Shown: positions 1-64,000 of the stretch, in pieces
Layout of the letters: each line of letters begins with the position of its first letter
Position numbering within the stretch: the first letter of the stretch is position 1
NCBI RefSeq assembly: GCF_900109465.1
Contig: NZ_FOAZ01000006.1
Span: forward strand, 186,001-250,000
Length of the DNA stretch: 64,000 bases
DNA from: Streptacidiphilus jiangxiensis
GTDB taxonomy: Bacteria > Actinomycetota > Actinomycetes > Streptomycetales > Streptomycetaceae
Direction: 5' to 3'
Notes under the pieces: model-generated
The model's input: only the letters and a program-made list of their open reading frames with translations
Databases searched by the model: none
Told to the model about the DNA's origin: nothing
Made by a program: the position numbers and the translations under genes

Positions 1-1
1 C

Positions 2-1156
2 GCCGTCATCACGCGCGCCCTGAGCCGCCTGCCCCTGCGCGTGCTGCTGGGCGACCGCGTCCTGGGTCGGGGCGGACCGCTGCTGGAGGTGCACGACCCG
101 GAGGCGTTCACCGCCCGCCTCGCCCGGGACGGCTTGATCGGCTTCGGCGAGTCCTACCAGGCCGGCGAGTGGGACGCACCCGACCTGGCCGGCACGCTGA
201 CGGTGATGGCCGAGCAGCTCACCACGTTGGTGCCGCCCGCGTTGCAACGGCTGCGCCGCCTGTGGGAGGCCCGGCAGCCCGCCGGCGCCGGCAGCGAGGC
301 GGCCGCGCGCAGCAACATCCGCGCCCACTACGACCTGTCCAACGAGCTGTTCGGGCTCTTCCTGGACGACTCGCTCACCTACTCCAGCGCCGTCTTCGAG
401 CAGATGCCGGCCCGCTGGGAGCAGTTGGAGCGAGCACAACACGCCAAGATCGACCGGCTGCTGGACCTGGCCTGCGTGGGGCCCGGCAGCCGGGTACTGG
501 AGATCGGCACCGGCTGGGGCGAGCTGTGCGTCCGAGCGGCCCGACGCGGGGCCACGGTGGTGTCGCTGACGCTCTCCCAGGAGCAGCACGACCTCGGCCG
601 CGACCGGGTGCGCGCCGCCGGGTGCGCCGACGCGGTGGAGATCCGGCTCCAGGACTACCGCCGTCTCGACCCCGAGCGCGACGGCCGCTTCGACGCCGTC
701 GTCAGCGTCGAGATGATCGAGGCGGTCGGGGTGGACCACTGGCCCACCTACTTCCGCACCCTCGACACGATGCTGGCGCCCGGCGGCCGTGTCGCCCTCC
801 AGGCGATCACCATGCCGCACGACCGGCTGCTGGCGACCCGGCGCACGTACACCTGGATCCACAAGTACATCTTCCCGGGCGGCATGCTGCCCTCCAACGA
901 GGCGATCGACGAGGCCACGCGCGCCCACAGCGCCCTGCGCGTCACCGAATCCGAGGGCTTCGGCACGCACTATGCGGAGACGTTGCGCCTGTGGCGCGAA
1001 CGGTTCACCGCGCATGCCGCCGAGGTGGCGGAGTTGGGCTTCGACGAGGCCTTCCGGCGCATGTGGACGCTCTACCTCGCCTACTCCGAGGCCGGCTTCC
1101 GCTCCGGCTACCTGGACGTCCGGCAGATCCTGCTCACCCGGGAGGACGAGGCATGA
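2..1156 (+). CDS. cyclopropane-fatty-acyl-phospholipid synthase family methyltransferase (5' partial)
   Basis: This is a SAM-dependent methyltransferase of the CFA synthase family, which adds a methylene or methyl group to unsaturated phospholipid acyl chains at the membrane. The frame is open from the left edge, so the true start lies outside the window and 384 codons are visible. It shows the SAM-binding motif I (VLEIGTGWGEL), the family signature around ARSNIRAHYDLSNELF, and a C-terminal helical region with HKYIFPGGMLPS. The stop overlaps the start of the next gene (ATGA), so the two are translationally coupled. The family assignment is firm. Whether the product is cyclopropyl, 10-methyl or another methylated chain cannot be read from sequence. 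Confidence 0.9.
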   Translation, partial: AVITRALSRLPLRVLLGDRVLGRGGPLLEVHDPEAFTARLARDGLIGFGESYQAGEWDAPDLAGTLTVMAEQLTTLVPPALQRLRRLWEARQPAGAGSEAAARSNIRAHYDLSNELFGLFLDDSLTYSSAVFEQMPARWEQLERAQHAKIDRLLDLACVGPGSRVLEIGTGWGELCVRAARRGATVVSLTLSQEQHDLGRDRVRAAGCADAVEIRLQDYRRLDPERDGRFDAVVSVEMIEAVGVDHWPTYFRTLDTMLAPGGRVALQAITMPHDRLLATRRTYTWIHKYIFPGGMLPSNEAIDEATRAHSALRVTESEGFGTHYAETLRLWRERFTAHAAEVAELGFDEAFRRMWTLYLAYSEAGFRSGYLDVRQILLTREDEA

Positions 1157-2562
1157 CCGGAACCAGCGACCGCCCGACCACCGACCGCCTGGAGACCGGC
1201 CGCCCGCCCACCGACCGCCCGATCACCGACCACCCGGCCGGCGACCATCCGGCCGGCGGCCCCACGCCGAGGCCCGCCGCCGACACACCCGCCCGGCGGG
1301 CGTCGGGGGCCGCCGCACGGCTGCTGCCGCTGGTCGAGGTGTTGACCGGCACCCCTGCCCCCCTGCGGCTGCGGGCCTGGGACGGCAGCACCGCCGGGCC
1401 GCCCGACGCCCCGACCCTGGTACTGCGCTCCCGGCGGGCGCTGCGCCGTCTGCTGTGGCAGCCGGACGAACTGGGCCTCGCCCAGGCGTACGTCAGCGGC
1501 GACCTCGACGTCGAGGGCGATCTGCGCCAGGCGCTGCGCACGGTCCGCGAGGCCGTCGAGGAGCGCGGACGGGTCCAACCCCGTCCCGGCACCGCGTTCC
1601 TGACCCGGGCCGCGCTGACGGCGGCGCGGCTGGGTGCCGTCGGCCCGCGTCCGGGCGCGCCGCAGGGTCAGGCACGGCTGCACGGGACGCCGCACACCCG
1701 GACCCGGGACCGCGCCGCGATCAGCCACCACTACGACCTCTCCAACGAGTTCTACGAGCTGCTCCTGGATCCGTCGATGGCCTACTCGTGCGCCTACTGG
1801 ACGCGCACCGACCCCGGCTACTCCCTCGCCGACGCCCAGCACGACAAGCTCGAACTGATCTGCCGCAAGCTCGAACTGCGGCCCGGCATGCGACTGCTGG
1901 ACGTCGGCTGCGGGTGGGGCGCGCTGGTGCTGCACGCCGCCCGGCACCACGGCGTCCACGCCGTCGGCGTGACGCTCGCCGCCGAGCAGGCGGGCTTCGT
2001 GCGCGAGCGGGTTCGGCAGCAGGGCCTCGGCGACCGTGTGGAGATCCGCCACCAGCACTGGCGCGACGTGGAGGCCACCGGGTTCGACGCGGTCACCACG
2101 GTCGAGATGGGCGAGCACGTCGGTGACGACCACTACCCGGACTTCGCACGGCAGTTGCGCCGGGCCCTGGCCCCGGGCGGACACCTGCTGCTGCAGCAGA
2201 TGTCGCGCGGCGCCCACGCCCCGGGCGGTGGCGCGTTCATCGAGTCCTTCATCGCACCCGACATGCACATGCGCCCCCTGGGCGCGACCGTGTCACTGCT
2301 GGAGGAGGCCGGGTTCGAGATCCGCGACGTCCAGGGGTTGCGGGAGCACTACGTGGCCACCGTCGACGCCTGGCACGAGACCCTGGAGCGGCGCCGGGAG
2401 GAGGTCACCGCCCTGGTCGGGCCGGTGACGGCCCGGGTGTGGCGGCTCTATCTCGTCGGCGGGTCGCTCGCCTTCGAGCAGGGCCGGATGGGCGTGGACC
2501 AGGTGCTCGCGCAGCGGCCGGGCGCATCCCCCTCCCGCCCCCGGACGAGGTCGGCGCGGTGA
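1153..2562 (+). CDS. second cyclopropane-fatty-acyl-phospholipid synthase family methyltransferase
   Basis: This is a CFA-synthase paralogue of 469 aa, starting at the ATG of the ATGA overlap with the upstream gene. The first ~50 residues are a low-complexity stretch rich in TDRP, DHPAG and similar units and are probably disordered. The middle carries the RAAISHHYDLSNEFYELLL signature, and motif I is LLDVGCGWGAL. The C-terminal part contains the FIESFIAPDMHMRPLG region seen in the family. It is also coupled downstream by a GTGA overlap to a DUF1295 gene. Two tandem CFA-type enzymes suggest either successive steps or distinct acyl substrates. The catalytic class is certain and the specificity is not. 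Confidence 0.9.
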   Translation: MTGTSDRPTTDRLETGRPPTDRPITDHPAGDHPAGGPTPRPAADTPARRASGAAARLLPLVEVLTGTPAPLRLRAWDGSTAGPPDAPTLVLRSRRALRRLLWQPDELGLAQAYVSGDLDVEGDLRQALRTVREAVEERGRVQPRPGTAFLTRAALTAARLGAVGPRPGAPQGQARLHGTPHTRTRDRAAISHHYDLSNEFYELLLDPSMAYSCAYWTRTDPGYSLADAQHDKLELICRKLELRPGMRLLDVGCGWGALVLHAARHHGVHAVGVTLAAEQAGFVRERVRQQGLGDRVEIRHQHWRDVEATGFDAVTTVEMGEHVGDDHYPDFARQLRRALAPGGHLLLQQMSRGAHAPGGGAFIESFIAPDMHMRPLGATVSLLEEAGFEIRDVQGLREHYVATVDAWHETLERRREEVTALVGPVTARVWRLYLVGGSLAFEQGRMGVDQVLAQRPGASPSRPRTRSAR

Positions 2563-3410
2563 GCGGATTTCCATGGGCGGCGTTCGCGGTGAACCTCGGC
2601 GCGGCGGCAGGGGCGGCGCTCGTGGTGCTGCTGGCGACCTTCGTGCTCGCGTCGGCCAAGGGGGTGCACCGGATCGTCGACAGCGCGTGGGGGCTCGCCT
2701 TCGCGGCTGTCGCCGCGACCTCGTGCGCCCTCGCCGCGAGCGGTGGCCACGGCGACGCGGGGCGGCGCGGACTGGTCACCGCGCTGACGGTGGTCTGGGG
2801 GCTGCGGCTCTGCCTCCATATCGCCCGGCGCGGGCGCGGCCACGGCGAGGACCCGCGCTACGAGCGGCTGTTGGCGAAGGCCGGTCCGGGGCGGGCCCGG
2901 CGGGCCTGGTACGCGCTGCGGATGGTCTACCTGCTGCAGGCCGCGCTGGTCTGGCTGGTGTCGCTGCCGGTCCAGGCGGCCTGCTACGCGCCGCGCCCGA
3001 TCGGACCGCTCGCCGTCGCCGGGGCGGTGGTCTGGGCGGCGGGCGTCGCCTTCGAGGCCCTCGGCGACCAGCAGTTGCACGCGTTCAAGGCCGATCCGGC
3101 GAACCGGGGCCGGATCATGGACCGTGGCCTGTGGGCCTGGACCCGTCACCCGAACTACTTCGGCGACTTCCTGGTCTGGTGGGGCCTGTACCTGCTCGCC
3201 TGCGTCAGCCTGCCCGTCGCCGCGGCGACCCTCGTCTCCCCGCTCACCATGACGTTCCTGCTGACCGCCGGCAGCGGCAAGGCCCTGCTGGAACGCCACA
3301 TGGCCGACCGTCCCGGTTACGCCGCGTACCGGGCCCGGACCAGCGGCTTCTTCCCCCGCCCGCCCCGGCGCCCGCCGCGGTCGCCGGATCACCCCTCGCG
3401 CAGCAGGTAG
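2559..3410 (+). CDS. DUF1295 (steroid 5-alpha-reductase-like) integral membrane protein
   Basis: This is a 283-aa multi-pass membrane protein whose GTG start lies in a GTGA overlap with the preceding methyltransferase gene. The C-terminal half holds the DUF1295/isoprenylcysteine-methyltransferase-like signature, with DQQLHAFKADP followed by GLWAWTRHPNYFGDFLVWWG. Proteins of this superfamily are NAD(P)H-dependent reductases or SAM methyltransferases acting on membrane lipids. Co-translation with two CFA-type enzymes suggests that it reduces or further modifies the methylene fatty-acyl intermediate; that is an inference. Its 3' end overlaps the convergent PRC-barrel gene by 22 bases. Confidence 0.85.
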   Translation: MSGFPWAAFAVNLGAAAGAALVVLLATFVLASAKGVHRIVDSAWGLAFAAVAATSCALAASGGHGDAGRRGLVTALTVVWGLRLCLHIARRGRGHGEDPRYERLLAKAGPGRARRAWYALRMVYLLQAALVWLVSLPVQAACYAPRPIGPLAVAGAVVWAAGVAFEALGDQQLHAFKADPANRGRIMDRGLWAWTRHPNYFGDFLVWWGLYLLACVSLPVAAATLVSPLTMTFLLTAGSGKALLERHMADRPGYAAYRARTSGFFPRPPRRPPRSPDHPSRSR

Positions 3411-3724
3411 CAGGGCGCGTCGGCGGGCGTCGGGGCCCGCCGGATCTGCTCCCTGGTGCGGTCCAGATGGACCACGCGGTCGGTCAGGTCGATCGAGACG
3501 ATGGTCCCGACGGGCAGGAGCAGGCGCCGTGCGCTCCGTGCCGGTCCGTCCCGGCGGGCGCACCCGCCGGAGGGGCCGCCCTCGGCCCCTCCCTCTCCCT
3601 CGATCCGGCTCTCTCCCTCGATCTGGCCGAGGCGTCCGTCGGACGCCTGCACGACGAAACCGGCGAGGTCCATCGCCGGTTCGTAGACCGTGTGCTGGCG
3701 CAGGGCCGCGGTGCCGGACTCCAC
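3389..3724 (-). CDS. PRC-barrel-like protein
   Basis: This is a small soluble protein of about 111 aa. The start is taken as a GTG at 3724 because GAGGAG sits a few bases upstream; the frame is open further upstream but has no better ribosome site. The N-terminal part (AMDLAGFVVQASDGRLGQIE) and the C-terminal part (LLLPVGTIVSIDLTDRVVHL) match the two halves of a PRC-barrel fold. They are separated by an acidic/Gly-rich insertion. PRC-barrel proteins of this type are common in streptomycetes and their role is unknown. It is convergent with, and slightly overlaps, the DUF1295 gene. Confidence 0.7.
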   Translation of the reverse strand: MESGTAALRQHTVYEPAMDLAGFVVQASDGRLGQIEGESRIEGEGGAEGGPSGGCARRDGPARSARRLLLPVGTIVSIDLTDRVVHLDRTREQIRRAPTPADAPCYLLREG

Positions 3725-3988
3725 GGGCTTCTCCTCTTCCCTCGTGACTTCGCTCGCGCAGGCGGCACTGCCGTCCATGGGCGGGCCGCGCGGGGTGCGC
3801 CTGCCCCGGAACCGGCACCGGTATGCACCGTTTGAGGCAGGGGCGAGCGGGCAGACGCCAGCGGTCGGCACGGGAGGACGACCCGCAGCCGACACACGGG
3901 CGAAGCGAAGCGCACATCCCCCGGCGCCGGCCCGCTTCGCCCCAGGCCCGGGTCCCGCGTCCTTCCCCTGTGGCGCGGGGCCCGGCCC

Positions 3989-4891
3989 TCAGGTGTCCGG
4001 AGCCTCGTCCGAGGGCCTGCCCGAGGGCAGCGGTTCCGGCGGACGCGTCACCCAGCGGATGCCCCGCACCAGCAGGTGGCCCGCGACCGGCGCCGAGGCG
4101 CGGAACGGCATCGGCAGCGGCAGACCGAGTGCGGTCCTGGCCCACCAGGGCAGCAGGTCCAGCGCCGCGAGCGACAGCGCGAGGTAGGCCGGGCGGGCCG
4201 CGAGCGGCAGCGGCGGGTTCAGCACCAGGTAACGGGCGGCCTCCCGGGCGGCCGGAGTGGCCGCCAGCTCCCCGCGGTAGGACGCGAAACGCCGTTCCAG
4301 CTCCGCGTGGTCCAGCGGCGGCTCCGGGATGCCCAGGGCGCGTGCCACGCGGGCGGCGTCGGCGACGTAGCCGTCCTGCTGGTCCCGCGTCAGCGGCTCC
4401 CCGCCGTAGCGTCGGTAGGCGGCGAGGAAGCAGCGGACCTCGGCCAGGTGGACCCACTCCAGCAGGTGCGGGTCGGTCGCGTCGTAGCGCCGTCCGTCGG
4501 GGGCGGTGCCGTGGACCCGCGCGTGCACGCCCCGGACCCGGTCCACGGCGCGCTGCGCGTCGGCGGCGGTGCCGTAGGTGGTGGTGGCGAGGAAGGTGCT
4601 GGTGCGCTGGAGCCGGCCCCAGGGGTTGTGGCGGTACTCGGAGTGGGCGTCGACGGCGGCCATCGCCAGCGGGTGCAGGGTCTGCAGCAGCAGGGCGCTC
4701 AGTCCACCGACGAACATGGACGCGTCGGCGTGCACCACCCGGATGGGTCGGTCCGGAGCGAACCAGCGCGGCCCCGGGGTGTCGTGGATCCGGCCGGCCA
4801 CGGCGTGGCCGTCCGGTCCGGCGACGCGCGCGAAGATCGCCGCGCCCATGTCGCGACGCAGCCGCTCGGGTCCGTACCGCCAGCCGTCCAT
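3989..4891 (-). CDS. oxygenase MpaB family / DUF2236 protein
   Basis: This 300-aa protein belongs to the DUF2236 (latex-clearing-protein/MpaB-like) family of haem-associated oxidases. Diagnostic segments are RVVHADASMFVGGLSALLLQ, HPLAMAAVDAHSEYR, the RTSTFLATTTYGTA region and a WVHLAEVRCFLAAYRRYG helix. His residues in these segments are those proposed to bind haem in family members. The start is set at the ATG at 4891 (MDGWRYGPERL); an in-frame extension of 34 codons exists but is less typical. The physiological substrate is unknown. It diverges from the GH55 gene, sharing a ~190 bp intergenic region that holds the beta-glucanase promoter. Confidence 0.8.
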   Translation of the reverse strand: MDGWRYGPERLRRDMGAAIFARVAGPDGHAVAGRIHDTPGPRWFAPDRPIRVVHADASMFVGGLSALLLQTLHPLAMAAVDAHSEYRHNPWGRLQRTSTFLATTTYGTAADAQRAVDRVRGVHARVHGTAPDGRRYDATDPHLLEWVHLAEVRCFLAAYRRYGGEPLTRDQQDGYVADAARVARALGIPEPPLDHAELERRFASYRGELAATPAAREAARYLVLNPPLPLAARPAYLALSLAALDLLPWWARTALGLPLPMPFRASAPVAGHLLVRGIRWVTRPPEPLPSGRPSDEAPDT

Positions 4892-4984
4892 GTCTTCGAT
4901 TCTGCGCTCCTTCCAGGCCGCCCGAGGGTGCTTCCACAAGTTGAACGCTCTTGCCGGAAAGGGGTGCTGATTGCCTCCATTCCA

Positions 4985-5036
4985 TTGACGCAACCTTGTC
5001 GGCAGTGCTTCACTCGCCCTCGCGGAGAGCGCTCTC
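4985..5036 (+). promoter_or_regulatory. promoter and LacI/CebR-type operator of the GH55 gene
   Basis: A TTGACG -35 element (4985-4990) is followed after 18 bases by a weak -10 (TTCACT, 5009-5014). Ten bases further on lies the perfect 12-bp palindrome GAGAGCGCTCTC (5025-5036), where the transcription start should be. The palindrome centre AGCGCT is that of CebR-like LacI operators (TGGGAGCGCTCCCA). The same 12-mer sits in the same position relative to the GH16 gene promoter near 24.65 kb. The repressor gene is not in this window. Confidence 0.7.
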
Positions 5037-5085
5037 TAGGCTCCGCACGTCAGGTGCCACCTCACCCGCCACTCCTGGGAGAGCA

Positions 5086-6885
5086 ATGCCCGTCGCCCCG
5101 AACCGCCGTACCGTCCTCCGCTCGTCGCTCGCCCTGGCCGCCGCACTGCCGCTGGCCGGCGCGCTCCCCTCCGCATCGGCCTCCGCCACCCCGTCGGACC
5201 GGCCGGGCGCCGCCGACCTCGGCCCCAACGTGCTGCTGTTCGACCCCTCGATGGGCGACGCGGCGATCCAGGCCCAGGTCGACTCGGTCTTCGCGACCCA
5301 GCAGTCCAACCAGTTCGGCACCGAGCGCTACGCGCTCGCCTTCCTGCCCGGCACCTACAACGTCGACATCAACGTCGGCTTCTACACCCATGTGCTCGGC
5401 CTCGGCGCGGCGCCGGACGACGTCGTCATCAACGGCCATGTCACCGTCGACGCCCAGTGGTTGGGCGGCAACGGCACGCAGAACTTCTGGCGCGCAGCCG
5501 AGAACCTGTGCATCGTCCCGCCGGACGGCCTGGAGCGCTGGGCCGTCGCCCAGGCAGGCCCGATGCGCCGCGCGCACATCAAGGGCGACATGACGCTGTG
5601 GCCGAGCCCGCCCGGCAACCGCTGGTCCAGCGGCGGGTTCCTGGCCGACAGCGTGGTGGACGGCCAGGTCGACTCCGGCTCCCAGCAGCAATGGCTCTCG
5701 CGCAACGACCGCTTCGGCTCCTGGACCGGCTCCAACTGGAACATGGTCTTCGTCGGCACCCAGGGCGCCCCCGCCCAGCACTTCCCCAACCCCGCCTGGA
5801 CCGTGGTCGACGCCACCCCGACGGTGCGCGAGAAGCCGTTCCTCACCCGCAACGCCGACGGCTCGTACCAGGTCTTCGTCCCGGCGCTGCGCGCCGACTC
5901 CGCCGGACCGACCTGGGTCTCGGGTCCCGCGGCCGGGCATGCCGTCCCACTGTCCCGGTTCCACGTCGCCCGTCCCGGCGAGAGCGCGGAGTCGATCAAC
6001 CGTGCGCTCGCGCGCGGACAGCATCTGCTGCTCACCCCGGGCGTCTACCCGCTGGCCGCCCCGATCCGGGTGCGCCGCCCCGGCACCGTCGTGCTCGGCC
6101 TCGGCCTCGCCACGCTCCAGGCCACGAACGGCAACGCACTGCTGGAGGTCGGCGACGTCGGCGGCGTCTCGGTCGCGGGCATCCTGCTGGAGGCCGCCTC
6201 GGCGGGCTCCCCGGTCCTGCTCAGCGTCGGCGAGGGCCGCAGCCGCACCCGCCACGTCGCGAACCCCACCGTCCTGTTCGACGTCTACGCCCGCATCGGC
6301 GGGGCCGTGGCGGGCGGAGCGGACGTCAGCGTCCGGATCGACAGCAACGACGTCATCTGCGACAACCTCTGGCTCTGGCGCGCCGACCACGGCAACGACG
6401 GCACGGTCGGCTGGACGGTCAACCCCGCCGACACCGGCATCGAGGTCAACGGCGACCGGGTCACCGCCTACGGCCTGGCCGTGGAGCACTACCAGAAGTA
6501 CGAGGTGTTGTGGCGGGGCGACCACGGCCGCACCTACTTCTTCCAGAACGAGCACCCCTACGACGTCCCGACCCAGTCCGCGTGGACCCACGACGGCACC
6601 CTCGGCTACGCCGCCTACAAGGTCGCCGACACCGTCACCTCCCACCAGGCCTGGGGGTTGGGCAGCTACTGCTTCTTCGACCTGAACGCGGGCATCTACA
6701 CCGACCGCGCCTACGAGGTCCCGGACACCCCCGGCGTGGTCTTCACCGACCTGATGACGGTCTGCCTCAACGGCCCGGGCGGCGGCGGGATCCTCCACTG
6801 CATCAACGCCAGCGGCGCACCGGTCCAGAACGGCTTCGGCACCTTCTACATGACCGCCTACAGCGACGGCGCCGCCACGCCCTGA
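5086..6885 (+). CDS. secreted GH55-type beta-1,3-glucanase-like protein (right-handed beta-helix)
   Basis: This 599-aa exported protein starts at the ATG at 5086, behind GGGAG. The N-terminus has a twin-arginine-like signal (RRTVL followed by a hydrophobic A/L stretch, cleavage near SASASA). The mature part reads as a beta-helix of the family often annotated as coagulation factor 5/8 or adenylyl cyclase in streptomycetes, to which the characterised GH55 exo-beta-1,3-glucanases belong. Conserved features include LGPNVLLFDPSMG, SGGFIAD-like SGGFLADSVVDG, and the Glu-rich region AVEHYQKYEVLWRGDHG...FFQNEHPYD that likely contains catalytic carboxylates. The shared operator with the GH16 laminarinase supports a role in beta-1,3-glucan breakdown. 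The exact catalytic Glu was not verified by alignment. Confidence 0.72.
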   Translation: MPVAPNRRTVLRSSLALAAALPLAGALPSASASATPSDRPGAADLGPNVLLFDPSMGDAAIQAQVDSVFATQQSNQFGTERYALAFLPGTYNVDINVGFYTHVLGLGAAPDDVVINGHVTVDAQWLGGNGTQNFWRAAENLCIVPPDGLERWAVAQAGPMRRAHIKGDMTLWPSPPGNRWSSGGFLADSVVDGQVDSGSQQQWLSRNDRFGSWTGSNWNMVFVGTQGAPAQHFPNPAWTVVDATPTVREKPFLTRNADGSYQVFVPALRADSAGPTWVSGPAAGHAVPLSRFHVARPGESAESINRALARGQHLLLTPGVYPLAAPIRVRRPGTVVLGLGLATLQATNGNALLEVGDVGGVSVAGILLEAASAGSPVLLSVGEGRSRTRHVANPTVLFDVYARIGGAVAGGADVSVRIDSNDVICDNLWLWRADHGNDGTVGWTVNPADTGIEVNGDRVTAYGLAVEHYQKYEVLWRGDHGRTYFFQNEHPYDVPTQSAWTHDGTLGYAAYKVADTVTSHQAWGLGSYCFFDLNAGIYTDRAYEVPDTPGVVFTDLMTVCLNGPGGGGILHCINASGAPVQNGFGTFYMTAYSDGAATP

Positions 6886-6907
6886 CGTGTCGTCATCGCG
6901 CCGAAGC

Positions 6908-6943
6908 CCGGCGGGCGCACGGCCACCCCTGTGCGCCCGCCGG
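6908..6943. terminator. bidirectional hairpin terminator
   Basis: A perfect 13-bp stem (6908-6920 with 6931-6943) encloses a 10-base loop. It lies between the convergent stops of the GH55 gene (6885) and the GNAT gene (6948). There is no U-tract, which is usual for actinobacterial terminators. Confidence 0.7.
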
Positions 6944-6947
6944 CCCA

Positions 6948-7490
6948 CTACCGGACGAGGTACTCGTCCCGCGTCATCGCGTGCACCGCCACGGGCTGCC
7001 CGGTGGCCGGGACCTCGGTGTCGAACCGGTGGGTGAGGCCGAGCTTCTCCATCACCCGCCGCGAACGGTCGTTGTCGACGTGCCGGATGCTCACCAGACG
7101 GTCCAGGCCGCAGTTGTCGAAGCCGTAGGCCTGCAGCGCCGTCGCCGCCTCGGTGGCGTACCCCTGCCCCCAGAACCTGCGGGCCAGACGCCACCCGATC
7201 TCCACCGCCGGCAGGACCTCGGGCAGGAAGGCGGGCTCCAGGAGGGCGACCCATCCGGTGACCTGGTCGGTCTCGCGCTCGACCACGAGCAGCAGGCCGT
7301 GGCCGTGGTCGTCCCAGTACTGCCGGGCCCGCGCGATCGACTCCGACGTGCGGCGGTGGTCCAGCGGCGGAACCGACCCGTCGCCGATGTAGCGCATCAC
7401 CTCCGGGTCGGTGTTCAGGGCCGCGAGAGGTTCGAGGTCGTCCTCGGTGGACGGGCGCAGCACCAGGCGCTCGGTGGTCAACGTGATCAT
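6948..7490 (-). CDS. GNAT family N-acetyltransferase (RimJ/RimL-like)
   Basis: This 180-aa protein is a typical single-domain GNAT enzyme that transfers an acetyl group from acetyl-CoA to an amine. It opens with TTERLVLRPSTEDDLEPL and has the acetyl-CoA-binding beta4-alpha3 region (IGWRLARRFWGQGYATEA) and the later VSIRHVDNDRSRRVMEKLGL. The substrate cannot be predicted. The gene begins 30 bases after the stop of the MerR/B12 gene and may be cotranscribed with it. Confidence 0.88.
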   Translation of the reverse strand: MITLTTERLVLRPSTEDDLEPLAALNTDPEVMRYIGDGSVPPLDHRRTSESIARARQYWDDHGHGLLLVVERETDQVTGWVALLEPAFLPEVLPAVEIGWRLARRFWGQGYATEAATALQAYGFDNCGLDRLVSIRHVDNDRSRRVMEKLGLTHRFDTEVPATGQPVAVHAMTRDEYLVR

Positions 7491-7520
7491 TCGGCCACCC
7501 TCCCATCTCAGGACGCCACG

Positions 7521-8570
7521 TCAACTCCTGTCGACCGCCGCGGTGATGTCGTCGAGGGCCGCGCGCAGACTCGGTGGGCGCCGAGCGGTGCGCGGGCCAC
7601 CGAGGGAGCGCCAGCCGGGGCCGCCGAGCAGGAGCAGGGAGCCGTGCCGGGCGCCCGCGACACCGAAGGGCAGGGCGAGCAGGTCGGCCGCGAGCTGCGG
7701 GGCCGCCGTCGCACGGGACTGCGACCAGAGCAGGACGGCCGCCGGGCCGAGCCGCCGGTACGCCTGCGCCAGGGCGAGCGGTGGGACCGAGGCGCCGAGC
7801 ATGCGGAACGCGACGCCCCGCGCGGTCAGGGCCGCCGCGACGGCGTCCAGCGGCAACGTGTGCTCCTCCCCCGGTGTGGCCGCGAGCAGCGCGACGGGTC
7901 CGCTGCGCGGCACGGCGGCGACGCGGCGGCGCAGTTCCGTGGCCACGTGCCAGGAGAGCAGGTGCTCGACCTCCACGTACGCCTCGCCCAGCGCGGCCCA
8001 GCGGCGGCCCGCCGCGCGCAGGGTGGGGGCGACGACGTCCTCCCAGGCACCCTCGACGCCCCACCGGTCGAGGGCGGAGTCCAGCAGTTCCTGGAGGGCG
8101 GGTGCGTCGAGCCGATCCGCGGCCCGGATGAGACCGCGTGCGTGGCGGCGGCGTTCGGCCTGGTCGTCCCGGGAACCGTCGCCGGCCCGGGAATGCTCCC
8201 CGGCAGGCGAAGCGATGTCGGCGGGGGAAGCCGCAGCGGCACGGGAGTCGCGGTCCGGCGCGCGGCGCGCAGTGGCCTGGCGGGCGGTCGTCAGCGGCCC
8301 GAGGGCGACGACCGAGGGCGACAGGTCGCCGGTCGCGGCGCGGGCCGCCTCCGCGGGCGGCAGGCCCTGCGCGGTCAGCCTGCACATGGCCTCCAGCCGG
8401 GCGATGTCGGCGGCGGTCCAGCGGCGATGGTGCCCCTCGGCGCGCTGCGCGGGGCCGATGCCGTAACGGCGCTCCCACGACCGCAGCGTCACGGGCGAGA
8501 CGCCGAGGCGCCGGGCGACCTCGCCGGTCGGCAGGCCGCCTGTCCCGCCCACGGATCCACTCCCGCTCAC
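7521..8570 (-). CDS. MerR-family regulator with cobalamin (B12)-binding-like domain
   Basis: This 349-aa protein starts at a GTG. Residues ~12-80 form a MerR winged helix (LPTGEVARRLGVSPVTLRSWERRYGIG). The remainder matches the helical cap and Rossmann-like B12-binding domain of CarH/LitR photoreceptor-type repressors, including the WxxxEDVVAPTLRAAGRRWA and VEHLLSWHVATELRRR helices. The cobalamin-ligand motif reads GEEHTLPLDAV, so the usual ExHxxG is ExHxxP here. Family members act as light- or B12-responsive repressors of carotenoid and photolyase genes. None of those genes is adjacent, although a photolyase lies 23 kb away. A long linker rich in Ala/Arg/Asp lies between the DNA-binding and cap domains. 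Confidence 0.82.
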   Translation of the reverse strand: MSGSGSVGGTGGLPTGEVARRLGVSPVTLRSWERRYGIGPAQRAEGHHRRWTAADIARLEAMCRLTAQGLPPAEAARAATGDLSPSVVALGPLTTARQATARRAPDRDSRAAAASPADIASPAGEHSRAGDGSRDDQAERRRHARGLIRAADRLDAPALQELLDSALDRWGVEGAWEDVVAPTLRAAGRRWAALGEAYVEVEHLLSWHVATELRRRVAAVPRSGPVALLAATPGEEHTLPLDAVAAALTARGVAFRMLGASVPPLALAQAYRRLGPAAVLLWSQSRATAAPQLAADLLALPFGVAGARHGSLLLLGGPGWRSLGGPRTARRPPSLRAALDDITAAVDRS

Positions 8571-8958
8571 CGGGCCGGGACCCTGCGGGAGGCGTGACGG
8601 GACATGGCGCCCTCCGTGTGCTCGCTCCTCGCCCCAGGGTCCTCAGCGGCCGCGGGGGTTCTCCTGTTGCATCGATGATGCATCGCTCTGCGGGCGCTCG
8701 CCGCACCGGGGGCAATGATCCGCGGGCCGTGGGCGGCACCAGAGATTGACCTGTCGGCCGGGACGGCGCCGCCGCGCTCGGAGCAGTGCATGGGTGCGGG
8801 AGCCTCCGGATGGCGACCCACCCGCCCGACCGGCGCCGCGGGGTCCGTCCGCGAGGGCGGCTCGGCCCCGCGACGCCGCCTCCCCCGGGCGCACGGCCTG
8901 CCGGGTGCGGCCCCGCCGACGGCGCTGTCCGCCGCCCTGGAGGCGTCCGCGTGAACGC
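8571..8958. other. 388-bp intergenic region without a convincing gene; short inverted repeat
   Basis: This gap lies between the start of the MerR/B12 gene and the stop of the membrane-anchored sigma-like gene; both genes are on the minus strand. It holds the inverted repeat TGCATC-GAT-GATGCA (8668-8682), about 100 bases upstream of the MerR/B12 start, which is a candidate autoregulatory operator. Short open frames on both strands have neither ribosome sites nor recognisable domains. Confidence 0.5.
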
Positions 8959-10791
8959 TCATCCCCGGGCCGGCAGGGGGCGGATCACCGTGCCGTCGTC
9001 CAGGACGGCCGTGACCGGACCGCCGCGCGCCCAGGGGGCCGACAGGACGTGATCGGCCGTCACGTCCGTGCCGGGGCCGCCGGGTGGGGTGATCCGGTGG
9101 ACCCGGCGGCTGCCCGCCGCCAGCAGGAGCGCCGGGCCGCCGCCCGACGGCGTCCACCGGACCTGGGCGACCACGTTCTGCTCGAAGCGGCTGCACGCGC
9201 GCCCGTCCGGCTCGCTGCCGGTGACGGTCGCGCCGCCGGCGCCGGGGGCGAGGAAGAAGGTGCCGGCCGAGCCGGCGCCGTCCCAGTGGTCGGCGCGGGC
9301 GCAGACCCAGGCGGCGGTACCCGCGTTGCCGGGCAGCGGCTGCTGTGCGAACTCCCAGGCGTTGACGGCCTTCACGTCGGCGCCGCGCAGCGCGGGCAAC
9401 GTGCAGGCCAGGCGCGACCAGAGCACCAGCGCCGCCGGTCCGGTGGCCTCGCGCGGGGACTGCGCCGGGCCGGCCTGGGGCGGCGGCTGGTAGGTCAGGT
9501 GGGTGGCGACGACCCGGCCCAGGTCGGTGAGCAGGAAGGCGTGGTGTTCCGCCACGCGCGACGAGGAGCGCAGCTGCAGCACCGGCCAGCTGCTGCCGCA
9601 GCCCCCCGCCGGGGGACGCGCCACGAGCGGGGTGACGCCGTCGTGCTCGGCGAGGTCGCGGGCGGGGGTGTCGGGTGTGCGCAGGTCCCGCAGCTGCAGG
9701 CTGCCGACCCAGGGGGCGATCAGGAACCGGTCGCCCGCGGCGGTGCTCCGCAGCAGGACGGCCCCGGCGGTGGTGACGTCCGCGTCGTCGTGGCGGGCCA
9801 CCTGGAGCCGCTCCGGGTCGGCCGCCGTGGGCGTGTCCGGGCGGGTGTAGCGGGCCAGGCGGGTGCCGTCGTCCAGCAGCACGACGGCGGCGCCGTCGAG
9901 GTGCCCGGCCCACAGCACGCGCGGGGTGGAGAGCGGCGGCAGCGCGTCCGTGCCGGGTTCGGCCCGGACCAGGGTGGGCGTGCACCAGCTGTCGAGGGCA
10001 CGGGCGACCAGGGAGGCGTCGTCGAGCGAGGGCCCCCGGGCGGGCCAGACGCCGAAGTCCAGCCGGGCGGTGTCCGTCCAGGCGCCCGGTCCGGCGGCGG
10101 ACGGCGGCGTCCCGGTGGCCTCGACGCAGGAGGCGTGCAGGACCGGTCCGGCGTCCGCGCCCGTCCGCAGGCCCGCGGCGGTGGCGGCGAGCGCCACGCC
10201 GACCACCACGCACAGCGCGGCGAGGACCACGACGGGACGGCGCGCCCCGGATCGAACCAGGCCGGGTCGGGCGCGGACGTAGCACGGGTCGAAGGCGGGG
10301 CCGAGCAACAGCGGCCCGGCCGGTCCGGCCCCGGCCCCCGTCTGCGCGAGCTCGGCCGCCACCGCAGCCGCCGCCGCGGTGGCGGCGACGGGCTCGCCGA
10401 CGCCTGCGGCACGCAGCGTGTCGACCGTCGCGTACTCGTCCAGCCGCTCCAACTCCAGCAGCACGAAGGCCGCCCGCTGCGCGACGGACAGGCCGCCCAG
10501 GCGCTGGTCCAGCCGCAACGCCTTCGGCTCGTCCAGTGGCGGGAACAGCCGCAGGTCGGCTCCGCGCCAGGACCACGCCTCCCATCGGCGCGGCGCGGCG
10601 CCGAGCACGGCGCGCAGCACCACCGCCCGCGCCTGCGCCGGGTCCGCCACGCCGGCCGCCCGCCGGGCCGCCCGGTGCGCCAGCAGCACCCGGCGGTGGC
10701 GGTCGATCGACGACGGGAGCATCAGGTAGGCCATGCGGGCCGTCCCGTCGTACCGCGTCGACGAGGCGGCGTCCGCCTGGAGCCGGCCCAT
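8959..10791 (-). CDS. membrane-anchored protein with sigma-factor-like N-terminus and extracytoplasmic domain
   Basis: This 610-aa protein starts at the ATG at 10791, preceded by GGAGGAG. Residues 1-150 resemble a degenerate ECF sigma factor (KALRLDQRLGGLSVAQRAAF and the following helices look like region 4 but lack a clear recognition helix). A single transmembrane segment lies at about 186-207. The large C-terminal part, about 400 residues, is predicted to be outside the cell. It contains repeated beta-strand-like segments and several Cys residues (e.g. GGCGSSWPVL, LACTLP, WVCARADHW), so a beta-propeller-like or ligand-binding domain is possible. No enzymatic motif was recognised. The gene is divergent from the NAD(P)-binding/DUF2867 gene. 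Confidence 0.65.
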   Translation of the reverse strand: MGRLQADAASSTRYDGTARMAYLMLPSSIDRHRRVLLAHRAARRAAGVADPAQARAVVLRAVLGAAPRRWEAWSWRGADLRLFPPLDEPKALRLDQRLGGLSVAQRAAFVLLELERLDEYATVDTLRAAGVGEPVAATAAAAAVAAELAQTGAGAGPAGPLLLGPAFDPCYVRARPGLVRSGARRPVVVLAALCVVVGVALAATAAGLRTGADAGPVLHASCVEATGTPPSAAGPGAWTDTARLDFGVWPARGPSLDDASLVARALDSWCTPTLVRAEPGTDALPPLSTPRVLWAGHLDGAAVVLLDDGTRLARYTRPDTPTAADPERLQVARHDDADVTTAGAVLLRSTAAGDRFLIAPWVGSLQLRDLRTPDTPARDLAEHDGVTPLVARPPAGGCGSSWPVLQLRSSSRVAEHHAFLLTDLGRVVATHLTYQPPPQAGPAQSPREATGPAALVLWSRLACTLPALRGADVKAVNAWEFAQQPLPGNAGTAAWVCARADHWDGAGSAGTFFLAPGAGGATVTGSEPDGRACSRFEQNVVAQVRWTPSGGGPALLLAAGSRRVHRITPPGGPGTDVTADHVLSAPWARGGPVTAVLDDGTVIRPLPARG

Positions 10792-11036
10792 GAGCACTCC
10801 TCCCCGCCCCGGGGGTCGTCGGCGTCCGTCCGCCGCGCCGGGGCGTCCCGGACGGCCTAACGCGAGGATCATCGGATGGTCACGCCGTGCCGCCGAATCG
10901 ATACCGCAGCGCGCCTCCGGACGGGGCCCGGACGATGCGGGATCGCTGCGGCTGGTCCGCCCGTCCCGGCGACGCGAGGTTGGGTGGGCGGCGACCGGCC
11001 CCGGTCACCGCCGTCGCAGCTGGTCGAGGTGGTGCC

Positions 11037-12608
11037 ATGTCCCGGACGGTGGGTGCGGAGGCGGAAGCGAACGGCGGGGGAACCGGCGCCGACCTGTGTC
11101 TGGTCACCGGCGCCACCGGCTACATCGGCGGGCGACTGGTGCGCGAGCTGCTCGACGCCGGCTACCGCGTGCGCTGCCTGAGCCGGAACCCGGACCGGCT
11201 GCGCGACCAGCCGTGGGCGGACCGCGTCGAGTCGGTCCGCGCCGACCTCGGCGACCCGGCCTCGCTGCCTCAGGCCCTGGACGGCGTCGCGGTGGTCCAC
11301 TACCTGGTCCACTCCCTGGGCAGCGGCAGCGAGTTCGAGGAGACCGAGGCGGCCGCCGCGCGGAACCTGGCCGAGGCCGCCGCGCGGGCCGGCACCCGTC
11401 GCATCGTCTACCTGGGCGCGCTGCTCCCGCGCGGCGTCGCCGCGTCCGAGCTCTCCCCGCACCTGCGCTCGCGGGCGAGGGTCGGCGAGATCCTGCGCGC
11501 CGGTCCGGTGCCGGCGGCGGAACTGCGCGCGGCGGTGGTGCTCGGCTCCGGCTCGGCCTCGTTCGAGATGCTGCGTCACCTGACGGAGCGCCTGCCCGCC
11601 ATGGTCACGCCGCGCTGGGTGCGTACCCTGATCCAGCCCATCGCCGTCCGCGACGTGCTGCGCTACCTGGTGGCCGCCGCCGCGCTGCCGGCGGAGGTGA
11701 ACCGGAGCTTCGACATCGGCGGTCCCGAGGTGCTGAGCTACCGCGAGATGATGCTGCGGTACGCCCGCGTCGCCGGGCTGCCGCGCCGCGTGGTGGTGCC
11801 CGTCCCGGTCCTCACCCCGGCCCTGTCCAGCCACTGGGTGGGCCTGGTCACCCCCGTCCCGGCTGGTTTGGCTCGGCCCCTGGTCGAGTCGCTGCGGCAC
11901 GAGGTGGTCTGTCGGGAGGACGACATCAAGCGCTACGTCCCGGATCCGCCCGAGGGCCTGATCGGCTTCGACGAGGCCGTCCGGCTCGCCCTCGCACGGA
12001 TCAAGGACGCCGAGGTGACGACCCGCTGGTCCTCGGCCGCCGTCCCCGGAGCGCCGAGCGACCCGCTGCCCACCGACCCCGGCTGGGCGGGCGGTTCCCT
12101 CTACGAGGACGTGCGGCAGGCCGCCGTGGCGGCGGACGCGGACGCGCTGTGGCGGGTGGTCGAGGGGATCGGCGGCGACCACGGCTGGTACTCCTTCCCG
12201 CTCGCCTGGGCGCTGCGCGGCGGCCTGGACCGGGTCGTCGGCGGCGTGGGGCTGCGGCGCGGGCGACGCGACCCGCACCGGCTGCGGGTCGGCGAGTCGC
12301 TCGACTTCTGGCGGGTGGAGGAGATCGAGCCGGGCCGACTGCTGCGCCTGCGCGCCGAGATGCGGCTGCCGGGCCTGGCCTGGCTGGAGCTGCGGGTCCA
12401 GCCCGACGGCCCCCGGCGTTCCCGCTACGTGCAGCGGGCTCTTTTCCACCCCCACGGCCTGGCGGGCCATTTGTACTGGTGGAGCGTCGCGCCGTTCCAC
12501 GCGTTCGTGTTCGGCGGCATGGCCCGCAACATCGCCCGGGAGGCCGCCGGCGGCACCGGCCCGAGGGAACGCCGACACGGCGGCGGCCTCGTCGGCACGC
12601 TGTCGTGA
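11037..12608 (+). CDS. NAD(P)H-binding (NmrA/SDR-like) protein with C-terminal DUF2867 domain
   Basis: This 523-aa protein starts at the ATG at 11037. The N-terminal half is a Rossmann fold of the extended/atypical SDR type, with LVTGATGYIGGRLVRELLDA. The C-terminal half (from about residue 330) is DUF2867, including SLYEDVRQAAVAADADALW and the GLAGHLYWWSVAPFHAFVFG motif that is characteristic of this fusion. Homologues are usually annotated as NAD(P)-binding or DUF2867 proteins of unknown substrate. No catalytic Tyr-Lys pair of classical SDRs stands out. Confidence 0.82.
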   Translation: MSRTVGAEAEANGGGTGADLCLVTGATGYIGGRLVRELLDAGYRVRCLSRNPDRLRDQPWADRVESVRADLGDPASLPQALDGVAVVHYLVHSLGSGSEFEETEAAAARNLAEAAARAGTRRIVYLGALLPRGVAASELSPHLRSRARVGEILRAGPVPAAELRAAVVLGSGSASFEMLRHLTERLPAMVTPRWVRTLIQPIAVRDVLRYLVAAAALPAEVNRSFDIGGPEVLSYREMMLRYARVAGLPRRVVVPVPVLTPALSSHWVGLVTPVPAGLARPLVESLRHEVVCREDDIKRYVPDPPEGLIGFDEAVRLALARIKDAEVTTRWSSAAVPGAPSDPLPTDPGWAGGSLYEDVRQAAVAADADALWRVVEGIGGDHGWYSFPLAWALRGGLDRVVGGVGLRRGRRDPHRLRVGESLDFWRVEEIEPGRLLRLRAEMRLPGLAWLELRVQPDGPRRSRYVQRALFHPHGLAGHLYWWSVAPFHAFVFGGMARNIAREAAGGTGPRERRHGGGLVGTLS

Positions 12609-12740
12609 GGGCCGACGGGCCCTGTCCAGGGCGTGCCCCCGGGCAAGGCCCTCGCCGGAGCGGGCGGGATCGGGTGGGATTCGCTGCGGAAGCGATGCGT
12701 CCTGCGCGATGATCACGTCGGCGGTTTAGCTGATCAGGCG

Positions 12741-12777
12741 AGAGGGCCTCCCCCGACGGCACGTCCGTGGGCCCTCT
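12741..12777. terminator. nested hairpin, probable bidirectional terminator
   Basis: The outer stem AGAGGGCC (12741-12748) pairs with GGCCCTCT (12770-12777). An inner ACGG/CCGT hairpin with a 5-base loop lies inside. It sits in the 266-bp gap between the convergent DUF2867 gene and the RsbW-like gene; nothing else was recognised in that gap. Confidence 0.5.
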
Positions 12778-12874
12778 TGCCGCGGCGGCCGGGGCGACCG
12801 ACATGGTGCGTCCGATCCCGGCCGTCGCACTCTCCCGGCGGCACCCGCACATCCGCCGGCGGTCGCCACCCGCG

Positions 12875-13324
12875 TCAGCGGTCGAAGCGGGCCCAGACCG
12901 TCTTGCCGGTCGGCTGCGGGGTCGTCCCCCACGAGGTCGCCAGGCGACGGACCACCTGCAGTCCGTGCCCGCCCGGGCGGGCCGGGTCGCCGGGGGTCGG
13001 CAGCGTCGGCGCGCGGCCCTCGCCGTCCGTCGCGCCCACGACGACCGCGTCACCGTCGAGGGTGACCACCAGCTCCAGCACCCCGCCGCCGTGCGTCATC
13101 GCGTTGGCGACGAGTTCCGAGACGACGAGCAGCACGTCCTCCGCGCGCTCCACCTCGTCCGGATCCTCCGCCCGCGAATCGGCCCAGGCCCACTCGGCCA
13201 GCGCCCGCCCGGTGAAGTCGCGGGCCCGGCCGACGGGCCCGCTCACACCGCGCAGACCCAGGCGGCGCACCTGGCGGTCGGGGGCCTGGGGGTGGACACC
13301 CGCGTCGGTACGGGGGCCGTTCAC
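12875..13324 (-). CDS. RsbW-like ATP-binding anti-sigma kinase
   Basis: This 149-aa GHKL/HATPase_c_2 protein begins at a GTG that overlaps the STAS gene stop (GTGA), so it is the second gene of a two-gene operon. The N-box is VSELVANAMTHGGG, and the G-box region is PARPGGHGLQVVRRLATSWG. Such proteins bind ATP, phosphorylate a STAS partner on Ser and may sequester a SigB/SigF-type sigma factor. The direct partner is very likely the adjacent STAS protein. The cognate sigma factor may be the one encoded at 14689-15603, but this is inferred from neighbourhood only. Confidence 0.88.
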   Translation of the reverse strand: MNGPRTDAGVHPQAPDRQVRRLGLRGVSGPVGRARDFTGRALAEWAWADSRAEDPDEVERAEDVLLVVSELVANAMTHGGGVLELVVTLDGDAVVVGATDGEGRAPTLPTPGDPARPGGHGLQVVRRLATSWGTTPQPTGKTVWARFDR

Positions 13325-13701
13325 GCGGCCGCCAGCGCGGCGGCGACGTCGGCGTGCGTCTCGAAGACGCCGTCCGCGCCGGTCAGCTCCAGCAGCCGAC
13401 GCAGCTGCGGGCCGACGCCCGCGAGCGCGAAGCGGCCGCCGTCGTCGACCGTGCGCAGCCGCGCCTTGAGCAGGACGTTCAGCCCGGTGGAGTCGCAGAA
13501 GCGCAGCCCGGAACAGTCGATCACGAGGTACGCCACGCCGTCGTCGGCGAGCGCGAGGGCCGCGTCGGCCAGCAAGGGGGCGGTGTCGTGGTCGAGTTCA
13601 CCCGCGAGCGCGACGACGCCGGCGCCGCTCTCTCTGCGCACCGAGACGGTCAACCGGTCCTCGGCGGAGTCGGTGATGGGTGTCTCGGGCCGTTCGGGCA
13701 T
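13321..13701 (-). CDS. STAS-domain anti-anti-sigma factor
   Basis: This protein is about 126 aa, starting at the ATG at 13701; an upstream TTG would add five residues. It is a single STAS domain with the phosphorylation loop DCSGLRFCDSTGLNVLL, in which the Ser of DSTGL is the expected target. The unphosphorylated form would bind the RsbW-like kinase and free a sigma factor. It is translationally coupled to that kinase gene and divergent from a second kinase and a sigma factor gene. Confidence 0.9.
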   Translation of the reverse strand: MPERPETPITDSAEDRLTVSVRRESGAGVVALAGELDHDTAPLLADAALALADDGVAYLVIDCSGLRFCDSTGLNVLLKARLRTVDDGGRFALAGVGPQLRRLLELTGADGVFETHADVAAALAAA

Positions 13702-14016
13702 GCTCGCGGTCTCCAACTGGTCGGCGGTCGACTGGTCAAGGGCAACTGCTCAGGGGCACCTCAGCGCAGAGGCTATCGCGCACGTTCCCGCCGAGCGACG
13801 ACCCCATGCGCGGCGCGGCACGTTTGCGGTCGGGCCCGAGCGGTCAGACGCCACCTGTCCGGGGCGGACCTGGCCCGGACCGCTCGGAGCTCCCGGGGGC
13901 CACTCCCCCGGACCCCGGGGGCTCCAGCCCATCGGGCCGCCGCCGGCAGCGCGGCGGCCCGGACCGGACGGACGCGGTACGACGCAACGGGACGCGAACG
14001 GGATGCGGGGTGTGCG
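13702..14016. other. 315-bp divergent intergenic region
   Basis: This region separates the minus-strand STAS-kinase pair from the plus-strand kinase and sigma genes, so it should hold both promoters. A compact GC hairpin (13893-13899 with 13905-13911, extended by GGAGC/GCTCC at 13886-13890 and 13921-13925) lies in the middle. No clear GGGTA-type SigB promoter element could be recognised. Confidence 0.4.
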
Positions 14017-14499
14017 GTGGACTCCCACCAGGTGATCGGGCCTGTGCCCTCACACGGGCGGCCGCCGTGCCGACACGCCAGCCTGCCCCTGCACGACCGT
14101 GCCGCGCCGGCCTCCGCGGCCCGTGACTTCTCGCTGCTCACCCTCCGCTCCTGGGGCCTGCCGGACGACCTCGACGAGGGGCCCGGCCGGGTCGGCGACA
14201 TCGTGCTCGTGGTCTCGGAGCTGGTCACCAACGCCGCCCGGCACGGCGGCGGCGCCCTGTGGGTCGCGCTCGCCGCGACCGAGGAGGACGCGATCCGCGT
14301 CGAGGTGGCGGACCTGAGCCGGCAACTGCCGACGCTCACCCACCCGAAGGCCCCGGCGCGACCCGGCGGCCACGGGCTGCCACTGGTGCTGCGCGCGGCC
14401 GACCGGGTCGGCATCGACCTGGGGCAGGACCGACCGGGCAAGTCCGTCTGGGCGGAGTTCCGCACGGACGCCCCCGTCCCCCGCGACCACCCCGGCTGA
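14017..14499 (+). CDS. second RsbW-like ATP-binding protein
   Basis: This is a GHKL ATPase of about 160 aa. The best start is uncertain; GTG codons at 14017, 14032 and 14044 are all in frame, and the first is used here. The core reads ASLPLHDRAAPASAARDFSL, with the N-box VSELVTNAARHGGGAL and the G-box ARPGGHGLPLVLRAADRVG. It closely parallels the kinase at 12875-13324, so this locus carries two RsbW paralogues around one STAS protein. It lies 189 bases upstream of the sigma factor gene and is a likely direct antagonist of it. Confidence 0.82.
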   Translation: MDSHQVIGPVPSHGRPPCRHASLPLHDRAAPASAARDFSLLTLRSWGLPDDLDEGPGRVGDIVLVVSELVTNAARHGGGALWVALAATEEDAIRVEVADLSRQLPTLTHPKAPARPGGHGLPLVLRAADRVGIDLGQDRPGKSVWAEFRTDAPVPRDHPG

Positions 14500-14688
14500 T
14501 ACAGCCGCTGACCTGCCCGAACGCAGCGCTTCAGCCGGTGTCCTCCCACAGGCACCCACCGAATCATCACGGAATGGGCACCTCCGCCGTGCATCATCCG
14601 TGCCCTGCGGGGTACGCGGCGGGAGATGCCCGAAGAAACCGGGCCCTGTCGCGAACGGCGGCAGGGGCCACGTCGACGGAGGAGCCTC

Positions 14689-15603
14689 ATGCCCCGCACT
14701 GTCACCGCCACCGCACCCGTCGTCGGCGCCCGCAGGCCGGAGACCCGTGAGACCGGCTACAGTGCCGCCGCCGCGCCCGCCGCGGCGGAGCGCGACACAC
14801 CAGCGCTGCCGGACATACCCGATCCGAGCAGCGTCGACACCGCGACCGCCAAGGAGCTCTCCCGGGTCCTGTTCGTCCGACTGCGCGCGCTGGAGGAGGG
14901 CACCGCCGACTACTCCTACGTCCGCAACTCGCTGGTCGAGCTCAACCTGGGCCTGGTCCGCTTCGCCGCGTCGCAGTTCTCGCACCGGCACGAGCCGATG
15001 GAGGACATCATCCAGGTCGGCACGGTCGGCCTGATCAAGGCCATCAACCGGTTCGACCCGGACCGCGACGTGGAGTTCCTCACCTACGCGCTGCCGACGA
15101 TCACCGGTGAGATCAAGCGCTACTTCCGCGACTCCAGCTGGGCCGTCCACGTGCCGCGCCGCCTCCAGGAGCTGCGCCTGCGCCTGGCCAAGGCCCACGA
15201 CACCCTCGAACAGGAACTGAACCGGGCTCCCACCACCCGGGAGCTGGCCGACCACCTCGGCCTGCCCGAGCAGGAGGTCGTCGACGGCCGCGTCGCCGCG
15301 AACGGCTACACCGCCGGCACGCTGGAGACCCCGGGCACCGCGGACTCGGACGAGGACAGCCCGCTGGAACGCCGCGTCGGCGTCGTCGACGAGCGCTTCG
15401 AGCAGGTCGAGGCGGTGGCCGCGCTCAAGCCGCTGATGGCCCGGCTCTCCGCGCGCGACCGCAGGATCCTCGGCCTGCGCTTCGTCGACGAGCTCACCCA
15501 GTCCGAGATCGGCGAACGCATCGGCGTCTCGCAGATGCAGGTCTCCCGCCTGCTCGCGAGCGCACTGGCCAACCTGCGCCAAGGCCTCGCCGAAGAGGAC
15601 TGA
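14689..15603 (+). CDS. SigB/SigF-type RNA polymerase sigma factor
   Basis: This 304-aa group 3 sigma factor starts at an ATG preceded by GGAGGAG. Region 2 (about 77-150) includes MEDIIQVGTVGLIKAINRFD and LTYALPTITGEIKRYFRD. Region 3 follows with APTTRELADHLGL. Region 4 (about 243-300) has LTQSEIGERIGVSQMQVSRL. The N-terminal ~50 residues are low-complexity. Streptomycete homologues control osmotic/oxidative stress responses or sporulation. The neighbouring RsbW/STAS genes imply partner-switching control. A GGGTAC hexamer at 14610-14615 is a possible SigB-type -10 for autoregulation, but no good -35 was found. Confidence 0.93.
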   Translation: MPRTVTATAPVVGARRPETRETGYSAAAAPAAAERDTPALPDIPDPSSVDTATAKELSRVLFVRLRALEEGTADYSYVRNSLVELNLGLVRFAASQFSHRHEPMEDIIQVGTVGLIKAINRFDPDRDVEFLTYALPTITGEIKRYFRDSSWAVHVPRRLQELRLRLAKAHDTLEQELNRAPTTRELADHLGLPEQEVVDGRVAANGYTAGTLETPGTADSDEDSPLERRVGVVDERFEQVEAVAALKPLMARLSARDRRILGLRFVDELTQSEIGERIGVSQMQVSRLLASALANLRQGLAEED

Positions 15604-15619
15604 CGCAGCCGGCCTCCGT

Positions 15620-16582
15620 TCAGCCGAGGACCACGGGGTTGGTCAGCGCCGCCATCGCACCGTCGGGGCGGCGCACCTCGATCCGCACGAACGCCGCCTC
15701 CGCCGCACCGGTGCGCCACTCGACGCTCCCCGCTCCGGACGCCGGCAGCGCCTCGCGGTGCATCCGGCCGCGGTCGGTGTGGAAGCTGACGGCCCCGGAC
15801 GGGACCCCGCGCAGGTGCGCCCGCACCGTGACGGCGTCCCGTCCGGCCTCCAGCCGTTCCCCGATCCCGGCGCTGCGTCCGCCGTCGGCGACGGCCGTGC
15901 ACGACAACTCCACGGCGGCCGAGTCGGCGATCCAGCTCCGGCCCGTCCGGATCGCGTCGAGTACGGCCGTGGCGCTCAGCTCCTCGGCGCGCACGACCGT
16001 GTGCGGGACGGCGATCTGCCCCTCCAGGTGGGTGTCGCTGTTCCCCATGGCCGGTCGCCACCGGCCCGCGTCGATCCCCTCCGCCAGACTCCTGCCCCAC
16101 TCGGCGAGAGCGGCCTCGTTGTCCGCCTGCCACGGCCGGTCCGAGGTCCACGGGCCGTTCCACACCTCGACCACGTCGAGGCCCGCGTAGGGGTACATGA
16201 ACGTGCCGCCGGGATACGGCGCGTGGGGGTGCGCGGCCACCGACACCCCACCGCCTGCCCGGACCTGGGCGAGGCAGCGGCCGATCCGGCGGTCGCCCAC
16301 GCGGTGGTCCCACTCGACAAGCTCGCCCGGCGGCAGTCCGAGTGCGAGCCAGTGCCCGGCCCTGGTGGTGACCTCCTCTCCCCGCAGGACCAGCAGGTCC
16401 TGGGAGGCGCACGCCGCCCAGGCGCCGTGCGCGCTCACGGAGTTGTGCTCCGTCGCGGCAAGGAAGTCGAGCCCGGCGGCACGGGCGGCGGCCGCCAGTC
16501 GTGCGGGGGTGAGCTCGCCGTCGGAGTGCACGGAGTGGACGTGGCAGTCCCCCCGGTACCAGCGCGGTTCCGCCTCGGGCAC
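15620..16582 (-). CDS. PHP-domain metallohydrolase (CehA/McbA family)
   Basis: This 320-aa protein starts at the GTG at 16582, six bases after AGGAGG. Metal-binding motifs of the PHP phosphoesterase fold are clear: GDCHVHSVHSDGELTP near the N-terminus, ATEHNSVSAHG, AHPHAPYPGG and GNSDTH. These are His/Asp ligands for two or three metal ions. The C-terminal ~90 residues form a beta-rich domain typical of CehA/McbA-type proteins. Substrates of the family are varied phosphate or carbamate esters, so the specific reaction is unknown. It is convergent with the sigma factor gene, with a 16-base gap. Confidence 0.88.
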   Translation of the reverse strand: MPEAEPRWYRGDCHVHSVHSDGELTPARLAAAARAAGLDFLAATEHNSVSAHGAWAACASQDLLVLRGEEVTTRAGHWLALGLPPGELVEWDHRVGDRRIGRCLAQVRAGGGVSVAAHPHAPYPGGTFMYPYAGLDVVEVWNGPWTSDRPWQADNEAALAEWGRSLAEGIDAGRWRPAMGNSDTHLEGQIAVPHTVVRAEELSATAVLDAIRTGRSWIADSAAVELSCTAVADGGRSAGIGERLEAGRDAVTVRAHLRGVPSGAVSFHTDRGRMHREALPASGAGSVEWRTGAAEAAFVRIEVRRPDGAMAALTNPVVLG

Positions 16583-16774
16583 GGTCCGCCTCCTCTCCCG
16601 TCTCCTCCCGCCGAACGCACGCAACCGATCCGGCGTTCCCACCGTTTCCGTCGGCCGGATCGGGGCAAGCGCGAGCTGACGGCGTGTCGGCGGGCCGTGC
16701 CCTGACCGGACCCGACCGACACGCCGTTGCCAAGCGTCCGTTCGTCACGTCCCGAGGAGCCTTGAGGAGCCCCG

Positions 16775-17194
16775 TTGTTCACCGAGATCGAGCATCCTGT
16801 CACGCTCGTGCTGGTCGATCCTTCCGCTCGCGGCGTGCGCGTGCCCGCGAGGCTCACCTACCGCCGCCGCGACCCGTTCGCGGTGCGGCTCAGCTTCCCG
16901 GGCATCTTCGGCCCGGACCTGGGCGACCTCACCTGGCTGCTCTCCCTCGAGATGCTCGAAGCCGGCCTGTTCGCCCCCGTCGGCGAGGCCGACGTCCGCG
17001 TGGTCCCCTCTCCCTCGGGAGTCCTCCGCCTCCACCTGCGGTCGGGCCGGGCGGAGGCCGTCCTCGAGGCGCCCACCCCCGACGTCGCTCTGTTCCTGCG
17101 CGCCTGCCGCGCCTGTGTGCCCCCGGGCGAGGAGAGCGCCGTCTACGACTGGGACCACGCCTGGGACGACGTCCTCGGCCGAGAGCGTTCCTGA
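16775..17194 (+). CDS. SsgA family sporulation/cell-division regulator (SsgA-like protein)
   Basis: This 139-aa protein belongs to the actinomycete-specific SsgA-like (SALP) family that guides septum placement, peptidoglycan remodelling and spore separation. The start is a TTG at 16775 just after GAGGAG. Family features are the N-terminal PARLTYRRRDPFAVRLSF segment and RVVPSPSGVLRLHLRSG. Its presence restricts the source to morphologically complex actinomycetes. Which SALP (SsgA to SsgG) it corresponds to cannot be decided from the sequence alone. Confidence 0.93.
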   Translation: MFTEIEHPVTLVLVDPSARGVRVPARLTYRRRDPFAVRLSFPGIFGPDLGDLTWLLSLEMLEAGLFAPVGEADVRVVPSPSGVLRLHLRSGRAEAVLEAPTPDVALFLRACRACVPPGEESAVYDWDHAWDDVLGRERS

Positions 17195-17209
17195 CCGTCC
17201 GTCGGTCGG

Positions 17210-19686
17210 CTAGGCGCCGGGCGACGCCGCCTCGGCGGGGCGGTGGATGCCGATGAGGCAGGTGTCGTCGTCGGTGTCGGAGCGGCTGTGGGCGAGCAGA
17301 TGGTCGAGCTGGTCCGCGAGGGAGCCCGTCGCGGGGAAGGACGCGCTGCGGAGCGCGGCGTGGAGGTCGTCGAGGCCGCTGCTGTCCTTGCGTTCGATCA
17401 GGCCGTCGGTGAAGAGCAGCAGGGTGGCGTCCGGCGGCAGGGTCAGCTCCTGCTCCGCGTAGGCGGCGTCCGGGATGGCGCCGAGCAGGATGCCGTGGCC
17501 GAAGTCGACCGAGCGCGAGACACCTTCGTGCAGCAGCACCGGCGGCGGATGCCCGGCCCGCGCCCAGCGGAAGAGACGTTGCTCGGGCTGGTAGAGCCCG
17601 CACACCGCCGTGGCCGTGACGCTCTCGGTGAGGTGGAAGGCCACGTCGTTGAGCCAGGCCAGCAGCTGTCCGGGGCCGGCGCCGGTGGTGGCGAGGCCGC
17701 GCAGCGCGTTGCGCAGCGCCACCATGCCCGTCGCGGCCTCGATGCCGTGGCCGGCCACGTCGCCGACGGAGATCAGCACGTCACCGTTGGGCAGCGGCAC
17801 GGCGTCGTACCAGTCGCCGCCCACCGCGTGGTCCTGGTGGGCCGGGCGGTAGCGGACGCCGATGGTGAGCCCGGCCATGGAGACCGTGCCGGGGGTGGGC
17901 GGCATGATGGCGTGCTGCAACCGGCGGGCGAGGCGGGCGCGTTCGTCGGCCTCGGCCTGGGTGTGGGCGAGTTGGTCGCGGGTGGCGCTCAGGGCGACCT
18001 CGGTCCAGTGGTGCGCGGAGACGTCCTGGCAGGCGCCGCGGATCGCGACGAGGCTGCCCGCCTCGTCGACCACGGGCTCCGCCACGACGCGGACGTGCCT
18101 CACCACGTGGTCGCTGTCCCGGTGGAACCGGACGGACACCTCGCGCGGCTCCTGGTGGAGGGTCACCCCGGCCAGGAAGGCGTCGAACGCCTCGCGGTCG
18201 TCGCGGTGCACCCACGCCCGCAGGTGCGACAGCGTCAGCGGGTCGCTGTGCGGCGCCAGGCCGAACAGCTCGAACAGCTCGGGGTTCCAGGTGGACCGCG
18301 AGCTGACCAGATCGTCCTCGAACCCGCCGATGCGGCCCAGCCGTTGGGCATGCTGCAGCATCGGCCCGAGCCGGGCGTCGTCCTCGTCGACCCGCCAGGT
18401 CAGCAGCACCGCGTCGTGGACGCGGCTCGCGCCGACACGGGCCCAGACGGTGACCGGGGTGTCCCCGACCTCGGCGACCAGCGCCAGCCGGTCGCACCGG
18501 AACGCCTCACCGCTCGCGTGGACGTGCGCGATCCGCTCGGCCGGGCCACCGGGCTGCCAGAAGCCCGGGTAGACGTCCCGCAGCGCCCGGCCCCGGACCA
18601 GCTCGGCGGAACGCCCGGCGGGGTCGACGAAGCACTCGTTGACGTGGGCGACGCGGAAGTCGAGAGGGTTGCCGTCCGCGTCGGGCAGCGGGGTGAGCAC
18701 GAGGGCCGGGTCGTGGAGACTGTCCGCGAGCTGCCGCAGCACCTCCTCCGCGGCCACGGGGACGCCGGGGGCCGGAGTCGGGGGCGCCGCGGAGAGGGAC
18801 ATGGCGCCCGGAGCGCCGAAGACGCCCGCGGTCGCGAACTCCCCGGTGGCGGACGTCGCCGCGCCGCCGGGCGGGGCCGGCTCGTCCAGGGTGTGCGCCG
18901 CCAGCTCGGCCAGCGCCACCAGTTCGCGCTCGAGCCGGTCGTCCCGGGCGGGCGCGCCGCTGGTCCAGCTGATCTCCAGGGCGCCGACCACCCGGCCGCG
19001 CCGCAACGCCGGAACGGCGACGGTCACGGCAGCCACCGGGGCGGCAGCCGCTGCGGTGCCCGGCGTCGCGGGCGAGGGCTCGGCCCAGACCGGCTCCCCC
19101 GCCCGCACCGCCTGCGCCGCCACGCCGGGGAAACCGGGCAGGGCCCGCTCCGTCCCCGGCGCGAGCCGCAGCCCGGCGCGTCCGGCGAGCCGCAGACCGC
19201 CGTCCTCGCGGGCGGCCCACAGCTGGACGCTGTCGGCCCCGAAGGGCTGCAACGCGTGCTCCAGGATCGCCGTGACCGCACGCTGCCCGTCCTCGGCGTG
19301 CCACCGCGGCAACGCGGCCGCCTGCGTCCCGGACGACCCGTTCGGGACGCCCGGCGCGCGTCCCGCCGGGGTCGAGGGAGCGGGAACCGGTCCGTCCGCG
19401 TCGGCGCGCGGCGACGGCGCCGACGGGTCGGAGAGGATCTCGTCGGCGCAGCGGAGCACCGCCCGGCCCTGGGCGCGGGCGCGGGCGTGCAGCTCGCGCA
19501 GCGCCTCCTGCGGGCCGCAGCCGAGACGCTCCATCAGCACGCCCGTGGCACGGTCGACCAGGGCCCGCGCGTCGACGGACCCGCCCGCCGCGTCGAGGAC
19601 GGCGTCGACCCGCTCGACGGTCCCGGCCAGTCGGCCGACCCCGGGCGCGCCCACCTGGGCGGCAGCCGCGTCGTCCTGGCGTTCCG

Positions 19687-19690
<4 letters not shown>
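17210..19690 (-). CDS. ANTAR-GAF-PAS-SpoIIE family protein phosphatase
   Basis: This 826-aa regulator starts at a GTG overlapping the stop of the histidine kinase gene (GTGA). In order it has an ANTAR-like RNA-binding helical domain (~25-86: VDRATGVLMERLGCGPQEAL), a GAF domain, one or two PAS domains (including a FELFGL-type segment) and a C-terminal PP2C/SpoIIE phosphatase (VGGDWYDAVPLPNGDVLISVGDVAGHG, then LLLFTDGLIERKD). SpoIIE domains dephosphorylate STAS proteins, so this enzyme could activate a partner-switching sigma pathway such as the one at 12.9-15.6 kb; that link is inferred. Coupling to the HAMP kinase suggests that both form one signalling unit. Confidence 0.9.
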
Positions 19691-23382
<3,692 letters not shown>

Positions 23383-23666
23383 CGCCGCCACCGCCTCCCG
23401 GCCCCCGCTCGCCCGGCGGATTTCGCCGGACGGACCGCGACGGCCACTCGCGAACATCTGGGCCAGCTTAGGGGGCCACAGCACCTCCGGGACATGCCCG
23501 GCACGCCCACCCCTGGATCGCCGAGGGCCGTGCATCCCCCTCGTTCGGGGGCTGTTCGAACCCGGACCATTGCACGAGCCATCCGAATGCGTGAGAGAAA
23601 GACCACCCGCACCCCACCCACCGTGTCGATCCGCACGCACGGGGTAGACGCCCGGTCCGGGTGGGT

Positions 23667-24506
23667 TCAGGCGGAAGCGTCGTCGAGTCGCCCCGTCATG
23701 CCCGCGAACGCGTCACGGACGGCGTCGGGGTTGTCGATCCAGGGAAAATGGCCGGCTGCCGCGATCGTGCGACGCACGATGTTCGGCTGCCTGAATCCGG
23801 GGGCTTCGTCCCACAGCCGCTGGTCGACGAGACGGTCCTCGGCGCCGCCGACGATCAGGGTCGGCACGGCCCGCGGCGTCCACAGCGCACGGTAGTCCGC
23901 GTCGAAGTGCACGTCCGCCCAGGCGACCGCGTCGTGGCAGTAGGGAAGCCCCTCCAGCAGCGCACGGCCTTGCGGCAGCCCGTCGGGGGTGAAGTTCCAC
24001 GGCGCGGCGGCCACCGTGAGCTCGCGCAGCGTCGCGTCCCCGGGGGCCGCGGCGTAGCGCTCGGCCGCCTCGGCGAGACCGGGCAGCGGGTGCGCCTGCG
24101 CCCACCGCTCGAACCCGGAACGCCAGCCCGCATGCGGCGCGCTGCTGACCAGCACGAGCCCGGAGAGCCGCCGCTCCAGCTCCGGTACGGACAGCAGGAA
24201 CATCCCGCCCGTGGAGTGCCCGACCATCACGGTGCGCTCCAGGCCCTCCACCGCCTCCGCGAGGACCCCCGGCCACCGCTCGAACGGGCGCGCGGGGACG
24301 GCCGGGCCGCGGTTCGAGCCGTCGCCGGGCAGGTCCACCAGCCACGTCGTCCCCGGGACCGCCGCCGCCTGCGCCAGCCCGGCGACCGACTCGGACCCGA
24401 GCCCCGGACCCCCGGGCACGAACAGCCAGTTCCACGGCCCGTCCCGCCGCGCCACCCGGCGCAGGCGCACGCCCGACCGCGTCCAGCGCTCCTCCGCCAC
24501 GTCCAC
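23667..24506 (-). CDS. alpha/beta hydrolase
   Basis: This 279-aa protein is placed from a GTG at 24506 with GGAGG five bases upstream. Alternative TTG starts within the upstream 12-bp repeat would add up to 26 STGL-like residues. The fold is shown by LFVPGGPGLGSES (oxyanion region), the nucleophile elbow VMVGHSTGGMF (Ser in GHSTG), an acid in VGGAEDRLVD and a late His in AAGHFPWIDNPD. Substrate is unknown; proline iminopeptidase-like and ester hydrolase activities are both possible. It is divergent from the GH16 gene. Confidence 0.85.
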   Translation of the reverse strand: MDVAEERWTRSGVRLRRVARRDGPWNWLFVPGGPGLGSESVAGLAQAAAVPGTTWLVDLPGDGSNRGPAVPARPFERWPGVLAEAVEGLERTVMVGHSTGGMFLLSVPELERRLSGLVLVSSAPHAGWRSGFERWAQAHPLPGLAEAAERYAAAPGDATLRELTVAAAPWNFTPDGLPQGRALLEGLPYCHDAVAWADVHFDADYRALWTPRAVPTLIVGGAEDRLVDQRLWDEAPGFRQPNIVRRTIAAAGHFPWIDNPDAVRDAFAGMTGRLDDASA

Positions 24507-24516
24507 TCCGTCCTCC

Positions 24517-24588
24517 GTTCCCAAGCCGGTGCTCAACCCCGTGCTCAACCCGGTGCCCAACCCGGTGCTCAAGCCCGTGCTCAACCCG
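24517..24588. repeat. 12-bp minisatellite (six units) in the leader of the hydrolase gene
   Basis: Five close copies and one degenerate copy of a GTGCTCAACCCG-like 12-mer run head to tail between the hydrolase ribosome site and the GH16 promoter. On the minus strand the repeat contains in-frame TTG codons (encoding LSTG units). Copy-number change could therefore alter the leader length or offer extra starts. Confidence 0.9.
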
Positions 24589-24605
24589 GCGACGTTACCG
24601 GCTCA

Positions 24606-24660
24606 TTGACACGCGATGTGACGAGGGCACACCATGTGCGACGCGAGAGAGCGCTCTCTC
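24606..24660 (+). promoter_or_regulatory. promoter and LacI/CebR-type operator of the GH16 gene
   Basis: TTGACA (24606-24611) and CACCAT (24630-24635) are separated by 18 bases. A perfect 16-bp palindrome GAGAGAGCGCTCTCTC (24645-24660) follows at the expected transcription start. Its core 12-mer is identical to the one at 5025-5036 and has the same offset from the -10 box. A repressor of the CebR type is expected to bind both. Confidence 0.78.
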
Positions 24661-24725
24661 AGCTCTGGCGAGCCTCTCCGTGCCCATCGTCCTGCCCCGG
24701 AACGCGTCCCCGAGGGGAGAGTCGC

Positions 24726-26468
24726 ATGTCCACCCGCATGACCCGTCTCACCCGCGCCACCCGCTCCGCCCGGCTCCGCGCGCTCAGCGCGACCGCCGTG
24801 TTCGCCCTGCTGTCCGCGCTCTCCGCCGCCGGCGTCGCCGCGGCACCGGCCGCGAGCGCCGACACCCCGCCCCCGCCGCCGTCCGGCTGGACCACGGTGT
24901 TCAGCGACGACTTCGCCGGCGCGGCCGGGTCCGCGCCCTCGTCGAACAACTGGTTCTACGACCTCGGCACCGGCTACGGCACCGGCGAGATCGAGCAGAC
25001 CACCAGCTCGACACAGAACGCCTACCTCGACGGCAACGGCCACCTCGTGCTCAAGGCCCTCGCCAACGGCAGCAGCTGGACCTCCGCCCGGATCGAGTCG
25101 ACCCGCGACGACTTCCAGGCCCCGGCGGGCGGCAAGTTGGAGATGACCGCCTCCGTCGAGCAGCCCAACCCGGCGAACGGGCTCGGCTACTGGCCCGCGT
25201 TCTGGGCGCTCGGCTCGCCCATGCGTGCGGGCGGCGGCTGGCCGCAGTCCGGCGAGATCGACATGATGGAGGACGTCAACGGCCTCAACGAGGCCTCGCA
25301 GACCCTGCACGACTCGGCCGGGAGCAGCGGCCACCCGCTCATCGCCTGCCCGGGCGCCGGCTCGGGCTGCCAGACCGGCTACCACACCTACTCGGTCATC
25401 GTGGACCGGACGAACACCAGCGCCGAGTCGCTGCAGTTCCTCATGGACGGCACGGTGGAAAGCACCGTCACCGAGGCGTCCGTCGGGACCGCGGCCTGGC
25501 AGCAGGCGATCGACCACGGCTTCTTCCTCATCTTCGACCTCGCCATGGGCGGCAACTACCCCAACGGTGTGCAGGGATCGACCACGCCGACCGCCGCCAC
25601 CAGCTCCGGCGCCTCGATGAGCGTCGGCTACGTCGCCGTCTACGAACAGGGCGGCAACTCCACGCCCACCGCGACCTCCACCGCCTCGGGCACGGTCACC
25701 GGCAACGGGGGCCTGTGCCTGGCCAACCAGAACTCGCTGAACACCGAGGGCAATCCGATGGCCCTCGCCGCCTGCGACGGCAGCAGCGGCCAGCAGTGGT
25801 CCACCTGGAGTGACAACACCGTCCGGGTGCAGGGCGGTTGTCTCGACGTGGTGAGCGCGGGCACCAGCAGCGGCACCAACACCGACTGGTACCCCTGCAA
25901 CGGCACCCCGGCCCAGGGCTGGACCCACCAGGCGAACGGCGAGCTGGTGAACCCCAACTCCGGTCTGTGCCTGACCGATCCGGGCGGCAACACCACCTCC
26001 CGGCTGGACATCGAGACCTGCACCGGGGCCGCCGACCAGCTGTGGACCGGCCCGAGCGGCGGTGGCGGCGGCACCTGCGGGACCAGCGACCTCGCACTGA
26101 ACCGCCCGGCGACCGCGTCCTCCCAGGAGAACACCTCCTTCCCGGCGCCGAACGCCGTCGACGGCAACCTGGGCACCCGCTGGTCCTCGCAGTTCTCCGA
26201 CCCGCAGTGGCTCCAGGTCGACCTCGGCGCCACGCACACCATCTGCGGCGTCACGCTCGCCTGGGAGACCGCTTACGGCAAGGCGTTCCAGATCCAGACC
26301 TCGAACGACGGCACCAACTGGACGACGATCTACTCGACCACCACCGGAACGGGCGGCACGCAGACGCTGAACGTCTCCGGCAGCGGCCGCTACGTGCGGA
26401 TGTACGGCACCGCGCGCGGCACCCAGTGGGGCTACTCGCTGTGGGAGTTCGACGTGCTGGGCAGCTGA
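24726..26468 (+). CDS. secreted GH16 endo-beta-1,3-glucanase with ricin-type (CBM13) and discoidin (CBM32-like) modules
   Basis: This 580-aa exported enzyme starts at the ATG at 24726 behind GGGGAGAG. A long signal peptide ends near APAASA. The GH16 catalytic domain (about 50-305) has the active-site motif GEIDMMED (ExDxxE type), with YWPAFWALG upstream. It is followed by a ricin-B lectin repeat domain (about 320-440; QQW and QLW motifs) and a C-terminal F5/8/discoidin domain (about 455-580; LALNRPATASSQ, DGNLGTRWSS). It should hydrolyse laminarin or fungal beta-1,3-glucan outside the cell. The operator shared with the GH55 gene indicates joint induction. Its 3' end overlaps the convergent MscS gene by 37 bases. 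Confidence 0.93.
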   Translation: MSTRMTRLTRATRSARLRALSATAVFALLSALSAAGVAAAPAASADTPPPPPSGWTTVFSDDFAGAAGSAPSSNNWFYDLGTGYGTGEIEQTTSSTQNAYLDGNGHLVLKALANGSSWTSARIESTRDDFQAPAGGKLEMTASVEQPNPANGLGYWPAFWALGSPMRAGGGWPQSGEIDMMEDVNGLNEASQTLHDSAGSSGHPLIACPGAGSGCQTGYHTYSVIVDRTNTSAESLQFLMDGTVESTVTEASVGTAAWQQAIDHGFFLIFDLAMGGNYPNGVQGSTTPTAATSSGASMSVGYVAVYEQGGNSTPTATSTASGTVTGNGGLCLANQNSLNTEGNPMALAACDGSSGQQWSTWSDNTVRVQGGCLDVVSAGTSSGTNTDWYPCNGTPAQGWTHQANGELVNPNSGLCLTDPGGNTTSRLDIETCTGAADQLWTGPSGGGGGTCGTSDLALNRPATASSQENTSFPAPNAVDGNLGTRWSSQFSDPQWLQVDLGATHTICGVTLAWETAYGKAFQIQTSNDGTNWTTIYSTTTGTGGTQTLNVSGSGRYVRMYGTARGTQWGYSLWEFDVLGS

Positions 26469-27547
26469 TCCCAGCCCGCGTCACCGGCAGCCGGGCCGCT
26501 CCCGTCCACCGTCCCCACGGGGACGCGCGGGAGCGCGCCCGGCTGCTTGTCGCGCAGGTGGGCCGCGAGCTGTTCGCGGACCAGACAGCGCAGGTCAAAG
26601 GCGTCGGAGGCGTTGTCGGCGGTCATCAGGGCACGCACCACCAGCGTGGTCGGGGTGCTGTCGACGACCTGGAGTGCCTGGCCCTGACCGTTCCACAGGT
26701 CCGTCGCACGAAGGATCTCGGCGAGGCGACGGCGCAGGTCGGCGACCTCGGCGCGGTAGTCGACGTGCAGCAGCGCGGTCCCGGTGATCGCCGGGTCGCG
26801 ACGGGACCAGTTCTCGAACGGCTTTCCCGCGAAGGTGGAGGCGGGCATGACGATCCGGCGCTGGTCCCAGGTGGCGACGACGACATAGGTGAGGGTGATC
26901 TCCTCGACCGTGCCCCACTCCCCCGCGACGACGACCTCGTCGCCGATCCGCATCATGTCGCCGAAGGCGAGCTGCATGCCGGCGAAGAGGTTCGCCAGGG
27001 TGCTCTGCGCCGCGATGCCGGCGATCAGTCCGAGCAGGCCGGCCGAGGCGAAGACGCTGGTGCCGACGGTCCGCACGGTGCGGAAGGTCATCAGGATCGC
27101 GGCGACGGCGAGGACCGCGCACAGCGCCCCGGTGATCCGCCGCATCAGGTCCGCCTGGGTGCGCACCCGCCGCAGCCGCGCGGCGTCGCGCGGCTGGACG
27201 GTGTAGCGGGCGAGCCCCAGGTCGAAGCCCAGGCTCGCGATCCGGTACAGCAACCAGGCCGTGGCGGCGATCAGCAGCACGACGAGCGTGTGCCGGGCGA
27301 CGCCGTCCGCGTCGCCCGCCCAGCGGAACCGGCTGCCGGCGGCCAGCAGGGCGATCGGCACGAGCGTCGCGAGCAGCGGCCTCCGGCACCGGCCGAGCAC
27401 CCGTAGCGGCGTGCCGCCGCCCATCCTGCGCAGGCGGCCGGTCCTCTGTGCGGCGACCTCCGCCAGCTTGACCGCCGACCACGCGCCCGCCACGGATGCG
27501 GCGACGGCGACCACAGGCTCCGCGACGGATGCGACCGCTGGACTCAT
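26432..27547 (-). CDS. MscS-type mechanosensitive ion channel family protein
   Basis: This 371-aa membrane protein starts at an ATG with GGGGAGG upstream. There are four or so N-terminal hydrophobic segments. The MscS pore and beta-domain signature follows: SAGLLGLIAGIAAQSTLANLFAGMQLAFGDMMRIGD, then WGTVEEITLTYVVVATWD and RRIVMPASTFAGKPFENW. Family members release solutes on hypo-osmotic shock. Adjacent genes do not suggest a special role. The 3' end overlaps the GH16 gene on the opposite strand. Confidence 0.9.
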   Translation of the reverse strand: MSPAVASVAEPVVAVAASVAGAWSAVKLAEVAAQRTGRLRRMGGGTPLRVLGRCRRPLLATLVPIALLAAGSRFRWAGDADGVARHTLVVLLIAATAWLLYRIASLGFDLGLARYTVQPRDAARLRRVRTQADLMRRITGALCAVLAVAAILMTFRTVRTVGTSVFASAGLLGLIAGIAAQSTLANLFAGMQLAFGDMMRIGDEVVVAGEWGTVEEITLTYVVVATWDQRRIVMPASTFAGKPFENWSRRDPAITGTALLHVDYRAEVADLRRRLAEILRATDLWNGQGQALQVVDSTPTTLVVRALMTADNASDAFDLRCLVREQLAAHLRDKQPGALPRVPVGTVDGSGPAAGDAGWDQLPSTSNSHSE

Positions 27548-27826
27548 CTGGCCTCCCCACTCTCCGGCTGCGCGTCTCGCGCCCTCTCCCGGCCGCGCCT
27601 AACCGGACCGGTGACGGCCCAAACGGTGCGTCGGGGCGGCCCTTGCCACGCCTGGTGCTGGATCCCGACTACGTCGTGCGCCGGGTGCAGCCGGTCGCGC
27701 CGGAGCCTGCGGCAGGCACCACGGCACTCGCCCCGGCTCGTGCTCTCCCCCGGTGACCGAGGCGGGCTGTCATTCGCGGAGCAGACCTTCGCCTGAGGCC
27801 CGTGGGCGCGCGTCCCTCCGTGCGGT

Positions 27827-28255
27827 TCAGTCCGCAGTCCTGCCCCAATAGCCCATTTCCGCAGGACGGCCGTCGCGATACAGCACGATGCACCTGCCGC
27901 ACGCCCGCGGCGGGAAGGGCAGGTCGTTCCCGAGCAGCGCGTCGTTCCACGCGGCGAAGCCGGGTCGGCCGTCTGGGAAGCAGGCGCGGAGCTGCTGGTC
28001 CGTGAGGAGCCTCATCATCCCGACCTCGTCCGGCCTGGCGGGGTCAGCGGAGAAGTCGAAGAAGTCGAGCACGGAGCCTGTGCCCTCGGTGAAGACGTAC
28101 TCCTGCCACTCCTCGTCCTGCCACAGTTCCGCGAGGGACTTGCCCTCCCACGCTCCGAGGTCCTGATCTCGCAACGCCCGCTCCTGCGCCTGCCGGAACG
28201 CCACGGCAGGATCTTCCTGATACGGTCCGGTCGCCCACCATGTGTCCCCGCCCAT
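27827..28255 (-). CDS. hypothetical protein (acidic, Trp-rich)
   Basis: This is a protein of about 142 aa that I do not recognise. The start is placed at the ATG at 28255 (MGGDTWWATGPYQED), because composition becomes atypical upstream although the frame stays open to 28438. It is acidic and soluble, with a helix-rich N-terminal half (AVAFRQAQERALRD, SLAELWQDEEWQEYVF) and a C-terminal segment PRACGRCIVLYRDGRPAEMGYWG. No signal peptide or catalytic motif is visible. It neighbours another unknown small gene on the same strand. Confidence 0.6.
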   Translation of the reverse strand: MGGDTWWATGPYQEDPAVAFRQAQERALRDQDLGAWEGKSLAELWQDEEWQEYVFTEGTGSVLDFFDFSADPARPDEVGMMRLLTDQQLRACFPDGRPGFAAWNDALLGNDLPFPPRACGRCIVLYRDGRPAEMGYWGRTAD

Positions 28256-28557
28256 CTGTGCCCGCCCGCCTTCCGGTCCCGTTGCCAACGCCGCGCCGCA
28301 CCCTATCGGCGCCCGGTCCGCGACGATCCACAGCACGGTCACAGTCGCCGCCATCAGGCTTTGGCTGCGGGGCTGAACCCCGGCGGCGGAGAAGTCGGGC
28401 TTCCGGGCGACGCCCTCCGACTTGGATTCACCGGACACGGCCTGGATCGCGCAGCCAGTCCTACCGGTTCCCGTCCGAGGCAGGGGGTTCCGGCAGTTGG
28501 GGGAACTCCTGGGCGACCATCGCCGACGCCAGGGTGAGCCTTCTTCGGACAGGAGGT
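28256..28557. other. 302-bp gap between two unknown genes
   Basis: No ribosome site or domain supports a further gene here. The minus-strand frame upstream of 28255 stays open to 28438, so the downstream protein could be longer than annotated. Its composition there (MAATVTVLWIVAD followed by Gly/Ala-rich sequence) is not convincing. Confidence 0.4.
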
Positions 28558-29073
28558 CTAGATGCTGCTACGACCGGACGGCGTGCCGTAGTACCAATGC
28601 TGCCCTTCCGGCGCGGGTGGCAAGGCGCCGGCGAGCAACAGTCTTATCGCCTCGCCGAGTTCGGCGACGGGACCCGCAGCGACGTGACCGGCGCCCCGCA
28701 GGTGGATGCTCTCTCCGTCCAGGACGTCCCAGCTCGCCACCTCGGCGGCGCTGACGCCACCGCGTGCGGTCAGGCGCGAGCAGGCCTCCTGCACCCAGGT
28801 GAGCAGCGCGGCCCGCTGGTCGGCGTCCAGCGGGTCCAGGAGTACGGAGAGGGAGCTCCCGACCACGGCGTTCACGCGCATCTCCTGGATCAGGTCACTG
28901 CGCCAGGACGGCTGCGGGTCTTCCAACGACCTTTCAGCGACGTGGATCGCCTCTGCGAACAGGACACCCAGCGCAACGTCGTAGGCCCAGAACATCGTGT
29001 CACCGAAGCGGATCGGCGTCGTACGACTCACTTGGCTCGCCCCTTCTCCCACCGCGTAGTGCCAGCCTGGCAT
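28558..29073 (-). CDS. hypothetical protein
   Basis: This is a protein of 171 aa from the ATG at 29073, or 157 aa if the GTG at 29031 (SRTTPIRFGDTMFWAYD) is used. I do not recognise the family. It reads as an alpha-helical soluble protein (LGVLFAEAIHVAERSLED, ADQRAALLTWVQEACSRL) without a signal sequence. It lies upstream of, and on the same strand as, the unknown gene at 27827-28255, separated by ~300 bp. Both have the composition of small accessory proteins, but no partner toxin or enzyme is present. Confidence 0.6.
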   Translation of the reverse strand: MPGWHYAVGEGASQVSRTTPIRFGDTMFWAYDVALGVLFAEAIHVAERSLEDPQPSWRSDLIQEMRVNAVVGSSLSVLLDPLDADQRAALLTWVQEACSRLTARGGVSAAEVASWDVLDGESIHLRGAGHVAAGPVAELGEAIRLLLAGALPPAPEGQHWYYGTPSGRSSI

Positions 29074-29139
29074 TTCCAGGTCGCACCGTCACAGAGTTCG
29101 CGCAGGTCGCGTGGAGCACTGACACGCCCCGCCAGTGCT

Positions 29140-29919
29140 TCAGTGCGCCGCGCCGCTGAGGAGGGCGTGGGCGTGGGCGTGGGCGGCCGGGGCGTCGCCG
29201 GAGGCGATGAGGCGGGCGAGTTCGATGTGGGCGCCGGCGTCGAGGAGTTCGCCCGCGCGGTGGTCCAGTGGGGGTGTCTCCACGGAGATGAGCGCGCCGG
29301 CCAGCAGGGTGTTGAAGGCGAGCAGGTAGGCGAGGTTTCCGCTGCCCTCGATGATGAGGCGCCACCAGGCGACGTCGGCCTCGCCGAGGCTGTTCAGGTC
29401 GGGGCCCGCTTCGGCGTAGTGGGCCGCGGCCTCGGTGATGGCGGCGACGACGTCGGGGGTGGCCCGCAGTGCGCACAGGCGGGCCGCGTCGGCGCCGATG
29501 CAGGCGCGCAGTTCGACGGTGTCGCGCTCCAGGACGGCCGGGGAGACGGCGGCGCCGTGGATCTCGGGCAGGTCGACCAGGAGGTCGAGCCCCGCGGTGT
29601 GGCGCCAGTCGAGGACGCGGGTGCGGCCACCGTGGGCGACCTCGACCAGGCGGGCCTGCTGGAGCCGCTTGACGGCCTCGCGCACGGCGTGGCGGTTGAC
29701 GCCGTACTCCTCGGAGAGCTCGCGCTCGGACGGGAAAGGGTCGCCGGGAGGCAGGACCCCGCCGAGGATGTCGCTGCGGAGCCGGGTGAAGAGCTGGTCG
29801 GAGACGGGCTCGCGGCGCAGCCGGGTCCGGGGTCCGGCGGCGGGGGCGGTGTCGGCGCGGGCGTTGTCGGCGCGGGCGTTGTCGGCGCGGGCGGCGGAGT
29901 CGTTCACGTCGGCCAGCAT
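29140..29919 (-). CDS. FadR-type GntR transcriptional regulator
   Basis: This regulator is about 259 aa, starting at the ATG at 29919; a TTG at 29943 is in frame but lies inside the operator. After a short repeat-encoded linker (NARAD units), residues ~35-100 form the GntR winged helix (SDQLFTRLRSDILGGVLPPGDPFPSERELSEEYGVNR in two parts). The C-terminal FCD helical domain (ELRACIGADAARLCAL...) binds an effector in family members, often an organic or fatty acid. It is divergent from the sterol desaturase gene, with a TGGTTGGACCA operator between them, so it probably controls itself and that gene. Confidence 0.88.
   Translation of the reverse strand: MLADVNDSAARADNARADNARADTAPAAGPRTRLRREPVSDQLFTRLRSDILGGVLPPGDPFPSERELSEEYGVNRHAVREAVKRLQQARLVEVAHGGRTRVLDWRHTAGLDLLVDLPEIHGAAVSPAVLERDTVELRACIGADAARLCALRATPDVVAAITEAAAHYAEAGPDLNSLGEADVAWWRLIIEGSGNLAYLLAFNTLLAGALISVETPPLDHRAGELLDAGAHIELARLIASGDAPAAHAHAHALLSGAAH
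29851..29895. repeat. 15-bp in-frame tandem repeat in the GntR gene
   Basis: Three copies of GTCGGCGCGGGCGTT (the last diverging at the end) encode repeated Asn-Ala-Arg-Ala-Asp units in the N-terminal linker of the regulator. Confidence 0.85.
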
Positions 29920-29936
29920 GGCTCGCACGGCGCGAG

Positions 29937-29964
29937 TGGTCAACTGGTCAACTGGTTGGACCAG
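29937..29964. promoter_or_regulatory. GntR/FadR-type operator
   Basis: Two direct TGGTCAAC repeats (29937-29952) run into the palindrome CTGGT-TGG-ACCAG (29952-29964). TGGTTGGACCA fits the FadR-subfamily consensus TNGTNNNACNA exactly. The site lies between the divergent GntR and sterol desaturase starts, just upstream of the latter's -35 box. Confidence 0.72.
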
Positions 29965-29967
29965 CTA

Positions 29968-29997
29968 TTGCCAAGCCCGGTCCGGGCTGCGTAGCCT
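29968..29997 (+). promoter_or_regulatory. putative promoter giving a leaderless transcript
   Basis: TTGCCA (29968-29973) and TAGCCT (29992-29997) are spaced by 18 bases. The downstream ATG at 30006 is only 8 bases after the -10 and has no ribosome site, so a leaderless mRNA is likely. Confidence 0.5.
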
Positions 29998-30005
29998 CCC
30001 GGCCC

Positions 30006-30863
30006 ATGGACCTCACGACCTACGCCATCCCGGCCTTCGTGGTGCTGATGGCTCTCGAACTGCTCTCGTTCGTCCTCCTGCCCGACGAGACCGAGCAGGG
30101 CTACGCGACGCGGGACACCGCCACCAGCCTGAGCATGGGCATCGGCTCGATCGTGGCCAACCTCGGCTGGGGCGTGCTGATCGTGGCGAGCTACCACTGG
30201 GTCGCCGAACTGGCCCCCGTCCACTGGGCGGTGGGCTGGGCCAGCGCCGCGGCGGTCTTCGTCGGCTGGGACTTCCTCTACTACTGGGAGCACCGCGCCG
30301 GGCACCGGATCCGGCTGCTGTGGGCCGCGCACGTCAACCACCACTCCAGCCGCCGCTACAACCTCTCCACCGCGCTACGGCAGACCTGGACGGGGATCGG
30401 CTCGCTGCCGTTCGGGCTGCCGCTGCTGCTGCTCGGCTTCTCCCCCGCGATGGTCTTCACCGCGCAGAGCGTGAACCTGCTCTACCAGTTCTGGATCCAC
30501 ACCGAGCGCATCGACCGGATGTGGCGCCCGATCGAGGCGGTGATGAACACCCCCTCGCACCACCGGGTGCACCACGGCTCCAACCAGGGCTATCTGGACC
30601 GCAACTACGGCGGGGTGTTCATCGTCTGGGACCGGCTGTTCCGCACCTTCACTCCGGAGACCGAGCGGGTGGAGTACGGCCTGACGCGCAACATCGACAC
30701 GTACAACCCGCTGCGCGTCGCCTTCCACGAGTACGCCGCGATCGGCCGCGACCTGCGCGCGGTGCGCACGTTGCGGGAGCGCCTGACCGTGCTGCTCGGC
30801 ACGCCGGGCGCGGCCTACGCGACCGTCGCCCTGGCGACGGCGAGGGACGGTCAGAACAGCTGA
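30006..30863 (+). CDS. sterol desaturase / fatty acid hydroxylase superfamily protein
   Basis: This 285-aa integral membrane di-iron enzyme has the His boxes of the superfamily: WEHRAGHRIR, HVNHHSSRRYN and HHRVHHGSN, with a further IHTERIDRMW segment. The enzymes hydroxylate or desaturate lipid acyl chains, sterols or carotenoids using O2. The GntR/FadR-type regulator and operator next door hint at induction by a fatty-acid-like ligand. The ATG appears leaderless. The 3' end overlaps the convergent small membrane protein gene by 13 bases. Confidence 0.9.
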   Translation: MDLTTYAIPAFVVLMALELLSFVLLPDETEQGYATRDTATSLSMGIGSIVANLGWGVLIVASYHWVAELAPVHWAVGWASAAAVFVGWDFLYYWEHRAGHRIRLLWAAHVNHHSSRRYNLSTALRQTWTGIGSLPFGLPLLLLGFSPAMVFTAQSVNLLYQFWIHTERIDRMWRPIEAVMNTPSHHRVHHGSNQGYLDRNYGGVFIVWDRLFRTFTPETERVEYGLTRNIDTYNPLRVAFHEYAAIGRDLRAVRTLRERLTVLLGTPGAAYATVALATARDGQNS

Positions 30864-31216
30864 CGCAGGCGGCGCAGCGGCGGGAAGCCGGCGAGCGGGC
30901 CGGCGCCCGTGCCGGTGCTCGCGCCGGCGGCGGCGGGCTCCGGCGCCGCGTGGCGCGGGGCGGCCCGGCGCGCGTCCCGCAGGGCGGCGCGGCGTCGGCG
31001 CAGCAGGTGCGCGCCGATGACGGCTGTCACCAGGCCGGCCCCGAACAGGAGCGCCAGGGCGACGCCGGACAGGAAGATCTCCAGGTTGTTCATGGTCGCG
31101 GTGGTACTGCCGACCAGCGCCACCGTGCGGTCGGGGCCGCCGTCGAGGTTGTCCGCGATCAGCAGTCCGGTGAAGGCCGCCGTCCCGCAGAGCAGAAGCA
31201 GACCGAGCAGAAGCAT
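30851..31216 (-). CDS. small two-TM membrane protein
   Basis: This is a 121-aa protein from the ATG at 31216, with GAGAGG seven bases upstream. A first hydrophobic segment (LLLGLLLLCGTAAFTGLLIA) and a second (NNLEIFLSGVALALLFGAGL) flank a short polar loop. The C-terminus is Arg/Ala/Pro-rich and probably cytoplasmic. Similar proteins of unknown role are common in streptomycetes. The gene is divergent from the photolyase gene. Confidence 0.65.
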   Translation of the reverse strand: MLLLGLLLLCGTAAFTGLLIADNLDGGPDRTVALVGSTTATMNNLEIFLSGVALALLFGAGLVTAVIGAHLLRRRRAALRDARRAAPRHAAPEPAAAGASTGTGAGPLAGFPPLRRLRQLF

Positions 31217-31402
31217 GCCGAAGCCTCTCGTCGTGGGAGCGAACCGGGACGGCGGGCGCCGTCCCCCTCTTCGCGTCTGACCACGTTTCAGGTCCCCAAA
31301 CGGAGAACCGGGCACCGTGCTTCGATGCGGAAGCGATGCACATGTGTGGAGCGGAGCAGGGCGGCGCAGTGTTGATCGCGGCACTGTTTCGAGAGGTTGG
31401 GC

Positions 31403-32773
31403 ATGACGGTTCGCATCTGCCTGTTCACCCGCGATCTGCGGCTGGCCGACAATCCTGTCCTGTTCGCCGCGTCGGCCGGTGGGCGCGAGGCCGTCGTCCC
31501 GGTGTTCGTGAGCGATCCGGCGGTCGCGGCCGCCGGATTCGCCGCGCCCAACCGGCTCGCCTTCCTGCACGACTGCCTCGCGAACCTGGACGGCGCGTTG
31601 CGCGAACGCGGCAGCCGGCTCGTGCTGCGCCGCGGCTCGGCGGCCGAGGAGGTCGCGCGGCTGGTCCATGACACCGGCGCGAGCGAGGTCCACCTCGCCG
31701 CCGACCACAGCGCCTTCGCCCGCGCCCGCGAGGAGCGGCTGCGGGCCGCCGTGGGCGGCGCAGGAGCGCGGCTGGTGACGCAAGAGGCGGTGGTCACCGC
31801 CGTGGCGCCGGGCGCGGTCACGCCGACGGGCTCGGACCACTACGCCGTCTTCACCCCGTACCTGCGCCGCTGGTCGCAGGTACCGCAGCGGCGCCCCCTG
31901 CCGCCGCCGCGCGGCCTGCTGACGCCCGCCGCCCTCGCCTCGGCCCCGCTGCCGCACCGACCGCCGGTGGACCGGCTCTCGCCGCAGCTGGCCAAGGGCG
32001 GGGAGAGCGAGGCACGGGCCCGGATGCGCCGCTGGCTGGACGGCCACCTGGACGACTACGAGGACGAGCACGACACCCTGGCCAACGACCTGACCTCGCG
32101 CTTCTCCCCCGACCTGCACTTCGGGTCGCTGTCGGCCACCGAGCTCGTCCACCGGGCGCGCACGGCCGCGAGCCCGGGCGCGCGCGCCTTCGAGCGGCAG
32201 TTGGCCTGGCGCGACTTCCACCACCAGGTGCTCGCCGCCCGCCCGGACGCGGCACACGCCGACTACCGGTCACGTCACGACCGTTGGCGTGACGACCCGG
32301 CCGAGCTGGAGGCGTGGCGACAGGGCCGCACCGGCTACCCGCTCGTGGACGCGGGCATGCGGCAGCTGAGCGCCGAGGGCTGGATGCACAACCGGGCCCG
32401 GATGGTGACGGCCAGCTTCCTGTGCAAGACCCTCGGCCTGGACTGGCGCGAGGGCGCGCGGCACTTCCTGTCGCTGCTGGTCGACGGGGACGTGGCGAAC
32501 AACCAGCTCAACTGGCAGTGGGTCGCGGGCACCGGCACGGACACCCGCCCCAACCGCGTCCTCAACCCCGTGGCGCAGGCCAAGCGGTACGACCCGGACG
32601 GCGCGTACGTGCGCCGATGGGTGCCCGAGCTGGCCCGGCTGAGCGCGCCCGCGATCTTCGAACCGTGGCGGCTTCCGTCGGCGCTGCGCGCCGAACTCGG
32701 CTATCCCGCACCGCTGGTGGCGCTCGACGCGGCGCTCGCGCGGTTCCGTGCCCGGCGCGGCGTGGCTGCCTGA
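31403..32773 (+). CDS. phr: class I CPD-type deoxyribodipyrimidine photolyase / cryptochrome family protein
   Basis: This 456-aa flavoprotein starts at the ATG at 31403 behind GAGAGG. The N-terminal antenna-binding domain opens with VRICLFTRDLRLADNPVL. The FAD-binding helical domain carries RQLAWRDFHHQVL, YPLVDAGMRQLSAEGWMHNR and the electron-transfer/FAD region VDGDVANNQLNWQWVAGTGTD in order, all typical of DNA-repair photolyases. It should split UV-induced cyclobutane dimers using blue light. A strong hairpin follows the stop. Assignment as repair enzyme rather than cryptochrome rests on overall similarity to bacterial photolyases. Confidence 0.9.
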   Translation: MTVRICLFTRDLRLADNPVLFAASAGGREAVVPVFVSDPAVAAAGFAAPNRLAFLHDCLANLDGALRERGSRLVLRRGSAAEEVARLVHDTGASEVHLAADHSAFARAREERLRAAVGGAGARLVTQEAVVTAVAPGAVTPTGSDHYAVFTPYLRRWSQVPQRRPLPPPRGLLTPAALASAPLPHRPPVDRLSPQLAKGGESEARARMRRWLDGHLDDYEDEHDTLANDLTSRFSPDLHFGSLSATELVHRARTAASPGARAFERQLAWRDFHHQVLAARPDAAHADYRSRHDRWRDDPAELEAWRQGRTGYPLVDAGMRQLSAEGWMHNRARMVTASFLCKTLGLDWREGARHFLSLLVDGDVANNQLNWQWVAGTGTDTRPNRVLNPVAQAKRYDPDGAYVRRWVPELARLSAPAIFEPWRLPSALRAELGYPAPLVALDAALARFRARRGVAA

Positions 32774-32813
32774 CCGGGCGGCCTGACCCACCGGACCAGG
32801 CCGTCGACTCCGG

Positions 32814-32846
32814 CTGCCCGACTGTCGACCGCCGACGGTCGGGCAG
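32814..32846 (+). terminator. hairpin terminator after the photolyase gene
   Basis: CTGCCCGAC (32814-32822) pairs with GTCGGGCAG (32838-32846), and an inner GTCG/CGAC stem (32824-32827 with 32833-32836) extends it to 13 pairs with single mismatches. The right arm can alternatively pair with CCGACTGCCC at 32877-32886. Confidence 0.65.
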
Positions 32847-32953
32847 TCGGCCCTCCGACGTTTCCCCGGTGTTCAACCGACTGCCCCTGGCTGTGCCCTG
32901 ACTGTGTCCACTCACGCCCTACCGTGCCTGGTGGCGCGCGTGGGGAGGGGCCT

Positions 32954-33940
32954 ATGGACACACAACGTGCGGTACGGGCACGTGGGTTGACGAAGTGCTT
33001 CGGCGACGTCGTGGCTCTGGACGGGGTCGATCTGGACCTGGCACCGGGGCAGATCCACGGCGTGGCCGGCCCCAACGGCGCGGGCAAGACAACGCTGCTC
33101 GGGCTCCTGCTCGGCCTGACCGTGGCCGACAAGGGCGAGTTGACCGTCCTGGGCCGCCGCGTGGGGCGGGCGCGCCCGGCGCCGCGGGGCGTCGCCGGTT
33201 TCGTCGACGGGCCGGGCCTCTACCCCTCGCTGACCGCACGGAAGAACCTGGCCGCCCTGGCGGCCCTGCGCGGCCAGGACGTGTCGGGCGGCCGGATCGG
33301 CGCCGCGCTGGCCGAGGTCGGGCTGACGGAGGTCGCCGACGACCGGGTGCGCGGGTTCTCGCTCGGTATGCGACAGCGCCTCGGTCTGGCGGCCGCGCTG
33401 CTGATCCAGCCGCGGCTGCTGGTGCTGGACGAGCCCTCCAACGGCCTGGATCCGGCCGGCAAGCAGCAGGTGCACGCGGTGCTGCGCGGTCTCGCGGACA
33501 CGGGCACCACGATCGTGCTCTCCAGCCACCGCATGGACGACCTGGAGGCGCTCTGCTCCGAGGTGGTGATCCTGGCAACGGGCCGGGTCCGCTTCGCGGG
33601 CCCGCTGGGCAAGTTGGCGACGGACCAACGCGAGCTCGAGTACCGGCTGCTGACCTCCGATCCGGACACCGCCCGTCGAGTGGCCGGGGAGACGGAGGGC
33701 GTACGCCCGGTCGCGGGGACGGGCGCGTGGCGCGGCACGCAGGCGCTGCTGGTGCGCGCACTGGCCCCGGCTGTCGAGGGGTTGGTGGCCGCGCTGGTGG
33801 CCGCGGGCGTCGGCGTGCGCGAAGTCGCCCCGGTGGTCTCGCCGTTGGAAGCCGCGTTCCTGGCGCTGACCGAGGAGCCGGAGACGGATCAGCAGGAGAC
33901 GGATCAGCAGGGGACAGTGCGGCAGGAGGGTGACCGGTGA
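32954..33940 (+). CDS. ABC transporter ATP-binding protein
   Basis: This 328-aa ATPase starts at the ATG at 32954 behind GGGGAGGGG. Walker A is GPNGAGKTT (from residue 39), the signature is FSLGMRQRLGL and Walker B is LLVLDEPSNGLDP, followed by a switch His in VLSSHRMDDLE. It is of the drug/peptide/lantibiotic exporter type. The C-terminus carries a duplicated ETDQQ unit. It is coupled by a GTGA overlap to the permease gene and then to a secreted phosphoesterase gene. Confidence 0.92.
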   Translation: MDTQRAVRARGLTKCFGDVVALDGVDLDLAPGQIHGVAGPNGAGKTTLLGLLLGLTVADKGELTVLGRRVGRARPAPRGVAGFVDGPGLYPSLTARKNLAALAALRGQDVSGGRIGAALAEVGLTEVADDRVRGFSLGMRQRLGLAAALLIQPRLLVLDEPSNGLDPAGKQQVHAVLRGLADTGTTIVLSSHRMDDLEALCSEVVILATGRVRFAGPLGKLATDQRELEYRLLTSDPDTARRVAGETEGVRPVAGTGAWRGTQALLVRALAPAVEGLVAALVAAGVGVREVAPVVSPLEAAFLALTEEPETDQQETDQQGTVRQEGDR

Positions 33941-35322
33941 GCGCGACCGTCTCCGAGGAGATCGAGTTCGACGCCGAGGACGAGGCGCCCACCGAGGAGC
34001 GGGTGCCGGTGACCCGGGCGTACCGGTTCGAGGTGGTCAAGCTGCTGGCGCAGTGGCGCGTCCGGCTGCTGCTGCTCGCCTGCTGGACGCTGCCCGGCCT
34101 GTTCGTGGCGGCGGTCGCCCAGCAGGGCACGCTGCCGTCCGACACGTTGTTCGGCCGGTGGATGCACGCGACGGGCTGGGCCGGTCCGCTGGTGGTGCTC
34201 GGGTTCTCCGGCTCGTGGGCGCTGCCGCTGCTGACCTCGGTCGTGGCCGGAGACGTGTTCGCCGTCGAGGACCGCCTCGGCACCTGGCGGCACCTGCTGG
34301 TCGCGGTCCGCTCGACGCGACGGATCTTCGTCGCGAAGGCGCTGGCGAGCGGCACGGTGATCGTGCTGCTGGTGGCCGGGTTGGCGCTCTCCGGAACGGT
34401 CGGCGGACTGGTCGCGGTCGGGAACAGGCCGCTGGTCGGCGTGGACGGGCACCAGCTGGCGCCGTCGGACGCGGCCGGGGCGGTGCTGCTGGCGTGGGTC
34501 TGTGCGCTGGCCCCCACGCTCGCCCTGGCGGCGCTCGGACTGCTCGGCTCGGTGGTGCTGGGACGCTCACCGATGGGCCTGCTCGTGCCGGCGCTCGCGG
34601 CCGTGGCGATGCAGCTCGCACAGATGCTGCCGCTGCCGGTGGCGCTGCGCCTGACCCTGCCCGGCTACGCGTTCGTCACCTGGAACGGCCTGTTCACCGC
34701 CCCCGCCCAGGCCGACGAGCTGCTGATCTCGGTCGTGGTGAGCCTGGCCTGGGCCGCGGTCGCCACGGCCTCGGCCTACCTCCTCTTCAAGCGACGGGAC
34801 TTCACCGGCGGCAGCGACGACGGGCTCGGGCGCCGCGCGCTCGCCTTGGGGGCGCTGCCGCTGGCCGCACTGCTCGCGCTGACCTTCGCGGCGGTGGCGC
34901 TCGCAACACCCTCCACCGGCTCCGGCATCACCCAGGACAAGGTGCAGCAGCAGGTGGCGACCGTGTTCGCCCACCTGTACCGGCTGCAGACCGACGAGCT
35001 GCACCGGCCGGCCGTCACGGAGGCGCAACTGCAGACCAGTGCCGCGTGCGAGCGCGGCGACGGCCAGTCGACGGAGGACCCGTCGGGCGCGGGCAACGAC
35101 TGGCACTGCGTCGTGACCTGGCACCTGCCCGGCGCCGCGGCCCCCGGCACCGCGCTCTACCAGCTCACCGTCGCCCCGAACGGCCGCCTGGAGGCGGACG
35201 GTGACGGACCGAAGGACGTGAACGGCTACTTCCTGGTGCGCACCCAGACCGGGGACGCACCGAACCCACTGTGGCAGTTCGACGGGAACGTCGAACTGCT
35301 GCCCACCCCTACGAAGGGATGA
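33937..35322 (+). CDS. ABC transporter permease with C-terminal extracytoplasmic domain
   Basis: This 461-aa membrane protein starts at a GTG overlapping the ATPase stop. About six hydrophobic segments (e.g. LLLLACWTLPGLFVAAV, VVLGFSGSWALPLLTSVV, ALALGALPLAALLALTFAAV) make an ABC-2-type permease. After the last segment, about 140 hydrophilic residues remain (from TPSTGSGITQDKVQQQ), with two Cys (AACERGDG, DWHCVV) that could form a disulfide outside the membrane. That tail resembles a small beta-rich domain and is not usual for ABC-2 permeases. It ends four bases before the phosphoesterase gene. Confidence 0.83.
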   Translation: MSATVSEEIEFDAEDEAPTEERVPVTRAYRFEVVKLLAQWRVRLLLLACWTLPGLFVAAVAQQGTLPSDTLFGRWMHATGWAGPLVVLGFSGSWALPLLTSVVAGDVFAVEDRLGTWRHLLVAVRSTRRIFVAKALASGTVIVLLVAGLALSGTVGGLVAVGNRPLVGVDGHQLAPSDAAGAVLLAWVCALAPTLALAALGLLGSVVLGRSPMGLLVPALAAVAMQLAQMLPLPVALRLTLPGYAFVTWNGLFTAPAQADELLISVVVSLAWAAVATASAYLLFKRRDFTGGSDDGLGRRALALGALPLAALLALTFAAVALATPSTGSGITQDKVQQQVATVFAHLYRLQTDELHRPAVTEAQLQTSAACERGDGQSTEDPSGAGNDWHCVVTWHLPGAAAPGTALYQLTVAPNGRLEADGDGPKDVNGYFLVRTQTGDAPNPLWQFDGNVELLPTPTKG

Positions 35323-35326
35323 CTCC

Positions 35327-38077
35327 ATGCAGGTCACGCGTCGTCGACGTGTACAGAAGGAGCACATCGTCGTTCTCGGCCGGCGTGTCGGCCGCCGCGC
35401 CACGCTGGTGACGGCGTGCGTCACCGCCGTCGCCGTGGCCACCGGGACCGCCTTCGCCTCGACCCGCCAGTTCGGCTCGGAGCAGGTCGGCCAGCAGACC
35501 TCGCACGGCGAGGTCATCTCCAGCGACCAGTACCTGAGCCCTTACGGCACCCGGCTCGTCATCAACGACGGCAAGCTGATGGCGTCCCGGGTCAGCCCGG
35601 ACGGCACCCACCTGGCGGCCGCGGTCGCCGACGGCGACGCGTCGTTGGTGGTGGTGAACCTCAAGACCGGTCAGGTGCAGCAGCGCATCGGCTCGGCGTC
35701 GGTGGACGACCTGCGGATTCCCAACGACGGTGTGGGCCAGGAGGCGCCGGTCTACTCACCCGACGGCACCCAGCTGTGGCTGGGGCAGGCCGACGGCTAC
35801 ACCCGGTTCACGGTCCAGGCGGACGGCAGCCTGGCCAACCCGGTGGCCGTGCGGATCGCCGCCCAGGGCACCCAGCAGGCCCTCGGCTCGGGGGCGGTGT
35901 TCTCCGCCGACGGCTCCACGCTCTACAGCGCGATCAACGGCCAGAACCGGGTGGTCGCGATCAACGCGGCCACCGGCGCGGTCGAGCAGAGCTGGACGGT
36001 CGGCAACGCGCCGCGTGGCATCGTGCAGGTGGGCCAGAAGCTCTACGTCACCAACGAGGGCGGGCGCGCGGCCCAGCCCGGGGAGTCGACGCTCAACTCC
36101 TACGGCACGCAGGTGCCGGCCAGCCCCGTCACCGGTGCGACGACGACGGGCACGGTCAGCGTCATCGACCTCGCGGACAGCTCGGCCGCCGTGGGCAGCA
36201 TCGACGTGGGCCTGCACCCGACCGCCGTCTACGCCAAGGACGGTGCGGTGTTCGTCACCGACACCGCCTCCAACCAGGTGTCCGTCATCGACGCCCGGCG
36301 CGACAAGGTCGTGCAGACGATCGCCACCCAGCCCTGGCCCGAGGCCCAGGTCGGCTACGAGCCCGACGCGGTGACCCTCACCGACGACGGCCACCTGCTG
36401 GTCACCCTCGGCCGTGCGAACGCCGTCGCGGTCTACCGCTACGGCGGCCCGCAGGACCCGGTCAGTTACGTCGGCCTGCTGCCGACCGACTACTTCCCCA
36501 CCGAGATCACCACGGTGGGCGGCCAGGTCGTCGTCTCCAACACCCGCGGCATCGACGCCCTGCGTCCCGACGCGACCGGTGCGCACAACACCCACGACAC
36601 CACCTCCAGCCTGACCACGTTCACGCTGCCGAGCGACCGCGTCATCCGTGACCAGACCGCCAAGGTGTTCAAGGAGAACGGCTGGACCAACGACTCGGTC
36701 AAGCTGGCGAACGGCCACCGGGCCAAGCCCGTGCCGGTGCCGACCCGGATCGGCGACCCGTCGACGATCAAGCACGTGTTCCTGATCGTCAAGGAGAACC
36801 GCACCTACGACCAGGTCTTCGGCGACCTGCCGCAGGGCAACGGCGACCCGGCGCTCACGCAGTTCGGCGAGAACGTGACGCCGAACCAGCACGCGCTGGC
36901 GCAGCAGTTCGGGCTCTACGACAACACCTACGACGTCGGCACGAACTCCGCCGAGGGCCACAACTGGCTGATGCAGGCGGACGACCCGGAGTACACCGAG
37001 TCCTCGGCCGGCGAGTACCTGCGCAGCTACGACACCGAGGACGACGCGCTCGGCCACCAGGCCTCGGGCTTCCTGTGGACCGGGGCGCAGGCGGTCGGCC
37101 AGAGCGTGCGGGACTTCGGCGAGTTCCACCAGTTCCTGACCAAGCCGGCCGACGCCAGCTGGCAGAACCTGTACTGCGACGCCAAGACCATGGACACGAC
37201 CGGGCAGCCCAGCGCCTACACGCTGGCCTCGTCCTCGCCGATCCCCTCGCTCAACAGCGTCTCGGTGTCCGCCTTCCCGAAGTTCGACCTGAGCGTGCCG
37301 GACCAGTACCGGTACGAGATCTGGAAGCAGGACTTCGAGAAGAACGGCCCGTCCGCGCTGAACATGCTCTGGCTCTCCAGCGACCACACCGGCGGTCCGG
37401 CCAGCCCGGCCGCGCAGGTCGCCGACAACGACCTGGCCACCGGCAAGATCGTGGACGAGATCTCGCACAGCCCCTACTGGAAGGACTCGGCGATCTTCGT
37501 CGTCGAGGACGACTCCCAGGCGGGCCTGGACCACGTCGACGGACACCGCGCGCCGATCCAGATCATCAGCCCCTGGGCGCACCACGGCGTGGTCGACGAC
37601 CACTACTACTCGCAGATCACGATGGTCCGCACCATCGAGCAGATCCTCGGCATCCACCCGATGAACCAGAAGGACGCGGCCGCCACGCCGATGGGCACGG
37701 CCTTCACCGACAAGCCGGACTACACGCCGTTCACCGCGGTGCCCAACCGCACCTCGCTGACCGACGGCCTGTCCACCCCGCCGCCCTGCGGCGTCGACGT
37801 CCCGGCCGCCCAGGACCGCCACGCCTCCCCGGCCCCCCGCACCTCCGCCCCGCCGGCCGCGGAGCAGGCCGTCGCGGCGCAGTGGGCCGCCTGGCAGTCC
37901 CTGCAGCACCTGACCGGCCCGAACGCCATCCCGGACTACGCCAACCCGGCGCAGATGAACCACCTGGTCTGGTACGAGACCCACAACTGGGCCACCCCGT
38001 ACCCGGGCGAGACCAAGATCTACTCCCCCAGCCAGGTCCCGGGCGCCTACCTCCCCTCCTCCGAGACCGACGGCTGA
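35327..38077 (+). CDS. exported YncE-type beta-propeller / alkaline phosphatase-like phosphoesterase
   Basis: This 916-aa protein is anchored or secreted by a hydrophobic segment at about 25-45. Residues ~80-440 form a seven-bladed YVTN/YncE-type propeller (VVNLKTGQVQQRI, VVAINAATGAVEQSW, VSVIDARRDKVVQTI). From about 480 a phosphoesterase (PF04185-like) domain begins with KHVFLIVKENRTYDQVFGDL. It continues with GHNWLMQADDPEY, FVVEDDSQAGLDHVDGHR and other metal-site residues. Such proteins may act as phosphatases or phospholipase C-like enzymes, but the substrate is unknown. The gene is the last of the ABC operon and is followed by a strong terminator. Confidence 0.88.
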   Translation: MQVTRRRRVQKEHIVVLGRRVGRRATLVTACVTAVAVATGTAFASTRQFGSEQVGQQTSHGEVISSDQYLSPYGTRLVINDGKLMASRVSPDGTHLAAAVADGDASLVVVNLKTGQVQQRIGSASVDDLRIPNDGVGQEAPVYSPDGTQLWLGQADGYTRFTVQADGSLANPVAVRIAAQGTQQALGSGAVFSADGSTLYSAINGQNRVVAINAATGAVEQSWTVGNAPRGIVQVGQKLYVTNEGGRAAQPGESTLNSYGTQVPASPVTGATTTGTVSVIDLADSSAAVGSIDVGLHPTAVYAKDGAVFVTDTASNQVSVIDARRDKVVQTIATQPWPEAQVGYEPDAVTLTDDGHLLVTLGRANAVAVYRYGGPQDPVSYVGLLPTDYFPTEITTVGGQVVVSNTRGIDALRPDATGAHNTHDTTSSLTTFTLPSDRVIRDQTAKVFKENGWTNDSVKLANGHRAKPVPVPTRIGDPSTIKHVFLIVKENRTYDQVFGDLPQGNGDPALTQFGENVTPNQHALAQQFGLYDNTYDVGTNSAEGHNWLMQADDPEYTESSAGEYLRSYDTEDDALGHQASGFLWTGAQAVGQSVRDFGEFHQFLTKPADASWQNLYCDAKTMDTTGQPSAYTLASSSPIPSLNSVSVSAFPKFDLSVPDQYRYEIWKQDFEKNGPSALNMLWLSSDHTGGPASPAAQVADNDLATGKIVDEISHSPYWKDSAIFVVEDDSQAGLDHVDGHRAPIQIISPWAHHGVVDDHYYSQITMVRTIEQILGIHPMNQKDAAATPMGTAFTDKPDYTPFTAVPNRTSLTDGLSTPPPCGVDVPAAQDRHASPAPRTSAPPAAEQAVAAQWAAWQSLQHLTGPNAIPDYANPAQMNHLVWYETHNWATPYPGETKIYSPSQVPGAYLPSSETDG

Positions 38078-38096
38078 TCGGCTCCGGCGCAGAAAT

Positions 38097-38130
38097 CCTC
38101 AGGCCCGCGCGTTCCCGCGCGGGCCTGAGG
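38097..38130. terminator. strong intrinsic terminator hairpin
   Basis: A perfect 15-bp GC-rich stem (38097-38111 with 38116-38130) closes a TTCC loop. It sits 20 bases after the phosphoesterase stop and 17 bases before the convergent DUF4232 stop, so it serves both directions. Confidence 0.9.
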
Positions 38131-38147
38131 CCTTGTGGGGCTTCCCG

Positions 38148-38828
38148 TCAGTCGTTGGGGACGCCGGACAAGGGGTTGACCGTCAGGTCGCCGCAGACGT
38201 TGAGGGTGCCGTTGTCGACTCCGCCGGTGACGGGAACCCTCACCTGACGGGTGGTGTTCGGCAGGATGATCGCGACCTTGGAGCCGGTCACCGCGCAGAC
38301 CAGGCGACCGGAGGCGCTGCCCTGGGTGTTCACGTCGCTGTAGAGCAGCTCCGCGTTGGCGAGGCCGCCCGGACGCAGCGTCACCGGGGTCGCCGGGAAG
38401 CCCTGGTGGCGCACCGCGTCGAGCGGGGCGGACTTGCCCTGGTCGTCCGCCGGCTGCACGCCGGGGAAGCCGGCCAGGGTGCAGGTGTGGGCGGAGGTGT
38501 TGACCACGTGGATGTCAGCGAAGGCCGGCTCCTGCTCGGAGGCCCGGGCCGCGGGGCCCTGCACGGTGATCCTCAGGTCGGCGACCGTGCAGCGCGCCGC
38601 GCCGGTGGAGGTGCCCGAGCCGCCCGTGCCGACGCCCGACGAGCCCGTGGTCCCGGTGGACCCGGTGCCCGTCCCCGGCGCGGCTGTCGTGCCCGTCGAG
38701 CCCGAGGCGGCCGGGGCCGGGGAGCCGGCCGCCGAGGAGGAGCTGCCCGCACCCCCGCAGGCGGTCAGCGTGAGACCGGCGATCAGGGCGGCGCCAGCCG
38801 TGGCGAACAGACGAGAGGTGATGTGCAT
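38148..38828 (-). CDS. DUF4232 domain lipoprotein
   Basis: This 226-aa predicted lipoprotein has a signal peptide ending in a lipobox (LTAC, Cys at residue 24). A Ser/Gly/Thr/Pro-rich linker of about 55 residues follows. The rest is a DUF4232 domain (RCTVADLRITVQG, NTSAHTCTLAGFPGVQ, HQGFPATPVTLRPGG, VCAVTGSKVAIIL), with two Cys pairs probably oxidised. DUF4232 lipoproteins are abundant in streptomycetes and their role is unknown. Confidence 0.88.
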   Translation of the reverse strand: MHITSRLFATAGAALIAGLTLTACGGAGSSSSAAGSPAPAASGSTGTTAAPGTGTGSTGTTGSSGVGTGGSGTSTGAARCTVADLRITVQGPAARASEQEPAFADIHVVNTSAHTCTLAGFPGVQPADDQGKSAPLDAVRHQGFPATPVTLRPGGLANAELLYSDVNTQGSASGRLVCAVTGSKVAIILPNTTRQVRVPVTGGVDNGTLNVCGDLTVNPLSGVPND

Positions 38829-39025
38829 GTGATTCCCCCACAGGACAGGGCTGCTGCCCTGCCGTTTCCGCGTCGTCGTAGACCCTGCTCACCAGTTCTG
38901 TCCCGCGAAGATCCACGACTTCGTACGCCGACTGTCACGAGCCCGTCACAGGCGTCGGCCACCCCGCGTGTCAGTCGGGCTTCCTAGACTCCTGCGCAGG
39001 CACACACCCGCACAGGAGAGTACGG

Positions 39026-40255
39026 ATGCAACGACTGGACGACCGGGAACTTCAGGGGCTGCAAAGCACGGTGCGCAGCACCACGTCGCCAACCGAGCGT
39101 CAGGAGGCGGCCCGGCTGCTCGGCACGCTGAGCGAGGAAGAGCAGGAGATCGTGACGGACGGCTTCCTGGCCGACGACTTCCCGCTCTCGGTCGCCTCCG
39201 ACATCGCCCAGGGGATGTCGGGTTTGGCGAGGCGGTTCAGGGAGCGGCTGGCCGACCGGCTGCGCGGGCCTGCCGCGGCCTCGGGGCCGTTCGAGGAGGA
39301 CCGGATATGGGCGGCCGAGGCCCTGGCCGCCCTCGGGCCCGAGTACCGCGACGAGGCCGTCGCGCTGCTGCGCGCCGCCATCGCCGACCCGCAGCAGGGC
39401 CGGTGGGAGTCCTACCGGGTCGCCCAACTGCGGTGGATGGCCGCCGTGATGCTGGCTGAGATCGACCCGGCGCTTCGCGAGGAGGCCGCCGCCGTCGTCC
39501 ACGGGAACGACATCGCCAACGAGAGCCGGGAGAACGGCCTCGCCCGCGCGGTGCACCTGCGCGAGATCGGCGGCGCTCCCGCCGAGGAGGGCACGAACAT
39601 GCTCCTGGAGGCGCTGGAGCACCTCGACGGGGACGACGACTTCCGCTACGACGTGGAGGAGGCGCTCGGCCTGCACGACGCCGACCAGGCCGAAGCCGCC
39701 GCGGTGGCGGAGGGGGCCCGCAGGGCGCTGGAGCTGACGCAGGAGCAGGCCGATCTGCGCAGCGCACTGATGGAGCTCGACGCGCTGGGCCTGCCCAACC
39801 TGGTGGAGCGGTACGAGTCCGGCCTGGCGGGTGCCTCGCCCGACCAGGCGGAGGCCCTCAGCGGGCGCTACCGCGACTACGTCGCCCGCGCCACCGCGGC
39901 CGACGCGAGGGCGGCACTGACGATGTCCGTGGACGAGTCGGCGGCCGTTCTGAGGGCGAGGCTGCCCGAGGGAAGCCGTGACGGCATATTCGTCGCCTGG
40001 ACCGACGCGGCCGAGCCCCTGCTGGGCGACCCCGCGCTGGCGGCCGAGCGGAAGATCGTCGCCGGGGTCTGGCAGGAGCTGGAGCTCAGTCCCTACTTCG
40101 GCTGGCATCGCCCCCACCGCGGCGAGCGGGACGAGGACTACGTAGTGGAGATCGAGGCGTTGCCGGAGATCGGCCGCCGCGCGGTCACGCTGGTCTACCG
40201 GCACCACCCGGAGCTCCGCGCGGTACTGCTGCTCTGGGTGTTGCTCGGCCCGTGA
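39026..40255 (+). CDS. hypothetical protein, helical-repeat-like
   Basis: This 409-aa protein starts at an ATG with AGGAGAG upstream. I do not recognise the family. It is acidic, Ala/Glu/Leu-rich and strongly helical, with segments such as EEDRIWAAEALAALGPEYRD and RVAQLRWMAAVMLAEIDPAL that resemble HEAT-type repeats. A C-terminal part (ALPEIGRRAVTLVYRHHPEL) ends with a hydrophobic LLLWVLLGP. There is no signal peptide. It is monocistronic between a divergent lipoprotein gene and the convergent envelope operon. Confidence 0.7.
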   Translation: MQRLDDRELQGLQSTVRSTTSPTERQEAARLLGTLSEEEQEIVTDGFLADDFPLSVASDIAQGMSGLARRFRERLADRLRGPAAASGPFEEDRIWAAEALAALGPEYRDEAVALLRAAIADPQQGRWESYRVAQLRWMAAVMLAEIDPALREEAAAVVHGNDIANESRENGLARAVHLREIGGAPAEEGTNMLLEALEHLDGDDDFRYDVEEALGLHDADQAEAAAVAEGARRALELTQEQADLRSALMELDALGLPNLVERYESGLAGASPDQAEALSGRYRDYVARATAADARAALTMSVDESAAVLRARLPEGSRDGIFVAWTDAAEPLLGDPALAAERKIVAGVWQELELSPYFGWHRPHRGERDEDYVVEIEALPEIGRRAVTLVYRHHPELRAVLLLWVLLGP

Positions 40256-40262
40256 ACCGGTG

Positions 40263-41312
40263 TCAGGCCGGGCGGGCGGGTGAGCTCGGCTCCCGGTCCG
40301 CGGCGGGGGCCGCGGTGCCGGTGAGGCGCTCGTGGTCGGGCCGGCCGACGGGGCGCGCCTCGTCGGCGAGGAGGTGCGGGATGCCGTCGACGACGGCGTA
40401 CGCGCGGCGCAGGCGCGGGTTGTAGAGGCTCTCGGTCTGCGGGTCGTAGAGCAGCGGGCCCTTGTCGACGGGGCAGGCGAGCAGCGCCAGCAGTTCCGGG
40501 GCGAGCGGCATGGGGTCCTCCGCGGACGGCGCCGTGTCGGGGGTCCCCGGGAGGCCGGTGCCGGAGACCAGCGGGGTGCGGGCATGGACGATGAGGTCGG
40601 CGGCGAGCTCGGGGACGTGCTGGAGCAGGCGGTCCAGCGGGCGGAGCACTCGCGGGGTGTCGTGGTAGGCGGCGCCACGTACGGCGACGATGTCCAACCC
40701 GTGCCCGCGCAGCAGCCCGAGCAGCGCGGCCCGGGTGAACACCCGTAGATGGCCCACGACTTCGCGCCCCGGGCGCCCGTAGATGCGTTTAAGGCTGACC
40801 TCGGTGAAGACCGGCTGCACGCCCGCCAGCAGCAGCCCGCGGTTGAACCAGGCCGCCAGGTTCGGAGTGGAGAGCAGCAGCGAACCGCCGGGGCGCAGGA
40901 CGCGGGTGAGTTCGTCGAGAGCCGCGTCGGTGTCGACGAGGTGCTCGATGACCTCGCTGAACACCACGACGTCGACGGCCTCGTCCGCAACCGGCAGGCC
41001 GCCGTGGTCGAGGGTGGCCCGGACGAGCGTCAGACCGCGCGCCCGGGCGCGTTCCAGGGCCATTCGGGACCAGTCGACGCCGACGACGGTGTGCCCGTGG
41101 GCGCGCTGGGCCAGCAGCGCGGTGGCGGCTCCGTCGCCGCAGCCCACGTCGAGGATGCGCAGGCGTCGGCGGGAGACGGCTGCTCGATCCAGCAGTGGTT
41201 CCAGCAGCGCGAGCTGGCGCCGGGCCCGGTGCAGGCTGGAGGCCACCACCACGGTGGGGTCCTCGTAGAGGCTGCGCAGTGAGGAGTCGGGAGAGGGGGC
41301 GGGCGCGGTCAC
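40263..41312 (-). CDS. class I SAM-dependent methyltransferase fused to a Trm112-like domain
   Basis: This 349-aa protein starts at a GTG overlapping the stop of the acyltransferase-like gene (GTGA). The N-terminal half is a class I methyltransferase with motif I ILDVGCGDGAAT, the acidic VVGVDWS strand and VVFSEVIEHLVDTDAALDEL. From about residue 290 it carries a Trm112/UPF0434-like stretch (LLALLACPVDKGPLLYDPQ...AYAVVDGIPHLL), which usually serves as a small zinc-related activator domain. The acceptor is unknown; context suggests a glycan or lipid. It is the last gene of the four-gene DUF3068 operon. Confidence 0.85.
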   Translation of the reverse strand: MTAPAPSPDSSLRSLYEDPTVVVASSLHRARRQLALLEPLLDRAAVSRRRLRILDVGCGDGAATALLAQRAHGHTVVGVDWSRMALERARARGLTLVRATLDHGGLPVADEAVDVVVFSEVIEHLVDTDAALDELTRVLRPGGSLLLSTPNLAAWFNRGLLLAGVQPVFTEVSLKRIYGRPGREVVGHLRVFTRAALLGLLRGHGLDIVAVRGAAYHDTPRVLRPLDRLLQHVPELAADLIVHARTPLVSGTGLPGTPDTAPSAEDPMPLAPELLALLACPVDKGPLLYDPQTESLYNPRLRRAYAVVDGIPHLLADEARPVGRPDHERLTGTAAPAADREPSSPARPA

Positions 41313-42754
41313 GGCTGTCCTTCCGCGAGTTCGGAGATCACGGCGGCGAGCAGGTCGGTGAAGGCACCGGCCGCGGCCGCGTCGAGGGCCTCGAAACGGT
41401 GGCGGACCATCAGGTGGATGCGTCCGCCGGCACCCAGCGCGGTCACGGACACCCCACGTGGCATGGGGGCGGGTGCGGCCGCCCACAGCTCGGTGATCTC
41501 ACCCGCACCCACCAGCCGTTCGGGCAGCGCTGCGATCGGCCCGAGGTTGCTGAGCATGGTGGTGTCGGCGAACGCCCGCGCCGCGAACCGCACGCAGGGC
41601 GCGAGCAGTCGGCGCACGCCTCGTGGCAGCCACGCCGCTCCGAGGACGACGGCGGCGGGCCCGCCCTGGGCGCCCGCCGGGGCGGCCTTGGCCTCGGCGG
41701 TGCGCGCGGCGACGGACCACAGCCGGGAACGCGGCTCCAGAGCGCCGACGGCGACGTCGATCGAGGTGAGTCGGGAGTGGTTTCCCTCCCCGTCGTGACG
41801 CGCCTGCGCCACACGGGTGTTGACCGGCATGGTGATCCGCAGCGGCGCGGTCGGCCGCCCGTGGCCGGCGTTCCAGCGGGTGACGGCGAGGCCGAGTGCG
41901 GTCAGCAGCAGGTCGTTCAGGGTGACTCCGGCCGCGCGGGCCGCCTTGGCCAGCTCGGCGCTACGAGCGGCGTCGAAGACGAGGGGCACCAACCCGTAGC
42001 CGCTGCGCCGCCGCGGCGCGGGCCGCCGGGCGACGCGGACGGGTCGCGGCGGCAGGATCGCTCCACGCCGTGCCGCGCCCGCGTCTGCTGGAGCCCCGGC
42101 CGTGGCGGACCCCGGGGCGGGCGCAGCGGCGACCCCTGCGGCGAGCGGGGTGATGGGCGGGGTGACCGGCGGGGTGACCGGCGGGGTGACCGGCGAGGCC
42201 GTGTGCTCGGCCGGGGCCCCGTCCGCTGTGTCCGGCGCCGCGCCCACCTCCGCGCCCACCACTGCGCCCACCTCCGCGCCCACCTCCGCGTCCGCGTTGT
42301 ACGCGGCGCAGATCGCGAGCAGGACGCCGACGAAGCCCATGCCGTCGAAGCCGGCGTGGTGGGCGACAAGCAGCAGCCGGTCGCCGCCGGCCAGGCCGGC
42401 GAGCAGGCGCAGCCGGAGCAGCGGGGCGTCGCGCAGGTCGAGTGCCGTGTCGAGGATGGCGCGGCGTTCGGTGTCCAGGTCGAGGTCGGAGCCGACGCGC
42501 AGCGTCAGCGGCTCGGTCTCGGGCCAGGGGGCCACCTGCCAGCGGCTGCGGAGCCGCCACGGCGGTGCGGGTCGGCGGTGGGAGCGGGTGGCCGGGTGGG
42601 TGGTGAACGCGGCGCGCACCGCGGCGCGGAGGCGGTCCGGGTCCAACCGCCCGGCGACGGCCACTTCGAGGTAGATGAGGTTCGGCTCGCCGCGCCGTTC
42701 CATCAGGTCGGCGGTCTCGTCGACGGCGGTGAATCGGGTGGCCTCGGCGGTCAT
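41309..42754 (-). CDS. condensation-domain / WES-DGAT-like acyltransferase
   Basis: This 481-aa protein starts at the ATG at 42754, overlapping the upstream methyltransferase stop. It has the HHxxxDG active-site motif (AHHAGFDG, residues 131-138) shared by NRPS condensation domains, PapA acyltransferases and wax ester/DGAT enzymes. A second half contains GVTLNDLLLTALGLAVTRW and the TMLSNLGPIAALPERLVGAGEI region that is typical of that superfamily. Between the halves is a repeat-encoded linker (EVGAEVGA and TPPVTPPV units). It probably transfers an acyl group to an alcohol or amine acceptor. Membership of the superfamily is firm and the substrate is not known. Confidence 0.82.
   Translation of the reverse strand: MTAEATRFTAVDETADLMERRGEPNLIYLEVAVAGRLDPDRLRAAVRAAFTTHPATRSHRRPAPPWRLRSRWQVAPWPETEPLTLRVGSDLDLDTERRAILDTALDLRDAPLLRLRLLAGLAGGDRLLLVAHHAGFDGMGFVGVLLAICAAYNADAEVGAEVGAVVGAEVGAAPDTADGAPAEHTASPVTPPVTPPVTPPITPLAAGVAAAPAPGSATAGAPADAGAARRGAILPPRPVRVARRPAPRRRSGYGLVPLVFDAARSAELAKAARAAGVTLNDLLLTALGLAVTRWNAGHGRPTAPLRITMPVNTRVAQARHDGEGNHSRLTSIDVAVGALEPRSRLWSVAARTAEAKAAPAGAQGGPAAVVLGAAWLPRGVRRLLAPCVRFAARAFADTTMLSNLGPIAALPERLVGAGEITELWAAAPAPMPRGVSVTALGAGGRIHLMVRHRFEALDAAAAGAFTDLLAAVISELAEGQP
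42147..42194. repeat. 12-bp in-frame tandem repeat (four units) in the acyltransferase-like gene
   Basis: Four head-to-tail GGGGTGACCGGC units (the first diverging) encode a VTPP-type Pro/Thr linker on the minus strand. Confidence 0.88.
42240..42287. repeat. second 12-bp in-frame tandem repeat (four units) in the same gene
   Basis: Four GCGCCCACCTCC-like units encode the EVGA repeat on the minus strand. The two minisatellites lie about 45 bp apart in the same interdomain linker. Confidence 0.88.
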
Positions 42755-43410
42755 GCCGTCCTCCGCAGGACCAGTTCGGCGCGGCGGCGCGGCAGCGGCG
42801 CGGCCGCGAGGCGGGTGAGCAGCGTCAGGTCGGTGCGGTGGCGCAGGAGCCGGACGACGGGGCGGCGGGCTCCGGTGAGCGAGAGGCAGACCAGGCCGCC
42901 GACGCGGGTGATCCGGGCCAGTTCGTCCAGGATGCCGACAGCGTCGGGGGCGCGCGGAAAAGCGGCGTCGCAGTAGGCGAGGTCGGCTGCGGCGTCCTTG
43001 ACCGGCAGCCAGTAGCCGTCGGCCACCACGCGCTCGCCCCCGCCCGAGGGTGGCTGCGCGCCGACCGCGGCCGCCGGTTCGACGACCAGGCATCGGGCAC
43101 CGGCCGCACGGAAGGCGTCGGCGCGCCACGTGTCCCGGCCGACGGCCACGACCTGACGGCTGGACAGGTCCAGCAGCCGGGCGAGTCGTCGGACCCGGTA
43201 ACCGGCGTGCAGGCGCCGGTAGGCGGGCGCGCGGACCCCGTGCCGTGCGGCGGTCGCCAGCAGTCGCACGACCGACGCCGGAACCGGAGCCGGAACCAGC
43301 ACCGCCGCCGGAGCCGGAACCGGTACCGCCGCCGGAGCGGGCTCCGAGGCCGACGCCGGAGCAGACGCCGGGCCCCGGGCCGGCTCCTCCGCGTCCGGGG
43401 CGACACTCAT
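42751..43410 (-). CDS. SAM-dependent methyltransferase-like protein
   Basis: This 219-aa protein starts at the ATG at 43410 in an ATGA overlap with the DUF3068 gene stop. After a 45-residue Ala/Pro/Glu-rich leader it resembles a small class I methyltransferase. It has a Rossmann-like strand (VVAVGRDTWRADAFRAAG), an acidic loop, GYWLPVKDAAADLAYCDAAFP and ILDELARITRVGGLVCLSL. The classical GxGxG motif is degenerate, so SAM binding is not certain. Its place within the operon supports a role in the same pathway as the downstream acyltransferase and methyltransferase. Confidence 0.68.
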   Translation of the reverse strand: MSVAPDAEEPARGPASAPASASEPAPAAVPVPAPAAVLVPAPVPASVVRLLATAARHGVRAPAYRRLHAGYRVRRLARLLDLSSRQVVAVGRDTWRADAFRAAGARCLVVEPAAAVGAQPPSGGGERVVADGYWLPVKDAAADLAYCDAAFPRAPDAVGILDELARITRVGGLVCLSLTGARRPVVRLLRHRTDLTLLTRLAAAPLPRRRAELVLRRTA

Positions 43411-44414
43411 GCGCCCTCCGTGACGGCGGGCTGCTCGCCCCCCGTCGGGCTGGGCTCCTGCGCGTCCGGCCCGGTCGAGGTGGCGCGCCGACGCAGTCCG
43501 ATACCGGCGAACAGGGCCAACAGCACGCCAACGCCCGTGAGGAGCCAGGGCACGTCCCCGCCGAGGAGCCTCAGTCCGGTCGCCTGGCCGCTCGCCTGGT
43601 TGACGAGCTGCTGCTCGGTGTCCTGGTTCGTGCGCAGGGTGACGTCGAGGGCGGTGGCGGTGCGGGTCGGCTGCCCGGGCATGCGCAGGGTGATGATCTC
43701 GTGGCTGGTCTGCGAGACGGGCGTGCCGGTCTCCTGGTCGACCAGGGTGAGCGTCTGCGGGTTCTGGTACCACTCCTCGGCCTGGACCGTCGGCGCCTTC
43801 GACGCCACACCGAGCACCCCGGGCGGCACCGAGACGGTGCCGATCCGCGTCGGCGGGACCGTCTGGACATAGGCGTTGAAGGTGTGGCCGTCGAGCTCGC
43901 GCGTGCCCACGAGCTGGGCGGGGAAGGCCTGTCCCGCCTCCGGGTCCCACAGCTGGTACTCGGAGGCGTCCGCGTTGAAGGGGAACTTGAGGTAGGCGTC
44001 GGCTCCTCGCCCGGTGTCCGCGCCGCAGCAGGCGACGTACAGGTTGGTGACGCGGTCGAAGGTCCAGCGGTCGACGGTGTAGCTGAGGGCCTGGCGCGCG
44101 TCGGTCAGGTTCTGGGTGGTGGGGGTGTCGACGCGGGTGGTGATGGTCCACACCGCCAGGTGTTCGCGCTTGCCGAGGACCGGGTCGCCCTGGATGTGCT
44201 GGGTCGCGGTGACCAGGCCGATGCCGGGCGCGCCGGTGGTGGGGTCGAGGTAGTGGCCCTGCCCGGTCGAGACGGTGGTGGAGTCGGGATCCCAGGGTGC
44301 GACACGGACGGCGGGCAGCACGGCGAAGTGCAGCACCGGACCGGCGGCGGCGAGCAGGGCGCCGGTGGCGAGCAGGACGGCGGCGCGGACTCGGTGGCTC
44401 AACGGGACCCCCAA
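43407..44414 (-). CDS. DUF3068 (PorA-type) membrane protein
   Basis: This 335-aa protein starts at a TTG at 44414; a second TTG at 44402 has a better-placed GGGGG. It has an N-terminal transmembrane segment (LLATGALLAAAGPVLHFAVL) and a C-terminal one (VPWLLTGVGVLLALFAGIGL). The extracytoplasmic domain between them contains SYTVDRWTFDRVTNL, a paired Cys (VACCGAD) and EEWYQNPQTLTLVDQETG. DUF3068 proteins occur in actinobacteria, often beside envelope-lipid genes, and are sometimes named porin PorA family. Their function is unresolved. It is the first gene of the operon and is driven from the 44.48 kb promoter. Confidence 0.85.
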   Translation of the reverse strand: MGVPLSHRVRAAVLLATGALLAAAGPVLHFAVLPAVRVAPWDPDSTTVSTGQGHYLDPTTGAPGIGLVTATQHIQGDPVLGKREHLAVWTITTRVDTPTTQNLTDARQALSYTVDRWTFDRVTNLYVACCGADTGRGADAYLKFPFNADASEYQLWDPEAGQAFPAQLVGTRELDGHTFNAYVQTVPPTRIGTVSVPPGVLGVASKAPTVQAEEWYQNPQTLTLVDQETGTPVSQTSHEIITLRMPGQPTRTATALDVTLRTNQDTEQQLVNQASGQATGLRLLGGDVPWLLTGVGVLLALFAGIGLRRRATSTGPDAQEPSPTGGEQPAVTEGA

Positions 44415-44476
44415 AGGGCTGCCGGGCGGCTGCCTCGGCTCGGGACGCGGCGGGGCGGTTCGTGAGATGTCTCCGG

Positions 44477-44509
44477 ACCGTAGAGCCTGAACTGACGGAT
44501 CGTCAATAA
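44477..44509 (-). promoter_or_regulatory. promoter of the DUF3068 operon with TGACGGATCGTCA operator
   Basis: Reading the minus strand, TTGACG (44506 to 44501) and TACGGT (44482 to 44477) are spaced by 18 bases. The perfect inverted repeat TGACG-GAT-CGTCA (44493-44505) overlaps the -35 and spacer, as expected for a repressor site. It matches the sites at 44582, 51246 and 52545. Confidence 0.75.
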
Positions 44510-44577
44510 TTGTGGAGCGGTCGATGATTCCGTCGGCGTTTCCTGTTCGGGAAGACGAATTACCCGCTGGTAGGAAG

Positions 44578-44609
44578 TTATTGACGCTTTGTCACCAAGA
44601 CCCTATGGT
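44578..44609 (+). promoter_or_regulatory. promoter of the GT4 gene with TGACGNNNTGTCA operator
   Basis: TTGACG (44581-44586) and TATGGT (44604-44609) are spaced by 17 bases, a good SigA/HrdB-type promoter. The operator TGACG-CTT-TGTCA (44582-44594, preceded by TTAT) overlaps the -35 box. It is the imperfect member of the four-site family. Confidence 0.75.
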
Positions 44610-44651
44610 TTGGCCCGCCCTTCTCCCTCCCTCGTTGAAAGGCACCCTCCG

Positions 44652-45821
44652 ATGGACAGCCCTGGCGTCCTTCGGCCGCCGTCCCGGGAGAGCGCCCCCC
44701 GGGCCCTGACGGCCACCCGTGCGCACGTCGCCTTCCTCTCCCTGCGCGACCTGGCCAGCCCTGCCGCCGGCGGGTCGGAGCTCCTGATCGACAAGCTCGC
44801 CGCCGGCCTGGCCCGGCGCGGCCACCCCACCACCCTGGTCTGCGGTGGGCCCGTCTCCGCCGAACGCCCCTACCGGGTGCGGCGCAACGGCGGCCCCTAC
44901 AGCCAGTTCCTCACCGCGCCCCGCGCCGTGCGCCGCCTGGAACGGGTGGACCTGCTCGTCGAGGTCTGCAACGGCCTGCCCTACCTGGCCCCCGCCTGGT
45001 CGCCGCGCACCCCCTCGCTCTGCCTGGTCAACCACGTCCACCGCGAGCTGTGGCCGCTGCGCTACCCCTGGCCCATCGCCGCGCTCGGCCGCTACGCGGA
45101 GACCGTGCTGCTGCCGCGCGTCCACCGCGGCAACCTGTTCGTCGCCGTCTCGGAGTCCACCGCGCAGGCGCTCACCGACATCGGCGTCTCGCGGGACCGC
45201 ATCCGCGTCGTCACCAACGGCGTCGAGGACGTGACCGAACCGGCCGCGCTGCTGCCCAAGGCCCCCGAGCCGCTCTTCCTCGCGCTCGGCCGCCTCGCCG
45301 AGTACAAGCGCATCGACCTGCTGCTGCGCCTGTGGGACCGGGTCCGCCCGGTCACCGGCGGCACGCTCGTCGTCGCCGGGGACGGACCCGAGCGCGAACG
45401 CCTGGAGGCCATGGCCGGGCCCCGGGTGCTCTTCACCGGCCGGATCGACGAGCAGACCAAGCACGAACTGCTGTGCCGCGCCTGGCTGCTGCTGCACCCC
45501 TCCCAGGTCGAGGGCTGGGGCCTGGTGGTCACCGAGGCCGCGGTGCGCCGCACACCGACCGTCGGCTTCCGCATCCCCGGGCTCACCGACTCCGTCGCCG
45601 ACGGCACCACCGGGCTGCTCGCCCCCACGGAGGGCGCCTTCGCCTCAGCCTGGGCCGGACTCGCCCTCGACCCCGCCCGTCGCCGTGCCATGGGCGCCGC
45701 GGCCCGCAGCTGCGCGCTCGGCCTGCGCTGGCACACCACCGTCGACCGCTTCGCCGCCGTGGTCGACGAGGCCCTGCACAGGGCCGGGCGCGTCGCCCGC
45801 CCCGGCCGCGAGGGGCGCTGA
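44652..45821 (+). CDS. GT4 family glycosyltransferase
   Basis: This 389-aa GT-B enzyme starts at the ATG at 44652. The N-terminal domain has HVAFLSLRDLASPAAGGSELLIDKLAAGLA in two stretches. The C-terminal nucleotide-sugar domain shows LFLALGRLAEYKRIDLLL, VVAGDGPERERLEAMAG and the retaining-GT4 E(x7)E motif in HPSQVEGWGLVVTEAA. It should transfer a hexose-type sugar from an activated donor to a lipid or glycan acceptor. It diverges from the DUF3068 operon and carries the same operator. The 3' end is overlapped on the other strand by the DMT-type gene frame. Confidence 0.9.
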   Translation: MDSPGVLRPPSRESAPRALTATRAHVAFLSLRDLASPAAGGSELLIDKLAAGLARRGHPTTLVCGGPVSAERPYRVRRNGGPYSQFLTAPRAVRRLERVDLLVEVCNGLPYLAPAWSPRTPSLCLVNHVHRELWPLRYPWPIAALGRYAETVLLPRVHRGNLFVAVSESTAQALTDIGVSRDRIRVVTNGVEDVTEPAALLPKAPEPLFLALGRLAEYKRIDLLLRLWDRVRPVTGGTLVVAGDGPERERLEAMAGPRVLFTGRIDEQTKHELLCRAWLLLHPSQVEGWGLVVTEAAVRRTPTVGFRIPGLTDSVADGTTGLLAPTEGAFASAWAGLALDPARRRAMGAAARSCALGLRWHTTVDRFAAVVDEALHRAGRVARPGREGR

Positions 45822-46664
45822 CGCCCGCGCGGCCGGCGGTCGCAGCGCGAGCACCAGCAGCGAGACCACCAGCGCGCCGAGTCGCAGGCCCAGCCGCAAC
45901 GGGTCCGCGGGCAGCGGTTCGTGGAAGATGAGGCCGCCCGCGACCAGCACCAGCGCGTTGCCGGTGATGACCTGCGCCGGCACCAGCGAGGCCGCCCGCG
46001 AACGCTGCAGCCCGATCTGCATCACCCCCAGCATCAGCACCGAGAACAGCCCGAGCAGCCACGCGTAGGGCAGCTCCGCCAGCGAGACGAGCGTGCGGCG
46101 CCCGTCCCTGGCGGCCACCGCCAGCGCCTTGGCCAGCAGCCCGCCCGCGCCGTTCAGCAGCCCGACGGCCACCCCGTACGCGGTACCGGAACGCGGTCCG
46201 CGGGGCAGCATCACCGCGCCCGCGCCCAGGCCCGCGCAGGCGCAGACCGTCAGCACGGCGGCCGGGTGCTCGCCGCGCCCCACCGGGTCCAGGTGCGGGT
46301 CGTAGCTGAGCACGAGCAGGACGGTGCTGAGCCCGAGCAGGGCGAGCATCGCCAGGTCGGCGCGGGCCGGCGTCTCCCGGTAGACCAGCGCGGACGTCGC
46401 GACCAGCACGGCCGGCCCCACGGCCAGCAGCGGCTGCGCGACGGTGATCGGCAGCAGCCCCTGCGACACGACCTGGAGCACCAACCCGGCCAGCACCAAC
46501 GCGAACCCGGCCAGCCAGGCCGGTCTGCCGAACAGCGACCGGAACAGCGCGACCGGCGCGGCGAGGCGCAACGTCGGCAGCCGGCCCAACGCCTGCTTCT
46601 CGACCAGCAGGCCGACGTTGTAACAGACGGCGGCGAGCACCGCCGCGGCGATCCCGAGGATCAC
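45645..46664 (-). CDS. DMT/EamA-like multi-pass membrane transporter
   Basis: This protein is about 339 aa, starting at a GTG that overlaps the stop of the AftD-like gene. About nine to ten hydrophobic segments (AAAVLAAVCYNVGLLVEKQA, LLPITVAQPLLAVGPAVLVA, WLLGLFSVLMLGVMQIGL) and the overall pattern fit DMT-superfamily proteins, which move small metabolites or lipid-linked sugars. The coding frame continues 177 bases into the antisense of the GT4 gene 3' end. No earlier stop exists, so the natural C-terminus is soluble and Gly/Ala-rich there. Coupling to the AftD-like gene suggests export of a donor or intermediate. Confidence 0.78.
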   Translation of the reverse strand: MILGIAAAVLAAVCYNVGLLVEKQALGRLPTLRLAAPVALFRSLFGRPAWLAGFALVLAGLVLQVVSQGLLPITVAQPLLAVGPAVLVATSALVYRETPARADLAMLALLGLSTVLLVLSYDPHLDPVGRGEHPAAVLTVCACAGLGAGAVMLPRGPRSGTAYGVAVGLLNGAGGLLAKALAVAARDGRRTLVSLAELPYAWLLGLFSVLMLGVMQIGLQRSRAASLVPAQVITGNALVLVAGGLIFHEPLPADPLRLGLRLGALVVSLLVLALRPPAARASAPLAAGAGDAPGPVQGLVDHGGEAVDGGVPAQAERAAAGRGAHGTATGGVEGESGPG

Positions 46665-49600
46665 TCGGGCACCTCCGGCGCACCCGCCTGCGAAGCGGTT
46701 CCTGACGCACCCTCCCCGGAGGTCCGCGGCTGCGTCGCCGCGTCCGGGGAGCCGGGCTGGTGCGGCACGTGGGAGAGCAGGCCGGGGACCGGTTCCGCGA
46801 GGGTGGCCGGGCCGGTGGTCGGCAGGGGCACCGTCGGGGCCTCGGTGCTGCCCGCGGACGACGGGGCGGCTGTCGACGGGGTGGCCGTCGGCGGGAGGGG
46901 GGTGGCCGGAGCGCCGCCGGGTGTCGGGCGCGCGCCCCACGGGGCGAGAGCCGCGGCGAGGGCCGTCAGTGCGCAGGCCTGCGCGGCCGGGCCGAAGGCG
47001 CCCTGGCCCGGGGTGAGGCCCTGCTCGACGGAGACCGCGGCGATGACGCCCGCCGCCGTCATCGCGGCGACGGCCACGACCGGACCGACGACGCGGGCGA
47101 GGTCGGGACGCCACCACCACAGCACGACCAGGACCAGGGCCGCACCCGCCATGGGGCCGCCGACCAGGGCCAGGACCGCCACCGCGACCAGCGGGCCGAC
47201 CGGCCAGGCCAGGCCCGTTCGCGGGCCCACCGCGTCGAGGTCTCCGCCGACCGCGGGCGCGCCCGCCCGTTCCCGTCGGGCCGCCGCGACCAGCACCACC
47301 ACAACGAGGAGCAGCAGCAGGGCACCCAGGTCCAGCGCGACCCGGTACCAGGTCTGCGGGGTGTAGTGGAGCGTGACGACGCCGGCGGCGCCCGCCGGGA
47401 TCAGGTAACCCTGCTGCCAGCCGTCGAGGGTGACGGCCTGCAGGGTCTGGCCGTTCAGCGTCGCGGTCCAGCCGGGCGCGGCGTTCTCGTGGACCTCCAG
47501 GTACGCGGCGGGGCCCGTGCCGACAGTCACCGAGCGGTCCTCCTGGCCCCAGCTCCAGGCGCTGACCGCCCGGGCGGCCGAACCCGGCGGCGTCGCGGTG
47601 CCGTCCAGCGCCGCGCGCTCGGACGCGCCGACGAGGGTGGCGTCGGTCAGGGCGAGCGCCTGGCCGGCCCCGTCACCGGGGGCGTCGAGGCGGTGGGTGC
47701 CCGCGCCGAGCGCGAGGCGGGCGCCGCCGGGCGTGCAGAGGGTGACGACGACGGGCTGCTGCGAGAGCAGCGAGCCCAGCGTGCCGGAGGCGGACGTGGG
47801 GTAGGCGTGGCCGTCGATGGACAGGTCCGGGCCCTGGCCGCACGGCACGTCGAACGGGGTCGTCGGGTCTGCGGCCTTCTGCTGGAGGTCACTCAGGGCC
47901 GGGAAGGAGGCCTTGGCCAGCCCGAGCGGCAGCGGCACCTCGGTGCCGGTGATCGGCTCGTAGGTGCTGATCCGCTGGACCGTCGGGAAGGTGACGGTGA
48001 CCTGGTCGGTGCGGAGCGGCGCGAAGGTGACCTTGCCGTCCGCGCCGACGGCCGCGGTGCGGCTGCCGTCGGGGCTGGTCAGCTGGACCGTCAGCGGTGC
48101 GGCGGCGAGGCCGCCCATGGTCTGCAGGTCGAGCTCGCTCAGGGTGCGGGCGCCCTTCCAGGAGTAGCTGAGCTGCGGGGTGGTGCCGGGGGCGGCGATC
48201 CAGCCGTCGAAGGAGGCGGCCTGGACCAGGTTGGTGGCCTGGTACTGCGGCAGGTCGGCGATGGCGGGACTGGCGACGACGCTGAGGCCGCTGCGCGGGG
48301 TGAGGCCCCGGATCAGACCGTCCAGCGCCGGGCCCGGCACCGGCATGGCGCTGAGCGTCGTGTCGAAGGTGTCGGGCGCGTCGAGGGTGAACTGGCGGGC
48401 GAGGCCGGTCTCGGCGCTCTGGGGGCCGAGCAGGCCGGTGGCGGCGACGGTGCGGTGGAAGGAGAGCGCGACGCCGCCCGCGCCGTTGGTCGGGGCGTCG
48501 TGCGCGGTGGCCAGGTAGCGGGTCACCTGCACGCCCGGGATGGACACCTCGCTGATCCCGGCGCCGAGGCCGCCGGGGACGGCGCCGGTCGCGGCGGCGA
48601 TGGTGAGGGTGAGGCTGTGCGTCGGACCGGCCGGAACGGCCAGGTCCTGGGCGGTGCCACCGGCGCCGAGCGCGTCGGTCGTGGTGCCGCGGTCGGTGCG
48701 CACGGTGAGCCGACTGATGAGCGGGCGCAGTCCGCTGTCGTCCAGCAGTTGCAGGGAGATCGTGGCGGGCAGGTCGACGCTGCCGTCGAAGTCGATGCGC
48801 AGCCACTGGCCGACGGGGCTGTTCGGGTCCCCCTCGGTCCAGGCGGTGGCGGGGTCGCCGTCGAAGGCGTTGACGGGGTCGTACTGGGGTGACTGGAGCA
48901 GCCAGGAGCCGTAGCTGGAGGCGCTCACCGAGGCGGCACCGACCAGCACGGCGGTGGTCTGATGGCCGGCCATGTCGAAGGGCGGCTGCAGTTGGCGTGG
49001 CGCCTTGCCGCCGGAGCCGTCGCCACGGTCGGACGGGTTGGTGCCGTCCGCGGTGTAGGTGTAGGAGACGTTGTCACGGATCAGGCCGAAGGAGGTGTCG
49101 GTGCGGCGCAGGCCGTCGGCCACCACCAGCGGGCTGCCCGCGGGCGCGGAGCCGCCCGTCCTGGCGCCCTGACCGGACAGCAGCACCGCGCGGCCGTCTG
49201 CGAGGCCGCCGCCGGAGCCGTCCGAGGCGCCGCTGAGTTGGAGCAGGTTCTCCGGGCCGCCGCTCAGGCGCAGCGTTCCGGTGGCGGGCAGCACGCCGAA
49301 CGGCGTCCCGGGCTGGAGCTTGGAGGAGTCCGCCTCGAAGATCTCCACGGCCCGGTAGCCGTAGTCGAGGGCGGCTACCTGCAGCGGGGTGTCGCCGCGC
49401 ACGGGGGTCGGCGGGATCACCGGCCCGAAGGAGGCGGCGAGTTGGAATCCGGACTGGAGCAGCGTCTCGCGGTAGGCGGTGGGGTCGGTGTAGTCGAACT
49501 GGTTCGGGTCGAGGTCGTGGCGCAGCACGACGTAGCGGATCCCGGCGCGGGCCAGGTAGGCGGCCAGCGAGGGCTGGTCGGTGCCGGTGGCGAAGGCCTG

Positions 49601-51196
49601 TTCCGCGGCGTCGAGGTAACGCTGCACGCCCGCACCGCCGTTGGGGACGAGGGTGCGTTCCGCCCACGAGGACTGCGCGTAGGGCTGGAAGGCGTCGTCG
49701 GTGGTGCTGCCCCAGCTGTAGTCGCCGTGCGAGGTGGCCGGCTCCAGCAGGCTGCGGCCGCCGCCCCCGTTCTCGGCGAGGAAGTCGGCGGTCTGCTTCC
49801 AGTAGTCGGGCACGGCCGTGAACGAGCCGTTCTGCAACGTGCGGGCCGTCAGGTACGGCACGGCGCAACCGAGCAGCGCGGCGGTGAGCACGAACGCGGT
49901 CGCCGGCACCAGGATCCGCCGCGGCGCGGTGAAGGCCCGGCCCAGCAGGTGGGCCAGGCCAAGAACGAGCGGCAGGGCCAGCAGCGGCTGGAACTTGTAG
50001 ACGCTGTGGAACGCCTCGCCGGGCCCGTTCAGGAGCGACTGCAGCGCGTTGTGCAGGGGGCCGCCGAGCGTGCCGCCGTAGACGGCCAGCACGGCGACGG
50101 CGCCGAAGCCGAGCGTCCAGCGCAGCCAGCGCGCCTCGGGCAGGTCACGGCGGGCGAGGCCGCCGAGCCCGAGCCCGGCGAGGGCGGCGCTGCCCGCGAC
50201 GGCCCAGCCCGTGGTGGCCAGCACCCAGCCGGCGCTGAGCGCGGGCGTGCCGAAGTCGAGGTAGTCGAGCCAGTTGCCGGTGCCCCGCAGCGCCTCGGTG
50301 GCGGCCATGGTGGAGGTGGTGGTGTGCGGGGTCTCGATGTAGGGCAGGAAGTCGAAGCCGTAGCGGCCGAGCAGCAGCAGCGGCAGCCACCACCAGGCGG
50401 TCACCAGCAGCACCGCGAGCAGCCACCGGACGAGCAACCTCCGCGTCCGGGCGGTCCACTGACGGGTCAGCAGGTAGAGCAGCGGCGCGGGCAGGACGGC
50501 CAGCACGGAGACGGCGTTGACGCCGCCCATGCACAGCACCACCAGTGCGGAGCGTCCGGCGCAGCGGAGCGGCGAGACGCCGCCGCGGGTGCCGTCGACG
50601 AGCGGCACGACCACCCACGGTAGCAGCGCCATCGGCAGCACCGCGGCCGAGGTGGAGCCGAGCAGCGCGGTCAGCGTCGGCCACAGGGCGTAGCCGAGGC
50701 CGGCGCTCAGCCGCGACGCGGTCGTGCCGACGCCGAGGCGTTCGGCCAGCCGCACCGCGCCCCAGAACGCGGCGGCGACGATCAGCGACATCCACAGCCG
50801 CTCGGCGATCCACGGCGGCACGCCGACGAACTCGACGACCCAGTAGAACGGGCCCATCGGGAAGGCGTAGCCGACGGCCTGGTCCTGCAGACCGCCGAAA
50901 CCGCCCTGGGAGCTCCAGAGGTCGGCGAGTTGGCCGAGGAACCGGCCCGGGGTGAGCACGACGTCGATCTTGGTGTCGAAGACGATCCGACCGGGGGCCT
51001 CGAGCAGCAGACCCAGCAGGGCCAGCGCCCACACGCCGAGCAGCCAACGGGTACCCGCTCGCCCCTCGGCGCGCGACCCGACGAACCCGGTGCGCAGGCG
51101 CGGCCAACTCGGTCCGCCGCGGCCGGGGTCGGCCCCCTCGCTCCGTTGCGACCCGGAGGCCACCGGGGCCTGGCTGCTCGCTTCAGCGGTACTCAC
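46661..51196 (-). CDS. AftD-like alpha-(1->3)-arabinofuranosyltransferase-domain protein (GT-C) with discoidin-like modules
   Basis: This giant membrane protein (~1511 aa) starts at the GTG at 51196 behind GAGGAGG. The N-terminal ~520 residues carry about ten to twelve transmembrane segments and the GT-C motif IVFDTKIDVVLTPGRFL (Asp74, Asp78), followed by QDQAVGYAFPMGPFYW, as in mycobacterial AftD. A long extracytoplasmic part follows, with discoidin/F5-8-like segments (YDPVNAFDGDPATAWTEGD) and beta-rich repeats. One or more C-terminal transmembrane segments close it. AftD uses decaprenyl-phospho-arabinose to branch arabinan. Streptomycetes have no classical arabinogalactan, so the acceptor and sugar are open. 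The promoter carries the cluster operator. Confidence 0.85.
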   Translation of the reverse strand: MSTAEASSQAPVASGSQRSEGADPGRGGPSWPRLRTGFVGSRAEGRAGTRWLLGVWALALLGLLLEAPGRIVFDTKIDVVLTPGRFLGQLADLWSSQGGFGGLQDQAVGYAFPMGPFYWVVEFVGVPPWIAERLWMSLIVAAAFWGAVRLAERLGVGTTASRLSAGLGYALWPTLTALLGSTSAAVLPMALLPWVVVPLVDGTRGGVSPLRCAGRSALVVLCMGGVNAVSVLAVLPAPLLYLLTRQWTARTRRLLVRWLLAVLLVTAWWWLPLLLLGRYGFDFLPYIETPHTTTSTMAATEALRGTGNWLDYLDFGTPALSAGWVLATTGWAVAGSAALAGLGLGGLARRDLPEARWLRWTLGFGAVAVLAVYGGTLGGPLHNALQSLLNGPGEAFHSVYKFQPLLALPLVLGLAHLLGRAFTAPRRILVPATAFVLTAALLGCAVPYLTARTLQNGSFTAVPDYWKQTADFLAENGGGGRSLLEPATSHGDYSWGSTTDDAFQPYAQSSWAERTLVPNGGAGVQRYLDAAEQAFATGTDQPSLAAYLARAGIRYVVLRHDLDPNQFDYTDPTAYRETLLQSGFQLAASFGPVIPPTPVRGDTPLQVAALDYGYRAVEIFEADSSKLQPGTPFGVLPATGTLRLSGGPENLLQLSGASDGSGGGLADGRAVLLSGQGARTGGSAPAGSPLVVADGLRRTDTSFGLIRDNVSYTYTADGTNPSDRGDGSGGKAPRQLQPPFDMAGHQTTAVLVGAASVSASSYGSWLLQSPQYDPVNAFDGDPATAWTEGDPNSPVGQWLRIDFDGSVDLPATISLQLLDDSGLRPLISRLTVRTDRGTTTDALGAGGTAQDLAVPAGPTHSLTLTIAAATGAVPGGLGAGISEVSIPGVQVTRYLATAHDAPTNGAGGVALSFHRTVAATGLLGPQSAETGLARQFTLDAPDTFDTTLSAMPVPGPALDGLIRGLTPRSGLSVVASPAIADLPQYQATNLVQAASFDGWIAAPGTTPQLSYSWKGARTLSELDLQTMGGLAAAPLTVQLTSPDGSRTAAVGADGKVTFAPLRTDQVTVTFPTVQRISTYEPITGTEVPLPLGLAKASFPALSDLQQKAADPTTPFDVPCGQGPDLSIDGHAYPTSASGTLGSLLSQQPVVVTLCTPGGARLALGAGTHRLDAPGDGAGQALALTDATLVGASERAALDGTATPPGSAARAVSAWSWGQEDRSVTVGTGPAAYLEVHENAAPGWTATLNGQTLQAVTLDGWQQGYLIPAGAAGVVTLHYTPQTWYRVALDLGALLLLLVVVVLVAAARRERAGAPAVGGDLDAVGPRTGLAWPVGPLVAVAVLALVGGPMAGAALVLVVLWWWRPDLARVVGPVVAVAAMTAAGVIAAVSVEQGLTPGQGAFGPAAQACALTALAAALAPWGARPTPGGAPATPLPPTATPSTAAPSSAGSTEAPTVPLPTTGPATLAEPVPGLLSHVPHQPGSPDAATQPRTSGEGASGTASQAGAPEVPE

Positions 51197-51245
51197 CGCG
51201 CGTCCTCCTCGCCGATCTTCGATCTTCGTGTCGCTCTTGCAGTTC

Positions 51246-51262
51246 TGACGGAGCGTCAATAG
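51246..51262 (-). promoter_or_regulatory. operator upstream of the AftD-like gene
   Basis: TGACG-GAG-CGTCA (51246-51258) followed by ATAG is a perfect inverted repeat of the same family as the sites at 44493 and 52545. On the minus strand TTGACG (51259 to 51254) is a -35 candidate; the -10 is weak. The site lies about 50 bases upstream of the AftD-like start and also upstream of a divergent 53-aa gene. Confidence 0.65.
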
Positions 51263-51332
51263 CCTCGAACGGCTTGCCGCCCGACCGGCCGAGCCACGGC
51301 CTGGTCGGCTCTGTGCACTGTGGGGTGATGCT

Positions 51333-51494
51333 GTGTTCGCTCGATCGACAGTCACGACGCTCGGCGCGCTGCTCGCTGTGCTGCTCGCCGCCGCCGGGTT
51401 CACCGCGGCGGCCGCCACCGGCCAGGTGAAGCCGAACGCCCCGACGCCGGAGCAGCACCACGTGCCGCTCGCGGTCTACGGGCAGGCGTCGTAG
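51333..51494 (+). CDS. small exported or membrane peptide (53 aa)
   Basis: This short gene starts at a GTG at 51333 behind GGGGTGA and ends at a TAG. The product begins FARSTVTTLGALLAVLLAAAG, a single hydrophobic segment that could be a signal peptide or anchor. It ends with a polar tail, NAPTPEQHHVPLAVYGQAS. It is divergent from the AftD-like gene across the operator at 51246, and its 3' end overlaps the convergent hydrolase gene by 19 bases. Small size makes the call tentative. Confidence 0.5.
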   Translation: MFARSTVTTLGALLAVLLAAAGFTAAAATGQVKPNAPTPEQHHVPLAVYGQAS

Positions 51495-52468
51495 AAGCGG
51501 GGCGACGGCAGGGCCCGTGGCGGCCCTGCCGCCGCCTCGCGCACGGCCGCGGCGATCGCGTCGGGCCGGTCCACGGGCATGAGGTGCAGGGCGCCTTCCA
51601 CCTCGACGCGCCTGCCCAACGGGCTCATCGCGGCCTGCGCGCCGTACACCTCCGGCGCGGCCCCGACGCCGCAGAGCACCCGCAGCGGCACCTGTGGGAA
51701 CCGCGTGGTCGCGCGCAGCTCCGCCAGCTCGGCGAGGAAGTCCCGCACCAGGACCCGCTCCACCATCGCCTCGGTCAGGCAGTGCCCGGCGCCGTAGGCG
51801 GAGCGGTAGGCGTCGCCGACATCGGACTGGTCGCCCCGGCGCGCGGACTGGGTGCGCATCCCGAGCCGTCGGACGCCCGGAGCCACCACCTGACTGAGCC
51901 CCGCGCAGCGGAAGGCGTGGCCGGCCAGCCGTGCGGCCCGCACCCGCGCCTGCCGGTGGCCGAGCACCGCGCCGGTGACGTTCGGCGCGTGCGCCTCCAC
52001 GAGCACCACACCCGCGACGCGCCCCGGATAGAGGCGGGCGAAGGCCTCGGCGTAGAGCCCGCCGAGGGAGTGGCCGCAGACGACGACGGGCACGCGGACG
52101 CCGACGGCGTCCAGCAGCGCAGCGGTCCAGGCCGCGCGCAGCGCGAGACTGGGCACGCCCGGCGCCGGTTGGCTGCGGCCGAGGCCGGGCCGGTCGGCAC
52201 GCAGCACCCGCAGGGGACGGGGCCCCTCGGCCGGCTCGTCGGCACGCCCGCCGGCAGGCTCTGCGGCGGGCGACCGGTCCGGTGGGGGCAGCAACTCGGC
52301 CGCCACCGGGTCCCAGCCGAGCCAGGAGCCACCGAGACCGGATTCCAGCAGGGCCACCGGACCGTCGGCGCCCGCTCCGCCCTCGTCGACGAGGTGCACG
52401 GCCCGTCCCCAGACCATGAGGAACCGCCCCGGAGGGCGGCGCGGCGGGAGCAGCGGCAGTGGCAGCAC
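51476..52468 (-). CDS. alpha/beta hydrolase
   Basis: This 330-aa protein starts at the GTG at 52468, four bases after GGAGGA; an ATG at 52525 is also in frame but has no ribosome site. The fold is clear from LLESGLGGSWLGWD, a nucleophile elbow VVVCGHSLGGLYAE (Ser in GHSLG), VVLVEAHAP and a C-terminal His (VEGALHLMPVDRPD). The substrate is unknown. The operator-bearing promoter at 52.55 kb ties it to the GT4/AftD-like/DUF3068 cluster, in which it could trim or transfer acyl groups; this is inferred. Confidence 0.85.
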   Translation of the reverse strand: MLPLPLLPPRRPPGRFLMVWGRAVHLVDEGGAGADGPVALLESGLGGSWLGWDPVAAELLPPPDRSPAAEPAGGRADEPAEGPRPLRVLRADRPGLGRSQPAPGVPSLALRAAWTAALLDAVGVRVPVVVCGHSLGGLYAEAFARLYPGRVAGVVLVEAHAPNVTGAVLGHRQARVRAARLAGHAFRCAGLSQVVAPGVRRLGMRTQSARRGDQSDVGDAYRSAYGAGHCLTEAMVERVLVRDFLAELAELRATTRFPQVPLRVLCGVGAAPEVYGAQAAMSPLGRRVEVEGALHLMPVDRPDAIAAAVREAAAGPPRALPSPRFYDACP

Positions 52469-52544
52469 GGGTTCCTCCCTGGACCGTCCCGGACCGTCGC
52501 GCGGGTCTGGGCTCCGACGGGCCATGGCAGCGTCGCAGGGAACC

Positions 52545-52561
52545 TGACGGACTGTCAATAA
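52545..52561 (-). promoter_or_regulatory. operator upstream of the alpha/beta hydrolase gene
   Basis: TGACG-GAC-TGTCA followed by ATAA matches the sites at 44493, 44582 and 51246. On the minus strand TTGACA (52558 to 52553) is a -35 candidate, with GACGCT 18 bases downstream as a weak -10. Confidence 0.65.
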
Positions 52562-52697
52562 CAGTGTGCGAGCAGGAATATCGTGATTCCGACGTGGCAT
52601 TGGGGCGTGTGGGAACGGCCCGGAGACCGTGCGGAGCCGGCTCGGCCCGGCGCTGCGGACGCCCCGTACCCGCCGCTGCCGCTGCCGCTGCCGCAAC

Positions 52698-53141
52698 CTA
52701 CGGCGGGCAGGGCCTGCCGGACGCCGCGCGCGCCCCCTCGCCGTCCCGGCTCCGGAACTCCCGGCGCAGCGGCGCCGCGGTGGCGAACACGAACAGCCCG
52801 AACAGCGTCATCGGCAGCAGCCCGACGGGCTGGAGGTAGTCCAGCGGGTGCCGTACCAGCCGGCCCCAGTTGCCCCACCAGTTGGCCGTCAGGTCCGCCG
52901 CCATGATCGCCGCCGCGAGCACCGGCCCGGTCGGACGCCTCCTCAGCACCAGCACCGCGGCCCACAGGTCGAGCCCGAGCAGGGCATGGAAGAGCACCTG
53001 ACTCGCCAACGGCCAGCTCGCATAGGCCTGGAGACCACCCGCGACCACGTCGTACGCGTGCACGCAGGTCCCCTCCACGAACCCGACCACGTACACCCCG
53101 ACCACCCATCGCCACCGTCGCACCGGCGCCCCCCGTCGCAT
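52698..53141 (-). CDS. small integral membrane protein (four TM)
   Basis: This protein is about 147 aa from the ATG at 53141; a GTG three codons upstream is possible. Four hydrophobic segments are visible: WVVGVYVVGFVEGTCVHAYD, ASQVLFHALLGLDLWAAVLV, TGPVLAAAIMAADLTANWW and VGLLPMTLFGLFVFATAAPL. A Cys and several aromatic residues lie in loops. I do not recognise a function. It is divergent from the APH-like gene at a 32-bp gap. Confidence 0.7.
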   Translation of the reverse strand: MRRGAPVRRWRWVVGVYVVGFVEGTCVHAYDVVAGGLQAYASWPLASQVLFHALLGLDLWAAVLVLRRRPTGPVLAAAIMAADLTANWWGNWGRLVRHPLDYLQPVGLLPMTLFGLFVFATAAPLRREFRSRDGEGARAASGRPCPP

Positions 53142-53173
53142 ACGACCCACCCTACGCGCGCTAGCCTCGGCTC

Positions 53174-54133
53174 ATGATCACTGACGGGGGCGACGCCACG
53201 CGGGCCTGGGTGGAGCGGCAACTGGCGGGCGGGGAGCGCCTCGCAGGAGCCGAGCCGCTGCGCGGGGGCTGGACGTCGGAGATGCGCGGGCTGCGTGTCG
53301 AGGGCCCGGCGGGGCGGCGGGGCCTGGTGCTGCGGTCGTTCGTGAAGCCCTTCTACGTGCAGCACGCCGAGGGCCTACTCTCCCGGGAGGCTGCGATCCT
53401 GCGCCTGCTCGCGGCGACGGACGTTCCGGCCGCCACCCTGGTGGGCGTGGACGCCACCGGATCCCACTGCGACCATCCGTCCCTGCTGATGTCCCAGCTG
53501 CCCGGGTCCGTCCGATTGGACGACGAGGGCGCCGAGCGCCGGGCCGACCTGCTGGCCGCTCAGCTCGTGCGGATCCACCGGGTCGAGGTCCCCACGGACG
53601 CGAGGCCCCGGGCCTGGCAGGCCTGGACCTCCCCGGAACGGGTGGCGCTGCCGCAGGCCGGCTGGCGGCCGGAGCTGTGGCGGCGGGCCGTCGACGTGAT
53701 CCGGCAGGATCCGCCCGCCCACCGGTCCTGCTTCCTGCACCGGGACTTCCACCCCGGCAACGTCCTGTTCGAGGACACCTTCGAGGGCGCCGGGGACGAC
53801 GACGTCCGCGTCAGCGGCGTGGTCGACTGGGTGGAGACCTCCTGGGGGCCGGCCGACCTCGATGTGGCCCACTGCTCGACCGCCCTGTCGCTGCTCCACG
53901 GCGTACCCCTCGGGATGACCTTCGCGGACCGCTACCTCGCCTCGGGCGGACGGCTCGACGAGGACGGCCCCGCCCACCTCTACTGGAGGATCGTCGACGC
54001 CCTGGCCTTCGCCCCGGACGCGGAGAAGGTCGCCGTCCCGTGGCGTGAGCTCGGCCGCACCGAGCTGACCCCCGACCTGCTCGGCGACCGGCTCGAGCAG
54101 TACCTCCACGCCCTGTTCGAGCGCTACGCGTAG
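53174..54133 (+). CDS. aminoglycoside phosphotransferase (APH) family kinase
   Basis: This 319-aa protein starts at the ATG at 53174, with a TAGCCT element directly upstream, suggesting a leaderless transcript. It carries the APH catalytic loop FLHRDFHPGNVLF (His about 189, Asp about 191) and the metal-binding VVDWVETSWGPADLDVAH. Such enzymes phosphorylate small hydroxylated molecules, including sugars, homoserine-like metabolites and antibiotics. No resistance role should be assumed. Neighbours give no clue. Confidence 0.88.
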   Translation: MITDGGDATRAWVERQLAGGERLAGAEPLRGGWTSEMRGLRVEGPAGRRGLVLRSFVKPFYVQHAEGLLSREAAILRLLAATDVPAATLVGVDATGSHCDHPSLLMSQLPGSVRLDDEGAERRADLLAAQLVRIHRVEVPTDARPRAWQAWTSPERVALPQAGWRPELWRRAVDVIRQDPPAHRSCFLHRDFHPGNVLFEDTFEGAGDDDVRVSGVVDWVETSWGPADLDVAHCSTALSLLHGVPLGMTFADRYLASGGRLDEDGPAHLYWRIVDALAFAPDAEKVAVPWRELGRTELTPDLLGDRLEQYLHALFERYA

Positions 54134-54188
54134 CGGGGCGGACCGTCGCCGGATGCCGCACGGCCGGGCGGCGACGTACCCTGCACGC

Positions 54189-55121
54189 ATGCGGACGCGA
54201 CCGACCCTGAGCTGGACGCCCGGCGACGAGGAGCTGCCGGAGCCGACGAGCAGTGTGGAGCCGGTCGCGGAGGTGCTGCGGGCCGGACGGGTGCTGGTGC
54301 TGAGCGGCGCGGGCATCTCCACCGAGTCCGGCATCCCCGACTACCGGGGCGAGGGCGGGACGCTGCGCCGCCACACGCCGATGACCTACCAGGACTTCGT
54401 GGGCGGCGAGGACGCCCGGCGGCGCTACTGGGCGCGCAGCCACCTCGGGTGGCGCACGATCGGTGCCGCTCGGCCCAACCGCGGGCACCGGGCGGTGGCC
54501 GCGCTCGCGCGTCACGGCTACCTGACCGGGCTGATCACGCAGAACGTCGACGGGCTGCACCAGGCGGCCGGATCCCGGGACGTGGTGGAGCTGCACGGCA
54601 GTCTGGCCCGGGTCGTCTGCCTGGGCTGCGGCGCCACCAGCACCCGCGAGGAACTCGACCGGCGGCTGCGCGAGGCCAACCCGGGCTTCACGGCCGGGGC
54701 GATCCGGATCAACCCCGACGGCGACGCCGACCTGTCCGACGACCTGGTCCGGACGTTCCGGCCGGTGCCCTGCACCGGCTGCGGCGACGGCACGCTCAAG
54801 CCGGACGTCGTGTTCTTCGGCGAGAACGTGCCGCGGGCGCGCGTCGAGGAGTGCTACGCCCGCGTCGACGCCGCTGCCGCGCTGCTGGTGCTCGGCTCGT
54901 CGCTGACGGTGCTGTCCGGGCTGCGGTTCGTCCGGCACGCGGCGCGGGCCGGCAAGCCGGTGCTGGTGATCAACCAGGGCGTCACCCGTGGCGACCAGCA
55001 CGCCGCGCTGCGGGTCGACCTGCCGCTCGGGCAGGCGCTCACCGAGCTCACCGACCGGCTGGGCGTCGACCCCGACCCCGCCCTCGATCTCGACCCCCAC
55101 GCCGTGCCGACAGGCGGCTGA
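54189..55121 (+). CDS. Sir2-family NAD-dependent protein deacetylase
   Basis: This 310-aa sirtuin starts at the ATG at 54189; a TACCCT just upstream suggests a leaderless transcript. Conserved features are GAGISTESGIPDYRG (40-54), the QNVDGLH motif (118-124), the catalytic His136 in ELHGSLA and a zinc site with Cys144/147 and Cys195/198 (CLGC and CTGC). It removes acyl groups from Lys using NAD+. The class resembles group III/M-type bacterial sirtuins, but no subclass is proposed. Confidence 0.93.
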   Translation: MRTRPTLSWTPGDEELPEPTSSVEPVAEVLRAGRVLVLSGAGISTESGIPDYRGEGGTLRRHTPMTYQDFVGGEDARRRYWARSHLGWRTIGAARPNRGHRAVAALARHGYLTGLITQNVDGLHQAAGSRDVVELHGSLARVVCLGCGATSTREELDRRLREANPGFTAGAIRINPDGDADLSDDLVRTFRPVPCTGCGDGTLKPDVVFFGENVPRARVEECYARVDAAAALLVLGSSLTVLSGLRFVRHAARAGKPVLVINQGVTRGDQHAALRVDLPLGQALTELTDRLGVDPDPALDLDPHAVPTGG

Positions 55122-55190
55122 GCAGCGGCTCGGCGCCGGCCGGGGAGATTTTCCGAGACAGCGGGCACCCACGTCGGCCAGGATGATCGA

Positions 55191-56924
55191 ATGGCAGACG
55201 AACCGAACAACCCGCCGACCGCCGACTGGGCGACACCCCGGCCCACGACGCCGCGCAGTCTCGCCGACGACTACGTGACCCGTGTCGCCGCCCTGGATCC
55301 CAGCGTCTCCACGTGGCTCGGACTGGACCCGACGAACGACCGCATGCCGGACCTGACCCCGCAGGGGCTCGGCGAGGCCGCCGACCTCGCCCGTGACACG
55401 CTGCGCCGACTGGACGGTCTGGACGCCGGCGGCTGGGCGGACGACCCGGGCGAGCAGGTCTGCGCCCGGCTGCTGCGTGAGCGGCTCACGGCCGAACTCC
55501 AGTGGTACGACACGGGCGAGGACTTCCGCGCGGTGCGCAACCTGCACACCCCCGCCCAGGGCCTGCGCAGCATCCTCACCACCATGCCGCTGGCCACCGA
55601 CGAGGACTGGGTGCCCGTCCTCGGGCGGCTGCGTGGACTCCCCGAGGCCCTGGAGGGCTACCGGTCGACCCTGGTCGAGGGCGTCTCGCGCGGTCTGCTC
55701 GCCGCACCGCGCCAGGCCGAGGTGCTCACGCAGCAGCTGACGCAGTGGACCGGCGAGGACACGGGCGGCGCGGGCTGGTTCGCCGACTTCGTCCAGCCGG
55801 CGCCGCAGACACTGCGGCCGGAGCTGGACACCGCCGCCCGCGCGGCGACCGCGGCCGTGGCCTCGTTCCGCGACTGGCTGCGTGCCGACTACGCGACCGC
55901 CGCCAAGGGCACCCCGGACGCTGTGGGCCGGGAGCGCTACCTCGTGGCCGCCCGCCGCTTCACCGGCTCCGACCTGGACCTGGACGAGGCCTACGACTGG
56001 GCCTGGGAGGAGTTCCACCGCGTCTGGGCCGAGCTGGAGACCGAGGCGCAGCGAGTGCTGCCCGGCGCCGGGGTCCAGGAGGCGCGTGAACACCTGAACC
56101 GACACGGCCACACCGTGCAGGGCGCCGAGCAGATGCGCGGGTGGCTGCAGCAGCTCGTGGAGGAGGCCATCGAGGCCCTCGACGGCAGTCACTTCGACAT
56201 CCAGGGCCCGCTGCGCGGCGTCGAGACGCGGATCGCTCCGGCCGGCAGCGCCGCCGCGCCCTACTACAGCGCGCCGAGCCTGGACTTCAGCCGTCCGGGA
56301 CGCACCTGGCTGCCGCTCGCCAACGGCGACGCCCAGGAGCGCTTCCAGACCTGGCGGCTGGTCAGCACCTGGTACCACGAGGGCGTTCCCGGGCACCACC
56401 TGCAGCTGGCCTCGTGGACCGCGGCGGCCGACCAGCTGTCGCGCTACCAGGTGACCCTCGGCAAGGTCAGCGCGAACGTCGAGGGCTGGGCCCTGTACGC
56501 GGAGCGGCTGATGGACGAGCTGGGCTTCCTCACCGATCCGGGCCGCCGCCTCGGCTACCTGGGCAAGCAGATGATGCGCATCGTGCGGGTGATCATCGAC
56601 ATCGGTATGCACCTGGAGTACGTCATCCCGGCGCACTCCCCCTACCACCCGGGCGAGCGCTGGACCCCCGAGCTGGGCACGGGCTTCCTGGACGCGTACG
56701 TGGGCATGCCCGCCGCCGCGCGCGACAGCGAGATCGTCCGCTACCTCGGACTGCCCGGCCAGGCCATCGGCTACAAGCTCGGCGAGCGCGCCTGGCTGGC
56801 CGGCCGTGACGCGGCCCGGGCCCGCCTGGGCGCGGACTTCGACCTGAAGGCCTGGCACATGAAGGCCATCCGGCAGGGTTCGCTGGGTCTCGACGACCTG
56901 ACGGAGAACCTCGCCGCGCTCTGA
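55191..56924 (+). CDS. DUF885 family protein (zinc-peptidase-like)
   Basis: This 577-aa soluble protein belongs to the DUF885 family, which has a thermolysin-like fold. The key motif YHEGVPGHHLQLA (about 395) and a downstream KVSANVEGWALYAERLMDELGF segment supply the expected metal ligands and catalytic residues. No signal peptide is visible, so it acts in the cytoplasm. The substrate is unknown, and carboxypeptidase-like or hydrolase roles have been suggested. Two hairpin terminators follow the stop. Confidence 0.92.
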   Translation: MADEPNNPPTADWATPRPTTPRSLADDYVTRVAALDPSVSTWLGLDPTNDRMPDLTPQGLGEAADLARDTLRRLDGLDAGGWADDPGEQVCARLLRERLTAELQWYDTGEDFRAVRNLHTPAQGLRSILTTMPLATDEDWVPVLGRLRGLPEALEGYRSTLVEGVSRGLLAAPRQAEVLTQQLTQWTGEDTGGAGWFADFVQPAPQTLRPELDTAARAATAAVASFRDWLRADYATAAKGTPDAVGRERYLVAARRFTGSDLDLDEAYDWAWEEFHRVWAELETEAQRVLPGAGVQEAREHLNRHGHTVQGAEQMRGWLQQLVEEAIEALDGSHFDIQGPLRGVETRIAPAGSAAAPYYSAPSLDFSRPGRTWLPLANGDAQERFQTWRLVSTWYHEGVPGHHLQLASWTAAADQLSRYQVTLGKVSANVEGWALYAERLMDELGFLTDPGRRLGYLGKQMMRIVRVIIDIGMHLEYVIPAHSPYHPGERWTPELGTGFLDAYVGMPAAARDSEIVRYLGLPGQAIGYKLGERAWLAGRDAARARLGADFDLKAWHMKAIRQGSLGLDDLTENLAAL

Positions 56925-56947
56925 CCCACAACGGCGACCCCGCAACC

Positions 56948-56992
56948 ACGCGCGTGCGCCCGCCCCCGCTCCGAAGCGGGCGCACCGCGCGT
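56948..56992. terminator. hairpin terminator after DUF885 gene
   Basis: A stem of GTGCGCCCGC (56954-56963) with GCGGGCGCAC (56976-56985) is extended by ACGCGC/GCGCGT across a single bulge. It begins 24 bases after the DUF885 stop. Confidence 0.75.
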
Positions 56993-57015
56993 GTCGGTCA
57001 CGCCACCCGGCGACT

Positions 57016-57051
57016 CGAGGCCCCGGCCGTCCCCCCACGGTCGGGGCCTCG
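57016..57051. terminator. second tandem hairpin terminator
   Basis: CGAGGCCCCG (57016-57025) pairs with CGGGGCCTCG (57042-57051), with an inner CCGT/ACGG stem and a CCCCCC loop. It backs up the preceding hairpin. Confidence 0.75.
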
Positions 57052-57264
57052 TCGCACCAGGTGGGTGGCCCGGGGGACGATGCTGGCAGCCCGCGCCGGT
57101 GGCCCAGTACCGCCGTCCGGTGGTCCCGTCCCCACCGACCAGTGGAACCGGCAGGGGCCAGGTGACGGCACCCGCCACCCACCCGGGTGCACCTCCGACC
57201 CGCCCCGGCCGTTCCGCCGTGGCCGAACCACACCGCCCCCGCAAGGCCCCGTCCGGCCCTGTCC

Positions 57265-57310
57265 GGCCCTGTCCTCGCGTCCCCCGCCCGGGGGACGCGA
57301 GGACAGGGCC
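57265..57310. other. near-perfect 46-nt hairpin upstream of the SSI gene
   Basis: Two 21-nt arms (57265-57285 and 57290-57310) are perfectly complementary around a GCCC loop. A direct GTCCGGCCCT repeat precedes the left arm. It lies 183 bases upstream of the SSI start, beyond the two terminators, so it is not needed to stop DUF885 transcription. It could be a terminator on the other strand, an mRNA leader element, or an RNA-stability structure. Confidence 0.8.
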
Positions 57311-57493
57311 GCCCCAGGGGGGTGCGCGGGTCACCAGGGCCCGTGGCCAGCGGCAATCCGGCCGAGTGGCAGGAAGCGGCCGGCGGCTCGTTCGGCCTCT
57401 CCTCGGAGCGAATCGTTCCGCCGCTGTGGCAGGGTCCTGGCTCGGAACGTCCCGACCGTTCGGACGGTCACGGAAAGCAGCCCGGAGGACACC

Positions 57494-57994
57494 ATGGGTC
57501 ACATCTCTCGCCTGCCGCGTACGCCTCGGACCACCCGGCCGGACAGCCGGCCGCGCCCTCGCCGGCAGCTCGGCACCCGGCTGGGCACCGTCACCCTCGC
57601 CGCCGTCGCGGCGCTGTTCGCGACCGCCGTGCCAGGAGCCGCCGCCGACCCCGCGGCGGACCCCGCGCCCAACGCGCAGGGCCCCTCGGTCCTGGTGATG
57701 ACGGTCAGCCCCGGCACGGCCACCGACCCCGGTCCCGGCCGCTCGGCCGTACTCACCTGCGGGACCGAGCCCGGCGGTGACCACCCCGCCCCGGTCGAGA
57801 GCTGCGCCGCACTCCTGGCCGACGGGCTGGACTTCACCTCGCGCCCGGGCCTTCAGGTGATGTGTCCCGACCTCGTCGCGCCGGTGACGGTCACCGCGAC
57901 GGGCGTGTGGAACGGCCGCCCCGTCGACTACCAGCACACCTACGCCAACGGCTGCCTGCTGCGCCGGGCGACGGGCGTGCTCTTCGCGTTCTGA
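57494..57994 (+). CDS. Streptomyces subtilisin inhibitor (SSI) family protease inhibitor, P1 Asp
   Basis: This 166-aa secreted protein starts at the ATG at 57494 behind GGAGGA. A Tat- or Sec-type signal with an Arg-rich N-region is cleaved around Ala-51. The mature part aligns with SSI across LTCGTE...ESCAALLA, VTVTATGVWNGRPVDY and ANGCLL, with two disulfides expected (Cys89-Cys104 and Cys124-Cys154). The reactive-site loop reads CPDLVAPV where SSI has CPMVYDPV, so P1 is Asp126 and P1' is Leu127. Known members have Met, Lys or Arg at P1; an acidic P1 would point away from subtilisin and trypsin towards an acidic-residue-specific protease, or to loss of inhibition. Confidence 0.92.
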   Translation: MGHISRLPRTPRTTRPDSRPRPRRQLGTRLGTVTLAAVAALFATAVPGAAADPAADPAPNAQGPSVLVMTVSPGTATDPGPGRSAVLTCGTEPGGDHPAPVESCAALLADGLDFTSRPGLQVMCPDLVAPVTVTATGVWNGRPVDYQHTYANGCLLRRATGVLFAF

Positions 57995-58229
57995 CGCGGC
58001 CTTCGGGCGCGGCCTTCGGGCGCGGCCTTCTGACGCGTTGACGGGCCCCCGCCCACGGGGGGAGAGCGGGGGCCCGCATCCGATCCTTCCCCACCGGACC
58101 GGCGGGCCGCCACCACCGCTCGGCGGTTCCGGCACCGTCGACCGTCGGGTCCCGCCGGCCCTCCCGACGCGACGTCACCATGCCTATGCCCGCCGTTCAT
58201 TGGCCAGCCACGCCGCAGGCGCCCCTCGG

Positions 58230-58970
58230 TCAGGAGACGTCGCGGCGCGCCGTGGTGGTGACGGCAAGCACCGCGAAGAGGACCGTGTAGGCCGCCAGCA
58301 CGACGCCGCCTCCCCAACGTGGCAGCAGATCGGTCCTGGTCATGGCGCTCGCTCCGGCACCGAGCGCCTGGCCGGCGTTGAACGGCAGCCAGCGTGCCAG
58401 GTTGCCGACGAGCTGCCCGACGATCCCCTCGACCAGGGCGACCCACGCCAGCGAGACCGCGACGGCGCCGACCAGACTGCGGATCAGTGCGCCGACGCCC
58501 ACCCCGATGGCGGCGAAGGCCGCGTTCCAGGCGACCCCGCCGCCGATCGTGGCCCACATCGTGGCATCCGACCAGTCGAACCGGACGCCCTTGTCGGCCC
58601 ACCAGGCGGCTGCGACGGCAAGTCCGACGGCGCTGCTGACGACCCCGCACGCCGCCGCCAGGACGGCCGAGAGGGCGAGCTTGGCGCCGATGACGCGGCG
58701 GCGCGCGGGAACGCTCAGGAAGGTGTCGGTGACGGTCCTGTGTCGGTACTCGCCCGCCACCACCAGGATGCCGAACACGAGCGTGAACAGCGAGCTCAGC
58801 CCCACGTGGGCAAGTGCCCCGCTCTGTGCGGCGGTGTCCAGCGGACCGGTGCGGGACAGGACCAGGCCGCTGATGCCGGCGGTCACCAGTACGGGTGCGG
58901 CGCCGAGTACCAGCCAGGGGCTGCGCAGGGTGTGCAGTTTCAGTCCCTCGGTGCGGATCAGGTCGTGCAT
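58230..58970 (-). CDS. ABC transporter permease
   Basis: This 246-aa protein has about six hydrophobic segments (e.g. APVLVTAGISGLVL, LSSLFTLVFGILVVAG, AAFAAIGVGVGALIRSLVGA, VVLAAYTVLFAVLAV) and the cytoplasmic EYRHRTVTDTFLSVPARRRV loop that is typical of ABC-2 permeases. It follows its ATPase gene by 17 bases. It probably forms an exporter whose substrate is not evident. Confidence 0.85.
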   Translation of the reverse strand: MHDLIRTEGLKLHTLRSPWLVLGAAPVLVTAGISGLVLSRTGPLDTAAQSGALAHVGLSSLFTLVFGILVVAGEYRHRTVTDTFLSVPARRRVIGAKLALSAVLAAACGVVSSAVGLAVAAAWWADKGVRFDWSDATMWATIGGGVAWNAAFAAIGVGVGALIRSLVGAVAVSLAWVALVEGIVGQLVGNLARWLPFNAGQALGAGASAMTRTDLLPRWGGGVVLAAYTVLFAVLAVTTTARRDVS

Positions 58971-58987
58971 CTCGTTGCTCCTCGCGC

Positions 58988-59740
58988 TCAGCCGCGGACG
59001 GGCGCCGTCACGGCGCCGCTCGGGTCGGTGTCGGGGGTGGCGGTCAGGCGCAGGAACGCGGCTTCGAGCGTCTCGCCCTGCGCGGCGGTCAGCTCGGCGA
59101 GAGGGCCGGCGTGGCGCAGGGTGCCGCCCGCGACGATGACCACGCGGTCCACGGTCTGCGCCACCTCGCTCAGCACATGACTGGACATCAGCACGGTGCG
59201 GCCCTCGGCGGCCAGGCCGCGCAGCAGGTCCCGCAGGTCGGCCATTCCGGCCGGGTCGAGGCCGTTGGCGGGCTCGTCCAGGACGAGGACCTGCGGATCG
59301 CCGAGGAGCGCCGAGGCCAGGCCCAGGCGCTGCCGCATGCCGAGCGAGTAGCCGCCGACGCGGCGACCTCCGGCGTCGCCCAGGCCGACCTGCTCGAGCA
59401 CCTCGTCGACTCGGCTCGGCGCGATCCCGCCCGCCTGGGCGAGCACGCGCAGGTGGTCGCGACCGCGGCGGCCGGGGTGGAAGCCGGTCGCCTCCAGGAC
59501 CGCGCCGACGACCCGGCGCGGTCGGCGCAGACCGGCGTAGGGGCGCCCGTCGATGAGGGCCGTGCCCGAGGTGGGCGTGACCAGGCCGAGCAGCATGCGC
59601 AAGGTGGTGGTCTTCCCCGCTCCGTTCGGGCCGAGGAAGCCGGTGACCAGGCCGGGCTCGACGGTGAAGCTCAGCCCGTCGACGGCCGCGACCGGCCCGT
59701 AGCGCTTGGTCAGGGCGTCGACGGTGATTCCGGCGCTCAT
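58988..59740 (-). CDS. ABC transporter ATP-binding protein
   Basis: This 250-aa ATPase starts at the ATG at 59740 behind GGGGGA. Walker A is GPNGAGKTT (from 38), the signature is YSLGMRQRLGL and Walker B is VLVLDEPANGLDP, with SSHVLSEV after it. The frame stays open upstream through a hexanucleotide repeat encoding Asp-Thr/Asp-Ala, but the ribosome site favours the downstream start. The adjacent two-component system suggests stress- or antibiotic-linked control. Confidence 0.92.
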   Translation of the reverse strand: MSAGITVDALTKRYGPVAAVDGLSFTVEPGLVTGFLGPNGAGKTTTLRMLLGLVTPTSGTALIDGRPYAGLRRPRRVVGAVLEATGFHPGRRGRDHLRVLAQAGGIAPSRVDEVLEQVGLGDAGGRRVGGYSLGMRQRLGLASALLGDPQVLVLDEPANGLDPAGMADLRDLLRGLAAEGRTVLMSSHVLSEVAQTVDRVVIVAGGTLRHAGPLAELTAAQGETLEAAFLRLTATPDTDPSGAVTAPVRG

Positions 59741-60054
<314 letters not shown>

Positions 60055-61281
60055 ATGAACGCCCTCGGCCACCTGCGTCGCGTCGCGCGCCGGCATCCCG
60101 ATCCGGCGGATGCCGCGATCGCGCTGGCCGTGTTCGCGGCGACGCTGCTGACCACCTTCACCGGCCACGGCGCGTCCCCGGAGGCGCACCGGGGCCCGGC
60201 GGTCGCGGCCGCTGCGGTCGCGTGCGGAGCCCTCGCCGCGCGACGCCACCATCCGCTGGTGGTCCTGTGCGTCAGTGCGGCGGCCGCGGAGGTCTTCCTC
60301 GCCGCCACCGACGGGACCGGTGGCGTGCTGATCCTGCTGGCACCGTGGATCGCCCTGTACACCGTCGCCGACCAGGTCGAACGGCGTCTCGGCCTGCTGC
60401 TGTGCGGAGGCGCGGTGGCCGCGCTGGCCGTCGTCCACGCCGTGCAGCGGCCCGCGTTGCTCGGTCCGCAGAACCTCGCCTTCATCGCGCTCGGCGGCCT
60501 GGCCATCGCGGTCGGCGACCGGAGCCGGACCCGGCGCGCCTACCTCGCGGAGGTCGAGCAGCGCGCGGAGCGGGCCGAACGCGACCGCGAGGAGGACGCA
60601 CGCCGCCGCGTCGCCGAGGAGCGGCTGCGCATCGCCCGCGATCTGCACGACGCGGTGGGCCACCAACTGGCGCTCATCAGCGTGCAGTCCGACGTCGCCG
60701 GGCGGGCGATCGACTCCGACGGCGACGCGGCCCGCGAGGCCCTCGGGCACGTGAAGCAGGCCAGCCGCCGCGCCCTGGGTGAACTGCGCGACACCATCAG
60801 TCTGTTGCGGCAGCCGGGCGACCCCGTCGCGCCCACCTCCATCCCCGCTCCCGGCCTCGACGGGCTCGACGACCTGCTGGCCTCGCTGCGCGACTCCGGC
60901 CTCGGCGTCGACCTCCACGCCGACGGCACGGTCGTCGCGCTCGCGCCCGCGGCGGACCTGACCGCCTACCGGGTGATCCAGGAGTCGCTGACCAACGTCT
61001 ACAAGCACTCGCGCCGACGCCGGGCACGGCTGCACCTCGACTACCGCGCCCGGGAGGTGCGGATCACCGTCGACGACCTCGGCGGCAGTCCCGTCACGCC
61101 GCGCGACTCCCCACCGACCGAGCCGCTGCCAGGTGCCACCCACGGCATCGTCGGGATGCGCGAGCGCGTCCTCGCCCTCGGTGGCGAGTTCAGCGCCGGA
61201 CCGCGCCCCGACGGCGCGTTCCGGGTGAGCGCCGTCCTGCCCTACCAGCCCCTCGATCTCACCCCGGAGCGGACCAAGTGA
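60055..61281 (+). CDS. NarL-type sensor histidine kinase
   Basis: This 408-aa membrane kinase starts at the ATG at 60055, with TATGGT directly upstream, which implies a leaderless transcript. Residues ~15-170 hold four to six transmembrane segments without a large sensor loop. HisKA_3 is shown by RIARDLHDAVGHQLALISVQ (phosphorylatable His), and the catalytic domain by VIQESLTNVYKHS and GIVGMRERVLALGGE. It is translationally coupled (GTGA-type overlap) to the response regulator. The pair probably controls the divergent ABC exporter, as in many actinobacteria. Confidence 0.9.
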   Translation: MNALGHLRRVARRHPDPADAAIALAVFAATLLTTFTGHGASPEAHRGPAVAAAAVACGALAARRHHPLVVLCVSAAAAEVFLAATDGTGGVLILLAPWIALYTVADQVERRLGLLLCGGAVAALAVVHAVQRPALLGPQNLAFIALGGLAIAVGDRSRTRRAYLAEVEQRAERAERDREEDARRRVAEERLRIARDLHDAVGHQLALISVQSDVAGRAIDSDGDAAREALGHVKQASRRALGELRDTISLLRQPGDPVAPTSIPAPGLDGLDDLLASLRDSGLGVDLHADGTVVALAPAADLTAYRVIQESLTNVYKHSRRRRARLHLDYRAREVRITVDDLGGSPVTPRDSPPTEPLPGATHGIVGMRERVLALGGEFSAGPRPDGAFRVSAVLPYQPLDLTPERTK

Positions 61282-61946
61282 CCATCCGCGTCGTCATCGC
61301 CGACGACCAGCCCCTGCTGCGCAGCGGCTTCAAGGCGCTGATCTCCTCGGCCCCGGACCTGGAGGTCGTCGGCGAGGCCGGCGACGGCCGCGAAGCGGTC
61401 CGGCTGGCCCGGGCCGCACGGGCGGACCTGGTCCTGATGGACATCCGCATGCCCGTCCTGGACGGGCTCGCCGCGACCCGCCTGATCAGCGCCGACGAGG
61501 ACCTCGCCGGGGTGAGGGTGCTGATCCTGACCACCTTCGAGATCGACGAGTACGTCTTCGAGGCGCTGCGCGCGGGCGCCAGCGGGTTCCTCGGCAAGAG
61601 CGCGGACGCGGAGGAACTGATCCAGGCCGTGCGCACGGTCAGCCGGGGCGACTCCCTGCTCTCCCCCGCCGCCACCCGGGCCCTGATCTCACGCTTCCTC
61701 ACCGACCCGGCCCCGCAGCAGCCGCAGGACGACGACACCCGCCGGGCCCTGGCGACCCTGACCGACCGCGAGCGGCAGCTCACCGCGCTGGTGGCCACCG
61801 GCCTGTCCAACGACGAAATCGCCGCACAACTGGTGCTGAGCCCCGCTACGGTCAAGACCCACGTCAACCGCGCGATGACGAAGGTCGCCGCACGTGACCG
61901 TGCCCAGCTCGTCGTCTTCGCCCACCGCAGCGGCCTCGCCCGCTGA
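61278..61946 (+). CDS. LuxR/NarL family response regulator
   Basis: This 222-aa regulator starts at a GTG overlapping the kinase stop. The receiver contains VVIADDQPLLRSGFKALI and the phosphorylation strand ADLVLMDIRMPVLDG. The helix-turn-helix region (about 150-215) has LTDRERQLTALVATGLSNDEIAAQL and VKTHVNRAMTKV. It is the partner of the upstream kinase. Confidence 0.93.
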   Translation: MTIRVVIADDQPLLRSGFKALISSAPDLEVVGEAGDGREAVRLARAARADLVLMDIRMPVLDGLAATRLISADEDLAGVRVLILTTFEIDEYVFEALRAGASGFLGKSADAEELIQAVRTVSRGDSLLSPAATRALISRFLTDPAPQQPQDDDTRRALATLTDRERQLTALVATGLSNDEIAAQLVLSPATVKTHVNRAMTKVAARDRAQLVVFAHRSGLAR

Positions 61947-61962
61947 ACCAAGGAGCTTGACC

Positions 61963-62364
61963 GTGCTTCAGGACGAGTGCCGCGCGATGTGCCATGACGC
62001 CGGGCGGTTGACGGCCGTACGCCACGGCGCCTACCGGGAGCTCCCGGACCAGGTGGCCCGGGTGGTCCTGGAGTTCGAGACGGGGTCCTGGGTCCTCGGC
62101 GTGGACCCTGACGACGACACGGTCCTCATCGACCGGGAGTCGGGGACGATGTCGAAGGAGTTCCTCGTCGGCGACGCGCCGACCGACTCGCCCTGGGCCG
62201 GGGCCCTCGGCAGGTCGGCGCAGTGGATCTGGATCCTGTGCAACCAGCAGGGCTACGCGGACGGGATCCAGTTCGCGTTCGCCGAGGACGGCAAGGAGGT
62301 GTGCCGGGTCCAGTTGATCGCCGCCGCCTCGACCTGGCAGATCACCCTCGTGCCCACAGGCTGA
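61963..62364 (+). CDS. conserved hypothetical protein
   Basis: This 133-aa protein starts at the GTG at 61963, seven bases after AAGGAG. It reads as a small alpha/beta protein with GAYRELPDQVARVVLEFETG, SWVLGVDPDDDTVLID and SAQWIWILCNQQGYADGIQF. I do not recognise the family. There is no signal peptide or membrane segment. It lies 16 bases after the response regulator and is probably cotranscribed with it. Confidence 0.7.
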   Translation: MLQDECRAMCHDAGRLTAVRHGAYRELPDQVARVVLEFETGSWVLGVDPDDDTVLIDRESGTMSKEFLVGDAPTDSPWAGALGRSAQWIWILCNQQGYADGIQFAFAEDGKEVCRVQLIAAASTWQITLVPTG

Positions 62365-62393
62365 CGCGCTGACGTCGTCCGGTCGGGTACGAC

Positions 62394-62768
62394 TCAGGTA
62401 CTGCTCAGCAGGCGGTCGAACGCGTACCAGCAGAGCATCGCGGTGTCGACGGCCGCGATGCCCACGGCTATGAGCGCGGTGGCGACGGCGATGCGGGACC
62501 AGGTCCGCGAGCGCCGGGCGCGGTGGCCCGTCCACAGGACGGCGGCGAGGGCCAGGGCGAGGCCGACCAGACCGGCCAGGGCGTGCCAGGCGAGCACAGG
62601 ACCGTGGGCGCGGGAGAGGTGCAGGCCGGCGACGGCCGTGCACAGGGCCGCACCGAACAGGCCGGCCGCGGGCAGCGCCGCCGGGTGGAGCCAGGACGGG
62701 AGCGCGGGGAGCAGTGACCCGGACGGGACCGCGAGTGCCGGCCCTTTCGGTTCCAGGTTGTCGACCAT
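62394..62768 (-). CDS. small membrane protein (three TM)
   Basis: This 124-aa protein has three hydrophobic segments ([40 protein letters not shown] and [20 protein letters not shown]) and Arg-rich loops. Function is unknown. It is divergent from ctaD and convergent with the hypothetical gene upstream. Confidence 0.65.
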
Positions 62769-63038
62769 CAGCGCCGCTCCCGTCCCTCGACTCCCTCGTC
62801 AGCCCCCGCCTGCCCATGCTCACCCGCAGTCAGCGGGCGGCGCCTGCCCGGCGCGTCCGGATGGGCGCCTCGCCGTCACCCGTTCCGGGGCTCCCCGAAG
62901 CGCGCGTGGGCGTGTCGTGTCGACGCCGGTCGGCGCGTCGCTAAGGTCCAGCAGCACCCGGCCGACGGACGTGGTAGGCGGCGCTCAGGCACGCCCACTC
63001 CGCCCGGTGGGCCACCCCACGTGGGCGCGAGGAGACCC
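62769..63038. other. 270-bp intergenic region upstream of ctaD
   Basis: Apart from a possible -10 (TAAGGT at 62942-62947) nothing was recognised here. The upstream side has no cytochrome oxidase subunit II gene. Confidence 0.4.
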
Positions 63039-64000
63039 GTGCACGCTCAACCCACCGCCGCCGTCGACGAGGCCCCTCGCGAGGCCAAGCGCGTCACCGC
63101 CGGCGAGACGATCATCAAGTGGATGACCACCACCGACCACAAGGCCATCGGCACCCTCTACACGGTGACCTCGTTCGCCTTCTTCCTGGTCGGCGGCGTG
63201 ATGGCGCTGCTGATCCGCGGTCAGCTGGTCAAACCGGACAACACCCTGCTCTCCAACGAGCAGTTCAACCAGGCGTTCACGATGCACGGCACGATCATGC
63301 TGCTGATGTTCGCGACGCCGCTCTTCGCCGGGTTCGCCAACTGGATCATGCCGCTGCAGATCGGTGCGCCCGACGTCGCCTTCCCCCGGCTCAACGCCTT
63401 CGCGTACTGGCTCTACCTCTTCGGCTCGCTCATCGCGGTCGGCGGCTTCCTCACCCCGGACGGCGCGGCCGACTTCGGCTGGTTCGCCTACTCGCCGCTG
63501 TCCAACGCGATCCACAGCCCCGGCATCGGCGGCGACATGTGGATCATGGGTCTGACGCTCTCCGGCTTCGGCACCATCCTCGGGTCGGTCAACTTCATCA
63601 CCACCATCCTGTGCATGCGCTGCCCGGGCATGACCATGTTCCGGATGCCGATCTTCGTCTGGAACGTGCTGCTGACTGCCGTGCTGGTGCTGCTCGCGTT
63701 CCCGGTCCTCGCCGCCGCGCTGCTCGCGCTGGAGGCCGACCGCAAGTTCGGCGCCCACGTCTACGACTCCGCGAACGGCGGGGCGATCCTGTGGCAGCAC
63801 CTCTTCTGGTTCTTCGGCCACCCCGAGGTCTACATCATCGCGCTGCCGTTCTTCGGCATCATCTCCGAGGTCATCCCCGTCTTCTCGCGCAAGCCGATGT
63901 TCGGCTACTCCTCGCTGATCGCGGCCACCATCGCGATCGCGGGTCTGTCGATCACCGTGTGGGCGCACCACATGTACGTGACGGGCGCGGTGCTGCTGCC
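63039..64000 (+). CDS. ctaD: cytochrome c oxidase subunit I (3' partial)
   Basis: This gene runs off the right edge; 320 codons are visible from the GTG at 63039 (GAGGAGA upstream). It encodes the haem-copper oxidase catalytic subunit that reduces O2 at the membrane. Conserved ligands are visible: the haem a His in [10 protein letters not shown], the Cu(B) His and the cross-linked Tyr in [12 protein letters not shown], and the Cu(B) pair in WAHHMYVTG. No ctaC or other oxidase gene precedes it, unlike the canonical streptomycete operon, so it may be a second, isolated ctaD paralogue. A TAAGGT (62942-62947) about 90 bases upstream is a possible -10. Confidence 0.95.

Follow-up and report, generated by a model that had tools for sequence, protein, structure and literature searches.

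An SSI-family inhibitor with aspartate at P1 in Streptacidiphilus jiangxiensis and the recurrence of acidic P1 residues in its relatives

The inhibitor gene and its reactive-site loop

The window analysed here is a 64,000-nucleotide stretch of the genome of Streptacidiphilus jiangxiensis, an acidophilic soil bacterium, and carries on its forward strand, at positions 57494-57994, an open reading frame with a GC3 of 0.92 encoding a 166-residue precursor. A ribosome-binding site, GGAGG, lies on the same strand at 57484-57488, five bases 5' of the ATG. Reading the N-terminus by eye, we recognize a putative signal peptide at residues 1-51 (57494-57646), with an Arg-rich n-region, a hydrophobic core and an AAA-D cleavage point (VPGAAA-DPA), and the product is thus putatively secreted as a mature inhibitor of 115 residues (57647-57991).

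By its sequence, its cysteines and its fold, the product belongs to the SSI family. The only Pfam domain that it matches is PF00720 (SSI; MEROPS I16), with an E-value of 7.7e-22 and a score of 77.5 bits, the cut-off being 23.9, over positions 2-92 of the 92-position profile; it is encoded by the single SSI gene of the genome (93 contigs, 9.54 Mb). The closest solved structure by sequence is that of SSI itself (3SSI, E-value 2.3e-19), followed by sermetstatin/ScNPI (4hwx) and SSTI (6i0i). Cys89, Cys104, Cys124 and Cys154 are the four cysteines of the family, and are kept in 178, 178, 176 and 176 of the 178 rows of our alignment, so that both disulfides and the scaffold can be considered intact, as had been read from the sequence at the outset. 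An AlphaFold2 model built from eight sequences has low confidence (pLDDT 59.8), and a Foldseek search with this low-confidence model returned SSI structures as the sole significant matches, the best being 3ssi (E-value 9.9e-8, TM 0.68-0.70). The protein thus resembles SSI in its fold as judged by sequence, its four cysteines, the register of its loop and, putatively, its secretion. It shares family and fold with sermetstatin/ScNPI (4HWX, 4HX3) and SSTI (6I0I) as well, at 35-38% identity in the fold comparison; these two inhibitors are named as also acting on metalloproteases, and are compared here by fold and sequence alone.

The leader at 57430-57493, like the upstream regions of three other SSI genes (L005, L006 and L007), is well conserved across species, and its frame reads LAR..PT..TVTE.S.EDTM. 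It contains a perfect inverted repeat, GACCGT/ACGGTC, at 57454-57469, 5' of the SSI ATG, and a regulatory role for the leader with its repeat is possible.

The reactive-site loop, QVMCPDLVAPVT, occupies positions 57854-57889 on the forward strand, as placed by ungapped alignment with 3SSI and 177 relatives. VMCPDLVAPV lies over VMCPMVYDPV of 3SSI without a gap, which sets Asp126 (codon GAC, 57869-57871) at the position of the P1 Met of SSI and Leu127 at P1'. MAFFT and HMM alignments give the same placement of P1 in 178/178 rows, and together with the ungapped alignment they rule out a misaligned loop with P1 elsewhere; the assignment of Asp to P1 and Leu to P1' in the original prediction is therefore upheld. 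Relative to SSI, the loop has Asp for Met at P1, Leu for Val at P1', Val for Tyr at P2' and Ala for Asp at P3'. Strong inhibition of subtilisin, if observed, would not shift the P1 assignment, because every P1 mutant of SSI retains some inhibition of subtilisin, according to the citation of Kojima 1991 in PMC10004685. Those engineered mutants cover P1 replacements of different residue types within the same scaffold; the present protein differs from them in that its acidic P1 arose in nature, is conserved and recurs.

Acidic P1 residues across Streptomycetaceae

The original prediction had proposed an alignment of SSI homologues as a way of judging how common Asp is at P1. We assembled 180 distinct SSI domains of Streptomycetaceae, comprising the top matches to the family, the sequences most closely related to the window protein and the hits from 80 non-Streptomyces genomes, and found D or E at P1 in 30 of them. 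The acidic residues are distributed unevenly among the groups: 6/8 domains in Streptacidiphilus, 18/41 in g14, 5/23 in g6, 1/2 in g5 and 0/80 in g9. Group size and sedolisin counts lead us to treat g9 as Streptomyces and suggest that g14 is probably Kitasatospora; the g9 sample is biased to high-scoring paralogues, so that 0/80 is not a full census. Basic residues at P1, conversely, account for 58/80 domains in g9 versus 0/41 in g14. The premise that Met, Lys or Arg occupies P1 in known SSI-like proteins is incomplete; to these residues the survey adds Ala, Gln, His, Leu, Phe, Asn, Val, Asp and Glu.

On a tree of 178 rows, calculated with the loop columns removed, the distribution of acidic P1 requires at least 10 changes, compared to a mean of 28 and a minimum of 24 in 200 shufflings, and acidic P1 is thus clustered on the tree. 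A single origin is rejected, since constraining the acidic sequences to one clade gives an AU p of 5e-58. Asp is more frequent than Glu among the acidic residues (25 vs 5), and CPDLYLPV and CPELYLPV occur side by side in one g14 clade, an exchange of D and E that would be expected if the acidic side chain matters. The charge of the loop is redistributed, and not simply raised: acidic residues occur at P1' in 0/30 of the acidic-P1 loops versus 33/148 of the others, and at P3' in 2/30 versus 63/148. A literature search, with most subscription journals outside its reach, found no paper on a natural acidic-P1 SSI. Judged from the sequences surveyed, an acidic P1 is a recurrent natural state outside Streptomyces, commonest in the acidophilic Streptacidiphilus, and it is in this recurrence in non-Streptomyces Streptomycetaceae, and not in one strange loop as first supposed, that the value of the finding lies.

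The four closest relatives, from the three species S. anmyonensis, S. melanogenes and S. neutrinimicus (the last with two copies), all have Asp at P1, encoded by GAC; four identical loci connect the genus code g1 with the named Streptacidiphilus records of these species. That four relatives at 66-73% identity share the codon rules out a one-genome oddity or a sequencing error. The loops of the relatives read CPDIVSPV, CPDIVRPV, CPDIVRPV and CADVVQPV, compared to CPDLVAPV in the host: Asp at P1 and Val at P2' do not change across the five Streptacidiphilus orthologues and paralogues, while adjacent loop positions do. Pairwise dN/dS among these five genes is mostly about 0.3-0.4 (range 0.29-0.76), and the genes are therefore under purifying selection and constraint. 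An SSI gene is present in only 7/14 Streptacidiphilus genomes. We also noted that the P2' Val (57875-57877 in the window; L069-L072 in the relatives) takes the place of an aromatic residue in all five SSIs of the clade, nearly all other SSIs having Tyr or Trp at this position; it is a second loop change specific to the clade, and one on which the original prediction did not remark.

These patterns bear on the possibility that the protein is an ordinary broad subtilisin inhibitor, in which S1 pockets of the subtilisin type, accepting most residues, have allowed P1 to drift to Asp at modest cost, with no special target. P1 is highly variable in the SSI family, and the retention of inhibition in P1 mutants described above suggests that such a change could be borne. 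The invariance of Asp in five diverged Streptacidiphilus genes, the clustering of acidic P1 on the tree and its absence from the 80 Streptomyces domains, within the bias of that sample, all argue against drift, which we consider unlikely. One could also speculate that the protein works through a face other than the P1 loop, for instance on a metalloprotease as in sermetstatin/ScNPI and SSTI, or that it is a structural or transglutaminase-linked surface protein. The closest solved structures include these two named metalloprotease inhibitors (4hwx/4hx3 and 6i0i), and P2' has changed from Tyr or Trp to Val in the Streptacidiphilus clade, both of which are consistent with this explanation; the frame of the loop (Cys at P3, Pro at P4', Val at P5') is kept along with P1, however, which makes it very doubtful.

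Candidate protease partners

The leading idea in the original prediction was that a protein with an acidic P1 could target a protease specific for acidic residues; the absence of any classical target, or another role, was offered as well. Since the specificity of canonical inhibitors depends largely on P1 (PMC9623506), and since the acidic residue is conserved with exchange between D and E, an inhibitor directed by charge recognition of P1 Asp at a glutamyl or aspartyl endopeptidase, the host's own or that of competitors, would be conceivable. Using as query the Glu-specific protease of S. griseus, in a sequence identical to 1HPG, we recovered no streptogrisin at all from the 14 Streptacidiphilus genomes; as a positive control, the same query found 4-6 streptogrisins in each of 8/8 Streptomyces genomes. 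Elsewhere in the family, 0/30 streptogrisin loci had the Glu-specific pocket GIHSG (the His213 type of 1HPG), and the loci instead had a GLTSG/GITSG pocket of the T213 type or a remote variant. A Glu-specific streptogrisin partner was thus not found in the 14 Streptacidiphilus genomes or, judged by its pocket, among the 30 loci of the relatives. Acidic-residue-specific proteases, moreover, generally prefer Glu over Asp, which is at odds with the D:E ratio of 25:5 at P1. The idea of an acidic-residue-specific target thus finds no support in the streptogrisin content surveyed here, and we regard it as improbable; the possibility of a non-classical target stands.

A partner encoded in the same operon finds no support in the gene content of the neighbourhood, which comprises DUF885, SIR2, an opposite-strand ABC transporter and a two-component pair, with no serine protease among these neighbours of the SSI gene. 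A SIR2 gene recurs about 4 kb from the SSI gene in three relatives, and the 6 kb around the relatives' SSI genes contain neither DUF885 nor the ABC genes. The DUF885 protein (55191-56924), a putative metallohydrolase with an HEGVPGHH motif, lies directly upstream of the SSI gene on the same strand.

Sedolisins, which are acid relatives of subtilisin (PMC6278154), are abundant in the genus. Their prodomain (PF09286) occurs 6-10 times per Streptacidiphilus genome, 0-9 times in g14 and 0-1 times in the Streptomyces sample, in agreement with published averages for COG4934 of 10.6 in Streptacidiphilus, 4.7 in Kitasatospora and 1.6 in Streptomyces, from a study in which the family is called acidity-linked (PMC8236941). 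The S. jiangxiensis genome has 7 sedolisins, and in six of these, read by eye, the position of kumamolisin Asp179 is occupied five times by Asp and once by Gln. Asp at this position presumably indicates a preference for basic, and not acidic, residues at P1, and on this account the sedolisins are not favoured as a target. In two related g14 genomes (G172:C6 and G196:C20; loci L058 and L054), a sedolisin gene and the acidic-P1 SSI gene are some 18 kb apart, a proximity that could be due to chance given the 7-9 sedolisins per genome.

To relate the state of P1 to the protease content of the genomes, acidic P1 was set against streptogrisin loss, for which the raw counts showed a strong association: those without a match of at least 90 bits were 24/30 vs 16/73, and the counts within g14 were 0/13 vs 12/19 (Fisher 0.0004, with a threshold chosen post hoc). 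Sedolisin number was likewise compared with acidic P1 within g14 (Mann-Whitney 0.017). In tree-paired tests on the SSI tree, which left too few contrasts that were informative, acidic P1 was not significantly tied to either streptogrisin loss or sedolisin number, and five g6 sequences with acidic P1, which sit in genomes with normal streptogrisins, run counter to the association with loss. We therefore claim a pattern at the level of genera only, and the link to acidity rests on contrasts between genera.

An acidic P1 in acidic surroundings

Streptacidiphilus grows optimally at pH 4.5-5.5, compared to pH 6.5-8 for Streptomyces (PMC8236941). The most likely explanation for an acidic P1 that is recurrent, and conserved in the relatives, is that the acid group carries no charge in the acidic habitat of these bacteria. 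At roughly 45% probability, we infer that the window protein is a maintained, secreted canonical SSI whose acidic P1 is tuned to, or permitted by, acidic surroundings in which the P1 carboxyl is protonated. The family, the register of the loop, the Asp at P1 and its conservation, recurrence and uneven spread among taxa are shown by the sequences; canonical inhibition, gating by pH and the nature of the target are proposed. The loop would enter a serine protease's active site, with P1 Asp in the S1 pocket. At a pH of about 4.5-5.5, the carboxyl should be largely protonated, or cheaply protonated, and thus present a small neutral P1, so that the cost of burying it should largely vanish; the inhibitor would act strongly under acidic conditions and weakly at neutral pH. 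Its likely targets would be subtilisin-fold serine proteases that work in acid, from the host itself or foreign, for which sedolisins are the obvious candidates, with the reservation on their pockets made above.

A working analogue is provided by the third domain of turkey ovomucoid with Glu at P1, for which PMC3601434, reporting Qasim 1995, describes an affinity for proteinase B that spans 3-4 orders of magnitude as the pH changes, and strong pK shifts of ionisable P1 residues upon binding. Unlike SSI, ovomucoid has a Kazal scaffold and is no relative, and its P1 Glu is engineered; what it has in common with the present case is an ionisable P1, and with it strongly pH-dependent binding. Taken together with the tolerance of SSI to replacement of P1, this pH dependence makes canonical inhibition in acid, with a pocket that takes a small neutral P1, the simplest mechanism.

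One could go further and imagine a natural class of pH-gated SSIs, in which acidic P1 residues evolved repeatedly in acid-living Streptomycetaceae, and whose members would inhibit sedolisins or other acid subtilases under acidic conditions and dissociate at neutral pH. This wider proposal is quite unlikely on present evidence; if true, it would to our knowledge, from a non-exhaustive search, constitute the first group of proteinaceous inhibitors for bacterial acid subtilases. With an acidic P1 that evolved naturally and repeatedly within a single scaffold, the use of P1 ionisation as a pH switch becomes directly testable. The same observation draws attention to how the numerous sedolisins of acidophilic actinomycetes are regulated, an unexplored subject, and it offers naturally occurring scaffolds for inhibitors that are to work in acid.

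Several other genes in the window deserve mention. Two coding regions with high GC3, at 4951-6882 (644 residues) and 8962-10872 (637 residues), have no Pfam match, and a hybrid histidine kinase with at least four serial HAMP domains, together with GAF and receiver domains, is encoded at 19690-23640. An AftD-type arabinofuranosyltransferase of 1585 residues lies at 46661-51418 and a protein of the PF11271 'Porin PorA' family at 43410-44414, both families being best known from arabinan/mycolate bacteria.
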